Shown: positions 1 to 64,000 of the stretch, piece by piece
Numbering within the stretch: position 1 is the first letter of the stretch
Layout of the letters: every line of letters begins with the position of its first letter
From: Eubacteriaceae bacterium
GTDB taxonomy: Bacteria; Bacillota; Clostridia; Eubacteriales; Anaerofustaceae
Direction: 5' to 3'
Length of the DNA: 64,000 bases
NCBI GenBank assembly: GCA_009782875.1
Contig: WRIE01000005.1
Coordinates: 1-64,000, forward strand
Notes under the pieces: generated by a model
What the model was told of the DNA's origin: nothing
The model's input: the letters and a program-made list of their open reading frames with translations, nothing else
Databases searched by the model: none
Position numbers and translations under genes: made by a program

Positions 1-593
1 ACTCGTGATTGCTGTTCGTGCTCATCTTCATCATTCCTTTAACTATTCTTTCAGATGATGAAATTATATATTATTTAGCACCACTGTGCAAGTTAGGATT
101 TTAAAAAATAAGCATAAAAAAACAAAACTCTTAATCAGGAAACGAAAAAACACGCTTAAAGCAAACACAGCCATAATGGCAAAACCACCAGGCAGTCAGT
201 TGCTTATAATACGTGTTTCGAAATTCTGTTTAAAGAATCATCGTCTCTCCAGTTTAATTGTCTTGCAAAAATATAATACTATCACAAAGGATTTTTGTCA
301 ACGCAGCACTCGATATTCCAATTGTCACAACTTGTATCTAATTGATTAGAAATTATATGAAATTCATTAATGCATCAAACCGATGTCTAACAATACAAAT
401 CCACACTTTCGTTTTCATGCGTTTTTTGTGTATATTTCTAGCGTGAATAAAAGCGACGAGACATATTTATTGAAATTGATAAATTGTCAATAATATGTGC
501 ATATAGATATAATGATTAATAATAAAATGGATTTTATCGATATTTATCGTATAATATGCATATAAATATAGGGTATCCATGCAGCACAAAATA
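1..593. other. AT-rich non-coding stretch upstream of the E1-like operon
   Basis: No convincing gene is seen. Short open frames here lack ribosome binding sites and have low-complexity Lys/Asn-rich translations, as expected by chance in AT-rich DNA. A promoter-like pair, TTGTCA at 484-489 and TATAAT at 508-513 with an 18-bp spacer, points rightward and could feed the operon that begins at 894. Confidence 0.5.
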
Positions 594-622
594 TCGACAA
601 AGCTTTGGACTCATGATATAAT
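594..622 (+). promoter_or_regulatory. Candidate sigma-A promoter, distal
   Basis: TCGACA (594-599) and TATAAT (617-622) are separated by 17 bp. Transcription from here would give a leader of about 265 nt before the start at 894. Confidence 0.45.
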
Positions 623-639
623 AGTTAACAATCCCAAGC

Positions 640-709
640 GGGCAAAATTTTATTGTTATCCTTAAAAGATTTAATTAGCTCTATTAAATCTGGCTTATAT
701 ATTTTGCCC
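640..709 (+). promoter_or_regulatory. Nested hairpin in the leader of the E1-like operon
   Basis: GGGCAAAAT (640-648) pairs with ATTTTGCCC (701-709), and inside it AGATTTAAT (667-675) pairs with ATTAAATCT (683-691). The outer right arm overlaps the -35 of the proximal promoter candidate at 704. It fits no riboswitch class I can name. It could be a leader structure or simply AT-rich palindromes. Confidence 0.35.
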
Positions 710-732
710 ATCGCCAAATTCCGTGCTATAAT
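704..732 (+). promoter_or_regulatory. Candidate sigma-A promoter, proximal
   Basis: TTGCCC (704-709) and TATAAT (727-732) with 17-bp spacing. It is the best-spaced candidate close to the E1alpha-like gene and would give a leader of about 155 nt. Confidence 0.5.
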
Positions 733-893
733 CTCATTTAAGAGACAAATTGGTCAAACAAGCATTTTTTTTCTAGTTAATAGTAAAATCCTGCTCTTTA
801 TAGGCGGGGGAAAGCATGTATCTATGATGCTGCAAAAGCGGCGCATGGTGGTTGAAGTTATCTAAAGAAGGACAAGCTGTGGAGGATTCCCAA

Positions 894-1856
894 ATGAGCA
901 TTGATAACCAAGCGGCAGTACAAATTTTTTACAGAATGATGAGGGCCCGGCTCTTTGAGCAGGAAGTTTACCGGATTAAGGAGGCTGGCATAGCCTCAGG
1001 GCCATTGTTTTTGTCAATTGGCCAAGAAGCTACTATCGCTGCAGTCATGGCGTTGAATCCCCAAGACATTGTGCTTGCCTCCCACAGGAACTTCCATGTC
1101 ATGATAGGCGCAGAAGTCGGCATAGAGAAAATCTTCAAAGAGTTGATTGGCGACCCTGACGGGGTCTGCGGTGGAAAGGGAGGCTGCTTCTCCTCAGCGG
1201 ACAACTCTGTCAACTTTTACGGGTCATCAGCTTTGCCCCAAAACCAATTTGGCAAAGCAGTGGGCATAGCGCTTTCAATCAAGCTCCAATCGAAGAGCAA
1301 CAATGTGGCGTGTTTTGCAGGGGACGGGGCAAGCGCAGACGGCGCTTTCTTTGAAGCCCTCAACGCCGCATGCCTGAACAAGCTGCCATTAGTATTTTTT
1401 ATTGAGAACAACTGTTATGCAGGCTCAAACAAGACATCAGAAATTATCAACATCAAAGACATTGCCAACCGCTCTTTCTCTTTTGACATACCAGGCATTA
1501 TAACTGACGGCAACGACGCAGTCGCAGTGTATGAAGCAATGCAACAGGCATTGGATTACGCCAAATCCAACAGCTCCCCGGTTATAGTCGAGTCAAAGAC
1601 CTATAGGCTTTCAGGTTATACCACTGACGACAATAACTCATATAGGGACGACTCGGAGATCAAGGATTGGCTGGAATACGACTCAATTGATATTCTATCC
1701 CGTTACCTCGTTCAAAACGGGATCGGCATTGCAGATGATTTGATGGTGATGCGAGAAAAAATTGAGTCTGAGATGCGCATGCAAGCAGACCAGATTATCG
1801 CATATAGCTCTAGAAAACGTAATAATTTTAATTTCATGGACGGAGTTGTCAGGTAG
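894..1856 (+). CDS. Pyruvate/acetoin dehydrogenase E1 alpha-like protein, active-site His residues replaced
   Basis: 320 aa with the fold of the thiamine-diphosphate (ThDP) E1 alpha subunit of 2-oxoacid dehydrogenase complexes. The Mg-ThDP motif is present: GDG at residues 143-145, then a run ending in ENN at 171-173. SIGQEA (41-46) and TYR (236-238) also match the family. However, the KGGSMH loop reads KGGCFS (95-100) and the YRxxGHS loop reads YRLSGYT (237-243), so both conserved active-site His positions appear lost. I chose the ATG at 894 because GGAGG lies at 881-885; an upstream in-frame TTG at 852 has no such site. The E1 beta-like gene follows after 2 bp, so the genes are surely cotranscribed. 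Fold assignment is firm; whether the protein still binds ThDP or acts as an enzyme is open. Confidence 0.85.
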   Translation: MSIDNQAAVQIFYRMMRARLFEQEVYRIKEAGIASGPLFLSIGQEATIAAVMALNPQDIVLASHRNFHVMIGAEVGIEKIFKELIGDPDGVCGGKGGCFSSADNSVNFYGSSALPQNQFGKAVGIALSIKLQSKSNNVACFAGDGASADGAFFEALNAACLNKLPLVFFIENNCYAGSNKTSEIINIKDIANRSFSFDIPGIITDGNDAVAVYEAMQQALDYAKSNSSPVIVESKTYRLSGYTTDDNNSYRDDSEIKDWLEYDSIDILSRYLVQNGIGIADDLMVMREKIESEMRMQADQIIAYSSRKRNNFNFMDGVVR

Positions 1857-1858
1857 TT

Positions 1859-2800
1859 ATGGCAGTTAAAACATACAAACAAGCCATTGAGGAAGCAATT
1901 GCTGAAAGTATGGCTATTGACGGGGCAGTAGTAGTCTTGGGAGCCCGGGGGCTGGATTTCCCTGAAGTCTACCGCTCCAGGGTGTTGGATATGCCCATAG
2001 GCAGCAACATAGCCCCTTCCGCATCCCTTGGGCTTGCCATGACAGGGGCAAACCCGGTTTTGTTCCTGAAAGGGGAGCATATGCTCCGGTATTTGGATGT
2101 GATAGGCAACGAGATATCAGTCATAGAGTCCATGTACAACTCCCAATTTGACTCAGGCATGGTTATCATCCTGGATATCGGATATTTGCCCCAGACAGGG
2201 CCGCAGCTTTCCCAGTCTTTTGAGTCAGTTTTTCTGCAGTTCCCGGGATTGACGGTGGTCTATCCCTCAAACGCATCTGACGCGAAAGCCCTTTTGATGT
2301 CCTCAATCAGGCTTAAAAAGCCGGTGATTTTCTTGTTGAACAAGTCCTTGATGGATACTTCAAGCGACATTGCAGACAATCCCATCCCAGTCGGCAAGTC
2401 AAAAGTTGTGCTTGAAGGCAAGGACATTACGATCGTCGCCTATGGGGACATGGTCAATATGGCGCTACGCGCCTCAAGCTTGGCAGCTGAAAGCGGCCTC
2501 ATGTGCGAGGTCATCGACCTGATGACGATACACCCCATTGACATGGATCCTATTGTAGAGTCTATACAAAAGACTGGCAAAATAATGATAGTCCACGAAG
2601 CCCGCAAGACGGGGGGGATAGGCTCTGAGATCGCAGCCTTGATTGCGGAGAGCGAAGCTCTCTTTTTCCTCGACTCAAAAGTTATGAGGGTAACTAGCAA
2701 GGACGTAGACATCCCCTACAACAGAAATGACTATTTCAAAACCGTGCCAAATGAGGAAGACATCTTGAAGGCGATAATCCAGCTAAGCACAGGTGAATAA
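1859..2800 (+). CDS. Pyruvate/acetoin dehydrogenase E1 beta-like protein, catalytic Glu and His replaced
   Basis: 313 aa, with the transketolase pyrimidine-binding domain (about 1-180) followed by the C-terminal transketolase domain (about 190-310), as in E1 beta subunits. Family landmarks include RVLDMPI (41-47), FPGLTVVYPSNASDAK, and the C-terminal EVIDL and VHEARKTGGIGSE segments. The usual PISE motif, whose Glu activates the ThDP aminopyrimidine, reads PIGS (46-49), and the usual HSQS motif reads LSQS (117-120). The loss of both, alongside the alpha subunit changes, argues that the heterotetramer no longer performs the standard decarboxylation. It starts 2 bp after the alpha gene and ends 2 bp before the E2-like gene. 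The paralogous family is large, but E1 beta is the clear best match by eye. Confidence 0.85.
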   Translation: MAVKTYKQAIEEAIAESMAIDGAVVVLGARGLDFPEVYRSRVLDMPIGSNIAPSASLGLAMTGANPVLFLKGEHMLRYLDVIGNEISVIESMYNSQFDSGMVIILDIGYLPQTGPQLSQSFESVFLQFPGLTVVYPSNASDAKALLMSSIRLKKPVIFLLNKSLMDTSSDIADNPIPVGKSKVVLEGKDITIVAYGDMVNMALRASSLAAESGLMCEVIDLMTIHPIDMDPIVESIQKTGKIMIVHEARKTGGIGSEIAALIAESEALFFLDSKVMRVTSKDVDIPYNRNDYFKTVPNEEDILKAIIQLSTGE

Positions 2801-2802
2801 AA

Positions 2803-4968
2803 ATGATTAAAAATATGGCTTCCCCTGCCGCCCGGAAGGTGGCGAGGGAAATTGGGCTCGATTTGGATTTGGTGGCTTCTGCTACTCCCGGTTCCTTAGT
2901 CCAGCTTGAGGACGTGTTAAAAACCGCCCAGGAGCAAGGCATCGATATTCAAAGCTACTTGAGCCGCCCAAAGCCTGAAACAGCAAAAGCACAAACTGAA
3001 ATCGATTCGATTGCGCAAATGCAAGCTGAAAAAGAAGCATCAGCTGCTTTTGCCATACAAACGAGCATACCAGTCCCAAATGTCACAAAACCCCAGCCTG
3101 CAATCATTCCAGCCCCAATCAACGTGATAAGGGAAACGCCCCCAGCCCCTCCAATCCAGCAGGAGAAAGATGACAAGCCTCTCTTTGATTATGACTATAT
3201 TGAGAATGTGAACTTGTTTGAGAGCATGCTGGATGAAGTAGAGCAAAAGTCAAAAGAAGAAGCCAATGTGAATCCCAATACTATCACAGAGCTCAAAGAC
3301 AAGATCGCCCGGGATGTGGTCAGTGACGAGGACTTTGAGCGCAATCTCTCTGTGATCATAGAAGACGAGCTAAGCGATATGGGTTCTTCCACCAGCGGGG
3401 ATGGCGAGGATAAGCCCAGCCAAGGAGACTCCATCAAATTGGGAGAAGATGGCTTTGGTTTCACCCAAAGCTCTGGAAAACCTGGGGAAGAACCAGAAGA
3501 AAATGATGGCGAAGACGAAGACGGGCAAATCGTTGACACTGTTTTTGTCGAAGCCGCCATCCAAGAGATGGACGACATTGTCGATGATAACGCGGAGTCT
3601 TTGGATATAATCCTGGATATTGCGCCTGATGACCTCCAAATCGATATAACAGAAGAAGTTGAAGGGCATAGCAGCGAGGACGCCATGGTTCTCAGTGATG
3701 ATGATATATTCGATATAATTGATGGCCAGCTTGAACAGGAAGCGCTTGGACAAGAGGCGTTGCCCGAAGAAGAGCCTGAAGAGGAAGCCAAGCCAGTCCT
3801 GGATTTTGGCAGCTTCAGGTTTGGCCGCTTTGATGAGACTATTGTAGGAAAACACACTGAAGATACAGAACCCCCTAAACCTGAAGATATAAATGCCCTG
3901 GATGATATTATCATGGACTCCATCATTGAAGATGAAGAAGATGGCGGGGAAGACGATGGGGAAGACGTGGAGGGGGCTGGAAATGAAGAAGAAACCGCAG
4001 CCGACGATGTAGTTGTGCCTGAAACCAAAGAAGAAGAGCCCGCAGGCAAAGATGATGCCCATGGGGATGGTTCCATCGCCCAAGATCAAGATAGCGGGCA
4101 GGGCAAGGCTGTGGAAGAGGGCGCAAACGGAAAGCCAGTTGCCCAAGCCCCTGCCCCAAGCAAGTTCTGGCATGACATCGCCACATTGCCGTTGCGCGAT
4201 GAGATTATCGCTGACCGGGACAAGTTCCAAGCAGCTGCCGAGCCACAGAATAGCGACGCCAGCGGGGATATCGAAGATAGCGAGGTTATCGATGCTGTTG
4301 TAGAAGAAACCCGCAGCGAAGTTTTTGAATACCCGTCCCAAAAGGCGCCAGTGCGCAATAAGGGGATGCAGAACTACACAGTCCTCAAGGATGAAAACAC
4401 CCAAGAGCCTCTGCCTCAATATAGCGGGCAAATAGCCGCCTTCGAGTATGACCCCGCAATGTTTGACTACGACACCCAAGTATCCGCAAAGCCTTTGATG
4501 GCAGCCAGGATCAAGGTTGAGGACAGCGCTGTGATAGATCTGTTGGCCCAATTTAAAATTGGCTACAGGATCGGCATTATCAAGACAATAATCAAAGCAT
4601 GCTCCTTTGCGCTTGATAAAATCTCCTTGCCTAATGCAAACACAATCGGTGTTGTGGATGCCCACGAAAACTTCGATGTGTATGTAGTTGATGATATCCA
4701 AAATTCGTCTATACAACAGATGATGTTTTCTTCAGTGGCAAATATCGACACGTCCAAGGTGCTCGTTTCCGTTTGGGATTTGATCTCATGCAGGCTTGAA
4801 AGCTTTTCTGCCTCAAACATAGACGGGATAAACATATTTGTCCACCATAACGACAGCGTTCTGCTATTAGAGCTGGCATCCCAAGAGAGGCTGCTCGATC
4901 CTTTCAAAGCCATCCAGTTCATGGAGACAGTAAGAGATTTCCTAGAGAGGCCTAACCGCTATCTATAA
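2803..4968 (+). CDS. E2-like scaffold: subunit-binding domain, long acidic linker, catalytically dead acyltransferase domain
   Basis: 721 aa, unusual architecture. Residues about 5-42 (ASPAARKVAREIGLDLDLV, then LEDVLK) resemble the peripheral subunit-binding domain of E2 proteins, though the usual GRI is not preserved. Residues about 110-500 form a very acidic, Glu/Asp/Gly-rich, probably disordered region. The C-terminal 190 residues resemble a shortened 2-oxoacid dehydrogenase acyltransferase domain: IIKACSFALDKISLPNA matches the FLIKAxALALKxxPxLNA region, and the end VRDFLERPNRYL matches the usual LxxLLExPxxLL. The acyltransferase signature DHRxxDG reads QERLLDP (694-700), so the catalytic His is Glu. 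No lipoyl domain or lipoylation DKA motif is seen. It is last in the operon with the E1-like pair. I infer a structural or binding role; the C-terminal match is by eye and only moderately secure. Confidence 0.65.
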   Translation: MIKNMASPAARKVAREIGLDLDLVASATPGSLVQLEDVLKTAQEQGIDIQSYLSRPKPETAKAQTEIDSIAQMQAEKEASAAFAIQTSIPVPNVTKPQPAIIPAPINVIRETPPAPPIQQEKDDKPLFDYDYIENVNLFESMLDEVEQKSKEEANVNPNTITELKDKIARDVVSDEDFERNLSVIIEDELSDMGSSTSGDGEDKPSQGDSIKLGEDGFGFTQSSGKPGEEPEENDGEDEDGQIVDTVFVEAAIQEMDDIVDDNAESLDIILDIAPDDLQIDITEEVEGHSSEDAMVLSDDDIFDIIDGQLEQEALGQEALPEEEPEEEAKPVLDFGSFRFGRFDETIVGKHTEDTEPPKPEDINALDDIIMDSIIEDEEDGGEDDGEDVEGAGNEEETAADDVVVPETKEEEPAGKDDAHGDGSIAQDQDSGQGKAVEEGANGKPVAQAPAPSKFWHDIATLPLRDEIIADRDKFQAAAEPQNSDASGDIEDSEVIDAVVEETRSEVFEYPSQKAPVRNKGMQNYTVLKDENTQEPLPQYSGQIAAFEYDPAMFDYDTQVSAKPLMAARIKVEDSAVIDLLAQFKIGYRIGIIKTIIKACSFALDKISLPNANTIGVVDAHENFDVYVVDDIQNSSIQQMMFSSVANIDTSKVLVSVWDLISCRLESFSASNIDGINIFVHHNDSVLLLELASQERLLDPFKAIQFMETVRDFLERPNRYL

Positions 4969-4982
4969 GGCAGTAAATTTGC

Positions 4983-5038
4983 AAATTCTATACAAGTAAA
5001 GCGCATTGCTTGCAGTGCGCTTTACTTGTATAGAATTT
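4983..5038. terminator. Perfect 23-bp inverted repeat after the E1/E2-like operon
   Basis: Arms 4983-5005 and 5016-5038 are exact complements around a 10-nt loop. It begins 14 bp after the stop of the E2-like gene. The T-tract is short (TTT near 5036), so termination is likely but not textbook. Confidence 0.7.
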
Positions 5039-5169
5039 CTGCCAATGCCATCAACAAGAACCGCCAGCTTTGCAAGTGAGAGCCGAAAAGTTAAAAGGTT
5101 ATCTAATTTGAAGAATAACCTTGTATAGCTCTTTAGGCTCCATGTGCTCTGCGAGCCCGCTGCTTGCCT

Positions 5170-5672
5170 CGGATTTTTGGCAATCAGGTAAGCGACCTGA
5201 CACCACTTAATAGTTTATGAAACCTTGCCTTCTTGTTTATTATCGGCAATCCAATAGCAAGCCTGGCTCAAATCGAAGGCATGAGTAGTTTAATAGGTTT
5301 TGCATTGAGCGACACAGCAAGCGACTATCTTGCAATCAACAATCTTCCAAATTAACATATTACGGCGACCAAATCAGCGATATAGCGAAGTTGTCGAAGA
5401 TAACGAACCTTAAGTTGGGCAAGGTTCTAGATATAACACCGCTTAGCGCATTGACAAACTAAGACTATTTAGGCTTGAGCGATAAATCGATAAGCGATCT
5501 GAAACCGCTTAGTGGAATGACAAACCTGACGGGTTTAAATTTGAGATGCAACGCGATAGACAATTTGGCTGCGCTTCACGGACTTGCGAAATTAAAAACA
5601 TTACATATATGGCAACGCTGTAGGCAATAGGGAAATTGCCGACTTCAAGGCTGCCGTCCGGAGGGTGAAGTA
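5170..5672 (+). pseudogene. Decayed internalin-like leucine-rich-repeat gene
   Basis: Reading the plus strand in shifting frames gives repeated LRR units of the internalin type: NQVSDLTPLNSL then NLAFL (from 5182), NPIASLAQIEGMSSL (from 5248), DQISDIAKLSKITNLKLG then DITPLSALTN (from about 5369), and SISDLKPLSGMTNLTGLNL (from about 5485), ending near 5672. Stop codons and frame changes interrupt it several times, for example TGA at 5218, so it cannot make a full protein. No signal peptide or start was found. It was probably a surface LRR protein. It lies between the E1-like operon terminator and pth. Confidence 0.75.
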
Positions 5673-5902
5673 AACTATGAGTAACCACACCGTAGGGGCT
5701 GTTGCGCAAACAAAGTATAGCAGCCCAAAAAAAGCGCGGCAACATCAAAAAGGCTTCCTTGCAAGGGCATACTCGCCTGCCAAGGATCCTTTCTTTGTAT
5801 ACAAAAGAAGCATTCACCCAGCCTCGCCCCTTTCCATAGCTACTGGCACAAACCCAATGCCCGCAAAGCGCCTTCCAGCCTTTTTGCCAGGCTTTGCCCA
5901 TG

Positions 5903-5935
5903 CTATAATCAAAAAGCAATCATAAACCCAGGAGG
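5903..5935 (+). promoter_or_regulatory. -10 element and ribosome binding site of pth
   Basis: A perfect TATAAT lies at 5903-5908 and AGGAGG at 5930-5935, just before the ATG at 5940. No clear -35 hexamer stands at 17 bp. Confidence 0.45.
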
Positions 5936-5939
5936 AACC

Positions 5940-6527
5940 ATGCTCCTTATAGCAGGCCTTGGAAACGTAGGCCAAAAGTACACAAAAACACGCCATAATG
6001 TAGGCTTTATGGCGCTAGACCTGTTTGCCCTAAAACACGGTTTTCCAATAGACAAAACAGGCTTTAAATCCACTTACTGCATACAAAGGCTCCCGGAGGG
6101 CAAAGCTGCCTTTATCAAACCTTCAACCTTTATGAACCTCAGCGGCCAAAGTGTTGTGCCGTTTGCAAATTATTATGGAATTTTGCCTTCAAGCGCACTT
6201 ATAATACATGATGATACCGACTTTGAGCTCGGCGAGGTGAAGATCAGGAAATCTGGCAGCCCAGGAAGGCACAACGGCATGTCAAGCATCATCACAGATT
6301 TTAGAACCCAGGATGTGCCCCGTGTCAGAATAGGCATAGGCCGCCCCCCCAAGGGCATGGCCCTTTCTGACTTTGTCTTGTCGCCCTTTTCGCCAAAAGA
6401 GCTCGAAGCCTTGTCCTCCGCCTTGGATCTTGCCTGCGAGGCAATAAGCCTTACAATCTTGGAAGGGGTAGACAGGGCTATGAACCAAGTCAACACAAAA
6501 AAGAAAGACAAAGACAAGGATGGTTGA
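5940..6527 (+). CDS. pth: Peptidyl-tRNA hydrolase
   Basis: 195 aa, the usual length for bacterial Pth, which frees tRNA from peptidyl-tRNAs that drop off ribosomes. The N-terminus GLGNVGQKYTKTRHNVGF (7-24) carries the family GLGNPGxxYxxTRHNxGF motif, including the catalytic His of RHN. KPSTFMNLSG and the HDD segment that follow are also typical. AGGAGG sits 4 nt before the ATG. mfd starts 10 bp downstream, so the two are cotranscribed, the same arrangement as spoVC-mfd in Bacillus. The C-terminus is a Lys/Asp-rich tail. Confidence 0.97.
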   Translation: MLLIAGLGNVGQKYTKTRHNVGFMALDLFALKHGFPIDKTGFKSTYCIQRLPEGKAAFIKPSTFMNLSGQSVVPFANYYGILPSSALIIHDDTDFELGEVKIRKSGSPGRHNGMSSIITDFRTQDVPRVRIGIGRPPKGMALSDFVLSPFSPKELEALSSALDLACEAISLTILEGVDRAMNQVNTKKKDKDKDG

Positions 6528-6537
6528 CTAAAGAGAA

Positions 6538-9500
6538 ATGCCAAGCTCCCTAAAGAAATTCTTGGACACGACAGGCTTAATAAACAACGCAAAAACCTCA
6601 AATTCCCTGCTAATCACAGGCGCTGGGTCGGAATATAGGCTGCTGTACGCCCTAAACGCCTATCTAAACGGGAAAAATGTGATTTATGTGGCATCCGGGG
6701 ACTATGAGGCCAAGCGCATTTTCACAAAGCTGGAAAAGTATAATGCAGGGCGCGGGTTGCTATTCTACCCCCGCCAACAGCTGTATTTCATGTTTTCTGA
6801 TTCCCACTCAAGGGAAATAGACAATATGCGCCAAAAGGCAGTCCACAGCATCCAACGCTCCACAGGCAATGTATTAATAATTACAAGTGTTTGGGCCCTT
6901 GCCGAAAAACGCCTCTTTGACTCAGGGCGAAAACTGGATCTAAAAGTTGGAGGGCAAATAGACCTGCCTGAGCTCGCCTCCCAGCTTGTTTCAATGGGTT
7001 TCGAGCGCGCCCATAAGACTGAGGCTCCTGGGCAATTCTCCATCAGGGGCGGGATCCTGGACGTTTTTAACGCAGTCGACCAAAAACCCTACCGCGTTGA
7101 GCTCTATGGGGACGAGATCGACTCTATACGCGTCTTTGACGAGACAACCCAACGCTCCTTGTCGGAAAAAGAGCGTTTTTCGGTATACCCGTTCTCAGAA
7201 GGCACCATGTCAAGCTATGAGCGGGGCAATGCCCTCCAGCTTGCCGCAAAAGAAGCCCAGGCTTCCAAGAACCCTGGCGCAATCGAGCATTTGGACCGGA
7301 TCCGCCAAGACCCGGGCGCCCTAGACAAGCTGTTGTATATGTATACAGACCGGCAGTTGATGTCTATTGCACAGATGGTCCCAAACCCCTTGTTTGTGGT
7401 TGACAACGCCCCTTCCTTCGCCTCGAGCTATAAAGAAGCCGAGCAATTCGCAGCCAGGGATTTCCTTGGTCTCTTGGAGGAAGGCAGGGCTTTCCCGGGC
7501 CAGTTCAAGATTTTCTACCCGTTGGAGGAGATATCGGCAATAATCCAAGACTCGCCCCATGTGGGGTTTTCCCCCCTTGGGGAAAACTGCCCTGGCCTCC
7601 ATTTCAAAGACAATTTCAACGCAGGGTGCGCAGACACCATCGACTATAAACAAAGCCCGTCTGCTTTTATGGCTATTTTTCCGAAATACATCGCTGAAGG
7701 CTACAAGGTCTATTTCGCATACAACGGGGTGGCAGAAAAAAAAATCCTCCAATCTTTACTAGAGGGCTTTAACATCCATGCCTCAAACCAAGTGGCATTG
7801 GTGGACACATGCCTGCTTTCAGGCTTTGACTGCATATCCCAACGTATTCTTGCAATACCCGCTAGCGCTTTGAGCGCGCAGAAAACTAAGGCAGCCCGCC
7901 AACAGCCAAAGGCCAAGCCCCAATCAAAAGAGGATTTTTTCACAGACATCTCTGTAGGGGACTTTGTCGTCCATGATGTCCATGGAATTGGCATATACAA
8001 GGGCATAGAGCGCATTTCCCTGCAAGGCGCCTCAAGGGATTATATAAAGATCGGATACGCCAAGGAAGACTCCTTGTATGTCCCCACAGAGCAGATGGGC
8101 CTGGTCCAAAAATATGTCGGGAGCGGGGAAATCCCCCCGAAAATAAGCCGGCTTGGGTCTGGCGACTGGGCGGCGACCAAAGAGAAAGCCCGTGGCGCAG
8201 TCAAAGAGCTCGCCCAGGAATACTTGGACATGTACGCCCAAAGGTCTATTGCCAGGGGTTATGAATTCGCGCCAGACACCGAGTGGCAAAAAGACTTCGA
8301 AGACCAATTTGACTACGAGCCTACAACTGACCAGCTGAAGAGCACAGAGCAGATCAAAGCCGACATGTGCTCAACCCAGCCAATGGATAGGCTCCTGTTG
8401 GGGGATGTGGGCTACGGCAAAACAGAAGTGGCGATGAGGGCAGCCTTCAAAGCCGCAATGGAAGGCAAGCAAGTCGCTGTCCTGGTGCCTACCACTATAC
8501 TGGCTTTGCAGCATTACTCTTCTTTTGTAAACCGCTTTTCACAATTTGAACTAGTGAAGATTGAAATGCTGTCAAGGCTCAAAACAGGCGCAGAATCGAG
8601 AAAAATCGCAAACGCGGTTTCGAAGGGGAATGTCGACATTTTAATAGGTACCCACCGCATCCTCTCTTCAGATGTGGCCTTCAAGGACCTTGGCCTTTTG
8701 ATAATAGACGAGGAGCATCGCTTTGGGGTAGCGCACAAAGACAAGCTGAAGCTCTTGAAGCAAAATGTGGATACCCTGACCCTTTCTGCTACTCCAATAC
8801 CAAGAACCTTGCACATGTCCTTAATCGGGGTCAAAGACCTTAGCGTGATAGACACGCCCCCCGCAAACCGCCTGCCCGTCCAAACCCACGTACTGGAGTA
8901 TGACGAAAGCATTGTCAAAGAGGCTATACTAAACGAGCTTGCCAGGGACGGCCAAGTATTCTACCTCCACAACAGGGTAGCCACAATCGCAGAAAAAGCT
9001 GACCGCCTGGCAAAACTGGTGCCGGGGGCAAGGGTTGTCTTCGCCCACGGCCAGATGCCCCATGCGCTATTGGAAAAGACAGTCATGAGCTTCCTGGAGG
9101 GGGCTTATGATGTATTGGTGTGCACAAGCATTATCGAGAACGGCATCGACTTTGTAAACGCCAACACGATAATTATCGAAAACGCCAACCACTTGGGCCT
9201 TGCCCAGCTCTATCAGCTTAGAGGCAGGGTAGGCAGGGCTTCAAACCAAGCATATGCTTATATGACCTACGAAAAAGAAAAAAACATAAGTGAAGATGCC
9301 TACAAGCGCTTGGCGTCTATCAAAGAGTTCACAAAGTTCGGTTCCGGCTTTAAAATAGCTATGCGCGACCTTCAAATCCGGGGGGCGGGAAACCTCCTAG
9401 GGGCACGCCAGCACGGCCACATGTTCAACGTGGGCTACGAAATGTACTGCCGCATGCTCAAAGACGCAATTGACGAAGGTTTGGGCGTTGCCCCATCCCC

Positions 9501-9999
9501 GGCCTTGCCCAGCCAGACAGAAATAGCCCTGGGCATCGACGCATATTTGCCCACATTCTATATATCCCATGAGGCAGAGCGCATCGAGGTGTATAAAAAG
9601 ATGGCGTCAATAGAGACAGAGAAAGACAAAGCCGACATGCTGGCAGAGCTAAAGGACAGGTATGGCCCAGTGCCCTTGCCGGTTGTGGACCTGGCGGATG
9701 TGGCATATGCCAAAGCGCTGGCCCAGAAGGGCGAGGCAACCTCGATCAAGCAGTTTGGGGATACCATCGTTGTGGAGTTCGAAAACCTGGACGGCGAAGG
9801 CATTTCCCGGGTTATGGCCGCATTGGATGGGATGCGCTACAAGGCGAAGAAAAATTCCCAAGTGCCGGCATTTGATTTTGAAATGCCACGCCCAAAAGAA
9901 GCTCTGTCTTTTGTTATGGATATAGCCAAGCGCCTGGCCGGCTCTTTGCAAAACAATAAGCCAGACAAATCTGCCCGGCAGAAAAAGGGCGTGTCTTAG
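6538..9999 (+). CDS. mfd: Transcription-repair coupling factor Mfd
   Basis: 1153 aa, full length. Mfd is a DNA translocase that removes RNA polymerase stalled at lesions and recruits UvrA. The N-terminal third is UvrB-like; IRGGILDVF (from about 177) is typical of that region. The CarD-like RNA-polymerase-interaction domain follows: GDFVVHDVHGIGIYKGI (about 480-496). Helicase motifs are complete: LLLGDVGYGKTEVA (Walker A), IIDEEHRFG (DEExH type), LSATPIPRTL, and GLAQLYQLRGRVGR (motif VI). The C-terminal TRCF domain follows. It has an AAAGAGA ribosome binding site. No defect is visible. Confidence 0.97.
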   Translation: MPSSLKKFLDTTGLINNAKTSNSLLITGAGSEYRLLYALNAYLNGKNVIYVASGDYEAKRIFTKLEKYNAGRGLLFYPRQQLYFMFSDSHSREIDNMRQKAVHSIQRSTGNVLIITSVWALAEKRLFDSGRKLDLKVGGQIDLPELASQLVSMGFERAHKTEAPGQFSIRGGILDVFNAVDQKPYRVELYGDEIDSIRVFDETTQRSLSEKERFSVYPFSEGTMSSYERGNALQLAAKEAQASKNPGAIEHLDRIRQDPGALDKLLYMYTDRQLMSIAQMVPNPLFVVDNAPSFASSYKEAEQFAARDFLGLLEEGRAFPGQFKIFYPLEEISAIIQDSPHVGFSPLGENCPGLHFKDNFNAGCADTIDYKQSPSAFMAIFPKYIAEGYKVYFAYNGVAEKKILQSLLEGFNIHASNQVALVDTCLLSGFDCISQRILAIPASALSAQKTKAARQQPKAKPQSKEDFFTDISVGDFVVHDVHGIGIYKGIERISLQGASRDYIKIGYAKEDSLYVPTEQMGLVQKYVGSGEIPPKISRLGSGDWAATKEKARGAVKELAQEYLDMYAQRSIARGYEFAPDTEWQKDFEDQFDYEPTTDQLKSTEQIKADMCSTQPMDRLLLGDVGYGKTEVAMRAAFKAAMEGKQVAVLVPTTILALQHYSSFVNRFSQFELVKIEMLSRLKTGAESRKIANAVSKGNVDILIGTHRILSSDVAFKDLGLLIIDEEHRFGVAHKDKLKLLKQNVDTLTLSATPIPRTLHMSLIGVKDLSVIDTPPANRLPVQTHVLEYDESIVKEAILNELARDGQVFYLHNRVATIAEKADRLAKLVPGARVVFAHGQMPHALLEKTVMSFLEGAYDVLVCTSIIENGIDFVNANTIIIENANHLGLAQLYQLRGRVGRASNQAYAYMTYEKEKNISEDAYKRLASIKEFTKFGSGFKIAMRDLQIRGAGNLLGARQHGHMFNVGYEMYCRMLKDAIDEGLGVAPSPALPSQTEIALGIDAYLPTFYISHEAERIEVYKKMASIETEKDKADMLAELKDRYGPVPLPVVDLADVAYAKALAQKGEATSIKQFGDTIVVEFENLDGEGISRVMAALDGMRYKAKKNSQVPAFDFEMPRPKEALSFVMDIAKRLAGSLQNNKPDKSARQKKGVS

Positions 10000-10161
10000 G
10001 CATCTTATTGGATTGGCGGCCTTGTTGGTGTATAATGATTTAATTGCCAGAAAATTGGCTTGATAAAAACCTGATTGTCGGGCTTAAGCCTATATTGGCC
10101 AATAAGCAAAGAGGAGGGCGCAATACCTCAAAGTGCGGGGGTATCTGTGCGCCAAGATTTG

Positions 10162-11622
10162 ATGAAAAAGCATAAAAATCTAAAAACAGCCTTGACGTTG
10201 GCGCTCCTGGCTGCGTTTCTCATCCAAACCGCCGGATGCCTTGGCGTCAACCCGGAAAAGGACAAGTCTTCAGTAGTCCTAAAAATTTCCGGCCAAAACA
10301 TAACTAAAGGCGATTTCCTTGCGTACTATGCGGGCTACGCATTTATGTATGAGGCTAGATCCCAGTTTTTTCCTGATTTGCCTGAAGCTGTGAGAACCTT
10401 GAAGAGCGAATGCTTTGAGACATTTGTCAACTTCCACATCCTTAAACGCGAAGTGCTAGCAGCAGGAAAGGACGTTGAAGCCGCAAAAGTCCAAGAAGAG
10501 TTTGACAAGTTTTGGGAAGAAGCCCAAGCAGCTTTTCCTACAAAGGAAGGCTTCGAAACAGCCGCGATGAGGCATGCGAGCAGCGAAGCAGATCTGAAAG
10601 GCTATCTAAAAGAGGTATTTGAGCTTATCGAGTACTCAGTGGCATTCGAGGAGATGGACTTGCCTGGTGACTTGAAAGGGATCGGGGAAGAGGTCGCGGC
10701 AGTGGCAGGCGGGGTTGACATCCCCAGATACATCGTCTACTATTTCGTTATCAGGGATTATTTATATTATTATGCAATGGGCGCCTCTGCTGGCATGGAC
10801 CAGTCTGAATCGCTAAAGGCTGCAACGATAAACGCTGCACACTCCCAAGCATATATCAATTACGCGAATAACAACAACATATCTATCACAGACGAGGATA
10901 TAGAGTCTGGGGGATCCACAATGGAGCTGCTCGAATCGCTTTTTGGCGAGGAGACAGTAAATAGCTTTACTGCAGGATTCTACATCTCAAAAGACCAGTA
11001 CGAAGCTGCCAAGCGCTTTGATGCCATGGCGTCCGTTGTTGAATTGAAACTCGAAAAAGAGCAGCGCGAGCTGCTAACTCCCTCTGATGATGAGCTTAAA
11101 ACACATTACGAGGAAAATATCGAAAAATATGACGCGACAGTCAGCGCTTACCACTTCTTGACTGAGGACGAAGAATTTGCGAAACAGGTTTACGACGAAG
11201 CCGTTCGGGACGGCTACCTTCAAGCATATGAGCGGCATATGGCTGATGAGCGGGTAGACCAAGCAATCGACCTAGGCAAATTTACAAGGAGCGAAATGAT
11301 TGTGGATTTTGCCACCCCGGTTTTTGACGAGATGCAGGTAGGGGATATCAGGATTGTTGAGACAGCCGAGTACGGCTACCATGTAGTTTACGTGTATGAG
11401 AAAGACGAGGCGGGCACATCTTTTGAAGATGCCCGTGAAGAAGTCCTTGAAAGCTTTAAAGACACTGCAGTAGGCTCTTTGCTCCAGGCCAAGTTGGACG
11501 AGATTTACAAAAACGAGCAGATTACAGAACGCAACTACAACGTGGCGCCAACTGACGCATTTGATTCAATAATGCAAAAGAAACACAATATCAAGACATA
11601 CCCGGCTGTCGCATTGCGCTAA
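10162..11622 (+). CDS. PrsA/SurA-like peptidyl-prolyl isomerase lipoprotein
   Basis: 486 aa exported foldase. The N-terminus is a lipoprotein signal peptide with lipobox QTAGC, modified Cys at residue 26. A SurA/PrsA-like helical region follows, and the C-terminal part (about 340-450) resembles a parvulin PpiC domain: LGKFTRSEMIVDFATPVF, then EYGYHVVYV, which matches the usual GYHII strand. Such proteins help secreted proteins fold outside the membrane. The ATG at 10162 gives the best signal peptide but has a weak ribosome binding site. A perfect AGGAGG at 10112-10117 sits 5 nt before an in-frame ATA at 10123, and an in-frame GTG occurs at 10147, so the start is uncertain. The position after mfd recalls the pth-mfd-foldase order of other Firmicutes. 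Confidence 0.85.
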   Translation: MKKHKNLKTALTLALLAAFLIQTAGCLGVNPEKDKSSVVLKISGQNITKGDFLAYYAGYAFMYEARSQFFPDLPEAVRTLKSECFETFVNFHILKREVLAAGKDVEAAKVQEEFDKFWEEAQAAFPTKEGFETAAMRHASSEADLKGYLKEVFELIEYSVAFEEMDLPGDLKGIGEEVAAVAGGVDIPRYIVYYFVIRDYLYYYAMGASAGMDQSESLKAATINAAHSQAYINYANNNNISITDEDIESGGSTMELLESLFGEETVNSFTAGFYISKDQYEAAKRFDAMASVVELKLEKEQRELLTPSDDELKTHYEENIEKYDATVSAYHFLTEDEEFAKQVYDEAVRDGYLQAYERHMADERVDQAIDLGKFTRSEMIVDFATPVFDEMQVGDIRIVETAEYGYHVVYVYEKDEAGTSFEDAREEVLESFKDTAVGSLLQAKLDEIYKNEQITERNYNVAPTDAFDSIMQKKHNIKTYPAVALR

Positions 11623-11627
11623 AAGGC

Positions 11628-11672
11628 AAAACAGCACAAAGTTACGCAGACTTCATTTGTGCTGTTTTTTAT
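11628..11672 (+). terminator. Rho-independent terminator after the foldase gene
   Basis: AAAACAGCACAAA (11628-11640) pairs with TTTGTGCTGTTTT (11656-11668), and the right arm runs into a T-tract. It starts 5 bp after the stop. Confidence 0.9.
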
Positions 11673-11803
11673 TCTAGCAAATTTCGCCTGTGAAAGTGTA
11701 AACGTTACCTCGTAAACCATTCCAAGCTCCCCATCGGGCACGCATTTTCGACAAATAATTTAACAAAACTGTAGTAATATCAATAAAACCAAGGGGACTA
11801 GCC

Positions 11804-14125
11804 ATGTCTTTTGAAGAAGTAACACAGAAAAAGCGCAGGTTGCCTAAAGTAGGCAAAAAAACGCTAATTTCTTTCTTTAAGCTTATACTAACAGCAATTG
11901 TGGCATTTTTTGTTTCATCCGTTTGTTTGTTTGACAACATGGCGCCATTTGCGTTTTCAGCAATGGCGTTTTTAACTATTCGAAGCAATACAAGCGAGAA
12001 AGCCGCCTTCATCTGCATTATCGGCGCATATATGGGGGGGTCTATGAATGCCGCCCTCCAAGCAGTGATTGTCCTAGTTCTCCTTTTAGCTGTCAAGACG
12101 CTGGCCATGGGAAGAATCTCGATATTGGGAATGTCCCTTGTCGCCGGGATCAGTACTCTCGCCATAGGGCTGGGTGTCAGTTATTTCGCAAAATCTGATG
12201 CCCTGTCACACATATATGCCGCAATCCAAGCAGCCATAGTTTTCGCCAGCACCCATATTTTCTACATAGGCGTCCAAGGCTTCCCGACAGTTTTTGATGC
12301 CAAACGGCGCACAAACATCGAATTTTGCTGTGTGGCTGTTTTAGTGTCCCTAGCAGCTTGCGGGCTCGCCCGGATGCTGCCTTTCCAAGTTGACGTGTTG
12401 ATGGCTTTAGCCGCTTTTTTCTGTTTGTTCTCCAGCCTGTACATCGGGCCTATGGAATCGTTCATTTTCGGCGCAATAAGCTCCCTTGTATTCATGGCAT
12501 CATACAATGCCCCATTTGAGGCTGTTGGCCTGTTGTGTGTCGCATCTTTGTGCTGCGCTATTGCCCGGCCTGCAGGCAGGTTTGCGACATCAGGCTTGTT
12601 TGTGGCGGCTATATCTGGAGGGGCATTCCTCCTGGATTGGGAGGCTGCCCATATAACCACTTTGTCCTCTGTGGCAGGGGCTGCCGCATTTCTCGCGATG
12701 TCCTCAATCCTAAAAAACCTTGCGACAAGCAGCCAGCCAGCGACAATGGGCAAGGCAGAGCTTACATCCCTCGCTATGAACCGGATTATCGCATCAGAAA
12801 TCGAGCTGCAAAAATCGATGATAAAAGAGATTTCCCGCAATATAAGCAAGACAGAGGTGGGAGTTTACCCCAAGCCAGCGAAGGAGATTTCAAAGCAGCT
12901 TGCTGCCGACTCATGCGCAAGCTGCCCGAAGTACACATCCTGTTGGGATGGCGAGGCGGAGCTGACATATGCGCTTATCTGCGATGTCTCCGACCTCTAC
13001 TTGGAAAACTCCGCTGTGCCGTTTTCAGCCTTGCCGGATGAATTCAAGCTCCATTGCATGCAAGCGCCTATGATGTTCAAAATGATATGCGCTTTGCTTG
13101 ACGGGCTAAAGGCTAAGCAAAACAACCAACTTAAGAGCAATAAGTTCAAGCAGCTAGCAAACGAGCAATTCAAGCATCTCTCCCAAGTTTTGGACAAGTT
13201 GTACCTGCAAATCTCAAGGGGCCTTGCCATCAATGAGGATGAGTCGGCTTACACACTGCTTGCGCTGCAAGGGGCGGGGATCAACATAGACAGCGCAATC
13301 ACGATTACAGATTTCAATAGGCGCCAAAAGGTGTACTTGACCAGTGTCGAGCCCTTGGCAAATGAGACCGTAAAGATAGACGTGCCTGCATATTTGACAG
13401 AAAGCCTGAGGACAAATATGGTTTTCGACTACTCTCTTGCGGTTGGAGGAGGAAAAGAGCATAGTTACTGCTATGTTGAAGATTACAAGCATAAGATTAC
13501 ATATGGGGCAAGAGGTGGGGTAAAAAGCGATTACGACACTTCCGGAGACAACATCTCTACTTGCGTGCTGTCCAATGGGTATTTCATGCTCGCGCTCTGT
13601 GACGGCATGGGTAGCGGAAAAAACGCTGGCATGCAAAGCGAGCGTGTTTTGAGCATGTTTGAAGAGTTGCTGAACTCCGGATTTGACGAAAACGCTTCTA
13701 CGCATATTGTGAACTCCATACTGCTCCTTGATGAGAATGAAGCCTTTGTGACTTTAGACCTGTTTCTCTTTGATTTAGACAAAGGGCTCGGGGAATTCAT
13801 CAAGGCAGGCGGAGCCCCTACTTATATAAAGCGCGACAATGAGCTGGTCAGGGTTGAAATGGAGACCTTGCCCTTGGGCATACTCGAAGAAACCCATGTG
13901 AAAAAATCCACAAGGCCATTTAAGAAAGGCGACTTTTTATACTTTATGAGCGACGGTTTTTATGAGTCTTTTTCCAATGAAGACAATGCAATTGAAGAGT
14001 CCATATCAAAGCACAATTACCGCAATCCCCAAAAGATTGCCGACATGCTCTTCGATGAAGCATTGGCAAACACGGGGGGAGAAGCAGTTGATGATGTCAC
14101 TATAGTTGTCGCGCGAATTAGATAA
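11804..14125 (+). CDS. spoIIE: Stage II sporulation protein E, PP2C-type phosphatase
   Basis: 773 aa. The N-terminal about 310 residues are strongly hydrophobic with many membrane segments. A central soluble region contains a Cys cluster (SCASCPKYTSCWD, about 366-378) typical of SpoIIE. The C-terminal PP2C domain includes LALCDGMGSGKNAG (about 597-610), FIKAGGAPTYIKRD, LPLGIL and a final DDVTIVVARI. SpoIIE dephosphorylates SpoIIAA at the polar septum to activate sigma-F in the forespore. AGGGGA lies before the ATG at 11804. The location near pth-mfd is like Bacillus. It implies the organism sporulates or descends from spore formers. An enzyme I-like gene follows 18 bp later. Confidence 0.93.
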   Translation: MSFEEVTQKKRRLPKVGKKTLISFFKLILTAIVAFFVSSVCLFDNMAPFAFSAMAFLTIRSNTSEKAAFICIIGAYMGGSMNAALQAVIVLVLLLAVKTLAMGRISILGMSLVAGISTLAIGLGVSYFAKSDALSHIYAAIQAAIVFASTHIFYIGVQGFPTVFDAKRRTNIEFCCVAVLVSLAACGLARMLPFQVDVLMALAAFFCLFSSLYIGPMESFIFGAISSLVFMASYNAPFEAVGLLCVASLCCAIARPAGRFATSGLFVAAISGGAFLLDWEAAHITTLSSVAGAAAFLAMSSILKNLATSSQPATMGKAELTSLAMNRIIASEIELQKSMIKEISRNISKTEVGVYPKPAKEISKQLAADSCASCPKYTSCWDGEAELTYALICDVSDLYLENSAVPFSALPDEFKLHCMQAPMMFKMICALLDGLKAKQNNQLKSNKFKQLANEQFKHLSQVLDKLYLQISRGLAINEDESAYTLLALQGAGINIDSAITITDFNRRQKVYLTSVEPLANETVKIDVPAYLTESLRTNMVFDYSLAVGGGKEHSYCYVEDYKHKITYGARGGVKSDYDTSGDNISTCVLSNGYFMLALCDGMGSGKNAGMQSERVLSMFEELLNSGFDENASTHIVNSILLLDENEAFVTLDLFLFDLDKGLGEFIKAGGAPTYIKRDNELVRVEMETLPLGILEETHVKKSTRPFKKGDFLYFMSDGFYESFSNEDNAIEESISKHNYRNPQKIADMLFDEALANTGGEAVDDVTIVVARIR

Positions 14126-14143
14126 GACTGAGAGAATTTATTG

Positions 14144-15709
14144 ATGCTATCTGTTGAAGCGAGCGGGAAACACTATATTACAGGATTGGTATGGAAGGTA
14201 GCTTCCCAATATGGGGCAGGCGCCTTTCCAAGGGCAAGCAGGTATAAAAACAGCATGTCTGTCATTACACACGCCCTGGAAAACGAAATCAGTATCCTCA
14301 ACAGGAGGGGGAGCTTCGATGAAGCCGAGCAAAAAGACCTGTTATTGCTTCTGTTGGAAGACCCCCAGTTCTCCTATGAGCTAATCGAGCGGTTGAAAGT
14401 GGAAAACGGCAGCATTTCCAGCAGTATCAAAGAAGCATTCCTAGTGGCAGGCGGGAAGTACGAGGCTATTGGAAGTATTGTCCAAACAGCAGATTTGGAA
14501 GGGCTGTCCAATCTCATAGAATCAGCCCTGTGCATGCCTGAAACTGGTGATGTCGAAGCGAGCGCAAGTTATGTGCTTGTTGTGCGCAGCCTTTCTTCGC
14601 GCATGCTGCGTCTGATAGACTCAGACCTGCTTGTAGCCGTTGTCTGCGAGCAGGACAACACCAGCTCCCATGTCGCAATATTCTTGCGCACTTTGGGCAT
14701 ACCAACTGTTTTTGGCATCAGCGGCGCTTTTGACAAGCTTGGGGACGGGGATCGCATATACATAGACAGCTACACCCAGCGCATATTCACCTCAGCCCAC
14801 GAGTGGCATTACGATATTGAAAAAGGCACTTTGGCGACAAGCCCAGTGCTAACCAGAGACAATGAGCCGGTAAAACTCCAATGCACCGTGAATTTCGCCA
14901 GCGAGGCCCAGAATATAAGCCTCTACACCTTTGAAGGGATCGGCTTGGTCCGCACAGAGTTTCTCTTTTCTCGGACCAACTCAGAGCCCAGCCATTTCAG
15001 GCAAAAGACAGTGTACTCCAGCATACAGGACTGGGCAATGGCAGACAATATTAAATTCCGGCTGTTTGACTACGGCAGCGGCAAGGAGATCAGCTGGATA
15101 AACCATGCCAAGCGCTTGGAGATTTATGAAAGGCAAATTGGGGCAATAGTGGCTTCATGCCCCGACGGCACATTGGATATACTCGCACCGAAATGCGAAG
15201 ATGCCTCAGAGCTTGTGGCGCTGCGCAAAATGATTGAAGAGGCGAAAGAGAGGACCGGATCAACAGCGCACTTCCGTTTGGGCGCGATGATAGAGACAAT
15301 TGAGAGCTTGTCGAGCCTCGGGGAGATAATTGCGTTGTCCGATTTTATCAATATCGGCACAAACGACTTGTCTTCGGAGTCGGCTGGTGTTGCCAGGGAA
15401 GACGCTGATGAGGGGACAGTCTTTATCGAGCCCGCATTTTTGCAAAACCTCTTGACTGTGCTTGCAACTTTGGGCAAATATGGGATAGAAGCCACGATTT
15501 GCGGAGAGATGATGCGAAGCAAGGAGCACATGTATATCTTGATTGGAATGGGGGCCAGGCAGTTTTCAGTGCCTGCAAAGAAGATACCCCAGGTCAGCGA
15601 GTTTATATCAAAAATCAACGCAAGAGAGGCAAGCCGCAATATCTGGAACATCATAAACTTGAAAACTGTCGAAGAAGTCAGCGGCGCGCTGCTGGATTTG
15701 AACATATAG
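14144..15709 (+). CDS. Divergent PTS enzyme I-like (PEP-utilizing) protein
   Basis: 521 aa, shorter than typical PtsI (about 570). The phosphohistidine region is retained: NTSSHVAIFLRTLGIPTVFG (from about 168), matching GGxTSHxAIxARxxGIPAVxG with its His. The PEP-binding barrel is recognisable from GIGLVRTEFLF, the GAMIET strand, FINIGTNDLSS and CGEMM with the catalytic Cys. The region that normally carries the substrate Arg motif NPxLGxRxIR is shortened to NHAKRLEIYERQ, and the usual DLTQYxxAxDR reads DLSSESAGVAR. No HPr or EII gene is nearby. The ATG at 14144 is preceded by a weak GAGAG and lies 18 bp after spoIIE, so cotranscription is likely. It may be a regulatory paralogue rather than the sugar-transport enzyme I. 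Confidence 0.8.
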   Translation: MLSVEASGKHYITGLVWKVASQYGAGAFPRASRYKNSMSVITHALENEISILNRRGSFDEAEQKDLLLLLLEDPQFSYELIERLKVENGSISSSIKEAFLVAGGKYEAIGSIVQTADLEGLSNLIESALCMPETGDVEASASYVLVVRSLSSRMLRLIDSDLLVAVVCEQDNTSSHVAIFLRTLGIPTVFGISGAFDKLGDGDRIYIDSYTQRIFTSAHEWHYDIEKGTLATSPVLTRDNEPVKLQCTVNFASEAQNISLYTFEGIGLVRTEFLFSRTNSEPSHFRQKTVYSSIQDWAMADNIKFRLFDYGSGKEISWINHAKRLEIYERQIGAIVASCPDGTLDILAPKCEDASELVALRKMIEEAKERTGSTAHFRLGAMIETIESLSSLGEIIALSDFINIGTNDLSSESAGVAREDADEGTVFIEPAFLQNLLTVLATLGKYGIEATICGEMMRSKEHMYILIGMGARQFSVPAKKIPQVSEFISKINAREASRNIWNIINLKTVEEVSGALLDLNI

Positions 15710-15720
15710 AGTAAAAAAAG

Positions 15721-15760
15721 ATAAGCAACCAAGCCAATTAAACTCGGTTGCTTATTTTTA
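15721..15760. terminator. Bidirectional terminator between the enzyme I-like gene and mgtA
   Basis: ATAAGCAACC (15721-15730) pairs with GGTTGCTTAT (15746-15755), followed by TTTTTA. A run of A before the left arm serves the convergent minus-strand gene, whose stop overlaps the end of the structure. Confidence 0.85.
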
Positions 15761-18400
15761 TATCCAGTCTCCAAATTTTTTGATGTAAAGCATTTTAGCT
15801 GCTTGCGCCACAACAGCGTAAGCGAAAATCACACCAAATAGCCACAGAATGTATGACGAAGGCATTGGGACAAATCCAAGGGTGTCACCAAAGACAGTGT
15901 ATGGCAGAGCAATTGCCACAGCGCACACTATTGCAGCTGACATTATCAACTGTGTGCTGGGCATGCTTTGGACAAAGGGAATCCTCTTGGTCCTTAGCAC
16001 CATAAAGATGATTACTTGGCTTGTTATGCCGAAAAGGAACCATCCGGTTTGGAAATTGGTTTGCAGCTCATTGGTGTTGTAGGAAAACAAAAACCACAAC
16101 ACGCCAAAAGTCGCGATGTCAAATACAGAGGACAATGGCCCAAACACATAGGCAAACCTGGCAATGCCTTTGATATCCCACTTTTTAGGGTTTTTTAGCT
16201 CAAGGGAGTCAACCCTGTCAAATGGGATGGCAATCTGGGAAATGTCAGAAAGCAAATTTTGGACAAGGATCATCACAGGCAGCATGGGCAAAAATGGCAT
16301 GAAAAGGCTTGCCACCAATATGGAAAAGATATTGCCAAAGTTGCCTGACACAGCAAGGCGCAGGTATTTCAACAGATTGGCGAATGTCCTCCTGCCTTCA
16401 AGCATTCCCTGCTCAAGCACCATCAAATCTTTCTCAAGCAAAATTATATCGGCAGACTCCTTGGAAATGTCGACAGCGCTGTCGACGGATATGCCTACAT
16501 CAGCTTGCCTTAGGGCAGGGGCATCATTTATGCCGTCTCCGAGGAAACCCACAGTATGGTCCATTTCCTGGAAACAGCGGACTACACGAGCTTTCTGTGG
16601 CGGAGTCAATTTTGCAAAAATTGAAATATCCTCTATAACGTCTTTCAATTGGTCGTCAGATAACGGCTCCACATCCACACCCATCATAATCCTGTCAGGG
16701 TCGATACCCACCTTGGCGCAAACAGTCGCAGCGACTTTCTCATTGTCGCCGGTCAGGACAACAACCTTTACCCCATGGTCATTCAGCGCCTCAATGGCGA
16801 CCTTCGCAGAATCTTTTGGCGGATCCAAAAATGCGGTAAACCCGATTAGGGTCATGGCATTCTCATTGTCGACATCAAAAAACTCCACATCTTCAACATC
16901 ATTCTTTGTGGCGACAGCAATGACCCGCATGCCTTCAGAGTTGAGGGTGTCTGAGACCTCAAGGACAGTTTTGCGCATTTCACCATCAAGGGGCACAACA
17001 CTTTTGCCGTTGTATGCCTTGTCACAGCACTTGAGCATCTCTTCCAACGCCCCCTTTGTGACAAGCCGCCTCCTTCCTTGCTCGCTAGTCATGACAACAC
17101 TCATGCGCCTGCGAGTAAAGTCCCAAGGGATCTCGTCTGTGACCCTGTAGCCTTCAGACCATTCCTCATGGCCTTCTTTGATAGCCCGGTCAATTATCGC
17201 CAAGTCGATCATGTTCTTAAGGCCAGTTTGGTACTTGCTGTTCAAGTACGCGAAGCGCAGCACATACATGTCCTCATTGCCCACTGGATCCAGATATTTC
17301 TCAAGCACGATATGGTCGTCTGTCAGCGTCCCGGTTTTGTCAGTGCACAAGATGTCCATAGCGCCAAAGCTCTGGATAGAGCTCAGGCTTTTGACTATTG
17401 TCTTTTGCTTGGCCATAAACATGGCTCCCTTTGCCAAGGTGCTGGTAGTGATCATTGGCAAAAGCTCTGGTGTCACACCCACTGCAACTGCCATGGCAAA
17501 AAGGAGGGCAGACATCCAGTCTTCATCGTTGATCCCGTTAATCAACAAGATAACGGGGACCATAATGAGGGTTATCCTCAACAACAGCGTGCTCACAGAC
17601 CCGATGCCCTTCTCAAATGAGGTCTGGGCTCTTGTGCCAGACAATTCATGGGCAATATGCCCTAGGTATGTGTCATTGGCTGTGGCAATGACGATCCCCT
17701 TGGCTGACCCGCTGACCACATTGGTTCCCATAAAAGCCACGTTGCTGGTCTCCTCGATGGCAGTGGAAAGCTCCCTTATCTGGGTATACTTTTCAACAGG
17801 CTCTGATTCCCCAGTTAACGCCGCCTCGCTGATAAACAAGTCCTTGGCTTGCAGAATCCTCATATCTGCCGGGATCATGTCCCCTGCTGCCAGGACAATC
17901 AGGTCCCCAGGCACTACATCGGCGACATTGATATCTTTCTCTGCGCCTTCCCGTATAACCGATGCTTTTGCAGACACCATGTTCTGCAAGCTTTTAGCCT
18001 CCCTGTCAGCTTTGAATTCCTGCCAGAATTCCAGCAAACCGGCAGCGACAACGATAGTCATGATAATAATGACTGTCGCCCACTCTTTCTCGCCGGCTTT
18101 TGCGTATACCACGTCTGTGATTATTGAGACACCGACAATAGAGAACAAGACAATGCTGAACGGGTTGATAAATGCCAATATAAATTTCAGCCAAACAGGT
18201 TTTTCTTTCTCGTGTTGAATAATGTTTTCACCGAAGTCTTCGCGCAGCTCCTCCACTTGCTCTTCTGTGAATCCCACTTGGCTTGTGAGGTGCATTGTAT
18301 ATAGCTGGTCCTCATTCAACACAGACGCTGTCCGAATATCCCTCTCCAGCTGCCGGCGTTGGTTGATGCGCTCTTGGCGCGCCACATCTTTTTTTGCCAT
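15758..18400 (-). CDS. mgtA: Magnesium-translocating P-type ATPase
   Basis: 880 aa, matching the MgtA/MgtB family (about 900 aa), P3B-type importers of Mg2+ across the cytoplasmic membrane. An N-terminal cation-ATPase domain contains FGENII. The FINPFSIVLF membrane segment is typical of MgtA. The actuator motif is LTGES; the phosphorylation site is CTDKTGTLTDD; the hinge is GDGINDAPALRQADVGIS. Several membrane segments close the protein. AAAGGAG precedes the ATG at 18400. I looked upstream for an M-box magnesium riboswitch and saw none. It is transcribed alone, convergent with the enzyme I-like gene. Confidence 0.93.
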   Translation of the reverse strand: MAKKDVARQERINQRRQLERDIRTASVLNEDQLYTMHLTSQVGFTEEQVEELREDFGENIIQHEKEKPVWLKFILAFINPFSIVLFSIVGVSIITDVVYAKAGEKEWATVIIIMTIVVAAGLLEFWQEFKADREAKSLQNMVSAKASVIREGAEKDINVADVVPGDLIVLAAGDMIPADMRILQAKDLFISEAALTGESEPVEKYTQIRELSTAIEETSNVAFMGTNVVSGSAKGIVIATANDTYLGHIAHELSGTRAQTSFEKGIGSVSTLLLRITLIMVPVILLINGINDEDWMSALLFAMAVAVGVTPELLPMITTSTLAKGAMFMAKQKTIVKSLSSIQSFGAMDILCTDKTGTLTDDHIVLEKYLDPVGNEDMYVLRFAYLNSKYQTGLKNMIDLAIIDRAIKEGHEEWSEGYRVTDEIPWDFTRRRMSVVMTSEQGRRRLVTKGALEEMLKCCDKAYNGKSVVPLDGEMRKTVLEVSDTLNSEGMRVIAVATKNDVEDVEFFDVDNENAMTLIGFTAFLDPPKDSAKVAIEALNDHGVKVVVLTGDNEKVAATVCAKVGIDPDRIMMGVDVEPLSDDQLKDVIEDISIFAKLTPPQKARVVRCFQEMDHTVGFLGDGINDAPALRQADVGISVDSAVDISKESADIILLEKDLMVLEQGMLEGRRTFANLLKYLRLAVSGNFGNIFSILVASLFMPFLPMLPVMILVQNLLSDISQIAIPFDRVDSLELKNPKKWDIKGIARFAYVFGPLSSVFDIATFGVLWFLFSYNTNELQTNFQTGWFLFGITSQVIIFMVLRTKRIPFVQSMPSTQLIMSAAIVCAVAIALPYTVFGDTLGFVPMPSSYILWLFGVIFAYAVVAQAAKMLYIKKFGDWI

Positions 18401-18828
18401 AAATAATCTCCTTTCTTGTCTTTAATGATATCTTGTTTACTATAGCACATTTTGTATAGGCAACATTTTGCCTACGATCGGCGCAAGGCATATATTGCCG
18501 GCTGGCAGCATCGCATATGCGCACCAAAAGATTTGCGATGCTGCAAAGTCATGCCCCTTTTGCCTGCCAAAGCTTTCTAAAAAAAGATACTGCTGTGAAC
18601 TGCTAAAAAATCGCCGCCAAAGCTTTGCCTCCAGCCAGCACGTTGCATTTTTTGGAAATTTTCCCTTTGCGCAACAAACACAAATAAAAGAATGCGCTAT
18701 TCCTCTTGCTTTTTTAGAATGCGCTTAATGGCATAAAGGCCAAACTTTCCATAAAGAGAATAAAGCCATGTGAAAAAGCTTTGCATAGTTGCTGACAAGC
18801 TATTTGGCAATCGACACTGGAACTATCC
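18401..18828. other. Intergenic region between mgtA and the transglycosylase gene
   Basis: No gene is supported. A hairpin with 11-bp arms (GCAGCATCGCA at 18505-18515 and its complement at 18534-18544) may belong to the mgtA leader or be the end of the transglycosylase transcript. No known riboswitch pattern was recognised. Confidence 0.4.
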
Positions 18829-19485
18829 TCACCAGCGCAACGCATAATAGTTGCGCCACTTTCCAAGGAGCCACAAGCCCCTGGATATATTCTGTTTTGT
18901 GACAGCCACAAACCTGTTGAGCCCGAGTATGGCAGTGTATATCTTCCGGTTGCCAGAAACCCGTTTCACATAATTCCTTGTCTCGGCAAAGGGTATATGG
19001 TCCAGGCTCTCACCATTGCTGCTGTAGTTGCTGTTTTGCAGCCAAGAATCCACATTGCCGCTTCCGGCATTGTAAGCGCACAGCGCCAGTTCAATATCGC
19101 CATAAAGCCGGGAAAGCATACTAAGATAATAGCAACCAAGCTGGATATTTATCTCTGGGTCAAAGATCTGCGAGTACTCAAAATCATTGATGCCCACTTT
19201 CGGGACAAGCCAATATGCAGTGCTTTCGATGATCTGCATCAAGCCGCTGGCGCCTTTCCTCGACACCGCATCTTCTTTGAACTTGCTTTCAGCGTGGATG
19301 ACAGCATAAACAATGCTGCTGTCTAGGCCGTACTCCGCTGAGTACTTCTCTATAAAGCCTTCATAGCGCACAGGATAATACTCGTTGACAGCCTGTATAA
19401 AATTGGCGGCTATAAGGGCAAGAATTGCAAAAATAATGGCAGCCATTACCCTCTTGCGGGCTTTCCGGCTTTTTTTCTCCTGCAT
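18829..19485 (-). CDS. Membrane-anchored lytic murein transglycosylase, SLT family
   Basis: 218 aa. A basic N-terminus and one membrane segment (about 13-32) anchor a Slt70-type lysozyme-like domain. The signature is complete: VIHAESKFKEDAVSRKGASGLMQI with the catalytic Glu in HAES, then the LALCAYNAGSGNV and ETRNYVKRV segments typical of the family. It would cleave peptidoglycan glycan strands on the outer membrane face. AAGGA precedes the ATG at 19485; an earlier in-frame ATG at 19491 and a longer frame to 19536 lack a better site. Sporulation and cell-growth roles are both known for such enzymes. Nothing nearby decides between them. Confidence 0.88.
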   Translation of the reverse strand: MQEKKSRKARKRVMAAIIFAILALIAANFIQAVNEYYPVRYEGFIEKYSAEYGLDSSIVYAVIHAESKFKEDAVSRKGASGLMQIIESTAYWLVPKVGINDFEYSQIFDPEINIQLGCYYLSMLSRLYGDIELALCAYNAGSGNVDSWLQNSNYSSNGESLDHIPFAETRNYVKRVSGNRKIYTAILGLNRFVAVTKQNISRGLWLLGKWRNYYALRW

Positions 19486-19792
19486 GCACATTTCCTTCGC
19501 GTCATAAATTAGGTTAATCAACAACAGCCAGGCCACCGTCGATCAATATAAAATACTTAAGCGCCTCGCCCCTCATGATTTCCAGACACGCCAACAATTT
19601 CGATCTCTTTAGAGTTTGCTGCTTGGATCCCCAGCTCTGGAAGAGCACTTAAATAGCATAACTACTAGCAAACGGCAACACAATGGTTTAAAAGATTTTT
19701 TAATTTTTCTTTTCAAGGCTGCCACACAAATAAAACAACATGGTGTTTTCAAGCAACCTTCCAATACTAAAAGCGGATAAAAGATAAAATGG

Positions 19793-20638
19793 CTATCTTT
19801 TCACAATAGCGCCGGCAACACTAAACACCGCATATCCGGCAATATCCATGGCCGCTATGGTTGAACCCACAGGGGTGTTTGTGATGATTGAAACCAAAAT
19901 GCCTAATGCGGCGCAAACAACTGACACCAAAACGGAGCAGATTGTCACTGACTTGAAGCTCTTGAACAGGCTCATAGCAGACAAAGCCGGGAAGATCACC
20001 AGCGCCGATATCAGTAGCGCGCCCACCAAGTTCATAGCCAAGACAACAACGACAGAGATGATTATAGCCAACAAAAGATTGTATTTCTTTGCATCCACCC
20101 CTGTCGCAGTGGAAAAATCCTCATCGAAAGCCACTGCGAATATCTTGTGGTAAAACAGCAGAAACACCGAGATTGAAAGCGTTGACAACACAGCGCACAA
20201 CCACACTTCTGCTTGTGTCAGCGTGAGTATAGTGACTGAGCCAAACAATGCGGAGCACACATCACCGGCCAAATTTGAAGACTTGGAAAACAGGCTCATA
20301 AGCATATAGCCGATAGCCAAAGCGCCAACCGATATCATGGCAATCGCCGCATCGCCTTGAATGCGTGTGTTTTGTCCTGTGCGAAGGAGAAGGACTGCGC
20401 ATATCACCGTTGCCGGCAATACCAGCATAAACTGGCTGGAAAGGCTCAGCGCTGTGGCGATGGACATAGCGCCAAAAGCTACATGGCTCAACCCGTCTCC
20501 AATAAACGAGAAACGTTTTAATACCAACGTCACCCCTAAAAACGATGATGAGAGGGCAATCAATACCCCAACAGCCATTGCATGGCGGACAAAAGGGAAT
20601 TGGAAGTATTGGCACAATTTATCCGCCACAGCAATCAT
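19793..20638 (-). CDS. znuB: Zinc/manganese ABC transporter permease
   Basis: 281 aa, ABC-3 family permease with about eight membrane helices. The N-terminal segment FLGVTLVLKRFSFIGDGLSHVAFG is characteristic of ZnuB/TroC/MntB permeases, as are the central NLVGALLISALVIFPALSA and the C-terminal helices. Its ATG overlaps the stop of the ATPase gene by 4 nt, showing translational coupling. It forms the membrane channel of the zinc-type importer encoded by 19793-22379. Zn2+ rather than Mn2+ is inferred from the acidic-loop binding protein and the His/Cys-rich first gene of the operon. Confidence 0.92.
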   Translation of the reverse strand: MIAVADKLCQYFQFPFVRHAMAVGVLIALSSSFLGVTLVLKRFSFIGDGLSHVAFGAMSIATALSLSSQFMLVLPATVICAVLLLRTGQNTRIQGDAAIAMISVGALAIGYMLMSLFSKSSNLAGDVCSALFGSVTILTLTQAEVWLCAVLSTLSISVFLLFYHKIFAVAFDEDFSTATGVDAKKYNLLLAIIISVVVVLAMNLVGALLISALVIFPALSAMSLFKSFKSVTICSVLVSVVCAALGILVSIITNTPVGSTIAAMDIAGYAVFSVAGAIVKR

Positions 20639-21348
20639 CGCATGTATCCAGCCTTTTTGGTATAGTCGCGGCCGGCTTCGCTAGACAGGTACCCATCCTT
20701 TGTGCCGCAGAACAAAGCCTTTTGGTTGCCTAGATGAAGGATATGCGATGCATACTTTAGCGATGCGCTAATGTCATGCGACACCATAATAATAGTGGTT
20801 CCGCTCCCGTTCAATTCAGCAATTAATTCATACATTTCATCGGACATCATTGGGTCAAGGCCTGCTGCCGGCTCGTCAAGGAGAAGGATCTGGCCAGTGG
20901 CGCAAAGAGCCCTGGCCAGCAGGACCCTTTGCTGCTGCCCTCCGGACAGCTCCCGGTAGCAGCGTTTTGCCAGGGCGCTTATGCCCAAGCGCTCCATGTT
21001 TTCATCAGCCGCCTGCTTTTGCGCTTTGGTGTAAAATGGGTTTAGCCCAGACTTGTTTAAACAACCGGAGCGCACAACCTCCCTAACAGAGGCAGGGAAG
21101 TCTTTTTGCACCAAGGTCTGCTGTGGAAGGTATCCGATTTCGTTGGGCTTTAGCCCTTCCCCAGACAGGACCTGCCCTGACAAAGGAGTTTTCAACCCCA
21201 ACAGCGTCTTCATCAAAGTGCTCTTGCCAGATCCGTTATCTCCGATTATGCACAGGTAACTGCCAGCTTCCACCGAAAAGGAGAGGCCGCTGATCACTGT
21301 CTTTCCCTCATATCCTATATATAGATCCTGGCATGCCAATTGGGCCAT
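20635..21348 (-). CDS. znuC: Zinc/manganese ABC transporter ATP-binding protein
   Basis: 237 aa. It has the complete ABC ATPase set: Walker A GDNGSGKSTLMK (about 36-47), the Q-loop in YLPQQT, the signature LSGGQQQRVLLARAL, Walker B ILLLDEPAAGLD, and the switch His in MVSHD. It powers the importer with the neighbouring permease and binding protein. AGGAG precedes the ATG at 21348, 11 bp after the binding-protein stop, and its end overlaps the permease start by 4 nt. Confidence 0.93.
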   Translation of the reverse strand: MAQLACQDLYIGYEGKTVISGLSFSVEAGSYLCIIGDNGSGKSTLMKTLLGLKTPLSGQVLSGEGLKPNEIGYLPQQTLVQKDFPASVREVVRSGCLNKSGLNPFYTKAQKQAADENMERLGISALAKRCYRELSGGQQQRVLLARALCATGQILLLDEPAAGLDPMMSDEMYELIAELNGSGTTIIMVSHDISASLKYASHILHLGNQKALFCGTKDGYLSSEAGRDYTKKAGYMR

Positions 21349-21359
21349 AGGAGACTCCT

Positions 21360-22379
21360 TTATTTTAAGGCGTTCTTCAGGACATCAAGATTCTTTTCCA
21401 TGAGGCTTAAATAAGTCGTTCCATTTTGCACATCTACACTGGTCACTGATTGTATTGCATCCATCACAAGGATTTGCTGGTTTTTGTTTGTTGACTCCCT
21501 GATGATGGTTTCAGCTATTTTTTTGTCTGAGCTCTCCGTCACCATAACAGTATTCAACCCAAGTTCGTCTACACGCTTGGCCAGCAGTATAATTGTCGCA
21601 AAACTAGCTTCAGTCTCTGCAGAGCATCCGGGAAACGCTGCCAGATAATCTATCCCGTAGTCATCCACAAGATACCGGAAAGGGAATCTGTCTGCAAACA
21701 ATAGTGTTTTTACAGGGGCAGCTTCCACTGCTGCTTTATATTGGGAGTCCAGATCCATCAACTTTTGAATATATATGTTCAAGTTTTCTATATAATCACT
21801 GGCATTGGCTACATCCAACCCGCAAATTGAGTCAGTAATTGCAGAGCAAAACAAGACAGTGTTTCTAAGCGAGAGCCACACATGCTCGTCAAACTCGGCC
21901 TTTTGCTCTTCTTCATCGGACGCCCCGCTAATATCCCCATCGCCCTGGCTATCCTCATCAAACTCCTCTTCCATGCCCTCAATGATCTCTTCAATCTTCG
22001 CCCCGCCGCCTAATGCCTCAAGCAAGTTTATAACAGCCATGTCATCATTGGCCGCTTGCCGAAGGACATTGCCTACCCAATCGTCAGATTCTCCCCCGAC
22101 ATAGATAAACAAATCGCAAGTGGATATTTTTACAATGTCATCAACAGAAGGCTGGTAGTTGTGCAAGTCTACTCGGTTATTGATAAGGAGTGTGATTTCA
22201 AATCCTTCTGCTTTCTCTCCAAGGATTTCATGGACCCAATCATATTGCGGAAAAACTGTGCATACGATATTAATCTTGGCTTCAGTCGGGCTTGTATTTA
22301 CACTGCTTGGCTGGCTGCAGCAGGTAAACACAGCCGCTGCCAAAAGCATTGATAATGTGATTGCTAAAAAACGTTTCAT
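21360..22379 (-). CDS. znuA: Zinc ABC transporter substrate-binding lipoprotein
   Basis: 339 aa, cluster A-I metal-binding protein (TroA superfamily). Signal peptide with lipobox VFTC (Cys at 20). The mature part begins with VCTVFPQYDWVHEI. VDLHNYQPSVDDIVKI supplies the first metal His. An acidic Glu/Asp loop (about 138-170) precedes DEHVWLSL, the second His; such loops are typical of ZnuA/AdcA. The later DYGIDYLAAFPGCSAE region takes the place of the usual third-His segment and seems to lack a His there. GGAGG stands 11 nt before the ATG at 22379. A longer frame to 22448 only adds a non-signal extension. Confidence 0.9.
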   Translation of the reverse strand: MKRFLAITLSMLLAAAVFTCCSQPSSVNTSPTEAKINIVCTVFPQYDWVHEILGEKAEGFEITLLINNRVDLHNYQPSVDDIVKISTCDLFIYVGGESDDWVGNVLRQAANDDMAVINLLEALGGGAKIEEIIEGMEEEFDEDSQGDGDISGASDEEEQKAEFDEHVWLSLRNTVLFCSAITDSICGLDVANASDYIENLNIYIQKLMDLDSQYKAAVEAAPVKTLLFADRFPFRYLVDDYGIDYLAAFPGCSAETEASFATIILLAKRVDELGLNTVMVTESSDKKIAETIIRESTNKNQQILVMDAIQSVTSVDVQNGTTYLSLMEKNLDVLKNALK

Positions 22380-22478
22380 TAATTCAGAAACCTCCAAAAA
22401 TTTGAAATAAAAACAAGAAATTGCCTGCATGTCAAAAAAAAACGGCAAAAAAGTGCTATTTTTGGGTAAATATCTATC

Positions 22479-22826
22479 TCAATTATTGATTCTGTCTCTG
22501 AGAGCTATAGGGGTTGAGAATACAAAGCATGTGTTGGTTGATGCCAAAGAAGCGATGGCGCAAAAACAGGAAGCTAGGGCAATGGCAACAGCCAACAGCT
22601 CTCCTGGCATATACTTGAAAAGATCCTCAAGGAAAGAGATGAAAGCGCATAAAGCGCATTCTCCATTGTGGCTGGCAAGATCATGCTCATGGCTGCTGCT
22701 AAAGAGTATAAAAACAGTAGAAAGCAGGAAGGACAGGACAAATAATACCAATAGCGCCTGGGCAGCCAAGCGCGCTGGATGGCTTGTTTCTGTAGATAAA
22801 AACTTGTTGGCTGCTAAAAAACGCAT
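22479..22826 (-). CDS. Small His/Cys-containing membrane protein, first gene of the zinc operon
   Basis: 115 aa. An N-terminal hydrophobic segment (about 21-43) is followed by a metal-ligand-like stretch, SSSHEHDLASHNGECALCAF (44-63, three His and a CxxC pair), and a second membrane segment. GGAGG lies 6 nt before the ATG. It is 100 bp upstream of the binding protein on the same strand. Small proteins with an HxxD-CxxC pattern beside Zn importers are known in Firmicutes, but I cannot name this one. It could sense, store or pass metal to the transporter. The plus-strand frame over the same bases has no such features. Confidence 0.72.
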   Translation of the reverse strand: MRFLAANKFLSTETSHPARLAAQALLVLFVLSFLLSTVFILFSSSHEHDLASHNGECALCAFISFLEDLFKYMPGELLAVAIALASCFCAIASLASTNTCFVFSTPIALRDRINN

Positions 22827-23285
22827 CCTGTTCCTCCCTCGTTCTCAAACTATCAAACCAAAGCGTAGGCATACCAATGCTTTAGTTGCAGCATAAAGCT
22901 GCTATGCAATTCGTTGTCCAGCGTGAAGTTTTGCAAACAGCGCACAAGCCTTATGGCATGCAAATACTCTGGCTAATACTAGCAGGTTGCCAATTAATAA
23001 TTGCTTGTGTTTTATTTTTTTTGGATTCAGGCGATATGCCATATCCTATGGAAAATGTTAAAACACTGCATCAATTTTACATCTTATTGGCAAGCGAATC
23101 AATATGGCAATCATATACAATTGAGAACACGCCTCCAAACAAACGGGTAAATTATTAGCTTACACAGTGGATGAAAGCTGTGGTGTTTAGAGGGGGAGGC
23201 CAGTGTCGGCAGAATCAAGTTTGGGAATTTTCCTTGAAAAGAGTTGCTGCTATCTTGTCGTGTTGTGGTTTGCTGTAAAGGCAAC

Positions 23286-23350
23286 AAACAGAAAAAAACT
23301 GGAGCCATTTGGAGAGCAGCTGCCCCAATGGCTCCAGTTTTTTTCTGTTT
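23286..23350. terminator. Perfect 24-bp inverted-repeat terminator of the first symporter gene
   Basis: Arms 23286-23309 and 23327-23350 are exact complements, with a seven-T run on each strand inside the right arm. It lies 55 bp after the minus-strand symporter stop. Confidence 0.9.
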
Positions 23351-23404
23351 TATCTATTATCTATCGATCATGGGAATAGCCTTGAATAAAATGTATGCTG
23401 GCTA

Positions 23405-24814
23405 TTAAGCTTGTGTAGCTTGGCGTGCAGCGATCTCTTCTTTCATCTGTGCGATGCTCTTGTCTGTGATCCGCACAAAGAACAGGATTACAAGCCCTGT
23501 AAGTATGTAGCCGCCAGCTGGGACAAGTAGCGAGAGCACAGACAAGCTGCTTTTCAATTGGGGTGTCGGATCCATGTTTGCCTGGTAGCCGATGGCGCTA
23601 AGCGCTGCGGCGACTGCAACTCCTCGGACCAAGCTGCCCAATTTTAGCGGGAACGTTTGAAGGCCGATGATGAAGCCTTTGACATCCTTGCCAGTGTTGT
23701 ATTCGCCAACCACTGCCAAGTCGGAGTAGTAGGACTGTTTTGTGATGTTGATGAAGGTCAAAAGGAATGCTGACAATAGGCTGCATGCGACGAATGCCCA
23801 AATGTTGCCGACAGTCAGGTACCTTAAAATGTACGCCCCTGCGCATCCAAAGCATCCAATCAGCATCAAAGTCCTTGTGGGGAGTTTTTTAGCCAGCATC
23901 GGGGCGACGAATGAGGAGGCTATCGTTGACACTGACATTGCAGTCATGGTAACGGACATCATCGCCATGTTTTCAACCACGTATTTGAACAAATAAGCTG
24001 TTGTGCCAGTATACATGAAGTTGGCCATAAATGAGCCAAAATCCCCGACTAGGAAAGCAAGGAATTGCGGGTTTGCCGCCAGGTTTTTGACTAAGTCCCC
24101 CGCAGAGGTTTTCTCTTTTGGCGCTGCAGCTTTCGCAGCCTCGGTTTTCGGCGCAGCTTCTTCCTCATAGCCTTTCGACAAGAAGAAGTGCGTGAAATAG
24201 CCGAGGCACATGCAAGATGCCCCTGTGAACATTGTCGCAGTGTATCCGGCAATTTCGTTATTAAATATCCTCTGGTAGAAAGCCAACAATGCGACGTTGC
24301 TTGCAGACCATATAAATTGCCCAATGCCTGTGAAAGTTGTTCTTCTTGAGAAGAGCAAAACCCTCTCTTGCGGGGTTGGCGCCATGTAGGACATCAATGC
24401 AAGGTTTGCGGTCCATGGCAGGTTCATTACCAGCCTCGCAGCGCAACTCCACGCGATGATAAAGGCCGCATTGAATACTGGTGTGCCGATTTTCACATAC
24501 TGCATTGGGTAGACAAGCAGCACAAACGGTGTAGTCAATATCAGCCAGGTACGGTATTTGCCAAACCTCATTGGTTTGACGAGCTCGATGATTGCGCCAT
24601 AAAATGCGGACAATGCAAAATCCAAAAATGAAGGGATTGTAGAGCAAAGCGCCACATAGCTAAGTGGCAGCTGTAGAGCGTCGGTGAGGAAGATGGTCAA
24701 GTAAGTGCCTCCGACTTGGGTCATTAGTGTGAACCCCATGTCCCCGATACCCCAGATAGTTTTGATAGCATTGCTTAAGGGCTTTTTCTCGCTTACTGCT
24801 GTTTGTGTTGACAT
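23405..24814 (-). CDS. GPH-family cation:sugar symporter (MelB-like), copy 1
   Basis: 469 aa, about twelve membrane helices. The N-terminal half shows FLDFALSAFYGAIIELVKPM followed by RFGKYRTWLI, which matches the D(x)nGxxxDxxxxxxGxxRxW region of glycoside-pentoside-hexuronide symporters such as MelB. The first acidic residue of the helix pair is present. A cytoplasmic Ala/Glu/Lys-rich loop (about 215-240) separates the halves. The ATG at 24814 has AGGAGG just before it. The substrate cannot be told; no glycosidase is nearby. It is about 94 percent identical to copy 2 (about 27 differences counted by eye). Confidence 0.85.
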   Translation of the reverse strand: MSTQTAVSEKKPLSNAIKTIWGIGDMGFTLMTQVGGTYLTIFLTDALQLPLSYVALCSTIPSFLDFALSAFYGAIIELVKPMRFGKYRTWLILTTPFVLLVYPMQYVKIGTPVFNAAFIIAWSCAARLVMNLPWTANLALMSYMAPTPQERVLLFSRRTTFTGIGQFIWSASNVALLAFYQRIFNNEIAGYTATMFTGASCMCLGYFTHFFLSKGYEEEAAPKTEAAKAAAPKEKTSAGDLVKNLAANPQFLAFLVGDFGSFMANFMYTGTTAYLFKYVVENMAMMSVTMTAMSVSTIASSFVAPMLAKKLPTRTLMLIGCFGCAGAYILRYLTVGNIWAFVACSLLSAFLLTFINITKQSYYSDLAVVGEYNTGKDVKGFIIGLQTFPLKLGSLVRGVAVAAALSAIGYQANMDPTPQLKSSLSVLSLLVPAGGYILTGLVILFFVRITDKSIAQMKEEIAARQATQA

Positions 24815-25138
24815 AATTCCTCCTGTCAATCAATTTTTTTTGTTCAAAAAGCCTTTTACAAAATTTGGGTATTAGTATGGTTGTGCAGGTTGTCTATGTT
24901 TAAATGCCCTTAAGGCAAGGGCAGATTTTTAGTTATGGGATATTTTTATTTCAAACCAAAATCCCTTATCCTTATTTTATGAGGTTAGATTAATTAAATC
25001 AAGTGTAATTTAAAACACAATCAAAGAACATTCAAACTCAGATTTTTGTTTGGATAGATTAGCCAAACCGGCTACTAAAACATTCCATTTTTTTGCCTCC
25101 TTCCTGGTCTGGGAAAAAGATAAATTATTGAAAATCAT

Positions 25139-25190
25139 AAAACTGGAACCATTGGGCAAACTGCTGTTCCCAATGGTCCAGTTTTTTATT
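25139..25190. terminator. Terminator of the second symporter gene
   Basis: AACTGGAACCATTGGG (25141-25156) pairs, with one bulge, with CCCAATGGTCCAGTT (25169-25183), flanked by A and T runs. It is the diverged copy of the hairpin at 23286. Confidence 0.85.
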
Positions 25191-25243
25191 GTTTTTTGTT
25201 AATATGGGCAATAGTAATAGCCTTTAGAAAATGTATGCAGCAA

Positions 25244-26653
25244 CTAAGCTTGTGTAGCTTGGCGTGCAGCAATCTCTTCTTTCATCTGTGCGATGCTCTT
25301 GTCTGTGATCCGCACAAAGAACAGAATTACAAGCCCTGTAAGTATGTAGCCGCAAGCTGGTACAAGTAGCGAAAGCACAGACAAGCTGCTTTTCAATTGG
25401 GGTGTTGGATCCATGTTGGCCTGGTAGCCGATAGCGCTAAGCGCTGCGGCGACTGCAATTCCTCGGACCAAGCCGCCCAGTTTAAGCGGGAATGTTTGAA
25501 GGCCGATGATGAAGCCTTTGACATCCTTGCCAGTGTTGTATTCGCCAACCACTGCCAAGTCGGAGTAGTAGGACTGTTTTGTGATGTTGATGAAGGTCAA
25601 AAGGAAAGCTGACAATAGGCTGCATGCGACGAATGCCCAAATGTTGTTGACAGTCAGGTATCTTAGAACGTACGCCCCGGCGCATCCGAAGCATCCAATC
25701 AGCATCAAAGTCCTTGTGGGAAGTTTTTTTGCCAGCTCTGGAGCGATGAATGAGGACACAATAGTTGACACTGACATTGCAGTCATTGTAACTGACATCA
25801 TCGCCATGTTTTCAACCACGTACTTGAACAAATAAGCTGTTGTGCCTTGATACAAGAAGTTAGCCATGAACGAGCCAAAATCCCCGACTAGGAAAGCTAG
25901 GAATTGCGGGTTTGCCGCCAGGTTTTTGACCAAGTCCCCCGCAGAGGTTTTCTCTTTTGGCGCGGCAGCTTTCGCAGCCTCGGTTTTCGGGGCAGCCTCT
26001 TCCTCATAGCCTTTCGACAAGAAGAAGTGCGTGAAATAGCCTAGGCACATGCAAGCCGCTCCTGTGAACATTGTCGCCGTGTATCCTGCAACTTCGCTTT
26101 TGAGCAATTTCTGGTAGAATGCAAGCATTGCGACGTTGCTAGCAGACCATATGAACTGCCCTACGCCTGTGAAGGTGGTTCTTCTTGAGAAGAGCAAAAC
26201 CCTCTCTTGCGGGGTTGGCGCCATGTAGGACATCAATGCGAGGTTGGCGGTCCATGGCAGGTTCATTACCAGCCTCGCGGCGCAACTCCATGAAATGATA
26301 AAGGCTGCATTGAATACCGGTGAGCCGATTTTCACATATTGCATCGGGTAGACAAGCAGCACAAACGGAGTCGTCAATATCAGCCAGGTACGGTATTTGC
26401 CAAACCTCATTGGCTTGACGAGCTCGATGATTGCGCCATAAAATGCGGACAATGCAAAATCTAGAACTGAAGGGATAGTTGAGCAAAGAGCCACATAGCT
26501 AAGAGGCAGCTGCAGAGTGTCGGTAAGGAAGATGGTCAAGTAAGTGCCTCCGACTTGGGTCATCAACGAAAACCCCATGTCTCCGACACCCCAGAAAGTT
26601 TTGATAGCTCTGCTTAAGGGCTTTTTCTCGCTTACTGCTGTTTGTGTTGACAT
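25244..26653 (-). CDS. GPH-family cation:sugar symporter (MelB-like), copy 2
   Basis: 469 aa, paralogue of 23405-24814 with the same start context (AGGAGG, AATT, ATG). Most substitutions are conservative. The densest difference is FYQKLLKSEVAGY here against FYQRIFNNEIAGY in copy 1 (about residues 175-187), an extramembrane loop. The C-terminal helix differs at one Cys/Gly. Both copies have intact frames, so selection has kept both, for dosage or for slightly different substrates. Each copy has its own terminator, so they are probably separate transcripts. Confidence 0.85.
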   Translation of the reverse strand: MSTQTAVSEKKPLSRAIKTFWGVGDMGFSLMTQVGGTYLTIFLTDTLQLPLSYVALCSTIPSVLDFALSAFYGAIIELVKPMRFGKYRTWLILTTPFVLLVYPMQYVKIGSPVFNAAFIISWSCAARLVMNLPWTANLALMSYMAPTPQERVLLFSRRTTFTGVGQFIWSASNVAMLAFYQKLLKSEVAGYTATMFTGAACMCLGYFTHFFLSKGYEEEAAPKTEAAKAAAPKEKTSAGDLVKNLAANPQFLAFLVGDFGSFMANFLYQGTTAYLFKYVVENMAMMSVTMTAMSVSTIVSSFIAPELAKKLPTRTLMLIGCFGCAGAYVLRYLTVNNIWAFVACSLLSAFLLTFINITKQSYYSDLAVVGEYNTGKDVKGFIIGLQTFPLKLGGLVRGIAVAAALSAIGYQANMDPTPQLKSSLSVLSLLVPACGYILTGLVILFFVRITDKSIAQMKEEIAARQATQA

Positions 26654-27071
26654 AATTCCTCCTGTCAATCAATTTTTTTTGATCATAAAAGTTTTGGAAA
26701 AAAATTATGGGTATTTAGTGCGGTTGTGCAGATGATCTATGCTTGAATGCCTGCAGCAAGGGCATTTTTTAGTTATAGTTTGAGTTATAGAATATTTTCA
26801 TTTCAAACCAATAATCCTAACCTTATTGTAAGAGTTTATATAAACTAAATCAAGTATAATTTAAAATACAATCAAAGTTCGTTCAAACTTGTGGACAAGG
26901 ATTCGTAGCGAAAACACAAATGGGAAATGAAGGCCATCGCTGCTTTGCAGCCAGCTTTTGCACAAAAAACCATTGCCACAATTTCCAAATGCAAAGTGCG
27001 CATTTACAGATATCAAAAAAAAGACGAGAGCAGGCATCCAGCCGGCTCTCAATAAATATGCGGTATATCTG

Positions 27072-29846
27072 TTACTGCCCAAGCCTCCTGCGGGTAGGTG
27101 TAGGCAGTTTTCTTAGCCTGATAGTGAAATAAGCCACAAATGACACAGCAAGCACCAACGCGGCGGTAGGCAGGACTTGGGAGAGCTTGATTCCATCAAA
27201 AACCCCAGGCGCGGATGTGTCTCCGGTCAGCACCAAAACTCCAGAGCTGGGTGTTGCCACTGACAAGGATGATACTGAAAATGATTTTCCGCGGAGTTGC
27301 TCGCAGTTCCCATCTTCATCGATCAGGTATACCCTGACATTTTTATATGCGCTGATTCCAGGGCATGTGACCACAGTCTCAATAGGTGAATAAAAACTGT
27401 GGTGGGTCTGCTCAAGCATGTTGCTCCTGGCTGATAGCGCCAAGTCAAAAAAGTCTGCCTTATACGCCACTAGCACTACTTGGCCGCCAATGTTGGTTGC
27501 CGAGGCTTCAAGGAGCCTTCTAGCCTCTTCCACACCAGCAGAGAAGGAGTAGACTTTTGTGCGCCATTTTCCGGGGGCTACAATCTTTACAGGCCCCGGG
27601 TTGTTGTTTGAGTCCCCTGCGCGGTTCACTGCATTGTTATATATCGCAAGGGAGACTACCGAAATCATATCTTTTTGGTTCGGGTAGAGCCCTTCAAACA
27701 CTTGCTGGGCTTGCATGAGCCTAGCCAATCCATGGTTGCGGGACATGTCTTCCGGCAGAATTTCCACAAGCCGCTCAAACCGGACAACAGGGTCTATCAA
27801 ATGGGACAATTCAAGCTTAAGCTGGGACACATGCTCAATAGAGCCAATCTGGGACCTTGTTGGCCCGTCCATTCTGCCATACGTTTTCTCAACAACATCC
27901 AGCTTGGTCCTGGCATTGCTTTGGTCTGGGTCGATGCTGTGGGCAAACTTGTCGTAGCCCGTTGCGTTGGCAGAAGTGATTTGCGCATTGGAGGCGTTTT
28001 GGGCTGCTGCCTCAATTGAGGCGGCAGCATTCTCCAAGTGTTTGTAGTTGTCTACAAACATGCTTTGGGCGTCACTCAAGCTACTATATAAATCCAACAC
28101 ATATTCTACAAGCCATTTATCGCCCAGCCCGGGATTCTCTGGTATCAAGGCTATCAATTGGGTGATGCGCAGCCCTTCTGCCTTGTCAAGGTTTCTATCC
28201 TCCAAAACCTTCTGGGCGTTTGCCACCATAATAGCCAAATCATCCCCTGCAATCTCTTTTTGCTGCCTGGAAAATGTCCCATACAACATGATAGCTTCTG
28301 ACACCTTCTTTTCGTCAGTTGCGCTATTACCAATTTGCATTGCAATGCTTGTCGCCATTTGGTTTGTCTCGTATTTGATTTGGTGCATACGGCTCTGCCG
28401 GTCTTCGATCTGTTGCAAAACGCGTGCAGCTTCCTCTGGTATGGTCACCCTGCTGTGGTTTATCGAATCAACAACCTGCCTGGCATCAGCGACAGGCTCG
28501 TCTCCAGAGTAGATATGCAATGAATTTATCATTTCCAAAGCTTGCAGGGCTTTGTACGCTTCTTCTATGAGGGAACCGTTGGGCACCTGGTTTTGCGCGC
28601 TTGCGGGCAATTGCTGGTATTGGCTATGCAAAGCGTTGATAGCTTCGCGGTCATTTTCAGTTACAACTTGTGGTATATGCTTCCTGGCTGCTGCATCAAG
28701 GGCATTGGCTTTTTCCCTGTCGCTGGAGGAAGCCTTGAGTTCATAAAGGGTCTCCAACGCTCTAAACAGCTTGTCTTCATAGCCAGCAGGCAGCTTCTCG
28801 GCTTGGGCTTTGCTCAAAGAGTCGTAAGAGCTTTTGGCGGCTTCTACAAGCACAGAGTCGGACAAGGTCTGCCCGTTGTCTGGAATAGCCTCAATAAGCC
28901 CGATTGTTTTGTAAAAAATAGCCTGCTCATTGCTTCTCCGGTCATCATCAGTTAGAAGCGAAGCCATGCGTTCTTGGCTCCATGGGCTTGCCAGGCCATC
29001 CATTCTATGGAAGACAAGCCTCCGGTATAACAGTATGGCTTGGGCTATAGCATCCTCATTCAAAGGACCTGACAATGCTTGGACTAAAAACGCGTCAAAG
29101 TTCGCCCCCAGCGCTTCCTGCAAGGCTATGAGCTTCGGAGAATAAGCCGCATCGATAAACGGCCTTGTATAACCCAAGTTGTCATACTCGTCTAAAATAG
29201 CGGCTACAGCGTCAATGTAGGGTATCGAAATATCCAAGATCTCGAGGTTTGCAATGTTTTCAGCAAATGAATTGATTTTCATCTGCTGGGACACAATACT
29301 CGATATCTCGCGTTTGATGCGCTCAAAACGCTCAAGCTCTGTTGCTATGGAGTCGAGCTCCTCTGCTTCTATAGAGTCAATGGCTATCTGGATTTCGTCG
29401 CGCTTGCTTACTACATAGCTCAAATTGGAGAGTGTAATGGCAGGGAAGTTGTTGATCTCGAATATGATCCAGCTTACACTCTTGAACTTGGCAGCATCTT
29501 CCCTTGCTTGTTTCAATATAGTGTATTGGTCCAGCACAGCCCGGTATATTCTTGTATGCTGGTTGTCTAAAATATCCTTGCTGACCAGTGAATCATAAAG
29601 CCTGATAGCCTCAGAGATTGCGAGCTCGTGTTCTTCAAGCGTCAGGTTTTTTATATTATCGAGGCTCCCGAACGAGTCAAGCAATTCCTCGAGCTGTTGC
29701 GCGACATCAACGGAATCGTCAATAACCACCGTAGCTTCTTGCTCCGGCGCCATCACCGCACCCAGAATAGCAGCTGGAAGCAGTATTATTGATAATAAGA
29801 GGATAAGCGCCACAACAGCGCTAAAAACCCTTGAGTAGTTTTTCAT
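27072..29846 (-). CDS. Large exported helical-repeat protein with membrane segments at both ends
   Basis: 924 aa, function unknown. A membrane segment at about 8-32 acts as signal or anchor, and a second near the C-terminus (LPTAALVLAVSFVAYFTIRL) is followed by a basic tail, KLPTPTRRRLGQ. In between is a long, mostly helical region with recurring units of the type LYxxLxxxQxxxxxNYxxLxxA, for example YDSLSKAQAEKLPAGYEDKL, LYSSLSDAQSMFVDNYKHL and YQQLPASAQNQV. Such units are common in Firmicute surface proteins. A beta-type C-terminal section (PVKIVAPGKWRTKVYSF, then VYLIDEDGNCEQL) comes before the last helix. No LPxTG/NPxTG anchor is seen. I chose the ATG at 29846 (AGGT upstream); a longer frame adds a non-signal leader. 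Confidence 0.75.
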   Translation of the reverse strand: MKNYSRVFSAVVALILLLSIILLPAAILGAVMAPEQEATVVIDDSVDVAQQLEELLDSFGSLDNIKNLTLEEHELAISEAIRLYDSLVSKDILDNQHTRIYRAVLDQYTILKQAREDAAKFKSVSWIIFEINNFPAITLSNLSYVVSKRDEIQIAIDSIEAEELDSIATELERFERIKREISSIVSQQMKINSFAENIANLEILDISIPYIDAVAAILDEYDNLGYTRPFIDAAYSPKLIALQEALGANFDAFLVQALSGPLNEDAIAQAILLYRRLVFHRMDGLASPWSQERMASLLTDDDRRSNEQAIFYKTIGLIEAIPDNGQTLSDSVLVEAAKSSYDSLSKAQAEKLPAGYEDKLFRALETLYELKASSSDREKANALDAAARKHIPQVVTENDREAINALHSQYQQLPASAQNQVPNGSLIEEAYKALQALEMINSLHIYSGDEPVADARQVVDSINHSRVTIPEEAARVLQQIEDRQSRMHQIKYETNQMATSIAMQIGNSATDEKKVSEAIMLYGTFSRQQKEIAGDDLAIMVANAQKVLEDRNLDKAEGLRITQLIALIPENPGLGDKWLVEYVLDLYSSLSDAQSMFVDNYKHLENAAASIEAAAQNASNAQITSANATGYDKFAHSIDPDQSNARTKLDVVEKTYGRMDGPTRSQIGSIEHVSQLKLELSHLIDPVVRFERLVEILPEDMSRNHGLARLMQAQQVFEGLYPNQKDMISVVSLAIYNNAVNRAGDSNNNPGPVKIVAPGKWRTKVYSFSAGVEEARRLLEASATNIGGQVVLVAYKADFFDLALSARSNMLEQTHHSFYSPIETVVTCPGISAYKNVRVYLIDEDGNCEQLRGKSFSVSSLSVATPSSGVLVLTGDTSAPGVFDGIKLSQVLPTAALVLAVSFVAYFTIRLRKLPTPTRRRLGQ

Positions 29847-30250
29847 GACAATACCTGTAATTAAAATAGCTGGTTCTTGGGGAGATGCCCTCTCCAGCGT
29901 GATTTTATTATAGCAGAACCAATCGAAGGTTTTCAAGGGCTTCTCATCATTCTTTAATCAAATTTTTAAGTGATTATAATGAGATTGGAATGTGACGATA
30001 ACATGACGATTGCTGCAAAATATATTCAAATATTGAAAACTATTTATTAATACAAGAAAAATGTGGCGTTTATTGATTATTATTGCAAAAAAATTGGCTC
30101 AAAGCCGGATCAAACAGAGATTCTTAATAGCGATGTGCGCCTGTTGCCAGCCCCCTCCTTATTTACAAACAAATAGACCGGTTCGCTTGCTTAATAAACA
30201 GGAAACCCGATGGCGTTTGCCAGCCCCTTGGCCCGGTTTGGCATCTTGGC
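29847..30250. other. Intergenic region without a recognised gene
   Basis: AT-rich up to about 30100, then more GC-rich toward the stop of the convergently placed AIR-synthase-like gene. Short frames have no coding features. No hairpin or riboswitch was recognised. Confidence 0.4.
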
Positions 30251-31009
30251 TTATAATGCGCTAAACGTGCCTATCACCGGGTATTTTTGAAGCTCTGAAG
30301 CCCCCTTTGCCGATATGCTTGCTATCAAGCAAGTGGCAGGACCGCCGCTTTTGCCAAAGTCAATCCCGTCTACATCGCAAAGCTCGCATGCCAAGCCATT
30401 TAGGTTTGCCAACACCTGCGCCTCATATGCAATCCCCTTTGACCCCACAGGCACAATTTCCCTTACCTCGCTGCAATCTAAAAGCGTCTGGGCATCGCCA
30501 TAGCTTGCTTTTGCCCCAGCAGTGTCGTCTAAAACCTCAGCGCCGACCAAAGGCTTTCCTGCAATGACAACCATGTCGCCGGGATACGACTTGCCAAAGC
30601 GGAGGCAGGCGGTTTGGGCGATGCCGACTACAGTGACGCCAACAGCGCTCATGGATGTGTCAAAGTTTTCTTCTGTCGACCCATTGATATCGATATCCCC
30701 TAGTCTGGCCTGCCCCAGCTCGCCTTTGATGCCCTCAATCATTCTCGAGGCTGTGGGGTGCATTTCGTTTGCCACGACATTGTGCAACGACACTGGGACA
30801 GCCCCGCTGCAGATCACTTCTAGGAGGGCTACCCTGGCTGCCATGGCCCCCACGGTTTCGGCAGGGCAGGCAAGCATGTCGTTTGGCTTCTGGCCTATAG
30901 ACCCGATGCTGTCACTGGCGATGACTATAGACATCCCTGATGGCAAATGCGCTACAGTGAGGTCGCGCCTTTTGCTGGAAGTAAACAAAATCTTCTTTGA
31001 TTGTCGCAT
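30251..31009 (-). CDS. AIR synthase-related protein, probable alpha-ribazole kinase (CblS-like)
   Basis: 252 aa of the PurM/ThiL/HypE ATP-binding fold. The opening RRDLTVAHL, the ASDSIGSIG strand (Asp of the Mg-ATP site), VGAMAARVALLEVICSGAVPV, and HPTASRMIEGIKGEL, GSTEEN and GKPLVGAEV are typical of the AIR-synthase-related group that includes CblS, which phosphorylates alpha-ribazole in cobamide salvage. The C-terminal PurM-like half is short. AAGGAG lies 9 nt before the ATG at 31009, and a TATAAT box faces it at 31104-31109. The CblS role is inferred from family resemblance and the corrinoid genes further along the window; no cobT or cobS is adjacent. Confidence 0.7.
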   Translation of the reverse strand: MRQSKKILFTSSKRRDLTVAHLPSGMSIVIASDSIGSIGQKPNDMLACPAETVGAMAARVALLEVICSGAVPVSLHNVVANEMHPTASRMIEGIKGELGQARLGDIDINGSTEENFDTSMSAVGVTVVGIAQTACLRFGKSYPGDMVVIAGKPLVGAEVLDDTAGAKASYGDAQTLLDCSEVREIVPVGSKGIAYEAQVLANLNGLACELCDVDGIDFGKSGGPATCLIASISAKGASELQKYPVIGTFSAL

Positions 31010-31440
31010 AATGGCAGGCTCCTTGGATGTTTTGGTTGTCTGGTGCCCGCTTTGGGCAAAAGGAGGCAATGGGCGCTATGCGAAGTGGGCGCCTTATGCG
31101 GCTATTATACCATATTGGCATATCGAAAGGAGGCAGCCGGGGCAAGGGGATGGCAATGAGTCTGGGCTTAGGAGGGGGTCGGATGGTGGACCAGCCGGAA
31201 GGGCTTCTGTTTCCCGGAGAGCATAATTCCATGCCAGCAAAGAAAGGGGTTTTGCTGCCCAGGAAGCTGTCAGCTCAAATTGCGGGGAGCAGGCAAAGGG
31301 GCTTTTTTGAAAACTGCAACAGCCAGGAAATGTGCGCTTTCTCCACTTTGTTGCTTGCTGGGAGGCTAGCGCAAAACTTGCAGGGATCCAAATTGTGGGC
31401 CACGTGGATTGCTAAGGATTGTCCTGGCAGGCGCACAAAG

Positions 31441-31496
31441 CAATGCGGGAAGCTCTTGGGGAGAAATAACGTTCTCCCCAAGAGCTTCCCGCATTG
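31441..31496. repeat. Perfect 25-bp inverted repeat downstream of a surface-protein gene
   Basis: Arms 31441-31465 and 31472-31496 are exact complements (CAATGCGGGAAGCTC... type) around a 6-nt loop. It sits 45 bp after the minus-strand gene that ends at 31541. There is no T-tract on either side, so it may be a stabilising or processing hairpin, or a mobile palindrome, rather than a plain terminator. The rest of 31010-31540 holds no gene I can support. Confidence 0.75.
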
Positions 31497-31540
31497 TCGC
31501 GCACAGTTCAAATATTAATTGAGGAACACAACTGAAGCTT

Positions 31541-33103
31541 CTATATATGTTTTAATCCTTCTCTTTTCTTTTTTAGCGCCATTGAGCCAAACGCCAGTGC
31601 CAGGGAAAGGGAAGACAATGCTGTTGCGGCATGCAAGCCCAAATTGGTGGTGTCGGCTGTGCTGGGGTTGTTTGTGATCTTTATGCCGCTGATCATATAA
31701 AGGTTGGAATTTGGCGAGTAGCCGAATTCCACGTTGCCGGCGCCTGCAGGGCTGGTTAGCGTCGCAGGTTTATTGAGCTCGTCGGCTGTGTAGTAGGTGA
31801 CTAAAAGGTCTTTGTATCCTTCAGCCCCCGGGATGTTGGCGACAACTCCCACATCGTCAATGATATTCCTCGGGACAAAAGAATCTGTCTTGATGGCATC
31901 CCCATTCCTGTTCAGCTCATACTTGAACACATCCATGCAGTAGATTCCTAAGATGTGCCTTGATCCGGCATCCTTGGTCAATTTGTCATATCCCCTTCCG
32001 CTGTGGACCTTTTCGACTTCGATGCCATAATACCAAGCAAGCCCTTTAATGCTTGTCCCGTTTGACCTGTGGTTTATTCTGGCGGCAGAACCGGTAGCCT
32101 GTTCAAACTCGCCCAAGCATTGTTTGCTGATGCTTGCCCGCTGGCGGCTATCCATTGAATCATAAGCTTTCTGCGCTTTGAGCAAGTTTCCGAAGTCGGC
32201 TTCTGTCACCCTGGCGGAAAGGTTGTTGATGCATGTTTCAAATACCGAAACCGGGTCGGGGGGTATTGGCGCCGGAACCGGGGCTGTGGAAGCTGCAGGC
32301 TGGGCCTGTGGAGGAGCCTGCGGGATCGTTGGCAGGGCAGCTGGCGCTGAGGCTGGCGCAGTGTTGTTTAGCTTGCTCAGCAGCAGCTGTTTGAACTGCT
32401 CTGCAATCTTCGCTTTTGTCATAGTGATGCCGGCTTTTTCTCCCGTGACTGTCTGGTAGTAAGCCACCAGCTTTTTGTAGTAGTCAAAGTATAGGTGTAT
32501 CGTCTCGATTTCGCCGATATTCGCCGGCACGGCGTCCAGGGCGACACACATGCCATAAATGGTTTCTATGCTATTGGGAGCGGTGGCGGCTGTGGCAATC
32601 GCATTGTCTATCGATTCGATTATATCCTGGGCGTAGAGATGCCAGTAGGAATCTTTTTGCGCCCGGGCAATATATGCCTCAAGGGAAGATTTGATGGCGC
32701 TGTTGTCAGCGCAGTGGTAATGGATGTTTTTTAAATTATCGAGCAGCTCTTTTTTGTCCTTTGCGTATGCTGCTAACCGTATTTTTGTAAACGCCCCTTT
32801 GAACGCAGGGTCGTTCTTGGCGATAAAGGCAGATAACCGGGAAACTGCATCAGCGAACCATAATTTGTCATTCACAGGGTTGGCGACGCCCAGGCCCAGC
32901 TTGTCCATCCCTTTGCAGATCGCTTGGAAGCACTCATCAGGTAACTCTTGGTTGGGGCTCGTCTTGGCGGTGTCTGTGCATGCCAATGCTGAAGCCATGC
33001 TGCAGCTATATACAACAGCTATGGCGAGCAGGAAACACAGCGCTCTTTGAAGTGTTTTCATCTCAATTTTGGCGCATGGTGCAGCCAGCGTAAAAGGCGG
33101 CAT
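31541..33103 (-). CDS. Secreted protein with NPSTAD C-terminal anchor
   Basis: 520 aa, function unknown. The N-terminus carries a signal peptide (hydrophobic LQRALCFLLAIAVVYS, cleavage after ASALA). A helical region with several Cys follows, then a Pro/Ala-rich linker (about 265-300). Next is a domain shared with the protein at 35502: LLKAQKAYDSMDSRQR, then ARINHRSNGTSIKGLAW, and GAEGYKDLLV. It ends in NNPSTAD (N of NPSTAD at about 479), a hydrophobic helix and a KKKR tail, the layout of a cell-wall sorting signal in NPxT form. AAGGAG stands 8 nt before the ATG at 33103; an inner ATG at 33061 gives a tidier signal peptide but lacks a site. Confidence 0.75.
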   Translation of the reverse strand: MPPFTLAAPCAKIEMKTLQRALCFLLAIAVVYSCSMASALACTDTAKTSPNQELPDECFQAICKGMDKLGLGVANPVNDKLWFADAVSRLSAFIAKNDPAFKGAFTKIRLAAYAKDKKELLDNLKNIHYHCADNSAIKSSLEAYIARAQKDSYWHLYAQDIIESIDNAIATAATAPNSIETIYGMCVALDAVPANIGEIETIHLYFDYYKKLVAYYQTVTGEKAGITMTKAKIAEQFKQLLLSKLNNTAPASAPAALPTIPQAPPQAQPAASTAPVPAPIPPDPVSVFETCINNLSARVTEADFGNLLKAQKAYDSMDSRQRASISKQCLGEFEQATGSAARINHRSNGTSIKGLAWYYGIEVEKVHSGRGYDKLTKDAGSRHILGIYCMDVFKYELNRNGDAIKTDSFVPRNIIDDVGVVANIPGAEGYKDLLVTYYTADELNKPATLTSPAGAGNVEFGYSPNSNLYMISGIKITNNPSTADTTNLGLHAATALSSLSLALAFGSMALKKKREGLKHI

Positions 33104-34300
33104 GCGCCATCTCCTTGTTGGATTGGCTAAAAACGGGCCAAATGCTTTAAGCCCCCGCCTGGCATGGCATGGCGGATGCGCTTTGCCAAAGCTGCTATGC
33201 TTGGGAATGCCGCGGGCTGTAGCAACCAAGTCATAGCCACAGCGGCAAGAATGGCAGGGAGCTGCATTGTAAATCAGCTGTAAACGAGTTGATTGCAAGT
33301 GATTATGTAATTGTAATAGCGAAGCAATCAACAGTTAACTGAGCACATTATAGTTATTTAGGAATAAATTGTCAATTGTAATCTAGATTTAATAATGTAA
33401 AAGTTTGCTTTTATGGCTACAAATCCCATACAATCAGATAAAAGCCGCAAGTGCTTTTATATCACAATTGTTCATTTGTATATGAAAACGAAAACAGAGA
33501 TATGATATCTTGGTTTGTAAATATTAATAGGCAAATTGAGAAAAACCACTAAAAAGGAAGTGTATATTTATTCTTCTGTATTGTATAATGGGTTTAAAAC
33601 CCTCGCCTTCCAGGCGAAACCTATCTTTATAAAGCTTGTTTGCCAACAACTTTCAGCATATCTTTTCTCTTTACATGCGCTTGGCCCCTGCCCTTGGAAA
33701 GGGAAGCGGGATTCTTTCATGGGGGGCGTGGCGGGGCAAGGTTCTCTGTTCTTTTGGGGGCTATGGGCAGCCCATAGCGATTTTTGGGGAGCAAGCATTT
33801 GCGGAAAACGTTTGCGAATGCCGTTGCCCATTAATAGAGCTTCGCTCTGCCCTTTTGCCTGTCCCTATCATTCCTCTGCGGGCCAATGCCCTGCCATTCT
33901 TTCGTCGCGGCTTATGGACAGAGGCGCATGGAGATTTTTTTTTATGGTTTTGGTTTCGCTGGCTCTTCCATGCGCCTGCCGCTAGCTTGGTTGTTGGAGC
34001 ATATATTGTATAAGGCAGATGTCCTGCCACATTTGCGTTGCTCTATTGCTTTTGGGGCATTGCAGCCGCCAGCTTGTTATTTGAGCGTATATCAGGCATT
34101 GCGTGCGCATAGTATGCCTTTGCCAATGCAGTGTTTTCTGTTTTAAATGCACGGCTGCCAATCTGCTTGCTTATCCAATATTCCATCCATGCTTTCTACG
34201 CTGCCATTTTTCCATCTCCAAGGTTTTTGAATGCAATGCCTGGGCCATAGCCCCCGCATTTTACCGCAAGGGCATGCAACACTGGCAGCAGCATGCGCAT
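33104..34300. other. 1.2-kb region with no recognised gene
   Basis: The first 430 bp are AT-rich and probably hold the promoter of the secreted-protein gene at 33103. From about 33600 base composition rises in GC, and several frames on both strands are open for 80-150 codons, but none has a ribosome binding site, a family motif or a sensible composition. It may be decayed mobile DNA continuous with the IS110 relic that follows. Confidence 0.4.
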
Positions 34301-34309
34301 AAGCTCAAC

Positions 34310-34790
34310 CATCGGCCTGCTTGCGCCTCGACGGGTTTTGCCCCCTTTCCTTGTAATGCCTGTACAGCGCCTTAAAGCCCGGGCCCCGTCTTTTCATGGG
34401 CTCCACCGCGGTCCACAGGGCTTTGCGCAAGCCGGCCCGGACCCTCTTTGATATCCGGGTTTCCCCCCTTGTGCTTGCCCGAACCCTCCTCCCCCAGGCT
34501 GGTCCCCGCAATCCGCTCTATTTGCCTTGGCGGCAAAGCCCGCCAAGTTGGCCGCCTCGCCCGCTGTGGCGACCCCAAGCCCCTTTGCTGCAAGGATAAA
34601 GCGGCTGCAAGGGCGCTGCCCAAGCGCGGCTTCATCCTGGCCAATATCTGCGCCCCGCCCTTGTTTGCCAGTGCCAGACCTCCGGCCATCAGCGAAATCC
34701 CGAAGGGAGCCCCGCTCCTGGCATGTTTTGAGCCGGTGGGCACGCCTGCCGCTTCAACAAGCCTTTCAGCTTTCCCCAATAAGGTGCTTT
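34310..34790 (-). pseudogene. IS110-family transposase relic, C-terminal half
   Basis: Three minus-strand frames together spell the C-terminal part of an IS110 transposase: LVEAAGVPTGSKHA and ISLMAGGLALANK with QILARM (from about 34760), then QIERIAGTSLGEEGSGKHKG (about 34590-34530), and in another frame ETRISKRVRAGLRKALWTAV to FKALYRHYKERGQNP (ending about 34315). This matches the helical spacer and the Transposase_20 AGL...SGxxxG...RISKRGxxxLRxAL block. Frameshifts and the missing N-terminal DEDD domain make it dead. A second relic of the same type lies at 61930-62560. Confidence 0.75.
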
Positions 34791-34810
34791 AGGCGGCTTC
34801 CAGCCGCACA

Positions 34811-34847
34811 ACCTGAACCCGCCGCCTTCCAGGCGGCTGGTTCAGGT
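34811..34847. repeat. Strong hairpin between the IS110 relic and hsp20
   Basis: ACCTGAACC plus GCCGCCT pairs with AGGCGGC plus GGTTCAGGT with one mismatch and a 3-nt loop. It could be a terminator or an old element end. Confidence 0.6.
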
Positions 34848-34905
34848 CAAAACAATTGAAAAAATGTAGCTTAATTCCTTAATGGTAATTTAATCAAAGC
34901 CCATG

Positions 34906-34934
34906 TTGACAATGCATAACAGATTTAGTATAGT
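34906..34934 (+). promoter_or_regulatory. Sigma-A promoter of hsp20
   Basis: A consensus TTGACA (34906-34911) and TATAGT (34929-34934) with 17-bp spacing. Confidence 0.9.
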
Positions 34935-34944
34935 GTACATATTG

Positions 34945-34971
34945 TTAGCAGCCACAACGATAGAGTGCTAA
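34945..34971 (+). promoter_or_regulatory. CIRCE operator (HrcA binding site)
   Basis: TTAGCAGCC, 9 nt, GAGTGCTAA. The consensus is TTAGCACTC-N9-GAGTGCTAA; the right arm is perfect and the left arm differs at two positions. It overlaps the expected transcription start of the promoter at 34906, so HrcA would block initiation until heat stress. Confidence 0.9.
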
Positions 34972-35009
34972 TAATACACAAATTCGATATTCAAAATAGG
35001 AGGCGAACA

Positions 35010-35438
35010 ATGTACAATTTGTTGCCAAGAAGCGCAAGAGACTACGGCATGTACAACTTTTTCAGCAATTTCCCCACTTTTCCCGCTATTAGCGGCCAAC
35101 ATAGCTTTAGGGCGGTTTTCAAAATTGACGTGGAAGAGAAGGATGATGGCTATACTATCACTGCTGAGCTGCCCGGGGCAGCGAAAGAAGATGTGTCTGT
35201 AGAGTTTATCGAGGGGAAAATGAAGATCTCCTTTGAAAAGACTGAAGAAGCAAACACAGAGAACGAACAGAAGAATTATATCCACAGGGAAAGGCGCACA
35301 GCTTCTATGTACAGGGTTGTGCACTTGCCAGCAATGGATCCCCAAGGCGCGAAAGCGGCATTGGCTGAAGGAGTGCTGACGGTCACCGTGCCAAAGAGGC
35401 AAGACAGCAAACAGGGAAACTCAATACCTATCGAATAG
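35010..35438 (+). CDS. hsp20: Small heat shock protein, Hsp20/alpha-crystallin family
   Basis: 142 aa. The alpha-crystallin domain spans about 35-130: FKIDVEEKDDGYTITAELPG (beta strands 2-3), then EGKMKISFEK and the C-terminal ALAEGVLTVTVPK motif, which carries the family A-x-x-x-G-V-L signature. The C-terminal NSIPIE supplies the IxI-type tail motif used for oligomer assembly. It would act as an ATP-independent holdase in the cytoplasm. AGGAGG lies 6 nt before the ATG. Control by CIRCE/HrcA rather than by a sigma factor is shown by the operator at 34945. It is a single-gene transcript ending at the terminator at 35450. Confidence 0.95.
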   Translation: MYNLLPRSARDYGMYNFFSNFPTFPAISGQHSFRAVFKIDVEEKDDGYTITAELPGAAKEDVSVEFIEGKMKISFEKTEEANTENEQKNYIHRERRTASMYRVVHLPAMDPQGAKAALAEGVLTVTVPKRQDSKQGNSIPIE

Positions 35439-35449
35439 AAATAGGCCAA

Positions 35450-35499
35450 CAGCCGAACTAAAAAAGCCGCCAAACCAGGCGGCTTTTTTAGTTCGGCTG
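35450..35499. terminator. Bidirectional terminator between hsp20 and the NPKTGD surface-protein gene
   Basis: Perfect 22-bp arms (35450-35471 and 35478-35499) around a 6-nt loop, with internal A6/T6 runs that serve both converging genes. Confidence 0.93.
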
Positions 35500-35501
35500 T
35501 G

Positions 35502-36386
35502 TCAGCCATTATCTTTGATTTTTTTTGCGATCACGGCGCAGTACAGCGCAGACAACGCGCTAAAAGCAACAGTCGCATGCAGAGCCAAGTTGGTCGCATC
35601 CCCAGTTTTCGGGTTGTTTGACCTTTTGGTTGCGCAAAGCCCGAAGTATCCGGTGTCGCGGATTGCAAACCTTGCAGAGTTGCTTGCAACAGAGGCTGCA
35701 GCAAGCTTTTCTCCTTCGGCGCTTCCGCCTCCAGCCACAAGAACCACGTCTTTATACCCAGAGATGCCTTCGTATGGTACTGTCAAAGTCCCAGATCCCC
35801 TGAGTGTGTAGTTGACCAGCCCCAAACCATTGGGGATGCCCCTCCCGCCCCTTGGGTCTTCAGTTGCGACTACATATTGGCGCAAATTGATGCTGAATGC
35901 CTTGAGCAAGTTTTGGGATCCCGCAAAGCTCCTGGTCCTAGAATAGTAGGTTTGTGCTGATCCGCGGGCACTGGGCTCTTGGGAGGCGTTGGAGGTGTCC
36001 ACATATAATATAACATTCCAAGGAATGCCAGTGATTGTAAAACCGTTGTAAGTATGGTTGATATTAGCCGCCTGCTCTTTTGCGTCCTCAAAGGTGGCCA
36101 AGACGCTTTTGCTGACAAGGCTGTAGTTTTGCTTGGATATGGACTTGTAAGCCTCTTCAGCCAGCAGAAGGTTGAAAAAATCGTTGTTGCCGATGCTTCG
36201 CCCCAATTCGCCTACAGCATTATGGAATTCTTGGACATCGCTAGGCAATGCGCCTGCGGGCGCCTCTGTGTCCCTGTAGCCTCCGCCAATCCAAGTGTCG
36301 CGTCTTGGCTGGCGGCCTGAAGATGGGGATGCCAAGCCTAGGGCTATAAGAAAAGCTAGGAGTATGGTTAGAAGTTTTCTGTCCAT
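35502..36386 (-). CDS. Secreted protein with NPKTGD C-terminal anchor
   Basis: 294 aa, function unknown. Signal peptide at about 1-22 (KLLTILLAFLIALGLASPSS). A domain shared with the protein at 31541 follows: LLAEEAYKSISKQNYSLVSK, AANINHTYNGFTITGIPWNV, and ISGYKDVVLV. The end is NNPKTGD (N of NPKTGD at about 258), a hydrophobic helix and KKIK, a sorting signal of NPxTG type usually read by class B-like sortases. No sortase gene lies in the window. The start is an ATG at 36386 directly after an in-frame GTG, without a clear ribosome binding site. It is half the size of its paralogue, lacking the N-terminal Cys-containing region and Pro-rich linker. Confidence 0.75.
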   Translation of the reverse strand: MDRKLLTILLAFLIALGLASPSSGRQPRRDTWIGGGYRDTEAPAGALPSDVQEFHNAVGELGRSIGNNDFFNLLLAEEAYKSISKQNYSLVSKSVLATFEDAKEQAANINHTYNGFTITGIPWNVILYVDTSNASQEPSARGSAQTYYSRTRSFAGSQNLLKAFSINLRQYVVATEDPRGGRGIPNGLGLVNYTLRGSGTLTVPYEGISGYKDVVLVAGGGSAEGEKLAAASVASNSARFAIRDTGYFGLCATKRSNNPKTGDATNLALHATVAFSALSALYCAVIAKKIKDNG

Positions 36387-36888
36387 CACATCTTGGCGCG
36401 CCGATATCCCGCCTTAAAAACAGCGGCGTAAATGCGCTTCCTCCTTAATTGGGGCATATGGGGGGATGCTTGAAAGCTCCCGTATCCAAGCCGCCGCCCT
36501 TTAGCCACAAAATACACTTCGTTATTCTCGCTCCGTTTTTTAATATGCCCAAGCGTGATGCTCCAAAGAGCCTTGCGCCTGGTTTTTAGCGTAAACCCAG
36601 CATTTGGCCAATCCATAGCAGGGCAGAGAATGCGGGCTGGGCTTGTCTAATGCCAGCCACGTTATACTATTATTCACAATTCTAGGCAATATACATACTA
36701 AGTGGGATAAATCGATACACTTTTTCCCTTAATGGTATTTTATATCACATTTGTGATCGACAAAAGTCGAAATTGGATTTCAAGGTTAAGGGATGATGAT
36801 AATTCTACATAGTTTTCGATTAAAAACCAATGTTTGCCCAAAACCGCCAAGGTTCGATAGCATCAGATTTGGCTATGATCTGATTCAT
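36387..36888. other. Intergenic region, no supported gene
   Basis: A 76-codon minus-strand frame (36386-36616) abuts the surface-protein start but has no ribosome binding site or recognisable features. The remainder, from about 36660, is AT-rich and is likely untranslated or promoter sequence. Confidence 0.35.
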
Positions 36889-37563
36889 TTAAAAAAATGA
36901 TGTCCGGTCTTCAATAAAAGAATAGTAGCAGCCCCTGCCAATTATAATATGGTCGACCAGTTTGATGCCCAGCAGGTTACCCGATTCAATGAGCCTGGAA
37001 GTAGTTGCCTTGTCTTCTTCGCTGGGGGCAGGATGCCCGCTGGGGTGGTTGTGGGCAATGAAGATAGAGTGCGCCCCCCTTAGGACAGCTTTCCTGAAAA
37101 CTTCCCTTGGATGGGCGAAAGAAGCGTCAATCGACCCCAAAGACACATCATACACCAGTGTCGGCCTCTTTTTGGAATCCAGGCACGCAGCTTTGAAGGC
37201 TTCTTGCCTATAGCCGATGAATAAAGGGGAGAATAGCCTGAATGCGTCTTTTGGGCATGTGATGGCTAGGGGCAGCCCGCATGTTACAGCCCTTTGGCCC
37301 AGCGCCATGCCGGCAAGCAGGGATCTAGCCCCGCTCGAACGGATGCCCGCAGCTGTGGATATTTCTTTTGCCGAGCTTGATGCGATAGCTGCGACATTCC
37401 CGAACTTTTCCAGCAATGCCGCCCCCTTTTCCCCGCCCATAGTCTTCTCCCTGATTGCAAGCCCGAGAAGCGCCTTGTCCGTCAACGCGGCCAAGCTGTC
37501 ATTGTCGATAATGTCATCGTAGTTGTTATTGCCTGCCGCCAGCAGGCTGTAGTCCAAATTCAT
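36889..37563 (-). CDS. radC: RadC-family JAB domain protein
   Basis: 224 aa, near full RadC length. A helix-hairpin-helix-like N-terminal part (about 50-90, LEKFGNVAAIASSSAKEI) precedes a JAB1/MPN-like domain with the metal site HNHPSGHPAPSEED (about 170-183), preceded by SLGSIDASFAHPREVFRKAV, all family-typical. RadC was named for DNA repair, but its real activity is unsettled. The start overlaps the end of maf by 38 bp, and both genes are on the minus strand, so they are cotranscribed. The maf-radC pairing is common in Firmicutes. Confidence 0.92.
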   Translation of the reverse strand: MNLDYSLLAAGNNNYDDIIDNDSLAALTDKALLGLAIREKTMGGEKGAALLEKFGNVAAIASSSAKEISTAAGIRSSGARSLLAGMALGQRAVTCGLPLAITCPKDAFRLFSPLFIGYRQEAFKAACLDSKKRPTLVYDVSLGSIDASFAHPREVFRKAVLRGAHSIFIAHNHPSGHPAPSEEDKATTSRLIESGNLLGIKLVDHIIIGRGCYYSFIEDRTSFF

Positions 37564-38173
37564 CTTTTAGGCTCCTATAGATCTGGTTTGCGGGAAAGCC
37601 CATGACATTGTAGTAATCGCCGCAAATGCCCTTGATGTATCTGGCGGCTACCCCCTGTATGCCGTATGCCCCGGCCATGTCGTAAATCTCGTCCCTGGCT
37701 ACATAGCCGGCAATTTCGCCCCTGTCCATATTGTCGAACTCGACTATAGTTTCGGCGCAAAAAGACACTTCTTTGGAGGCATGGCCAACATCGCCCACAA
37801 CAGCGCTCGCCATATAGACACCGCTTAAAACTGTATGGGGCGAAGAGCAATATGCCTCAAGCATCATTTGCGCCTCCTGCGCATTGGCAGGTTTTCCAAA
37901 AACCTTGCCCCCCAAAGACACAACAGTGTCGATGCCCAGCACGACAACCGCGCCGCCATCCCTCAAGCCCGCCAAGCCGATCTTGGTTTCCAGCACATTC
38001 ATGGCTTTTGATTTTGCGATGTTGACTACGTTTGCGGAAGGGCTTGCCTCCCAGTCCCAAACTTCCTCGGCATCGCTGGCTACTAGCGCATAAGGCAAAC
38101 CAAGCAGATCCACCAGTTGCGCCCTCCGTGGCGATTTTGACGCCAAAATGATTGTCATGTTTTGACTTCCCAT
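37526..38173 (-). CDS. maf: Maf-family nucleoside triphosphate pyrophosphatase
   Basis: 215 aa. ILASKSPRRAQLVDLLGL (9-26) is the Maf substrate-binding motif. Family residues continue with GIDTVVSLGGKVFGKP and with YDMAGAYGIQGVAARYIKGICGDYYNVMGFP. Such enzymes hydrolyse non-canonical nucleotides (dTTP/UTP or modified forms) and affect septation. GGAGG occurs upstream of the ATG at 38173, with AAGG closer; an inner ATG at 38158 is possible. The last 12 codons overlap the radC start by 38 nt, an unusually long overlap. Confidence 0.93.
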   Translation of the reverse strand: MGSQNMTIILASKSPRRAQLVDLLGLPYALVASDAEEVWDWEASPSANVVNIAKSKAMNVLETKIGLAGLRDGGAVVVLGIDTVVSLGGKVFGKPANAQEAQMMLEAYCSSPHTVLSGVYMASAVVGDVGHASKEVSFCAETIVEFDNMDRGEIAGYVARDEIYDMAGAYGIQGVAARYIKGICGDYYNVMGFPANQIYRSLKDEFGLQPAGGRQ

Positions 38174-38452
38174 AAGCCTTATAGCCTCCAGCTTCTTTTT
38201 TCCCTTTAATTTTATCCTAAATAAGCCCCAAATTTTTACCCGACCTATTATTTAATTTGCAAATAGCCCCAAATCCTGCTTTCAAGAGGGAATATTGGAT
38301 TTAATTTCGAAAGGCAGCAAATATGGTCAATAGCCCTTTTTTTAATAATGGAAACCAAAAAACGCTTAAATATACCAAAACAATCACAAACACAACCTTG
38401 GCAAATAGAATAGTAGAAAACAACCCATGAAAATTAGCTTGGCAGTTAACCC

Positions 38453-38480
38453 TTGACTTGGCATATTTAAGGGATATAAT
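38453..38480 (+). promoter_or_regulatory. Sigma-A promoter of topA
   Basis: TTGACT (38453-38458) and TATAAT (38475-38480) with 16-bp spacing, about 60 bp before the start codon. Confidence 0.8.
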
Positions 38481-38540
38481 TCTTCATGGGAAAAGCATTA
38501 TTGCATGCTATGTATACCGCACAAGATTTCTGGAGGCAAA

Positions 38541-40604
38541 ATGCCAGTAACTTTAGTAATAGTCGAATCGCCAGCGAAAGCCAAAACGATTGAAAAGTAC
38601 CTGCCCTCTGGCTGCAAAGTGGCAGCGACAATGGGCCATGTGATAGACCTTCCGGCTAGCAAGCTGGGCATAGACATAGAGGAAGGCTACAAACCTGATT
38701 ATAAGCCGATCAAAGGCAAAGCCACTGTGCTCAAGGCATTGAAGTCCGAAAGCAAAAAAGCAGATGAGGTTATCCTTGCTACAGACCCCGACCGGGAGGG
38801 GGAGGCCATATCCTACCATTTGGCAAATTACCTCGGGCTGAGCCTTGAGGACCATAACCGGATCGAGTTCCACGAAATTACCCCCGCTGCAATCAGCGAA
38901 GCCATGAACGCAAAGCGGAAAGTCAACCAAAACTTGGTTGACGCCCAACAAGCAAGGCGCATCCTTGATAGGCTGGTAGGCTACCAAATAAGCCCGGTCC
39001 TGTGGAGGAAAGTCATGCGCGGCTTAAGCGCAGGCCGTGTCCAATCTGTCGCTATCCGGATGATAGTTGACAGGGAGAATGAAATTAGGGCATTTATCCC
39101 CGAAGAGTATTGGAACCTTTCCAGCATTCTCAAATCGCAGTCTTCCCCAACCCCCTTTGAGGCAAGGCTCACGAAAATCTCGGGAAAAAAAGCGGAGATA
39201 AAAAATAAAGAGGAAGCCGCAGAAATAGTTGCCGCGCTAAACACGCAGCAATACACTGTGGGCAATGTCAGGATATCCACCAGGCGCCGCAAGCCTGCAG
39301 CCCCATTTATTACGAGCACTTTGCAACAGGACGCTTACCAAAAGCTCCATTTCACCACCAGGCGCACTATGGCCCTCGCCCAACAGCTATATGAGGGCAT
39401 AGACGTGCCGGGCCAAGGCACAATAGGGCTCATAACATACATGAGGACAGATTCGACCAGGGTGGCAGAGGTAGCCCAAGAGGTAGCCAAAGCGATCATA
39501 ACCCGGGATTTCGGGAAGGAATACGTTGGCAAAGGGGTCGAGGGCAAAAAGCGCCAAGCTTCCCAAGATGCCCACGAAGCCATCCGCCCAACAGACTTGG
39601 AGCTGTCCCCTGAAAAACTCGAGAAGGTGCTCTCAAAAGACCTGCTAAAGGTCTATACGCTTATTTACAAACGTTTTATGGCATCCCGGATGTCAGATGC
39701 TGTTTACGACACCATTGGCGCAGACATCTCTTGCGGCAAGCTGACCTTGCGGGCATCAGGCTCAAAGCTGAAATTTGCCGGGTTTTTGAAGATGTATGAC
39801 GCTGACGAGACTGCAGAGGCAGACTCGGAGCTTCCTTTGCTGGAAAAGGGCGAATCCCTTGAATTAGTAAAAGTCAACGCCGAGCAAAAATTCACACAGC
39901 CGCCGCCGCGCTACACTGAGGGCAGCTTGGTCAAAGCTCTCGAAGAAGGGGCGATCGGCAGGCCGAGCACATACTCTCCAATCATATCAACCATCATGAA
40001 CCGCAACTACGTCATCCAGGAGGACAAAAAGTTCATGCCCACAGACTTGGGGGAGGCAGTGGTCAAGTTAATGGTGGAAAACTTCGAGTCGATTGTCGAC
40101 TTGGGCTTCACTTCCATTATGGAGCGCCAGCTGGACAAGATAGCTGACGGGGAAGAGAACTGGGTTGAAGTCGTTGACGGCTTCTACCACGGCCTAAAGG
40201 AAGACCTTGACAAGGCTGACGCTATCGAGCGGGTCAAGCTCCCTGTAAGGGAAACCGGCGAGATTTGCGAGAAGTGCGGCAAGAACATGGTTATCAAGTA
40301 TGGCAGGTTCGGCCAGTTCCTGGCATGCCCAGGTTTTCCTGAGTGCACCAACGCTAAAGCTCTCACAGTAAAAATTGATGCCAAATGCCCTCTTTGCGGA
40401 GGGGATGTGGTGCAGCGCAAGTCAAAAAAGGGAAGGTCTTTTTTCGGATGCAAGAACTATCCTGACTGCAATTTTGTCTCTTGGCAACAACCTACAAACA
40501 ACAAGTGCCCCAAATGCGGCCAAATCCTGTATGTCAAAGGCAAAGACAAGGGGCTATACTGCCAAAACAAAGAGTGCGGCTACACTGAGGAAGAAGCTTC
40601 CTAA
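38541..40604 (+). CDS. topA: DNA topoisomerase I
   Basis: 687 aa, type IA topoisomerase that relaxes negative supercoils. The N-terminal Toprim domain reads LVIVESPAKAKTIEKYL and later ATDPDREGEAISYHL with the acidic metal ligands. The active-site Tyr is in GLITYMRTDSTRVAE. LSAGRVQSVA and EGSLVKALEEGAIGRPSTYSPII are also family hallmarks. Three C-terminal zinc fingers of the C4 type follow: CEKCG...CPGFPEC, CPLCG...CKNYPDC and CPKCG...CQNKEC. GGAGG lies 4 nt before the ATG at 38541; a frame opening at 38505 has no site. It is a monocistronic transcript with its own promoter and terminator. Confidence 0.97.
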   Translation: MPVTLVIVESPAKAKTIEKYLPSGCKVAATMGHVIDLPASKLGIDIEEGYKPDYKPIKGKATVLKALKSESKKADEVILATDPDREGEAISYHLANYLGLSLEDHNRIEFHEITPAAISEAMNAKRKVNQNLVDAQQARRILDRLVGYQISPVLWRKVMRGLSAGRVQSVAIRMIVDRENEIRAFIPEEYWNLSSILKSQSSPTPFEARLTKISGKKAEIKNKEEAAEIVAALNTQQYTVGNVRISTRRRKPAAPFITSTLQQDAYQKLHFTTRRTMALAQQLYEGIDVPGQGTIGLITYMRTDSTRVAEVAQEVAKAIITRDFGKEYVGKGVEGKKRQASQDAHEAIRPTDLELSPEKLEKVLSKDLLKVYTLIYKRFMASRMSDAVYDTIGADISCGKLTLRASGSKLKFAGFLKMYDADETAEADSELPLLEKGESLELVKVNAEQKFTQPPPRYTEGSLVKALEEGAIGRPSTYSPIISTIMNRNYVIQEDKKFMPTDLGEAVVKLMVENFESIVDLGFTSIMERQLDKIADGEENWVEVVDGFYHGLKEDLDKADAIERVKLPVRETGEICEKCGKNMVIKYGRFGQFLACPGFPECTNAKALTVKIDAKCPLCGGDVVQRKSKKGRSFFGCKNYPDCNFVSWQQPTNNKCPKCGQILYVKGKDKGLYCQNKECGYTEEEAS

Positions 40605-40621
40605 GCCAAGCTTTGGAATAA

Positions 40622-40653
40622 AAAAAACGGGCATGCGGCGCCATGCCCGTTTT
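40622..40653. terminator. Bidirectional terminator between topA and the carboxypeptidase gene
   Basis: AAAAACGGGCATG (40622-40634) pairs exactly with CATGCCCGTTTTT (40641-40653). Confidence 0.92.
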
Positions 40654-40670
40654 TGAATCCAAACAGTAGC

Positions 40671-41735
40671 TTAAAAAGCTTCCCTTGGTATTGATAAAAA
40701 CTCCTCCAAGCTTCTCCAGCCTTCATTGACATATTGGAAAGCCAACTCTTCGCCTATATACCTGAAATGCCATGGCTCATACATATATTCGGTCAAGGCA
40801 ATGTTTTCCCTAGTGTACCTGAGTATATAGCCATACCTGTGGCTATTGGCTAAAAGCCATTTAAATGCCTGGGTCTGCTCAAACTCCACTGTGAGATGGC
40901 CCTCGACGATTTCATTGCATGTCAAATCAGCTGCGTATCCAAGCTGGTGCTCGCTATGGCCTGGGGGTGCGCTTGCGTTTTGGTTTGCCCCGGAACTAGC
41001 TACCGCCCTGTCGTACAGAGAGCTTTGCAGCGAGAATGACCTGAACCCCGATGACAGGTACATTTTCACGCCCTCATCTTTAGCGTCAGCGATCATCTGC
41101 ATCAAAGCTTCTCCTGCCCGGGCTTCAATCTCCTTGCCGTTCACATTGGTGGTCATCGCCGGCCTTGCATTGATATCTAGCTTGGACGTGTATTTGTTGA
41201 CAAGAGCCGAAGGGCCCAGGCTGGTGTAGTCTTGCCTCTTGATTGTGTAAGTAAAAGCCTTGCGGATTCCATAATAGCCTACCAAGACTTCGATTGTGCC
41301 CGGCAAGCCGCCGCTTGCAGGTATTACCACGCTTCCCGGCTGCAGATTGGGCAAATAGAAGCTGGGTTCGATAGTGACCTCGCTTGTTCTAAATGGCTCG
41401 ACAGGCTCCCCGCGGGAGCCTGTGCCGTATATGACAGCGACAAAAGACAACACGCTGCCTTCAAGGGCGCTGTCTGTGTTGTTGAGGGCAATTATTTCTA
41501 TATGCTCTATATTTGCTATCAAAGCCGAATTTGACATCAAGTGCTCCTGTGCTGAGGAATAGTCTGCCCCGATGTTCGCCGCAGCGTTGTTCCCTAGATC
41601 CCCTTCCAGTGTCTGGTGGATCCAGACGCCAGCCATGATTGCCATAAATAAAAGGCTTAAAATAACAATGTAACTGGCATTGTTTCTCTTTTTCCTTCTT
41701 TTAGCGCTTGGCTTGCTTAATTTCTTTTTTTTCAT
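40671..41735 (-). CDS. D-alanyl-D-alanine carboxypeptidase, VanY/M15 family
   Basis: 354 aa. A very basic N-terminus and one membrane helix (about 21-42) anchor it. An Ig-like or spacer region follows (about 70-200). The C-terminal M15B peptidase domain shows YLSSGFRSFSLQSSLYD, then the zinc motif GHSEHQLGYAADL (HxxxxxxD) and EPWHFRYIGEE with the third zinc His. It would trim the terminal D-Ala of peptidoglycan stem peptides. The ATG at 41735 is followed by a Lys-rich start; the site upstream is weak (AGG). No van resistance genes accompany it, so a housekeeping wall role is likely. Confidence 0.9.
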   Translation of the reverse strand: MKKKKLSKPSAKRRKKRNNASYIVILSLLFMAIMAGVWIHQTLEGDLGNNAAANIGADYSSAQEHLMSNSALIANIEHIEIIALNNTDSALEGSVLSFVAVIYGTGSRGEPVEPFRTSEVTIEPSFYLPNLQPGSVVIPASGGLPGTIEVLVGYYGIRKAFTYTIKRQDYTSLGPSALVNKYTSKLDINARPAMTTNVNGKEIEARAGEALMQMIADAKDEGVKMYLSSGFRSFSLQSSLYDRAVASSGANQNASAPPGHSEHQLGYAADLTCNEIVEGHLTVEFEQTQAFKWLLANSHRYGYILRYTRENIALTEYMYEPWHFRYIGEELAFQYVNEGWRSLEEFLSIPREAF

Positions 41736-41975
41736 ATATAGCCTATAGCCTTTCAAATGGTGATACGATCCAATTGTAGCATTTAAAAAAGCAGAAATAG
41801 CTTTGTTAAATGTTTTAAAATCGTATTTTAACAAAACATGCCGAGAATTCCCCGCCTCAAATCCCCCAGCGGGATCAGGTGGCGGAACCGGCAATACTTT
41901 CGGTTTGCGTACCTGGCCTTTTTGCAATAGTTGATAACATAGAACCAGTCGAAAGAATAGAGGAGTTGTTCTATT

Positions 41976-42431
41976 GTGGAATTAGACAATAATGCCCACC
42001 CAGTCTTCTTTTTGCATTCTCATTTTGTCCTGGCTGTAAAATATAGGCGTGAAGTCTCTGATGAAGCGGTTTCCAATCGGGCAAGGCAGATATTTTCTTA
42101 TATCGCCCCAAATTACAATATAACACTCATGGAATGGAACCATGGCCCAGGCCATGTCCATATCCAGTTCAAGGCGCATCCCAAGACAGCAATCAGCAAG
42201 TTCATCAATGCCTGTAAGAGCGCAATCACCAGGCATATCAAAAAAGATTTTCCCGATATAAGGAGCCGTTTATGGAAAGAATCCTTTTGGAGCCAGAGCT
42301 TCTGCCTGGTCACTGCCGGAGGGGCGCCAATGTCGGTCATGGAAGATTACATAGAAAGCCAAGGGGAGAAGCCGCGAACAAAGCATACAAATTCCGGATA
42401 TGTCCCGATGCAGGGCAGTCCTTGCTGCTAG
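41976..42431 (+). CDS. tnpA: IS200/IS605 TnpA, Y1 HUH transposase
   Basis: 151 aa. It has the compact Y1-transposase pattern: FLHSHFVLAVKYRREV at the start, the HUH metal site in GPGHVHIQFKAHPKTAISKF, LWKESFWSQSF, and the nucleophile Tyr in VMEDYIESQGE. The last 24 residues run into the tnpB start in another frame and are probably an extension past the normal end. Start is GTG at 41976 with AGGAG upstream. The key residues are all intact, so TnpA alone might still be active, although its partner and possibly an element end are damaged. Confidence 0.85.
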   Translation: MELDNNAHPVFFLHSHFVLAVKYRREVSDEAVSNRARQIFSYIAPNYNITLMEWNHGPGHVHIQFKAHPKTAISKFINACKSAITRHIKKDFPDIRSRLWKESFWSQSFCLVTAGGAPMSVMEDYIESQGEKPRTKHTNSGYVPMQGSPCC

Positions 42432-42749
42432 CAAAGACCTTCAGCCGCGCCCGGTTCTTATACAACAAGATGTTTTGCTGGAAGACCAGCCCCTGCCATG
42501 AGATTGGAAAAGCCCTCGTCGCCGCTCCTGCAAAGTGCAAGCCGGAATTCGAATGGCTCAAAGAGGTTGCAGCCTCGCCCTTGCCAACGCCCAACTGAGC
42601 CTCGATGCCGCCTGCCGGAACTTCTTTTAGCAGCCAGAAAACCAGGTGCCCAAGTTCAAGTGCAAAAAAGCCTGGCTGGAAATCCTGCACAGCCAATTGT
42701 GCCAACAACATCCGGTTCGAGGGCGGCTTCCTTGTGTTGCCAAAGTTTA

Positions 42750-43611
42750 GAGGATGTTTAGTATCTCCTCAAAAGAACTGAAATGAATGACAAAACAAAC
42801 ATTTGGCAAAATGTGCTCAAGCGCCTTTCGCAAACCTTCCACAGCCTCCAGCAATTGTCGGCCCATCCGAATGATCTTTCAACAATCCATCTTTTGGGAA
42901 GGACTATGAACATACGGGCCTCGTTGCGTCTGGCAATCTCGACTTTCGCGTCAACCAGCCCTTTTATCGCTTTTGCAAAGCTCTCTCCACTATAAGCGCT
43001 GCCGGCAAAAACAGTCTCGACGCTCTCGTATTTGCCGGAATTAATTGCAGCCAGCTCTATTGCCCCATCCCTGTCCGTAAAATCTGCTGTCGAGGCATGT
43101 ATGCCATGGGGCAGCCCTAAAATGTCAACCGCCAAGCGCACTTTCGCCCCTGATATTTTTTTTCCCCGCATCATAGCCTTTCTCGCTTGCTGTGAATGCT
43201 TTTTTAATGCTTTTTGAGTCGATGGCCAGCATCGACGGGCCAGGGCTTCTCCCGTTTATGATCCGCTCTGGCATAGCTAGCTCTTCTAGAACTTCCTCAA
43301 AAGTGCTGCGCTCATCATGTCCTGTGTAGTTTTTTTTGCCCCATTTTCGATAATGGCAGTAAACAACCTCCCATTTTGGAAAGTCGTGGGGCAATGCCCT
43401 CCATCTGCACCCTTCGCGCAAAACATATAGTATTGCGCAAAAAATATGTGTATGGCCGTGTTGCTTTGGCGGCTGACTCTAAAAAGGGCTGATAATCCCG
43501 AATTGGCCTTTAGTTATATCGCTTGGATATTTATTTCTCATATAATGGTAAACAGCCTTTTAAGCGTTATTCTACCATTTATCGACATTTATGGACATAT
43601 TAAACAGCCTC
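42750..43611 (-). mobile_element. IS5-family insertion sequence with TTA target duplications
   Basis: 862 bp. Terminal inverted repeats of about 20 bp with 3 mismatches start GAGGaTGTTTAgTATcTCC (left) and, on the opposite strand, GAGGcTGTTTAaTATgTCC (right). TTA occurs immediately outside both ends (42747-42749 and 43612-43614). Removing the element and one TTA restores the tnpB reading frame. Confidence 0.88.
42758..43480 (-). pseudogene. IS5-family DDE transposase, frameshifted and missing one catalytic Asp
   Basis: Two overlapping frames form one protein. The upstream part (43480 to 43125) gives IFCAILYVLREGCRWRALP and MLAIDSKSIKKAF with the first catalytic Asp, then KGYDAGKK. A run of eight A on the coding strand (43156-43163) separates it from the second part (43174 to 42758): KISGAKVRLAVDILGLPHGI to WIVERSFGWADNCWRL with the catalytic Glu. 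Reading across needs a +1 shift or loss of one A; IS427-type IS5 elements are known to use frameshifting, so this may be programmed. The second Asp position (usual FADxAYxG) is Gly: VFAGSAYSG, codon GGC where GAC is expected. The copy is therefore probably dead. Confidence 0.8.
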
Positions 43612-43904
43612 TTAGGAAAATCAAAATCAAGCAAAATCGTCCCATACCGCCAAGCTATAGGCTGAAATCCTTCACGATAATCCAATCCGCATCCGGCAAG
43701 CATTATGTGCCTGTCCTGTTTGAACACGAGGCGCAGATCCGCCAAATTGAGCCGGGTGGTGCCCTAGGGGCCACAGTGGATTGCCGATGCCGCCTTTTCC
43801 ATAAGCCGCTATTTCAAAAACAGGGTCTAAGTTGTCTGTTATATTCAAATAATATATACTCAAGCTCTCGCTGTGTTTTCGGCTTTAGTTGGTGTTCCCC
43901 TGCC

Positions 43905-46900
43905 TCAAAGCTTCTCTTCCAACATGCCTTCAGATTCAACTAAAATGTTGCAGAGTTTTTGGATTGTGTCTTCATCAGCGTTCCACATGCCGCGCTGTAT
44001 AGCCTCAAGCAGCCGCTCAGTGATCGCATACATTGCCCATGGATTGGCTTCATTGATCCAATCGCGCATTTCTTCGTCAAACACGAAGTTTTTCGTGATT
44101 TCATCGTACATCCAATCCTGGATATTATCGCTAGTCGCGTCCCAGCCGAAGACATAGTCGACCATTGAGGAGATTTCCTGGGCGCCTTTGTATCCATGCC
44201 TTTTCAAGCCTTCCCGCCATTTTGGGTTGTTTATGCGCGAGCGCATGACCCGGGCAGTCTCTTCTTGCAGTGTCACAGTTTGCACATGTTCCATATCGGA
44301 GCTGTCAGACGCGTAGGAGTTTGGCTTTTGCCCGCTTGATGACCGTACTGCGGCGATAAGCCCGCCACGGTAGATGAAGTCGTCATCTGTGTCAAACATG
44401 TCAAGCTCGACAGAAGAGATGTTGTTTATGGTCACCGTTGTCTTGGAAAGGCAATTGCGCAGCTCGTCCTGGAACAATTCACCATGCAGCTTCCGGCCGT
44501 ATGCATGGGCGCTCCACCTGATATATATATTTGCCAAATCCTCTGGGCTGCTCCATTGTTTGCTGTTTATCAGAATATCTACACCTGCCCCGTAGCCGCC
44601 TGGAGGGCATCCGAATATTCTTGCATGAGCGCGCTCATACGCCTGCTCATGGTCTTTGCCCTCTGCTATCATGCGCTCCATTTCCTCGTCGATATGCTTG
44701 CGCACGTAGTTTTGGCTATGGGGCTCGTCAAGCGCAGCAACCAAGTTTACAGCGTCCTCAAGCCGTTCGATCATATTTGGAAACATGTCGCGGAACAACC
44801 CAGTTATTCGCAGAACAACGTCAATGCGCGGCCGCCCCAGCTCATCGAGGCCAATAGCCTCCATGCCGATAACCCTGTCGGTATTGCCTAGCCAAACAGG
44901 CCTGGCTCCTAAGAGATACAGCGCCTCAGCCAAATCCTCGCCGCTTGTCTTCAATGTGTTGCCGCCATAGATCACTGTCGCAACAGACTCCGGGTAAACC
45001 CCTGAGGCCTCGAGCTCGCGCTCCAGCATTTGCTTGGCGCATTGCGCCCCGACAAGCCATGCGGTCCGCGACGGCATGGCGCCAGGGTCCATCGCATAGA
45101 AATTGCGCCCTGTCGGAAGTATCGAAGCGTTTCCGCGGCTTGGGTTCCCAGAAGGGCCTGGAGGTATGAAACCGCCATTTGCGCCTGAAGCAAAGTTGCC
45201 TAATTCATCTCCCATGCGGCGCAAATCCCTGGCTATTTGACCACAGACGTACATGAGGCACTCGGCCAGCTTGCCCCTCGGCGCCAGCTCGCGCGCAGCG
45301 TCGACATCGAAATTTTTTTCCAAAAGCGCCGCGAAGATTTGCCTTCCCTCTTCATCGACATCCTCCAATAGCATGCGCTTTGTCCTCCCATTTGGCAGAA
45401 CATCCCTAGCGTTCTCAATCAGGTCGTCCAAGTCCAAGCCGCGCATTTCACATATTGCCTCCCGCAAAGAAGGGACAATCCCGTTCTTTACGCGCACAAG
45501 CAGCCTGCATAGGTTGGAGAACAGCTCCCCTTCTGGCACTTGGCCCAGAATATGAAGCCCGTCGCGCACCTGGGACTCCTTTATCCGGCTTATCCACAAA
45601 TGCAGCTTCTCGATAAAATCATCCATGCCGCCGCTTTCTTCCGAGGGCATCTCCAAGATGCCAAGGTCCTGGTCGAGGTTTAGCTTGCAGGCAAGCTCCC
45701 ATATTTGCCCATACAGCACCGGAAGGTTCTGCGGCGCGGCATTGCGCGCATGGTAGTAATCCTCAATAAGCTCATCCATCTCAGCCAGCTCGCCATATGT
45801 CCCGCCTTCAACCATCGAAGGAACCATATGCCCAATGAGGGCGGCATAGCTTCGCCGCTTGGCTTGCATCCCTTCGCCGGTGACGGCCACGTTGTACACA
45901 TAGAGGTGGGGCAGCGCCCCTATCGACAAATCCGGGTAGCAAGCGTCTGAAAGCCCGATCTCTTTACCAGGAAGCCATTCAAGTGTCCCATGGGTGCCCA
46001 CGTGCACAATAGCGTCAGCTTTGAATACATGCTCTATCCACTTGTAGAAGGCGATGTATTGGTGGGGGCATACGATATCAGTGCTGTGGTAGCTCTCCTC
46101 GGCTTTTTCCTCATGGGCGCGTGGCGGTTGCAAACCAATGAACACGTTGCCATTTAGTATGCCAGGTATTAGCAATTTGCCATCGGCAGCCATAAATGTT
46201 CCGGGCGCCTCCCCCCAATCATCTGTCATCTTGGCTTGGACACCCGCATCGAAAGAGCTAAACCAGCTCTCATACAAGCTTTCGCCAACCGTGTCGCAAG
46301 CAAGCTCAAGCATTTTTTCCTCTGGCAGCCAACGCCCGTCATTTGTCAGCCCGTCAATAATCCGCTCGATAATGTCCTTGCCATCCTCAAAAGGAGACTG
46401 CATATAAATGCCCTCTTTCTCGAGCTGGCTAAGCATGTTGTAAACCGAGGCTGGCGTGTCCAGCTGGTGGGCGCAGCCTATGGTGTCGTTTCGCGGCGGC
46501 GAGTTGTGGAGGATTACAGCAATTTTTTTCTCTGCGGGCGGGATTTTGTGCAAACGCGCCCAGTTGCAAGCCAGCCTGCTGATTTTCTCTATGCGTTCGG
46601 GGATTGGCATGCAAATGCTGCGCATGCCGTAGGGAGTCTGTTCCACTTCTTTGACACTTATCGGAAAGGTAATAATTTGGCCGTCATATTCCGGCTCATA
46701 CACGCAAACCCCCAACATCATCGCATCGATGCCGCGCAAGGAGCTTTTCCACTGCTCATAGTCATACCAGGTATGCATCGCTTTCAAGACGGGCACTGAT
46801 GTCAATTCGAAAACGCTCTGCTCGACTCTCGGGGCACTGCCGTCGGAAGGGCTGGAGAGCACGCTGGCGGAAAAGCCTATAGTGTTGATTATCGCGTCTA

Positions 46901-47639
46901 TTGCAGGTTTGCCTCCATCAGTAAAGTAATGGCGCAAGGCTTCGTCGAAATCGAGGGCGCCGGCAGATCCTGAGGGGGCAAGGTTGGTCACGAGCACGAC
47001 AGGTTGCGCGCCAATGGAAAGCAGCGTGTCGTGCAGCATATCTATTGCCCCCATGTCATTTTTGCGCAGCTGGCTTTCATGGACAAGCACGCCGATCCGG
47101 GGGCTGGAGGCTGCCCTGGCAGCTTTCAAATAATCATCCTCATTTGAGACGGGCCCTGCCGGCTCATATAGGCATTGCCATTTTGAAAAAACTGGACCAG
47201 GCGCTTCAAATGGCGCATTAGTGAATTCAGCGGCGATATAAAGCGCCATTGACACATAATTCTCGACTCCCCCAGCCTTTATGTAGCTGTCAATTAACGC
47301 ATACTGCAATGGGCTGATGCCCATATCCCCCATCAGCTCCGACATTTCCTGCTCGACGCCGCATAGAATGAACATTTTCTTTGTGCCCGAAAGGGTTTTA
47401 AGCAGCTTGTCGAAGAAATTGACATAGGTTAGGCTGCCATGGATGTCAATCATGAGCAAGTCGCTTTCAAGCGAGGCTTGTATAAATTCGCCATATAGCT
47501 CGTCGCTTTGGCCAATCTCTGTGCATTCAAAATACTTCAAATCAAAAGCGCCGGGATGCATGCTTGCCAATTGTTCGCTGAATTCGCCGAAAAATGCGGC
47601 ATCAACAGACATCTGCGCTAAATACACTATTCGTGTCAT
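43905..47639 (-). CDS. cobN: CobN/magnesium-chelatase subunit H-like protein
   Basis: 1244 aa, the size of CobN/BchH/ChlH large chelatase subunits, which bind the tetrapyrrole and its metal. Family signatures are HVGTHGTLEWLPGKEIGLSDACYPDL, NVAVTGEGMQAKRRSYAALIGHM, GCPPGGYGAGVDILINS, and the C-terminal WDATSDNIQDWMYDEITKNFVFDEEMRDWINEANPWAM. AAGGAG lies 9 nt before the ATG at 47639. It follows the riboswitch-controlled binding lipoprotein after 161 bp, probably in the same transcript. No CobS/CobT or ChlD/ChlI-like AAA+ partner occurs in the window, so metal insertion by the standard complex cannot be assumed. Cobalt for cobamides is inferred from the riboswitch. Confidence 0.88.
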   Translation of the reverse strand: MTRIVYLAQMSVDAAFFGEFSEQLASMHPGAFDLKYFECTEIGQSDELYGEFIQASLESDLLMIDIHGSLTYVNFFDKLLKTLSGTKKMFILCGVEQEMSELMGDMGISPLQYALIDSYIKAGGVENYVSMALYIAAEFTNAPFEAPGPVFSKWQCLYEPAGPVSNEDDYLKAARAASSPRIGVLVHESQLRKNDMGAIDMLHDTLLSIGAQPVVLVTNLAPSGSAGALDFDEALRHYFTDGGKPAIDAIINTIGFSASVLSSPSDGSAPRVEQSVFELTSVPVLKAMHTWYDYEQWKSSLRGIDAMMLGVCVYEPEYDGQIITFPISVKEVEQTPYGMRSICMPIPERIEKISRLACNWARLHKIPPAEKKIAVILHNSPPRNDTIGCAHQLDTPASVYNMLSQLEKEGIYMQSPFEDGKDIIERIIDGLTNDGRWLPEEKMLELACDTVGESLYESWFSSFDAGVQAKMTDDWGEAPGTFMAADGKLLIPGILNGNVFIGLQPPRAHEEKAEESYHSTDIVCPHQYIAFYKWIEHVFKADAIVHVGTHGTLEWLPGKEIGLSDACYPDLSIGALPHLYVYNVAVTGEGMQAKRRSYAALIGHMVPSMVEGGTYGELAEMDELIEDYYHARNAAPQNLPVLYGQIWELACKLNLDQDLGILEMPSEESGGMDDFIEKLHLWISRIKESQVRDGLHILGQVPEGELFSNLCRLLVRVKNGIVPSLREAICEMRGLDLDDLIENARDVLPNGRTKRMLLEDVDEEGRQIFAALLEKNFDVDAARELAPRGKLAECLMYVCGQIARDLRRMGDELGNFASGANGGFIPPGPSGNPSRGNASILPTGRNFYAMDPGAMPSRTAWLVGAQCAKQMLERELEASGVYPESVATVIYGGNTLKTSGEDLAEALYLLGARPVWLGNTDRVIGMEAIGLDELGRPRIDVVLRITGLFRDMFPNMIERLEDAVNLVAALDEPHSQNYVRKHIDEEMERMIAEGKDHEQAYERAHARIFGCPPGGYGAGVDILINSKQWSSPEDLANIYIRWSAHAYGRKLHGELFQDELRNCLSKTTVTINNISSVELDMFDTDDDFIYRGGLIAAVRSSSGQKPNSYASDSSDMEHVQTVTLQEETARVMRSRINNPKWREGLKRHGYKGAQEISSMVDYVFGWDATSDNIQDWMYDEITKNFVFDEEMRDWINEANPWAMYAITERLLEAIQRGMWNADEDTIQKLCNILVESEGMLEEKL

Positions 47640-47800
47640 TAAAAACAACTCCTTTATTGTTTAGCCGCCATTCCTTTAAGGAAAAAAGGCGTGTTGGCCA
47701 AAAGGGATTTTTAGCTCTTGGGCATACTGTATTTCTTAGCTGGCATACCTGTGCTATCGCAGGAGACGCATTTTTTTACCCGCTTTCCTTTGCCTTGCGA

Positions 47801-48928
47801 TTACTCGGCAAGGGGATGGTAGTGGAAAGGCTCACGCCCCGGAAAAAGGCCGGGATGGAATATTGCAGCCAAATCCAGCACTTGGTCGGCAAGCTGGTCT
47901 GTAAAGTACCAGTATCCCACATGGAATTGCCAAATCTTTTTGTCGACAACCACTTGGGAATCCTCCAGCACAGGCACCATCGCCAATAGCGCATTGTAGT
48001 TGGCGACAGAGTTTTCGTTCATTGACAAAATCCATAAATCAGCGTTGGCCAAGGTGTCGAAAAACTCCTCAAAGCTTAGCTGCCCCGGGGTTTCGTGCAA
48101 GAACTCGCCACCGGCAGCGCGGACCTGGTTAGCCACAAAAGAGTCTGGCCCGGAAACATAGACAGTGCCTTGGTAAATCGAGCCATAAGCGATTTTTGGC
48201 TTGTCCACAACATTGGCAATAACCGCGTTCATTTCATCGAGTTTGGCAAATTGCTCGCTAACGTACTTGACCGCCTCATCGTCTATGCCAAAAAATGGCG
48301 CGAAAAAAAGCTGCCATTCCATGCGCCCCTCATGTCTTGCCTCCATGTACTCGTTGTTTACGGCATAAGGAATGCCAAGGCTCTCAAGCATTGCAATAAG
48401 CTCTGTTAGGGCTGATGTGCCTGTATACACAAACACCAAATCTGGGTTAATAAGCTGCATAAGCTCGTAATCTGGGGCGCTCCAGCTTCCAAGATACTTG
48501 ATGTCGCAGCCGGATTCAGCAATGTCTTTATCCATTTCCGGATTTGTGCCTTGCGCGCTGGTTATGCCAGCCACACAATCCCAAACATCGAAAGGCGCTA
48601 TCATCCCGACATGCGTTGTAGAGCCAAACACAGCTTTTTGCAAGGGGATTGCCAGTACTGTCATATCCTCATAGCCGGAAGGCGCTTCCTGCCCTCTCGG
48701 CACAAGCAAAAACTTCTGGTTTTCCGCGTCAGTAACGATTTTGACGCCATTCTCCAAATATTCTACCGAAAACCCCGTGGCGTATTTTAGCTCCATAAAT
48801 GAGCTTTCAGGAGCGCGCCCATCCCCCTCCGGCTTTGCGCTGCCGCTTCCTGTGTTGTTGCATGCTGCGATTAGCGCAAAAGCGAAGATTGCGGCAGCGG
48901 CAAACACTGCTTGGTGTTTCTTTTTCAT
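47801..48928 (-). CDS. BtuF/FepB-like ABC substrate-binding lipoprotein under a cobalamin riboswitch
   Basis: 375 aa. Signal peptide with lipobox LIAAC (Cys at 23). It belongs to the periplasmic-binding-like fold of type III that binds cobalamin, siderophores or haem: GMIAPFDVWDCVAGITSAQ, KYLGSWSAPDYELMQLINPDLVFVYTG, and a long linking helix around KYVSEQFAKLDEMNAVIANV. AAGGAGA lies 9 nt before the ATG at 48928; the longer frame to 49054 runs through the riboswitch terminator. No permease or ATPase gene is adjacent. The ligand is inferred to be a corrinoid, cobalt chelate or related metallophore from the riboswitch and the CobN-like neighbour. Confidence 0.85.
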   Translation of the reverse strand: MKKKHQAVFAAAAIFAFALIAACNNTGSGSAKPEGDGRAPESSFMELKYATGFSVEYLENGVKIVTDAENQKFLLVPRGQEAPSGYEDMTVLAIPLQKAVFGSTTHVGMIAPFDVWDCVAGITSAQGTNPEMDKDIAESGCDIKYLGSWSAPDYELMQLINPDLVFVYTGTSALTELIAMLESLGIPYAVNNEYMEARHEGRMEWQLFFAPFFGIDDEAVKYVSEQFAKLDEMNAVIANVVDKPKIAYGSIYQGTVYVSGPDSFVANQVRAAGGEFLHETPGQLSFEEFFDTLANADLWILSMNENSVANYNALLAMVPVLEDSQVVVDKKIWQFHVGYWYFTDQLADQVLDLAAIFHPGLFPGREPFHYHPLAE

Positions 48929-49007
48929 TATGATTTCTCTCCTTGTGTTTGATTGCCTGTCCGTTTGGTAAAAATAAACTGGTTTGAATACGGCAGCCAC
49001 GCTGCCA

Positions 49008-49048
49008 CAAAAAAGAAACACGCCTCTAACTGGGCTTAGAGGCGTGTT
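49008..49048 (-). terminator. Expression-platform terminator of cobalamin riboswitch A
   Basis: On the minus strand AACACGCCTCTAA pairs with TTAGAGGCGTGTT (49048-49036 with 49029-49017) and is followed by a T-rich run. It lies between the aptamer and the lipoprotein start, as expected for control by termination. Confidence 0.9.
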
Positions 49049-49112
49049 TGCCATGACACGTTATCCATCACGCTACCTCCTCTATCACTCGTAGAATCAG
49101 ATTTGCACAAAA

Positions 49113-49272
49113 ACAGTTGGGTCTTCTGGCTCAGTTTCATCATCTGCCCAGCCTTCCCAGGACAAACCCAGTGGCATTTTAGGCAGACTCCACTTTACAG
49201 CGGCGGGACCGCGTGGGATTTTCACCCAACTTCTCAGGAAATGAAAGGCAAAGCCTATCATTTATCAACTGT
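49113..49272 (-). promoter_or_regulatory. Cobalamin (B12) riboswitch A
   Basis: On the minus strand, P1 arms ACAGTTG/CAACTGT (49272-49266 and 49119-49113) enclose the conserved core: GGGTGAAAATCCCAC, CGCGGTCCCGCCGCTGTAA, GCCACTGGG, GGGAAGGCTGGGC and the B12 box GAGCCAGAAGACC (about 49134-49118). With the terminator at 49008 it would switch off the lipoprotein and probably the CobN-like gene when cobalamin is plentiful. Confidence 0.95.
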
Positions 49273-49319
49273 CTTTTATAAGTATTGTTATTAAATTGTG
49301 ATTGTTGTTGAATATTGTC

Positions 49320-49347
49320 AATATAGCATAGCATATGCGAGCCGCAA
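49320..49347 (-). promoter_or_regulatory. Candidate promoter for riboswitch A
   Basis: On the minus strand TTGCGG (49347-49342) and TATATT (49325-49320) are 16 bp apart and about 50 bp upstream of the aptamer. The span 49350-49680 beyond it carries no recognised feature. Confidence 0.5.
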
Positions 49348-49728
49348 CGGTCAATGAGTCTTGCCGTTAATAAATGAAGTTTAAGTTGCGTTTCATACCC
49401 CCACAAGGCCTTTGGCTTAACCGCCCCTATAAAAATGCCTTAGGATTTGCAGTTCATTTTTAAAACACCTCAAAAATTGCGCTGCAAAACATCCCACATG
49501 CCAGGCAATATCACCTAGCGGTACGCGTTGTAGTGTTAAAGGCTGCCTTTCCGTATATAGGCTGGGAAGCCTTGCCATAGGTTTTGGAATTAGCTTGGAT
49601 GGCTAAAATTCCCCCTAAATAAAACCATTTAAATCAAAAGCACAAATACTTTGAAGTATTGTCACTCATTTTAGACTCCATGGTATAATTAAGATAAGTT
49701 AAAATTTACCTTCAAACAAGGAGAAGAA

Positions 49729-50316
49729 ATGGGTATTTGGGGAATGGCTGTACATAAAGTAAAATCAGTGGCGGCAAGGGCAAAATCAAGGGCGGCAAGC
49801 CTCGTGGCTACCCTGAAGATAAAAGGGGAGGTTTCCAGCGCCCAAGAGTCTTTGAAAGCCCAATATACGGTGTTGGGGGCAAAATACTATTCCTTGCATG
49901 CCCAAAACCCAGACCCTGCGCTTGAAAGCATATGCGCTGCAATTGACGGCATTAATAGCCAAATCGAGGCATGGGAAAGAGAAATTGCCACACTGGGATC
50001 AATCGGAGAGTGCCCCCAGTGCGCGGCGAAAATCCAAAAAGGCTCTGTGTTCTGCGAAGTGTGCGGACTTCGGCTGTCAGGGGCGCAACCATCCCAAAGC
50101 AGGCTGTGCCCATCATGCGGCGGGCAAGTGTCGCCGGATGCCATGTTCTGCAAAAGCTGCGGCAGCAAGCTTCCCCATGGGCTTGGCGGCACAGTTCTTG
50201 GGCAGCCTGCTGAAGTAGAAGAGAGTGGACAGGAGCAATTTGAACCAGAAGACCAAGAAGCTGTCCAAGGGCAGAAGAGTGGGATAGTATCGGCATTTTC
50301 GAAGCTGATATCCTAG
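49729..50316 (+). CDS. Double zinc-ribbon protein
   Basis: 195 aa, function unknown. The N-terminal half is Ala/Lys-rich and helical, with probable coiled coil (about 10-95). Two zinc ribbons follow: CPQCAAKIQKGSVFCEVCG (about 102-120) and CPSCGGQVSPDAMFCKSCG (about 130-148), each with two CxxC pairs. An acidic Gln/Glu-rich tail ends with a short hydrophobic stretch. AAGGAGA precedes the ATG, and a TATAAT stands at 49684-49689. It is transcribed opposite to both flanking lipoprotein genes and has its own terminator, so it is not part of the riboswitch units. Such ribbons often serve in protein or nucleic-acid contacts. Confidence 0.8.
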   Translation: MGIWGMAVHKVKSVAARAKSRAASLVATLKIKGEVSSAQESLKAQYTVLGAKYYSLHAQNPDPALESICAAIDGINSQIEAWEREIATLGSIGECPQCAAKIQKGSVFCEVCGLRLSGAQPSQSRLCPSCGGQVSPDAMFCKSCGSKLPHGLGGTVLGQPAEVEESGQEQFEPEDQEAVQGQKSGIVSAFSKLIS

Positions 50317-50370
50317 CTTTAGCCGTCCTTGGGCAGGGGGCAGTAATGGCAGCAAGCCATAATCAAAAGA

Positions 50371-50411
50371 AAAAGCCGCTTTAGGGAGCGTGGCGCCCCA
50401 AAGCGGCTTTT
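50371..50411. terminator. Bidirectional terminator between the zinc-ribbon and BtuF-like genes
   Basis: AAAAGCCGCTTT (50371-50382) pairs with AAAGCGGCTTTT (50400-50411), with A/T runs on both sides. Confidence 0.9.
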
Positions 50412-50435
50412 CAAAATTTCTTAGCAATTTATTGT

Positions 50436-51356
50436 TCAATCCCAATCAAGCTCCGGATGTATAAATTTGGCAAGGATCTCCAAACCTTCGACAAACCGCG
50501 GGCCTGGGCGGGCTATTATATCAGCTTCAGGATCAGTGAACCCAACATAGTACACATTGCCTTCAACAAAAGCTGTGATCGACTCAAATCCTGCTGGCAT
50601 CACGAAGTAGTCTTGGTCGAAGAGGCAGATGTACACTTCAGGGTCTCTTTCGACAACAACCTCAGCAGATAGCTGGGGCGAGGAGTACTCATACTCGTAA
50701 GCAATATTGTCCCCTTTCAACAATCCAAGGGCGTTTCCAAGGATGTCTTTCTTGCTTGAAGAGTATAAATCCATAACATCAAGGAAAACCCTTTTGGAAG
50801 GCACGCCTTCAAGCTTTGCTTGGAGCGCGGCCAAATCCCATTCCAGCTTTTCTACCAGAGCCTGCGCTTCGCTATCGTGGCCAGTGATTTTGCCAAACTC
50901 CAAAATAGAAGCGTATATGTCATCCACTGTCTCATAGAGGGTCGTGTAAACAGGTATGCCTGCTTGCTCAAGGGCTGCCAAGTGGTCTCCGCCAAACACT
51001 CCCGATGTGACAACCAAGTCTGCCCCGAGCTCTATGATGCGCTCAATGTTAGCAGTGCTGCTGTCTCCAACCGTCTCCAAGGCATCTGTTGCCTGGGGGT
51101 AGTTGCACCATAAGCTTTTTGCGACAATTTTATCGCCGGCGCCAATGGCGAAAAGCGATTCAGTTGTGTTGGGGCTCATCGAAACGATGTTCATCGGCTC
51201 TTTTTCAAAAGTGATGGATATTCCCATGCTGTCTACAACCGTCATGGGGAAAGCTCCTTCTTGTCCCTGGCTACCTTGCTGGCTTGAAGGCTTGGAGCAT
51301 GCAGCTAGCGCAACAAGCATAATAAGCGCAAGCAGTAGCTTTGGCGTTTTCTTCAT
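50436..51356 (-). CDS. BtuF-like ABC substrate-binding lipoprotein under a second cobalamin riboswitch
   Basis: 306 aa. Signal peptide with lipobox ALAAC (Cys at 20). The mature part shows the BtuF/FecB pattern: VVDSMGISITFEKEPMNIVS, PNTTESLFAIGAGDKIVAKS, ERIIELGADLVVTSG, and ITGHDSEAQALVEKLEWDL in the connecting helix. The C-terminus FVEGLEILAKFIHPE is typical. GAGGGA lies before the ATG. A cobalamin riboswitch with terminator stands immediately upstream. It is different in sequence from the lipoprotein at 47801, so the cell has two separate B12-responsive binding proteins, with permease and ATPase encoded elsewhere. Confidence 0.9.
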   Translation of the reverse strand: MKKTPKLLLALIMLVALAACSKPSSQQGSQGQEGAFPMTVVDSMGISITFEKEPMNIVSMSPNTTESLFAIGAGDKIVAKSLWCNYPQATDALETVGDSSTANIERIIELGADLVVTSGVFGGDHLAALEQAGIPVYTTLYETVDDIYASILEFGKITGHDSEAQALVEKLEWDLAALQAKLEGVPSKRVFLDVMDLYSSSKKDILGNALGLLKGDNIAYEYEYSSPQLSAEVVVERDPEVYICLFDQDYFVMPAGFESITAFVEGNVYYVGFTDPEADIIARPGPRFVEGLEILAKFIHPELDWD

Positions 51357-51485
51357 TTAAATTCCCTCATTTTCTATATTCTACATGATTCTACTTGCCA
51401 TGTGCCAAGAGCGCAATTTAATGTTGCGTGGAGTGGCGACTCCACGCAACCCAAGGAGGAGTAAGGAGCGGGGATCCGCCAATAT

Positions 51486-51514
51486 AAAAAGCCTCTCTTA
51501 TGTAATAGAAAGGC
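51486..51514 (-). terminator. Expression-platform terminator of cobalamin riboswitch B
   Basis: On the minus strand GCCTTTCT pairs with AGAGAGGC (51514-51507 with 51498-51491) and is followed by TTTTTAT. A second hairpin, GGAAGC/GCTTCC (51539-51515), lies just upstream and may be an alternative fold. Confidence 0.85.
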
Positions 51515-51546
51515 GGAAGCTCAAAAAAGAGACGCTTCCCCCGAAG

Positions 51547-51732
51547 GCTATGATGCGATGAAAGGTTTTCTGACTTTAAAGGCGGCTAGCAGCAATTGCC
51601 TTCCCAATTTCTCAGTGGCGCATGCTTGCCTTATTACAGCAGCGGGGGGCTGTTCCGTATCCAACGGGATTCCCTTTATACATCGACATTCAGGTTAAAT
51701 TAGCATGATCCAGTGCTCTTGGACATCATAGC
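51547..51732 (-). promoter_or_regulatory. Cobalamin (B12) riboswitch B
   Basis: On the minus strand, P1 arms GCTATGATG/CATCATAGC (51732-51724 and 51555-51547) enclose AAAGGGAATCCCGTTGG, CCCCGCTGCTGTAA, GCCACTGAG, GGGAAGGC and the B12 box AAGTCAGAAAACCT (about 51577-51563). It controls the binding lipoprotein at 50436-51356. Confidence 0.93.
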
Positions 51733-51836
51733 ATATCAGCTTAAAAAAAACAAGAAAAAAAGAGGGGATGAGAAACGCGCCCTTAAAAAAGGGCGCGGCA
51801 AGATAAACATTAAACCACAAAGCGGCAATAACACAG

Positions 51837-51983
51837 CTAAATTTTTAGGGGAACTATCCGGTTGAGGCTTAGAAACATGGCTTTGGCGAGGGCAAGCCTC
51901 TCGTTTTCGTCGGCTTCCCAGCTTTCATCAGCCACAAGCCTTTCAAAGAGCTCTATGATCGTGTAATTATTGGTTAATTCCAT
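51837..51983 (-). CDS. Small acidic 48-residue protein downstream of the UroD-like gene
   Basis: 48 aa, unknown. The frame opens at an ATG 10 bp after the UroD-like stop, with AAGGA and AGG upstream. The peptide is acidic and amphipathic (MELTNNYTIIELFERLVADE and then LALAKAMFLSLNRIVPL) and looks like a two-helix protein. It has no Cys or known motif. The composition is gene-like and the position suggests translational coupling with the UroD-like gene. It may be a small partner protein or a degenerate tail; evidence is limited to context. Confidence 0.5.
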   Translation of the reverse strand: MELTNNYTIIELFERLVADESWEADENERLALAKAMFLSLNRIVPLKI

Positions 51984-51993
51984 CACACTTGAC

Positions 51994-53175
51994 CTACTTC
52001 CTTGATAATTCGTCAGCTAGCTCGTAAACTGCGCGGATAACTTCTGGGGTCGCATCCCCTCCGCATAATAGGGGCTTGTTCTGCAAGAAGATGAAGCCGC
52101 CTCCGGGAGCGAATGTGTCAAAACACTTTTTCACATAGTCTTTGCACTTCTCAATGCTGCCCATGCGCAGCAAGTCGGCAGTGATCCCTGCCCCAATCGA
52201 GCACCAATCGCCGATTTGCTTATGGACTTCAAACGGGTCGTCCTCGTCAAGCATAAAGACTACAGACCCTTGTGGAAGTTGGCGGTAGCGGTCCAGGGTA
52301 TTGAGGAATTGCCCCTCTCCCTTGATCCAGAACTTGACGCCGGCTTCCATAAACGGCATGCAAGCATCCCTGAAGTCGTTGAAGAAATACTTGTCGAAAA
52401 GCGGCGGCGACAAAAAGCACTCGCTATGGTATGTGGCAGAGCCAAGGGGGTGGGGTTTGCCTATGTAATCCTTGACATCATATGGGAAGCTTTTGGTTGC
52501 CTTGATCGCAGCGCAAGCTGCGTCAACCAGCTCTGGGCGCCTTCTCAAGTCTGAGAGTGTTGCTGGTATGCCCCTCAAATGGTCAAAGAGGGTATTGAGG
52601 TTTGAGCCGAATCTGACCGAGGTAGAGTCGGTCAAATTGAGTATCCCCCTCTCTTCAAATATGTTGTTGGTTATGCGCCTATTTGTGTTTGTGAATACTT
52701 TGAAGATTGACGCTGCTTTTTTCAATGACTCGTAAGCCTCGTCGGGACTGTCGACATTCAATGCGGGGAAGTTGCGCTTGACCCATTCGTCAGAAGCGAA
52801 ATTTTCAAGGTCGTCAATGATTTTCGGGTATTCTTCAGCTGCGATAAAACTCAGCTCTCCTTGGGCGTGCTGCAGGGTCGTGCCGTCCCTGGCAATCACG
52901 TAAGACTTTGATCCCAACGTTTCGTGCATGCGGACGGAATGGCTGATGCCCGGGCTCATTGCTATGTAGTCAAGGGGCACATCATCGAGGAAGGCAATAT
53001 ACTCCTCCACAGTCCTGTCAGGGTCGTCGATGACATCAAGGTATGTGCCACCGCGGTATGTGAGGGGCCACATGATGACTTCAGCGCCGACAGGCACCTT
53101 TTTTGGCTCTTTGAAGCTGATAGCGTCAACGAAGTTTTGTTTTCGCTGTTCTTTCAAATCAAGGGTTTGATCCAT
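51994..53175 (-). CDS. Uroporphyrinogen decarboxylase-family protein, possible corrinoid methyltransferase
   Basis: 393 aa of the URO-D/MtaA barrel superfamily. Recognisable parts are NFVDAISFKEPKKVPVGAEV at the start, the central HLRGIPATLSDLRRRPELVDAA, and the C-terminal stretch GAGITADLLRMGSIEKCKDYVKKC then FAPGGGFIF, where UroD-like methyltransferases have GNVDPxxLLxxGTPExV and GxxxxxGC. The length exceeds true HemE, and no haem genes are adjacent, so a corrinoid- or cofactor-dependent methyl transfer role is more likely than haem synthesis. GGAGGGA lies 5 nt before the ATG. The gene sits directly upstream of riboswitch B on the same strand. Confidence 0.8.
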   Translation of the reverse strand: MDQTLDLKEQRKQNFVDAISFKEPKKVPVGAEVIMWPLTYRGGTYLDVIDDPDRTVEEYIAFLDDVPLDYIAMSPGISHSVRMHETLGSKSYVIARDGTTLQHAQGELSFIAAEEYPKIIDDLENFASDEWVKRNFPALNVDSPDEAYESLKKAASIFKVFTNTNRRITNNIFEERGILNLTDSTSVRFGSNLNTLFDHLRGIPATLSDLRRRPELVDAACAAIKATKSFPYDVKDYIGKPHPLGSATYHSECFLSPPLFDKYFFNDFRDACMPFMEAGVKFWIKGEGQFLNTLDRYRQLPQGSVVFMLDEDDPFEVHKQIGDWCSIGAGITADLLRMGSIEKCKDYVKKCFDTFAPGGGFIFLQNKPLLCGGDATPEVIRAVYELADELSRK

Positions 53176-53896
53176 TTGTTTCCCTCCGTTTTTTTATTAT
53201 GCCGCCATCTATACAATATCGAATCGGCTGTGTAAATTATAACAAATACCAGCGCTATAACAAAATTTTGGACTTTACTAGTAAAAAAAACTTGCACAAG
53301 TTGCATATGCATAAAATATAGGCTAATTTAGAATAATAAATCACAAAAATGATTTTATTTTGTTCTAACACTAAAAAACAAAAGGGAATTGTTGCAACTT
53401 CCGATATGTATATGTAAAAATAGAACCGGGCAAGGCTCTCAAATTGCTGTTTATATGGACAGAGGGCAATTCTATAGTTACGCTGCTATTGGGCTTGGAA
53501 GGCGGAAAAAGAAGGCAAAAAAATTCCACCTGCTGCCAGTGTACTGCAAAATGCTTTTTGGGGGCTATTGGAAAAATTGCGCTCCTGGATAAAGGCAAGC
53601 TATTGGCGCCAAGTTGCAGTAATTAATGAAAATCAGGGACAAAACTAAACGGGTATATTGAAGAAAATGCAATTGCCACTGTAACGGAATTATAAGAAGA
53701 ATAAAAAAAGGAGTTTGCCAAAACGAGCGGCATTATAGACTTTAAAAAAACTCGAAAAAGAATCGGCGCTTTCCAGCTATAGGGATCTAAAAACCGCTTT
53801 TGGCTATTCTTACCTTTTGGCACGGCCAATGCCAAAAGCCAAGCCAGTGCCAAAAAGGTTTGTTCGAATTGTGAAGTTTTGGCAATAGGAACCAAT
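53176..53896. other. 720-bp intergenic region without a recognised gene
   Basis: AT-rich, with no frame that carries a site and a motif. A hairpin with CCTTTTGGCAC (53813-53823) and GTGCCAAAAAGG (53847-53858) lies just before the lipoprotein gene. The promoters of the two divergent genes must lie here, but none was clear. Confidence 0.4.
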
Positions 53897-54517
53897 GTGA
53901 AACCACGAAAGAAAACAATCTTGGCAGTAGTGATGCTTGCCGCTGCCCTCCCAGCATGCGCAAGGCAAAGAAACAACCAACAAACCCTATCAACCCCCCG
54001 CTTGCAAGATTGGATAAGGGAAGGCACATACAGCTATGAATATGAGGTGTCAACTGTGTCAGAGTCAAGCTCTATGGAAGCCACAGGCAAAATTGCGGTC
54101 CAAGGCGCAAAGATGTCTATTGAGACTAATATAGAAATACAAAATGGCATTTCCTCAAAGAGCAATATCCTCATTGACGGGGATGAGACATACATGATCG
54201 ACCATGAGGGCAAGATGCTCTACAAGATGGGGAATATGGGATTTGAGATACCATCAGGCATTGTTGTGGATGCCAGCGGCCTGCAAAAGGCAGGGGAGGG
54301 CCAAGGCGAATTTGAGGGGGCAAACCTCAGCTACGAGGATTTCGAGGCGGTAGGCGTGAAAATGCGGTTTTATTACGATGGCGCTGATGCTGTGGCGATC
54401 GTGTCGGAAATGCAAGGGTATTTGACTACATTGAAAATCAAAAACGCCTCGAACACTGTGCCATCGGGGTCTTTTGACATTCCTGAAGGATACCTGGTTA
54501 TCGAGTACAATTTTTAG
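53897..54517 (+). CDS. LolA/LppX-like small lipoprotein
   Basis: 206 aa. Start is GTG at 53897 with AGGA upstream; it yields a signal peptide with lipobox LPAC (Cys at 21). The mature part is beta-rich: GTYSYEYEVSTV, ATGKIAVQGAKMSIETNI, NILIDGDETYMIDHEGKMLYKM, and VAIVSEMQGYLTTLKIKN. This pattern resembles DUF4412/LolA-type lipoproteins that report or carry lipids, but the match is only structural by eye. An upstream TTG at 53879 is in frame without a better site. It is a single gene with its own terminator. Confidence 0.72.
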   Translation: MKPRKKTILAVVMLAAALPACARQRNNQQTLSTPRLQDWIREGTYSYEYEVSTVSESSSMEATGKIAVQGAKMSIETNIEIQNGISSKSNILIDGDETYMIDHEGKMLYKMGNMGFEIPSGIVVDASGLQKAGEGQGEFEGANLSYEDFEAVGVKMRFYYDGADAVAIVSEMQGYLTTLKIKNASNTVPSGSFDIPEGYLVIEYNF

Positions 54518-54580
54518 TCAACTCTAAAGCAGACTACAAGTAAAAACCGCTTTAGCCAGCTGTTGGCTTGCTATAAAACC

Positions 54581-54624
54581 AAATAGCTGCTAAACCACTT
54601 TTAAGCGATAGCAGCTATTTTTAT
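54581..54624 (+). terminator. Terminator after the small lipoprotein gene
   Basis: AAATAGCTGCT (54581-54591) pairs with AGCAGCTATTT (54610-54620), followed by TTATTTT. Confidence 0.85.
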
Positions 54625-54637
54625 TTTCTCAAGTGGC

Positions 54638-54835
54638 CTATCTGAACAATGACGGGTGCCTGAAGGCCACATTTGACAGGATTTGGTCAAATACGCCCTT
54701 CTCGCACCTTTCGCCAACAAAACGCCTGCAATTCCTGCAAGAGGAGCCAAAGTCTCCCGTATCGTTTACAAATGCTTGTATAACCGGGTCGTATTGCGAG
54801 CAATTCTCGGCAACGACTTCATATTTGTCACGCAT
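54638..54835 (-). CDS. Small Cys-motif protein next to addA
   Basis: 65 aa. The sequence begins MRDKYEVVAENCSQYDPVIQ and contains SSCRNCRRFVGERCEKGVFD, a CxxC...C pattern with a single further Cys at 12 that could bind zinc or iron. AGGCGG lies before the ATG. It is 133 bp downstream of addA on the same strand, so it may be the last gene of the addBA operon. I have seen similar short Cys proteins of unknown role in Clostridia but cannot name it. The plus-strand frames over it look random. Confidence 0.62.
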   Translation of the reverse strand: MRDKYEVVAENCSQYDPVIQAFVNDTGDFGSSCRNCRRFVGERCEKGVFDQILSNVAFRHPSLFR

Positions 54836-54968
54836 AGCTTTTTACCGCCTTTTACAATAATTCTTACCCATACTTTCCCCAGGGCAGGGCGGCCATATGT
54901 GCTGCTATGTCAAATAATGCTGAAAAAAGAGGACAAAATTAATCCCTCCAGGGCCATAAAAGCCCTAT

Positions 54969-57900
54969 CTACCCCAACCCGTCCCAGCTGTCCCCGCCAA
55001 CCTTCCAATAAAGCCTGGCATCAAGGAAACATATGTAAGACTCATCAGGGTATTTTCCATAAGCCTCCTTGATCGCCTCCCGGTAAACCAAAATCTGGCC
55101 CTCGTGCCGCTTGGCGGCATCCGCCAACGCGCTAGCGGCTTGCTCGATCCTGTCGGTCTTGTAGTCTACCAGGAAGGTCTTGCCTTCGTACTCGAAATAG
55201 CAATCGATTGTGCCTTGGACAACAATATTCTCCTTTGATGCTGCCCATTCAGCCCTAGCCATTGCAGCCGGCAGCGCCATTATAAAACTGGTTTCCCGGG
55301 AAATGCTTTTGGCATTGATAATCTTCTTGCCTAAAAAACCGGACAAAAACCCCGATATCATGCCCAAATCCACAAGCGCATGTTCTTTTTCGCTCAAAAC
55401 CCCGGATTGCAAAAGCAGATCCAGCTCCCCTTGCAAATCGCCGGCAGCCCAGTTGCCTTTGAAGCGGGCAAAATCCATTTTTTGCAAGAAAGAGTGGGTG
55501 GCAGCTCCCCTCTCTGCCGCAAACCTGGCTTGGCCAAATGACGGCGGCTTGGCATTTATCAACCTCTCCCCGAAGCCCAAGGGCTCTGCAGCTCCCAGCG
55601 CGCTTGCGGCAACTTTGCTTGGGATGGAGCTGTCAAGCTTGTATTTGTACCCAAAAGCAGGGGCTGTTTGCCCACTGCCACTAAAAGCATCATCATCGGC
55701 AGCGCTGCCTCCTTTCTCCCCCCCGTACCCAAAAGCCAGCGGATAAATCCCGCTATCTGCCTCTTGCTCTTCCCAGAAGCTCCAAGGTATCGACTCTCCT
55801 TTCGCCGTCATGCCAAATGCCATCTGGATCCAGTCAAGATAGCAGTTTGCCCCTAAAAGGCCATAACTGGTAGGCTCGCCGGCAAGTTTTATGTGGCCAA
55901 ACCCTTTTTTAGGCATTATCCCGGCAAGCACAAGTTTGTTTTTTGCCCTGGTCATAGCCACGTACAGCAACCGCATCTCCTCTGATTTCAATGCCGCAAT
56001 GGCGGCGCTCTTGGCTGCGATGCTCATATAGCTCTCATATCGCACCATATTGTCCAAATCCACATTTTCAACACAAATGCCAAGGTCTTTATCAGCAATC
56101 ACCTTTTGGGTTGTCCGTGTCATATTGAACCGCCTCGAGCAGCTAGCGATTATAGCCACTTCATACTCAAGGCCTTTCGCAGAATGGATCGAAGTGATAA
56201 CAACAGCATCATCATTATTTCCGACACTCCTATTGCTTGTACGCTGGCCCACAAGCCGCAAATGGGCGAGGAAGCCAGAAATGCCCGCATTTGCCCTTGA
56301 AGCCTCATACTCGTCAGCCATGGAAAACAGCTTGTCAATATTTTCTAAACGCCCAGGGGCATCTTCAAGGGCTGACACAAAGGAGGCAAGGCAGATATCT
56401 TGGCAAATTAGCCTAGCCAACTGCCCCAAACCCATATGCCGGGAATAGAGCCTGTAGCGCGCTATTGCTTCGTAAAGCGCTTGCAGCCGCTTCCTTAAAT
56501 CCGCCATTTCCCCTTTGATGGCATAAAACCTGCAGCAATCAGTGAACTTCGCCGCCTGGGGCAGAGAGGCCCTGATCCTGATTGAGTCGGTGGGGCTGAT
56601 CCCAAAGGCAAAGCTCCTCATCGCCCCCGCCATTGCCACATCGTCAGATTCATTGTCTACAAGGGCCAAAATATTGGCAATGACGGCTGTCTCCAGCTCA
56701 GAGGCAAAGTTGGCAGGGGTGGCAAGCTGCACTGGGATGCCCGCTTCAGCCAAAGCCTGCTCAAACCCGGCGCGTGTTTTTTCCAAGGTCCTGGAAATCA
56801 CTGCTATGTCCCTATACCCCACAAGTTTCCTAAGTCCTGTCTTTCCGTCCACGACCCCTTCCCTGACGGTCTGGGCTATAATTTTGGCTATCATTTTGCC
56901 TTCGATATAAGCATTCTCCTCGTACTGGTCCTCGTCGCCCTCGTCCCTGCCAGATCCGCTTTTGGCCAAAGCGATGATCGCATTCTCGCCTCCCGAGCCT
57001 TGGCCGGCTGACATCCTCTCATCAGGCAGGTAATCCACTCCGCCGGTGTCCTTTGTGAAAATCCGGTCGAAGATAAAATTCACTGAGTCGATCAGCGATG
57101 GGGATGTGCGGAAATTTTTATTCAAAAAAACGACATCCCCATCGCTGCTTTGCTGCAAATACCTGTTGTAGCGGTTGACGAATATCGCAGGCTCGGCAGA
57201 CCTGAAAGAGTATATCGACTGCTTGATGTCGCCAACGCAACATATCTTTTCTGAGTGTGAAATAGCCGTAATAATAGCTTCCTGGATCTCGCTGGTGTCT
57301 TGGTACTCGTCCACAAAGACATAGTCGAACATCCCGGCGACTTCCTGCGCAACCTGGCTGTCTGCCAAAACGGCATAGCATAGGTGCTCAAGATCGCTAT
57401 AGTCCAACGAGTTTGCTTCGGCTTTCTTTTCCCTGTATAGTGTGTTGAACTCAGACAAAACACGGCAAATGGCGCTGACAGCGCTTTTGCTGCGCCCAAG
57501 GGCGCTTATTTGGTCGCTATAAGGGAATGCAAAGGTTTTTTTCAGTTTGTCGACTGCTTCTTTGATCGATGCGTGGGCATCTTTTGCCTCTTGTGCAAAA
57601 TCAAAGGGCTTGCGCATTGCGTAGCGCGCCAGCTTGAAAACATCCAGCCTATTAAAGAATGCTTCCAGCCCCTCATCCACAAGAATGGACTTGAAAAAAA
57701 CCATCTCGTCCCGCAGATCCCTGAAATAGTCGTGCCGCTTCTCATCCGAGTTGTGCTCTATGCATATGCCAAGCGCCCAGTTGGACAAGGAAAGGGCATG
57801 GTCCAGCTTGCCGATGATATCTGCCGTGAGCTTCTCCTCAAGGATGCCTATGCCTCCAGGCGAGTATGCCGCATCCGCCCCTCCAATCCAGCCCGCTGGG

Positions 57901-58439
57901 TCAATCCTGTTTTGGGAAAACAAGAAAAGCTCAATAAGCATTGTGGCAAACTCGTCCTCATTCCTGTTGGAATACTTGTCTGCCGCCTCAAGGAGGCTGT
58001 AGTCGCCTGCAGTGTGCAAATTGGCCAAAGACTCATGCATGGCCTCAAAACGCAATGATGTCGCCTGCTCATCCCCAAGCACCTTGAAGGAAGGGTCTAC
58101 TCCTGCCAGCTGGTAGTAGTTTGATACAACCCAGTGGCAAAAAGAGTGTATTGTCCCTATATGCGCCTCTTCCAAGCCTGCCAACAACTCTGCTTTGCCA
58201 GCTTGGCTTGATGAACTGGTGATTGCGGTTCTTATGCGCTTTTTCATCTCATTGGCAGCTGCTTTAGTAAATGTGGCCACCATTATCCGGCTAGGGCTTA
58301 TGCCGTCCCTGGCGACAAGGCCGCAGATGCGCTCTGCAAGCACCGCAGTCTTGCCGCTTCCTGCCCCAGCTGAAACCAACAGCCCCCTTTCTCTCAAGTT
58401 TATGGCTGTTTTCTGTTCATTTGTCCATTCAACTGCCAT
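54969..58439 (-). CDS. addA: ATP-dependent helicase/nuclease subunit A
   Basis: 1156 aa, UvrD-like helicase fused to a RecB-type nuclease. WTNEQKTAINLRERGLLVSAGAGSGKT (about 5-31) supplies the Q-like motif and Walker A. Motif II is FVDEYQDTSEIQ and motif VI RLLYVAMTRAKNKL. The C-terminal nuclease has TFLVDYKTDRIE with the Asp-Lys pair, and AERGAATHSFLQ. With AddB it resects double-strand breaks and loads RecA. AAGGAG lies 6 nt before the ATG at 58439, inside the addB end (11-nt overlap), so it is coupled to addB. Length is normal for AddA. Confidence 0.96.
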   Translation of the reverse strand: MAVEWTNEQKTAINLRERGLLVSAGAGSGKTAVLAERICGLVARDGISPSRIMVATFTKAAANEMKKRIRTAITSSSSQAGKAELLAGLEEAHIGTIHSFCHWVVSNYYQLAGVDPSFKVLGDEQATSLRFEAMHESLANLHTAGDYSLLEAADKYSNRNEDEFATMLIELFLFSQNRIDPAGWIGGADAAYSPGGIGILEEKLTADIIGKLDHALSLSNWALGICIEHNSDEKRHDYFRDLRDEMVFFKSILVDEGLEAFFNRLDVFKLARYAMRKPFDFAQEAKDAHASIKEAVDKLKKTFAFPYSDQISALGRSKSAVSAICRVLSEFNTLYREKKAEANSLDYSDLEHLCYAVLADSQVAQEVAGMFDYVFVDEYQDTSEIQEAIITAISHSEKICCVGDIKQSIYSFRSAEPAIFVNRYNRYLQQSSDGDVVFLNKNFRTSPSLIDSVNFIFDRIFTKDTGGVDYLPDERMSAGQGSGGENAIIALAKSGSGRDEGDEDQYEENAYIEGKMIAKIIAQTVREGVVDGKTGLRKLVGYRDIAVISRTLEKTRAGFEQALAEAGIPVQLATPANFASELETAVIANILALVDNESDDVAMAGAMRSFAFGISPTDSIRIRASLPQAAKFTDCCRFYAIKGEMADLRKRLQALYEAIARYRLYSRHMGLGQLARLICQDICLASFVSALEDAPGRLENIDKLFSMADEYEASRANAGISGFLAHLRLVGQRTSNRSVGNNDDAVVITSIHSAKGLEYEVAIIASCSRRFNMTRTTQKVIADKDLGICVENVDLDNMVRYESYMSIAAKSAAIAALKSEEMRLLYVAMTRAKNKLVLAGIMPKKGFGHIKLAGEPTSYGLLGANCYLDWIQMAFGMTAKGESIPWSFWEEQEADSGIYPLAFGYGGEKGGSAADDDAFSGSGQTAPAFGYKYKLDSSIPSKVAASALGAAEPLGFGERLINAKPPSFGQARFAAERGAATHSFLQKMDFARFKGNWAAGDLQGELDLLLQSGVLSEKEHALVDLGMISGFLSGFLGKKIINAKSISRETSFIMALPAAMARAEWAASKENIVVQGTIDCYFEYEGKTFLVDYKTDRIEQAASALADAAKRHEGQILVYREAIKEAYGKYPDESYICFLDARLYWKVGGDSWDGLG

Positions 58440-61400
58440 TCCAGTCTCCTTCAAGTATCATTCTCTGGGCGCTTGCCTTGCCTATGTTGCCAAAACGCCT
58501 GGCTTTGTTTGCCGCAAATCCGTCAGAGCGCCAGCATGCCATGCCAAAGCAGCAATAAGTGCAAGGCATGTTGTCCTTGTATAAACTAGGGGAGATGGAT
58601 ATGTCGCCCCTGCTTACTCTAGCTGCAGTTTTTTTGGCATTGTAAACCGCGTTGGCGACAGTCTGCCCAACCAGCCCGCCATCTGCTTTGCCGGATTCAT
58701 AGACACCGCTCATTTTGCCTCTAGCCTCGATCCTTTTTCTCGTGTCGGCTTCGGTTTCCGGCTTGTCAAGCTTTTTAGGCGTATGCCCAAGTTTAAAGTA
58801 GAATGCGCCTGCCCCTTCTATGCCGCCACCAATTGACTGCATGGCAGCGGCCAGATACAGGGTGAGCTGGAATGACAGCCCGTGGTAGCTGCGGGCATAG
58901 TCGAAATCGGCTTTGCCGCTTTTGTAGTCGATGACCCTGACTTGCCTGTCGCCGCCTTCGCCAGCCATCATATCTATGCGGTCGATAATGCCGCCTGCTG
59001 CAATTCCATTGCCCAAATCAAGGGCAGGCAGCGCCCCATATGTGCCAAACCGGGCTTCAGCGCGAATAGGCGCAAACCCGCTAGCTGCTTGCCTTGAAAT
59101 CTCAAAGGCGGCAGCCATGGCAGCCCTCTCCAACTTGGTTTTATGGTAACCGGAAGGATCAAGCCTGTCTATGCCCTCAAAGCCCTTGATGGCGTGCTCT
59201 ATGGATATCTCCATCAAATGCTGTATTTCATCCCTGCCGGCATTAAGCAAGTCAATTTCCCCATAAATCAGTTGTTTTGCGAAATGGTCCATTGCCCCGT
59301 GCAATGCGGTGCCCGCGGCTGCGGCGCTAAAGGCGAACTCCACAGCCGGGCGCGCCCTTATAACATTGGAGAGGAAAAACGAAAACGGGCATGCGCTGTG
59401 CCGCTCAAGGGCGCTGATTGAGACAGGGTAGCCGTCCCCCACCAACTCCTTGTAGGCGCTGATGTCGTCAACAAACACGGAATTTGTAAATGACAAGCCC
59501 GCTTCATAAACTTTTGCGCTTTGTGCCGCTTTGCCCACGTGGGACACAGGCAAGCGCGACGCCCCTCCAGGCAAGCGCCCGCCTGCTTCCATGCCATAAG
59601 GCGCCACCAGCTTTGCCGCCTCGAATATCTGGCTGGGCGCCGCCTCTCCTTGCGGGCCAGAGGCTGGCCTTGAAAGGTACAGCCTGCTAGACGGTTTTGC
59701 TAGCATGATGTACAAACCTAGCTGCTCTTTCCCCTTCCTGAAATTGGGATCCAAGTCCACGCTTGCCCCAAGCGCAACAAATGCCGCCCTCTCTGCCTCG
59801 TTGAAAACGGGCATGTCAGTATTCCCGGGAAATGACTCCTCATTGCATCCGACAGCGAACAGCCACTTGACCTCTGGCAACAGGCTGCGGCCTATCCCGG
59901 CAATTACAAGCTTGTCCACGCTGGCAGGTATCAAACCTACATTGTCCATGGCAAGGGAGTAGCGGATCATCTCCATAAGCTCCCTTGGAGGGATCTGCTT
60001 TCCAGAAAAGATCGCCGCTGTGTTCTCCAATGCTTCAGACAGCTTGTTGTACACCTGCAACACAGTGTTGGCCATTTCGTAGTCCTCCAACGAAGCGAAC
60101 TCCATTGCAGCTTCTTCCAAAGACCTGCTGTACCCCACATCCTCTAAAAAAGCGTACAACAGCCTGCAAAACTCGCCGGCTTCCTTTATCCCGGAAAGCC
60201 TGCGGGTGAATGACAAAGCATTTGTATTCAAGGTGTCTGCAGCGTCAATAAGCCATTGCCCCTCTTTGGCGCTTTCAAGCAGCCTTCTGCACTCTGGCAA
60301 GGTTTTCGCCCCATGCTGGATAATAAAACTTTCCAAAGCCATAGCCGAGAAATCGTCGATGCCAAAGCACCCGCTTTTGGCTAGCCCAGCCAAGCTTCTT
60401 GCGTCCAATCCGCCTTCCAGCAGCTTTCCCAGCCCGGCTAAAAACTTGATATGCGCAAACCCGGCTACGGACCGTTTCTTGTCTATGTAGAACTCGATGC
60501 CGCAAGCGGCAAAGACTGCTTCAATCAATGGCGCATATGTTTCGAGCTCGCAGGCAACAGCCATCTCGTTAAACCTCGCCCCTTCCCCCGCAAGCCCAAT
60601 GATTTCCATGGCTACAGCTTTGATCTCGTCTAGGGCATCAATAGCCTCAAACTGGAGAAGGGAATCATGGCTCTCCACTGGGCATGCGACAGGCTCCTTT
60701 GCAAAGAGGCCCAGCGCTATATGCCTTGTGGGGGCTTGCTGCGCGCTACTTGCAAGACAGGTTATCTCAGGCGCTGCGCCAATATTTTTAAAAACCTCAA
60801 TTGCATTGTCGAAGGTTTCGGATGAGCTGGCTTGGATAGCCCCGCTTTCCTCAAAGCCGTAGCATATGGAGAATGAGGCGCTCTTGGCGTTTTTGGCCAA
60901 AGCGTTTACCAAAGGCAATACACATTTGTCAAAACTCGCAAACCCGTCAAAAAACAAGTGGGCGCCATACACTTCGCAGCTGTTGTCAAAACTATTGGCG
61001 CATTCGATATAAAAAGATTCCTCGTCTAACACCGCGCCCTCTTCGAGGGCGGCGTTGTACGCCTCAAAGAGCAAAAGCATGTCCCTCGCCTTTAGCCCCA
61101 TAATGCCACCAGCCCTGGTTGACGCGTCAAGCAAAGATTGGGATCCGACACCGTTTCTCTTTAGCTCCACCAAAAAAGACAAGGCTTTATCTGCAAACCC
61201 GTCGGTATGGGCGACCCTGCCGAAATGGCTTAGGCTGCCCCTGGTGTTGATAAGGGCATGTTTAAAAACCAGCCTTCTGGCCTCTTCTGATAGGACGGTT
61301 GCGTCCCTGAGAGGGGAGCTGGCAGCAACCATTCCCGCGATCCTCCTTAGGCTTGCCACCCTCTTGTTGAATGATGCGCGGGATCCAAGGGCGCCAAGCA

Positions 61401-61548
61401 GCCTTTTTTCAGTCTCGTATGTATACTGCTCGGGGACGATAATAAAAACCTTCTCGCTTTCAGGCAGGCTGACAGCCCGCTTTATCGTTTCCTGGCTCTT
61501 GCCTGCCCCTGCAAGGCCAGTAATAATAGCCCATTGTGGATTGTCCAT
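58429..61548 (-). CDS. addB: ATP-dependent helicase/nuclease subunit B
   Basis: 1039 aa, partner of AddA. Walker A is GLAGAGKSQETI (about 11-22), followed by VFIIVPEQYTYETEKRLL, which is typical of AddB. The C-terminal nuclease domain has VRVIDYKSGKADF. The four Cys of the AddB [4Fe-4S] cluster appear present: HSACPFSFFLSN upstream of the nuclease and MPCTYCCFGMAC near the end. GGAGG lies 8 nt before the ATG at 61548. The addB-addA order with an 11-nt overlap is the usual Firmicute layout. Confidence 0.95.
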   Translation of the reverse strand: MDNPQWAIITGLAGAGKSQETIKRAVSLPESEKVFIIVPEQYTYETEKRLLGALGSRASFNKRVASLRRIAGMVAASSPLRDATVLSEEARRLVFKHALINTRGSLSHFGRVAHTDGFADKALSFLVELKRNGVGSQSLLDASTRAGGIMGLKARDMLLLFEAYNAALEEGAVLDEESFYIECANSFDNSCEVYGAHLFFDGFASFDKCVLPLVNALAKNAKSASFSICYGFEESGAIQASSSETFDNAIEVFKNIGAAPEITCLASSAQQAPTRHIALGLFAKEPVACPVESHDSLLQFEAIDALDEIKAVAMEIIGLAGEGARFNEMAVACELETYAPLIEAVFAACGIEFYIDKKRSVAGFAHIKFLAGLGKLLEGGLDARSLAGLAKSGCFGIDDFSAMALESFIIQHGAKTLPECRRLLESAKEGQWLIDAADTLNTNALSFTRRLSGIKEAGEFCRLLYAFLEDVGYSRSLEEAAMEFASLEDYEMANTVLQVYNKLSEALENTAAIFSGKQIPPRELMEMIRYSLAMDNVGLIPASVDKLVIAGIGRSLLPEVKWLFAVGCNEESFPGNTDMPVFNEAERAAFVALGASVDLDPNFRKGKEQLGLYIMLAKPSSRLYLSRPASGPQGEAAPSQIFEAAKLVAPYGMEAGGRLPGGASRLPVSHVGKAAQSAKVYEAGLSFTNSVFVDDISAYKELVGDGYPVSISALERHSACPFSFFLSNVIRARPAVEFAFSAAAAGTALHGAMDHFAKQLIYGEIDLLNAGRDEIQHLMEISIEHAIKGFEGIDRLDPSGYHKTKLERAAMAAAFEISRQAASGFAPIRAEARFGTYGALPALDLGNGIAAGGIIDRIDMMAGEGGDRQVRVIDYKSGKADFDYARSYHGLSFQLTLYLAAAMQSIGGGIEGAGAFYFKLGHTPKKLDKPETEADTRKRIEARGKMSGVYESGKADGGLVGQTVANAVYNAKKTAARVSRGDISISPSLYKDNMPCTYCCFGMACWRSDGFAANKARRFGNIGKASAQRMILEGDWNGS

Positions 61549-61566
61549 GATATTATCCTCCAATAA

Positions 61567-61848
61567 TCATTCTTTGTCGATTATACCAGAATATGGACAT
61601 ACGTTCAACTCGAAGCAAGCTATCAGCAAGTGGAGGGCACCACGGTTTTTGATTATCCAGTGATCAAAAGCATTGTCAATGCAGCGCCTCAGTCTCCGCA
61701 ATACAATGGCGAGGTGGGTGGAGGAGCGGCTGCCAATACAGCAAAAGGGATGGCGGGCAATTTGTTAGCTGTATTGCCTTTTGCCATTGTCGCCGCATCA
61801 AGCGGCCTTGTGTGCTTTGGATTTCGGAGGAAACAACGGATTGACTAA
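61567..61848 (+). pseudogene. C-terminal remnant of a surface or membrane-anchored protein
   Basis: The frame opens after a TAA and encodes about 93 residues without a good start: TRIWTYVQLEASYQQVEGTT, then an Asn/Gly/Ala-rich spacer (NGEVGGGAAANTAKG) and a helix with basic tail (LLAVLPFAIVAASSGLVC, then RRKQRID). This is the layout of the last part of an anchored exoprotein. It is probably a leftover of a gene truncated by the events that brought the IS110 relic next to it. Confidence 0.5.
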
Positions 61849-61929
61849 GCTTGAAGGCCCAGTCCAGTGTTGATGTGCTGGCGCCCTATCATCTTGAAAA
61901 CCAAAGCAAAACATATACTGGTCGTTTTT

Positions 61930-62560
61930 ACTAGCGATCTGCCTATGTGCTACTGGAGGCGCAAATGAAGAAGAATCTTGTGGTCGTGCACAACTTGCTC
62001 GTTTTGCTGGCAAGCCTTTCACCAAATGTCTCTGCTGGATTTACCGGAGGAAGAGTGATTGAGCTTGCGCTGGCTTGACAGCGCAATGGAAGTTGTGGGA
62101 AAAGAGCAAAATGCTTTGATGGACGAGTATTTCCCCGGATTTTTCGAGGTGTCCAATGCCCATTCGAAGGGAAAGCTGCAATGCAAGTTTTGGTCTAATG
62201 CCTGCCGCCGTTCCAAGTCCTCGGCCAGGGCGCCGATGGGGTTCAGGAAGTTATTAGAAAAGCGGCTAAGGTTCCAAGAGGCTGCAGAGCTGGCCAGGGC
62301 GGCAGGCGCTTCCATTGGATTGAAACATACGCAAAACAAGGATGCTTTCAAGATTTCGCTGATGGCTGGAAGGCTGGCTCTGGCGGACGCGGTTCAGATA
62401 TTGGCAAGGATGGAAGCCGCGCTTGTAGCGGAAGTGTATACCGAACCGTGTAAGCGCCCTGGCGGGGACAGTTTCCTTGGTAGGGGTAGTGTCCTTGACC
62501 TGGGCGAGGGGACGGTTCACTTAGAGGGGGCGGAGTCCCTGACCTTGGCGGGGCAGGCTC
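61930..62560 (+). pseudogene. IS110-family transposase relic, N-terminal and spacer part
   Basis: VLLEAQMKKNLVVVHNLLVL (from about 61950) recalls the EATGxY region of the DEDD domain. Then NALMDEYFPGFFEV (from about 62108), AAELARAAGASIGLKHTQ, and FKISLMAGRLALADAVQILARMEAAL (to about 62420) follow the helical spacer between the two IS110 domains. It shares ISLMAGxLALA and QILARM with the relic at 34310. The C-terminal SGKHKG/RISKRG block is missing and frames are broken. Confidence 0.7.
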
Positions 62561-63147
62561 CCTTGGAGGTCGGGTGGCGCAGGTTTCCATCTAAACCACG
62601 GCAGGCAGCTCGCTGACGGAGAGACGCAGGATGCGCTTTCGAACAGGGCGCTCGACGAGGCAGACAATATGAATGTCCGGGAGTGGATGTTCTCGATGCT
62701 GTCTCAGTGGGGATAGAGTATTGGCGATTGCAGAGGGAAGCTTATCCAGATAAAAGCCCTCCAGTAAGCAAGGCTGGAGATAGCCCGCGCAAACGCAAGC
62801 GCTGATGGTGCCGCACAGCCCGCTGAAGCCTAGGAAAAGAATCATAGATGCAATGCTAGGATACTGGATAATCAAGTGGTGGAAATATCAAAACGCCTTC
62901 AAACCGCATTGGCCAAGGGTGTTTTTTACAGCCAGAAGATGCGCCTTATAGGATATTTTCGTCATAGGCGGCGCAGCGCTTTCTTAGTTTGCCCAGCGGG
63001 GCATTTTGGAGCGCTTTGTCATTTCCATAAAAAAATACTTGCACTAATCGCGGATACCAGTTGCCACTCAGGCTTTCAAGGGCAGCAGGCAAGGAATGCA
63101 AACAAGCAAATAATCAAGAAGAAAAAAAACGGCTGTCAAAGCCGTTG
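62561..63147. other. Debris between the IS110 relic and murI
   Basis: A short plus-strand tail, GRQLADGETQDALSNRALDE then MNVREWMFSMLSQWG (about 62600-62716), ends in TAG and looks like the C-terminus of an unidentified gene, without a start. The remainder to murI has no supported gene. Confidence 0.4.
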
Positions 63148-63951
63148 CTAGTCTATGTCTAAGGCAACTTTCAGCAAAGCGTCCACTTCCAAGTTGAGCC
63201 TCTTTATCGCTGCAGCGTATTCGTAGGTCTCAGCAGTAGTGAAAAGGGTTATCTTAGGGTCCCCAGTATCGTTTAGCAAGTTGTTTCTTGTCAAGTAGCT
63301 TTTAAGCATATCCACTTGCTTTATTGCCGGGTCGATAAGCCTAATATCCGGGTAGATATGGCTGATTTCATTCTTGATGATGGGAAAATGGCTGCATCCG
63401 AGTATAAGGCTTTTGATCCTCTTGTCTTTTTTTAAAACAGGGTCTAGAACTTCCCTGATGTTTTCATACAACAAGGGCTTGTTTTCAAGCTGGCTGTCTA
63501 TGATTTTGGGAAGGGATGCGCTGGAATTAGACACAACGTCAATATAAGGGTTGTGTTTTGCTATCGTGAATTCATACATGCCCATGTCTGTTGTGGCTTT
63601 TGTCGCAATAAGCCCCACACTGGGCTCCTTGACTATCTCGCATGCAGCCAGGGCTCCTGCTTCGATGATAGAGAACAGTTTCACGCTTGATTCGAGTTTG
63701 TCGATATAAGAGGAAATCGTGTTGCATGCAAGGAGTATCACCTTGACTCCACAGTCCTCTAAAAATCTGATCAAATGGCTGGCAAGCTTGACGATCTCTT
63801 GGGGGCTTTTGTTTCCATAAGGCATCCTCAGCGAATCCCCCAAGTAGACGATAGATTCGCCCTGAAGAGCTTCTTGCATTGCCACGACCGCAGTCAGCCC
63901 TCCCACACCCGAATCAAGTATGCCGACAGGCTCATTCATAATGTTGCTCAT
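63148..63951 (-). CDS. murI: Glutamate racemase
   Basis: 267 aa, supplying D-glutamate for peptidoglycan. VGILDSGVGGLTAV (9-22) carries the first catalytic-site Asp/Ser loop, YLGDSLRMPYGNKS follows, the two catalytic Cys are in LLACNTISSY and LILGCSHFPII, and the intervening residues fit. AAGGAG lies 11 nt before the ATG at 63951; an inner ATG four codons on is possible. The length is normal. Whatever lies upstream is cut by the window end. Confidence 0.95.
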   Translation of the reverse strand: MSNIMNEPVGILDSGVGGLTAVVAMQEALQGESIVYLGDSLRMPYGNKSPQEIVKLASHLIRFLEDCGVKVILLACNTISSYIDKLESSVKLFSIIEAGALAACEIVKEPSVGLIATKATTDMGMYEFTIAKHNPYIDVVSNSSASLPKIIDSQLENKPLLYENIREVLDPVLKKDKRIKSLILGCSHFPIIKNEISHIYPDIRLIDPAIKQVDMLKSYLTRNNLLNDTGDPKITLFTTAETYEYAAAIKRLNLEVDALLKVALDID

Positions 63952-64000
63952 TTGTTTTCAGGCTCCTTGGCGCAATGTGTCTTGGCTGCAATAACTGGTG

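Follow-up and report, generated by a model that had tools for sequence, protein, structure and literature searches.

The window, that is, the whole 64,000-nucleotide stretch of DNA analysed here, comes from a 3.19-Mb draft genome that is 92% complete (G000) and carries near its start three plus-strand genes, all with open frames, which encode degenerate counterparts of the E1-alpha, E1-beta and E2 subunits of a 2-oxoacid dehydrogenase complex and follow one another at a spacing of 2 bp between alpha and beta and again 2 bp between beta and the E2-like gene (hereafter pseudo-E1-alpha, pseudo-E1-beta and pseudo-E2, together the pseudo set). An initial annotation had described the two E1 frames as clean and 2 bp apart, and so they are (894-1856 and 1859-2800). 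The features of the locus are as follows.

594..622, plus strand: promoter-like site (TCGACA, 17 nt, TATAAT, TG extended), about 270 bp upstream of the operon
894..1856, plus strand: pseudo-E1-alpha, 320 aa; Pfam E1_dh 176 bits; E1-alpha chains of the PDB matched at E 3e-32
1092..1094, plus strand: Phe67 (alpha), at the second His of (T/S)HRxH in intact homologues; His lost in 12 of 12 full-length orthologues
1191..1193, plus strand: Ser100 (alpha), replacing the GGSMH His; loss in 13 of 13 orthologues
1320..1412, plus strand: GDG (143-145) to ENN (171-173), alpha; intact Mg/ThDP diphosphate motif, kept in at least 11 of 12 orthologues
1617..1619, plus strand: Tyr242 (alpha), replacing the GHS His; loss in 8 of 13 orthologues
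1859..2800, plus strand: pseudo-E1-beta, 313 aa; Pfam Transketolase_C 111 bits, Transket_pyr 46 bits
2003..2005, plus strand: Ser49 (beta), replacing the ThDP-activating Glu (PISE to PIGS); loss in 8 of 13 orthologues
2207..2209, plus strand: Leu117 (beta), replacing the HSQS His; loss in 13 of 13 orthologues
2803..4968, plus strand: pseudo-E2, 721 aa, with PSBD, acidic linker and E2-core-like domain
2818..2922, plus strand: PSBD (E3_binding) of pseudo-E2; PF02817 25.4 bits, cut-off 23.7, aa 6-26
2947..4431, plus strand: acidic linker of pseudo-E2; low-complexity, 495 aa, 27% Asp+Glu, net charge -98
4450..4965, plus strand: degenerate E2 catalytic-core domain; profile match, HxxxDG absent
4983..5043, plus strand: 26-bp hairpin directly 3' of pseudo-E2; dG -44.7 kcal/mol, z -9.1

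For alpha, the ATG at 894 is preferred over an alternative upstream start, TTG 852, because a GGAGG, found by eye, precedes it at 881-885. The promoter-like site comes from a consensus scan only (11 of 12 matches), in a region that totals 12 such sites against 7.5 expected. The hairpin is a possible transcript end, its role as a terminator being putative because it comes without a T run; the suggestion that its 4991-5030 portion is a repeat was rejected, as within the window it matched only itself and its own palindrome, with no second copy. No E3 gene was seen in the pseudo-E1/E2 cluster. Further downstream, at about 5150-5690, broken frames resemble by eye a decayed leucine-rich-repeat gene.

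In a working E1 the beta Glu activates ThDP, and the His of the alpha GHS and beta HSQS motifs serve reductive acylation. The title of PDB entry 1ols, for one, assigns one His each from the alpha and beta chains of the branched-chain enzyme to this latter step. When pseudo-E1-alpha is aligned with human E1-alpha from the PDB, GKGGSMHM becomes GKGGCFSS and YRYHGHS becomes YRLSGYT; when pseudo-E1-beta is aligned with its Bacillus stearothermophilus counterpart, RVFDTPLAES becomes RVLDMPIGSN and HSDS becomes LSQS. The altered motifs singled out in the initial annotation (KGGCFS, YRLSGYT, PIGS and LSQS) are thus present and occupy the usual positions relative to solved structures, with Ser, Tyr, Ser and Leu where the catalytic His and Glu belong, and its statement that the GDG...NN Mg-ThDP motif survives is likewise correct (GDG...ENN). 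By descent the two proteins belong to the E1 family, having adjacent E1_dh and transketolase-type folds (with Pfam scores far exceeding the cut-offs) and the GDG...NN motif, while the residues of a working E1, namely the activating Glu (Ser49 here) and the His for reductive acylation (Tyr242 and Leu117 here), are absent. The fold is preserved: the AF2 model of beta (pLDDT 86.0) superimposes on human E1-beta with a VIA Z of 43.0, at 1.4 A over 312 residues. Natural ThDP enzymes that lack the Glu do exist (glyoxylate carboligase), so that Ser49 on its own is no proof of inactivity.

How selective is the loss? It goes beyond noise. Taking as conserved those columns on which at least 95% of 33 intact homologues agree, the window alpha retains 45 of 54 E1-alpha columns, including R65, G143-D144-G145 and N172-N173; the nine that it has lost (residues 37, 39, 67, 98-100, 115, 242 and 243) cover the GGSMH and GHS motifs. 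The window beta retains 36 of 69. Across the 12 full-length pseudo-alpha members, residues 37, 67, 98, 99, 100, 115 and 243 are lost throughout, H67 and V115 being gone in every one, and at least 11 of these members retain R65, G143-G145, N172, N173 and Y175. Positions newly conserved in the pseudo set are confined to K14 and N66 in alpha and L59, I103 and A209 in beta; these do not outline a new pocket.

The third gene completes the picture of a degenerate complex. Its PSBD is present in all 12 pseudo-E2 orthologues scanned, a Pfam scan of which listed no E2 model for the C-terminal domain. When this domain was modelled from 12 orthologues (AF2 pLDDT 82.8, pTM 0.77), however, Foldseek ranked E2 catalytic cores first (E 2e-9), and VIA-align gave Z 17.7 against the human E2 core (163 aligned, rmsd 3.0) and Z 17.0 against the core of the human E3-binding protein. 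An E2-core fold and a PSBD are therefore both found, but HxxxDG is absent from 12 of 12 aligned C-terminal domains. Nor was a lipoyl domain seen in pseudo-E2; this by itself is no sign of decay, because the E2 of the family's intact set (see below) likewise has none, the lipoyl domain there being fused to the E3 gene. The linker varies from 165 to 495 aa across the family and is acidic in 11 of 13 members, and pseudo-E2 as a whole diverges fast, with a mean column identity of 25%. Its core profile finds matches in 5 of 391 genomes of the class, all within the Anaerofustis family. An acidic tail of 160-316 aa with 29-40% Asp+Glu also occurs on the pseudo-E1-alpha of G001-G003 and G005 (L040, L041, L042, L044).

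A first scan of genome contigs with the window beta found no relative. An E1-alpha orthologue is nevertheless encoded in all 13 Anaerofustis-family genomes (that of G009 in two pieces at contig ends, for which reason G009 is omitted from the tree and the column counts), E1-beta and pseudo-E2 follow it in each, and all 12 sets listed have open frames and tight gene order; the pseudo-E2 of G005 is cut short by the contig end and does not figure in two of the comparisons (A3 and A5). As the genomes are mostly drafts, with a completeness of 84% for G005, 79% for G008 and 86% for G009, the absence of a gene from any single one counts for little. IspD lies directly upstream of the pseudo set in nine of the 13 (G001-G009); in G000 and G010-G012 the best IspD match is elsewhere and scores below the family cut-off. 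At L038, a 587-aa flavoprotein upstream of IspD scores weakly as E3 (89 bits) and is not treated as one here.

In a tree built from E1-alpha and beta together (645 columns, 55 taxa) the pseudo set is monophyletic (UFBoot 100) and its branching order resembles that of the intact paralogue; branches within the clade are long, and its deep nodes have UFBoot values of 70 and 79. These comparisons place the pseudo set, by all appearances, in the common ancestor of the Anaerofustis family, from which it would have been inherited vertically. The active-site losses are not uniform, however. Both the beta Glu and the GHS His are kept in five of the 13 genomes (G001, G002, G003, G005 and G012); in the other eight the Glu has become Ser, Lys, Asp, Asp, Ser, Gly, Ile and Ile, and the GHS His is gone in the same eight, a paired loss that needs about three events on the tree, subject to the low support of its deep nodes (70 and 79). 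The initial claim that every key catalytic residue has been lost is thus accurate for the window proteins and too broad for the family. Selection can be gauged from G002 versus G003, since for every other pair dS of the pseudo genes is near or beyond saturation. Here dN/dS is 0.050 for alpha, 0.012 for beta and 0.051 for E2 in the pseudo set, compared with 0.012, 0 and 0.032 in the intact set. Values of 0.012-0.051 speak against decay in progress, as had been surmised at the outset, and for purifying selection acting on proteins whose active site is disrupted.

A second E1 pair, with GGSMH, GHS, PIS/TE and HSQ, was extracted from 11 of 13 family genomes (none from G005 and G009), and pseudo and intact E1-alpha can be aligned over 274 columns. 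Beside this intact pair in G000 and G012 (L033 3417-4730, G000:C82; L054 3578-5053, G012:C7) lies a gene for a lipoyl domain plus an E3-like part without the redox motif CxxxxC, and the intact-set E2 of G000 reads HIHLNG. Owing to these departures, the intact sets of G000 and G012 may not be complete oxidative complexes unless another E3 exists.

Erosion extends beyond the family. For the E1 motif table, loci were taken in 20 of the 40 genomes that make up family f3, in all 6 of f2, all 3 of f4 and 3 of the 5 of f5, and E1 motifs are also eroded in 10 of the 20 f3 genomes (G038, G039 and G049-G056), which the tree splits into two separate groups (G038/G039 and G049 to G056). G046, G047, G057 and G058 have an intact E1 and have lost the E2 and E3 motifs, the E2/E3 status of f3 genomes having been assigned by scripted motif searches. 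Judged by such motifs, erosion of the E1/E2/E3 cluster is recurrent, and E2 and E3 seem to erode first. In many related genomes of the order the E1 pair adjoins IspD. The f3 sets L154, L155, L162, L167 and L156-L161 are IspD-linked, L160 lying too near a contig end to tell; in L154-L162 and L167 the E2, where found, is without HxxxDG and the E3 without CxxxxC, E1 being intact in some and eroded in others.

What, then, could a complex stripped of its usual chemistry be kept for? The reading that we favour, with somewhat better than even confidence, is that the operon encodes a whole pseudo 2-oxoacid dehydrogenase complex (E1-alpha, E1-beta and E2) that acts as a ThDP-binding scaffold or regulator rather than as an oxidative decarboxylase. 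A retained pseudo-enzyme accounts best for the kept fold, the family-wide conservation and the purifying selection. The initial annotation had already proposed a kept pseudo-E1; what it did not include is that the unit also comprises a degenerate E2 and that the Glu and the GHS His survive in five of 13 orthologues. As befits a pseudoenzyme, the orthologues are conserved under purifying selection, and loss of catalysis is predicted from the replaced residues. Pseudo-E1 would still form heterotetramers and dock on the PSBD of pseudo-E2, whose core domain would trimerise or build a cage and whose acidic linkers would provide flexible arms. It is the combination of such an assembly with the lost chemistry that points to a ThDP-binding scaffold or regulator and away from oxidative decarboxylation. 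The likeliest partner or target would be the motif-intact E1 paralogue; the two could have subunits or the PSBD dock in common.

It is conceivable, though in our estimate a good deal less probable, that only the residues for passing on the acyl group have been lost and that the pseudo set is a ThDP carboligase or non-oxidative decarboxylase, which still makes hydroxyethyl-ThDP or joins it to an acceptor. The ThDP/Mg residues are indeed kept, acyl transfer would be pointless with an E2 that lacks its catalytic His, and the related genera represented by G046, G047, G057 and G058 offer a parallel in keeping E1 intact with E2/E3 motifs lost. In the species of the five orthologues out of 13 that retain Glu and GHS His together, a pure scaffold is a poorer fit than a ThDP enzyme, and the ancestor may thus have been capable of ThDP chemistry, though not of acyl transfer. 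Such a role is hard to reconcile, however, with the eight of 13 members, the window included, in which the GHS His is missing and the Glu position holds Ser, Lys, Asp, Ile or Gly, with the disappearance of the GGSMH His, the HSQS His, H67 and V115 from 12 of 12 full-length members, and with newly conserved residues that outline no new pocket.

A special case of the scaffold reading, less probable again, is that the pseudo set is a decoy or regulator that mixes with the intact E1 paralogue, either in mixed heterotetramers or by competing for E2. It draws on the presence of that paralogue in 11 of 13 family genomes, the PSBD retained in pseudo-E2 and the alignability of the two E1-alphas over 274 columns, but pseudo alpha and beta are always co-encoded, which favours a heterotetramer of their own. 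As to ordinary pseudogenes in slow decay, the fast divergence of pseudo-E2 and the long branches of the tree might be so explained; this is very improbable all the same, and we reject it on dN/dS (0.012-0.051) and gene order (12 of 12 sets listed, all with open frames), to which may be added that the ThDP motif is kept while active-site residues go.

The pseudo set can be compared with several known systems. Mitochondrial protein X, which has a lipoyl domain and works alongside an active E1 and E2, keeps an E2-core fold for assembly without acyl transfer. With the E1 heterotetramers of the pyruvate and branched-chain 2-oxoacid dehydrogenases (1ni4, 1w85, 1ols), the window set shares the two-gene alpha/beta architecture, the beta fold (Z 43.0) and GDG...NN; it differs in that the GGSMH, GHS and HSQS His and the PISE Glu are all replaced. 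Like the dihydrolipoyl acyltransferases (8piu, 4n72), pseudo-E2 runs from a PSBD through a linker to an E2-core fold, but it has no HxxxDG, no lipoyl domain that we could see and a linker of 165-495 aa, which is acidic in 11 of 13 members. The E3-binding protein, that is, protein X (6h60), the mitochondrial pseudo-E2, resembles it in core fold (Z 17.0), the difference being that here E1-alpha, E1-beta and E2 are all degenerate and encoded together. Literature searches for a pseudo-E1 or degenerate complexes returned nothing on point. Pseudo-enzymes, and a pseudo-E2 in protein X, are already known; it is the joint degeneration of all three subunits that seems to be new, and we know of no other case in which E1-alpha, E1-beta and E2 are all chemically dead and yet kept together across a bacterial family. 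This suggests that a family of gut bacteria uses the frame of the complex for something other than the usual reaction, and it makes the pseudo set a clean case in which to learn what a metabolic mega-complex is capable of as a frame alone, once its reaction has gone.

A side lead, on the function of intact E1 pairs in related genomes, comes from isoprenoid synthesis and may be the weightier result. Matches to TIGR00204, the model for DXP synthase (DXS), pass the cut-off in 22 of the order's 67 genomes and in none of the 13 of the Anaerofustis family, even though those to IspG do so in 65 of 67 and 13 of 13, respectively. Within the family, DXR is above cut-off in G000 and G009-G012 and is matched in part in G008, and DRL is above cut-off in G001-G007, exactly the other seven, so that all 13 have DXR or DRL. 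Since the MEP pathway is present without a recognised DXS, something must supply DXP. DXS has a related ThDP fold (VIA Z of beta up to 33.8), and the pseudo set adjoins IspD in nine of 13 genomes; in contrast to DXS, however, the activating Glu is absent in eight of 13, and the window proteins reach 23.1 (alpha) and 69.6 bits (beta) against TIGR00204, far from the cut-off of 465.95. That the window set is the DXS of G000 is unlikely because its Glu and acyl-transfer His are gone. A split transketolase-like pair at G000:C1, considered as a hidden DXS, is by eye of the transketolase type.

Could intact E1-type pairs do the work instead? An intact pair lies between IspD and IspF, with no E2 adjoining, in G059, G060, G062, G063, G064 and G066 (L144, L136, L164, L139, L163 and L175, some with a small ORF before IspF), and in G006 and G007 (L051, L055) it is the divergent neighbour of DRL; among these genomes a recognised DXS occurs in G064 alone. 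A full-length PF00198 match is missing in G060, G062, G063, G066, G004, G006 and G007, where hits are either small and weak or absent. PF00198-like proteins of about 270-300 aa (G004, G006, G007, G008, G062, G063, G066) were considered as hidden E2s and dismissed, for they carry DERxxDG or something near it instead of HxxxDG and, by eye, no PSBD. It is accordingly possible, if doubtful, that the MEP pathway of this order often runs without DXS, that E1-type pairs make DXP and that the window set is a degenerate paralogue kept as their scaffold or regulator. The enzyme would then be the intact pairs that stand alone next to IspD/IspF or DRL where the genome lacks a full E2, and in the species that keep the Glu the pseudo set could possibly be a second carboligase. 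Against this proposal, DXS and an IspD-linked pair occur together in G064, G059 encodes an E2 at another locus, and a full E2 is present in many of the genomes that lack DXS. Linkage to IspD had to be abandoned as a marker of DXS loss, as it is also found in DXS-bearing genomes (G019, G025, G035, G050-G054 and G064).

Published work bears on the same question: E. coli PDH E1 mutants make DXP (PMC3424233); the loss of DXS can be rescued by mutations that lie outside the MEP pathway (PMC13001223, which cites the work on mutant PDH E1); and Dxs is the only enzyme missing in 181 of 4,400 species, 172 of these being without a known mechanism (PMC10663253). For this published gap, MEP species without Dxs, the intact E1 pairs are a concrete candidate. 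Elsewhere in the order, at L178 (G036), L179 (G061) and L142 (G016), DRL lies near PTS-type genes, an RpiB-like gene or a sugar regulator together with a full E1-E2(-E3) set, which by eye looks like a catabolic operon for a branched polyol.

The remainder of the window holds, on the minus strand, tandem near-identical genes for a membrane transporter (23405-24829 and 25244-26668) and a gene for a protein of 1247 aa that by eye is CobN-like (43905-47648). The latter adjoins what appear by eye to be binding-protein-like genes (47801-49054 and 50436-51356), and the same neighbourhood includes a uroporphyrinogen decarboxylase-like gene, also recognised by eye, at 51994-53175.

Follow-up and report, generated by a model that had tools for sequence, protein, structure and literature searches.

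A conserved PDH-like operon encoding an E2-like scaffold with neither lipoyl domain nor acyltransferase histidine

A three-gene operon encoding two proteins homologous to the E1 subunits of PDH (E1α' and E1β') and an E2-like scaffold is under strong purifying selection and is not decaying, the architecture of the complex having been kept under selection while its chemistry was dropped. The swinging lipoyl arm and the active-site His of E2 are textbook essentials of the PDH complex, and the scaffold has neither. The operon is best explained, with our confidence about evenly balanced, as encoding an E1-E2 assembly, lipoyl-independent and probably non-catalytic, in which binding of a diphosphate cofactor is retained and whose role is regulatory or structural.

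Results

The window, the first 64,000 nucleotides of contig 5 in a draft genome of 3.19 Mb (G000), contains three closely packed genes on the + strand encoding E1α', E1β' and the E2-like scaffold, followed by a hairpin, pth and mfd; all features of the window described below are on that strand. A promoter-like site, TTGCCC-17-TATAAT with TG preceding the second hexamer (704..732), scored 10/12 in a consensus scan, which by itself is no proof of function. The mechanical open reading frame of E1α' begins at TTG 852, and homologues begin at MxIDNQ, which places the start at ATG 894 and yields a protein of 320 aa (894..1856; Pfam E1_dh, 1e-51). E1β' (313 aa, 1859..2800) was recognised by Pfam Transket_pyr (6e-12) and Transketolase_C (6e-32). 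The scaffold is a protein of 721 aa with an ATG start (2803..4968). Directly 3' of the operon is a hairpin with a 26-bp stem (4983..5038; −44.9 kcal/mol including flanking pairs, z = −10) that is the probable 3' boundary of the operon. Disrupted reading frames resembling leucine-rich repeat fragments were seen at 5200-5650, between the operon and pth.

The N-terminal segment of the scaffold, originally described as resembling a subunit-binding region, proved to be a genuine PSBD (E1/E3-binding; residues 6-43, 2818..2931). Pfam E3_binding matched residues 6-26 (25.4 bits; cut-off 23.7), phmmer matched the solved PSBDs 1w4i and 1w4j, and the basic residues of the PSBD are kept. A custom PSBD profile gave 6e-16, although the profile itself included the scaffold sequence. 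E3_binding was the sole Pfam domain recognised in the scaffold; of the two profiles that the original prediction proposed to search, it scored above cut-off and the other, 2-oxoacid_dh, was not reported for the C-terminal domain even at E≤10. The predicted lack of a lipoylation motif was confirmed, the motif being absent from every scaffold and a lipoyl profile matching none of the 10 homologues tested. Residues 50-564 (2950..4494) form a linker of 515 aa, longer than the roughly 390 residues first estimated and acidic as claimed (D+E 27%, K+R 7%, net charge about −101).

The C-terminal domain (residues 565-721, 157 residues, 4495..4965) produced no match of its own in Pfam and NCBIfam searches, in which the matches were driven by the PSBD only, and when the whole scaffold was compared with the PDB by phmmer, PSBD matches were likewise the only ones returned. 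Comparison of profiles with hhalign, in which 10 homologues were aligned to 44 canonical E2 catalytic domains, yielded an end-to-end alignment of 152 columns with P=4e-4, the best value for the controls (unrelated families and column-shuffled profiles) being 0.013. In the same alignment QERLLDP (4882..4902) falls opposite DHRVLDG and FMETVRDFLERP falls opposite the last helix, and since it begins at template residue 25, the scaffold domain has no counterpart of roughly the first 24 core residues. The catalytic His of DHRxxDG is missing in all homologues. An HMM built from the homologous domains ranked E2 cores at the top among PDB sequences (best E=0.0034). AlphaFold models of the domain from the window (pLDDT 69.9 and pTM 0.71, from two input sequences only) and of the homologous domain from the sister genome G004 (pLDDT 62.6) were of moderate confidence, and for both, the top PDB folds by Foldseek were E2 cores. 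These lines are each weak to moderate, and they agree with one another and with the operon position that the C-terminal domain has a predicted E2 catalytic fold, as had been proposed, and the claimed position-by-position correspondence of QERLLDP and DHRxxDG is real.

E1α' and E1β' are homologous along their full length to the subunits of heterotetrameric PDH E1. In PDH E1, Glu59β serves in cofactor activation and His128β in transfer to lipoyl, and both residues were present in the canonical E1β sequences compared. His128β is lost from E1β' in 11/11 homologues and replaced by Leu117 in the window (2207..2209). Glu59β is lost in 6/11 with four different replacement residues, namely S in the window (Ser49, 2003..2005) and I, I, K, D and D in the others, and is retained in G001, G008, G012, G007 and G004. 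Glyoxylate carboligase functions without this Glu and, therefore, its loss is no proof of inactivity. The Mg-ThDP motif of E1α' (GDG...NN, 1320..1412) is intact in the window as judged by alignment with 31 canonical E1α sequences; among homologues the Asp is present in 10/11 and the second Asn in 11/11, and the second His of HRxH is missing in 11/11. Of the residues invariant in canonical proteins (for E1α' defined on 31 canonical relatives), E1α' retains 28/38, including GDG...NN, compared to 14/40 for E1β' (Fisher p=7e-4). Thus, the description of both E1 genes as pseudo-subunits held for E1β', which lost the catalytic residues; E1α' is not obviously a pseudo-subunit because the ThDP motif is intact. 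At four loci (L046, L047, L048 and L049) E1α' bears acidic C-terminal extensions of about 160-316 aa, which would put acidic disordered tails on two partners of the complex.

The homologous operon was found in 11/13 genomes of the family, and the search for the same three-gene order, suggested at the outset, recovered a conserved order in these 11 genomes. No operon was found in G005 and G011, both of which are incomplete assemblies. Outside the family, a search with the remnant HMM of 391 genomes of the class, drawn evenly from a larger group, gave no convincing match; four weak matches (E 0.004-0.008) were provisionally taken as chance or the ends of ordinary E2 proteins. In the E1β tree the 11 E1β' sequences form a single clade (SH-aLRT 98) separate from the normal E1β of the family. 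The PSBD and CAT remnant are kept in all homologues, the copy in G007 being truncated by the contig end, and the linker is about 220-515 aa long and acidic in 9/11.

Between the close genomes G008 and G012 the dN/dS was 0.017 for the E1α' core, 0.012 for E1β' and 0.051 for the scaffold (PSBD 0, linker 0.061, CAT remnant 0.042), with radC and ispD as controls at 0.039-0.045; these low values pertain to a lineage that keeps Glu59β, and for lineages without it there are protein identity and saturated pN/pS only. Synonymous sites are saturated within the subgroup of the window. The protein identity between G000 and G004 (WRIY01000025, Eubacteriaceae bacterium Nt197P3bin63, a MAG whose name hints at a termite-gut source) was 64% for E1α', compared to 55% for the normal E1α, 48% for pth and 51% for mfd.

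Almost all genomes bearing the operon have another, intact E1, mostly inside a normal PDH operon. In G000 the catalytic residues are intact in an E1 pair encoded by an operon on contig 82, which also encodes a 323-aa E2 that lacks a lipoyl domain and has the motif NHIHLNGQ, and a lipoyl protein of 437 aa (L013 3417-4730) that gave no E3 match; a stand-alone, complete lipoamide dehydrogenase (E3) is encoded on contig 40 (L110 2464-3843). G000 thus encodes a PDH that is a candidate for the working complex, in addition to which it carries the window operon. One of the two counter-cases named in the original prediction, an active E1 served by a lipoyl-E2 encoded elsewhere, does not hold: E1β' of the window is without Glu59β and His128β, and the E2 and lipoyl protein on contig 82 accompany an intact E1 of the same operon. 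The E3 part of the lipoyl protein in the normal PDH operon of G004 (L052 2078-3553) is badly degenerate.

Discussion

The His is lost in all homologues and the Glu in six, with the diphosphate-binding subunit conserved, which argues that the selected function is independent of the old reaction; judged from the sequences, it may need the ThDP cofactor or a similar ligand. Since the parts required for chemistry were lost and selection is nonetheless strong, the product is now probably a binding, regulatory or structural assembly. The operon would represent a second copy of a 2-oxoacid dehydrogenase complex, inherited vertically, in which acyl transfer was abandoned. An E1α'2β'2 tetramer would dock on the scaffold PSBD, the CAT remnant would oligomerise to form a hub, and the long, fast-evolving linkers would hold the E1' units spaced around it. 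Such an assembly would bind ThDP or a similar diphosphate and make no acetyl-CoA, the conserved function being that of a ligand-binding regulatory or structural complex for which the old catalysis is dispensable. The original suggestion of a non-enzymatic complex is therefore probably right as regards acyl transfer, the lipoyl domain, the catalytic His and the E1β' residues having been lost.

The scaffold resembles E2 (dihydrolipoyl acyltransferase) in the PSBD, the long linker, the CAT fold and the place after E1α and E1β, and differs from it by lacking a lipoyl domain and the His of DHRxxDG and by a shorter CAT domain without the N-terminal part. The E1' proteins are like heterotetrameric (α2β2) PDH E1 in that both subunits are homologous and α' has the ThDP motif, and are unlike it in the absence of His128β (0/11), the loss of Glu59β in 6/11 and the loss of the second His of HRxH in α'. 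A search of open-access text found no bacterial description of a non-lipoylated E1-E2-like operon under purifying selection, eukaryotic protein X being the closest known concept. The operon is a natural experiment for asking what the PDH architecture is worth apart from acetyl-CoA.

It is also conceivable, although unlikely, that E1' is still a lipoate-independent ThDP enzyme, for instance a carboligase such as an alternative DXP synthase, for which the E2-like protein is the scaffold. None of the family's genomes gave a dxs match above cut-off (TIGR00204), yet IspG is present in all and so is either DXR-I or DRL (type II DXR). E1α' is directly 3' of ispD in 7/11 genomes with gaps of ≤16 bases and one apparent overlap (in the three of these genes tested, ispD scored above its NCBIfam cut-off), and the same 7 genomes are exactly the DRL users and the other 4 have DXR-I, counts that ignore shared ancestry. 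E. coli aceE (PDH E1) mutants can supply DXP (PMC3424233), and the MEP pathway without Dxs has been reported for 181 species (PMC10663253). The ThDP motif is present in nearly all homologues and, given that Glu59β is kept in 5/11, some lineages could retain a lipoyl-independent ThDP reaction. Against this explanation, the remaining six, the window included, have S, I, K or D at the Glu59β position, and the ispD linkage is absent from the subgroup to which the window belongs. Furthermore, E1' is a two-subunit E1 and not a DXS family protein of about 620 aa, and it is unnecessary to explain the DXS gap since nearly every genome of the family has another intact E1. As a general answer to the missing DXS it was rejected, other families of the order having DXR without DXS and without such an operon. 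It is possible, as a hypothesis, that PDH-type E1 enzymes are DXP synthases in this order, perhaps including E1' where the Glu is kept. The ispD linkage combined with the family-wide lack of DXS is a concrete lead on how bacteria make DXP without DXS.

Protein X (E3BP) of eukaryotes also combines a PSBD with a CAT-like domain whose active His is missing, and by this parallel the scaffold could be an accessory of the normal PDH, the PSBD recruiting E1 or E3 and the CAT remnant joining E2, which we regard as rather unlikely. The basic residues retained in the PSBD accord with such a role, as does the presence of a normal PDH operon with E2 alongside the window-type operon in G000, G001, G003, G004 and G010 and of an E2 above cut-off in G008 and G012. 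However, G002, G006 and G009 carry the operon though no normal E2 was found next to the normal E1, the PF00198 matches in these genomes being stand-alone CAT-like proteins of ~290 aa. In addition, human protein X has a lipoyl domain and the scaffold does not, and the window system differs further in being bacterial and in having its own diverged E1 pair and no active E2 in the operon.

Doubtful, too, is the proposal that the complex is a dedicated part of a MEP pathway without DXS, in which it would act as a DXP synthase where Glu59β is present and as a ThDP-binding regulator or pathway scaffold where it is absent, as in the window. It is improbable that the complex self-assembles into a shell or cage surrounded by an acidic cloud, as was first envisaged. 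Canonical E2 cores assemble as 24- or 60-mers, or as trimers in some actinobacteria, and the C-terminal CAT fold and the acidic linkers of nine homologues are in keeping with a shell. The linkers of G003 and G010, however, are neutral or basic and helical-looking by sequence, and because acidic character is not universal an acidic shell is unsupported and the cloud is not an essential feature; moreover, the scaffold domain is short of the N-terminal part of the core, and neither cargo nor shell partner genes were seen nearby. Decay of a PDH operon into pseudogene remnants, suggested by the loss of the catalytic residues and lipoyl domain, is very improbable considering the intact open frames, the dN/dS of 0.01-0.06 (which contradicts decay for the G008/G012 lineage), the gene order conserved across genera and the better conservation of E1α' relative to the normal E1α.

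The E1β tree indicates that a similar loss occurred separately in two families of one order. In the other family, PDH-like E1-E1-E2-E3 operons with degenerate parts were found at L092, L093, L094, L097, L104, L106 and L107. In the E2-like proteins of these operons the lipoyl-like domain lacks the Lys, or a lipoyl match is missing altogether, and the CAT domain is degenerate; several of the E3-like proteins are without the Cys pair, and His128β is lost in L092, L093, L094, L097 and L107. Unlike the window operon, those of L092, L093 and L107 have a separate origin on the E1β tree and keep an E3-like gene and two PSBDs.

Across the order (67 genomes) dxs was found in 22, DXR-I in 41, DRL in 30 and IspG in 66, and many genomes, among them the entire family of the window, use the MEP pathway without DXS. 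DRL (Pfam PF21135) is encoded within 2-3 kb of a PDH-type E1β gene in six genomes of three families (L054 1947-5510 and L056 4955-8368; also G014, G032, G037 and G041). The DRL-adjacent E1 pair of G002 and G009, which is without E2 or E3 alongside, is a candidate DXP synthase. PF00198 gave zero matches in G034, G039 and G048, and in other genomes of the order lone CAT-like proteins of about 280-305 aa without a PSBD were found (L098-L103 and L105).
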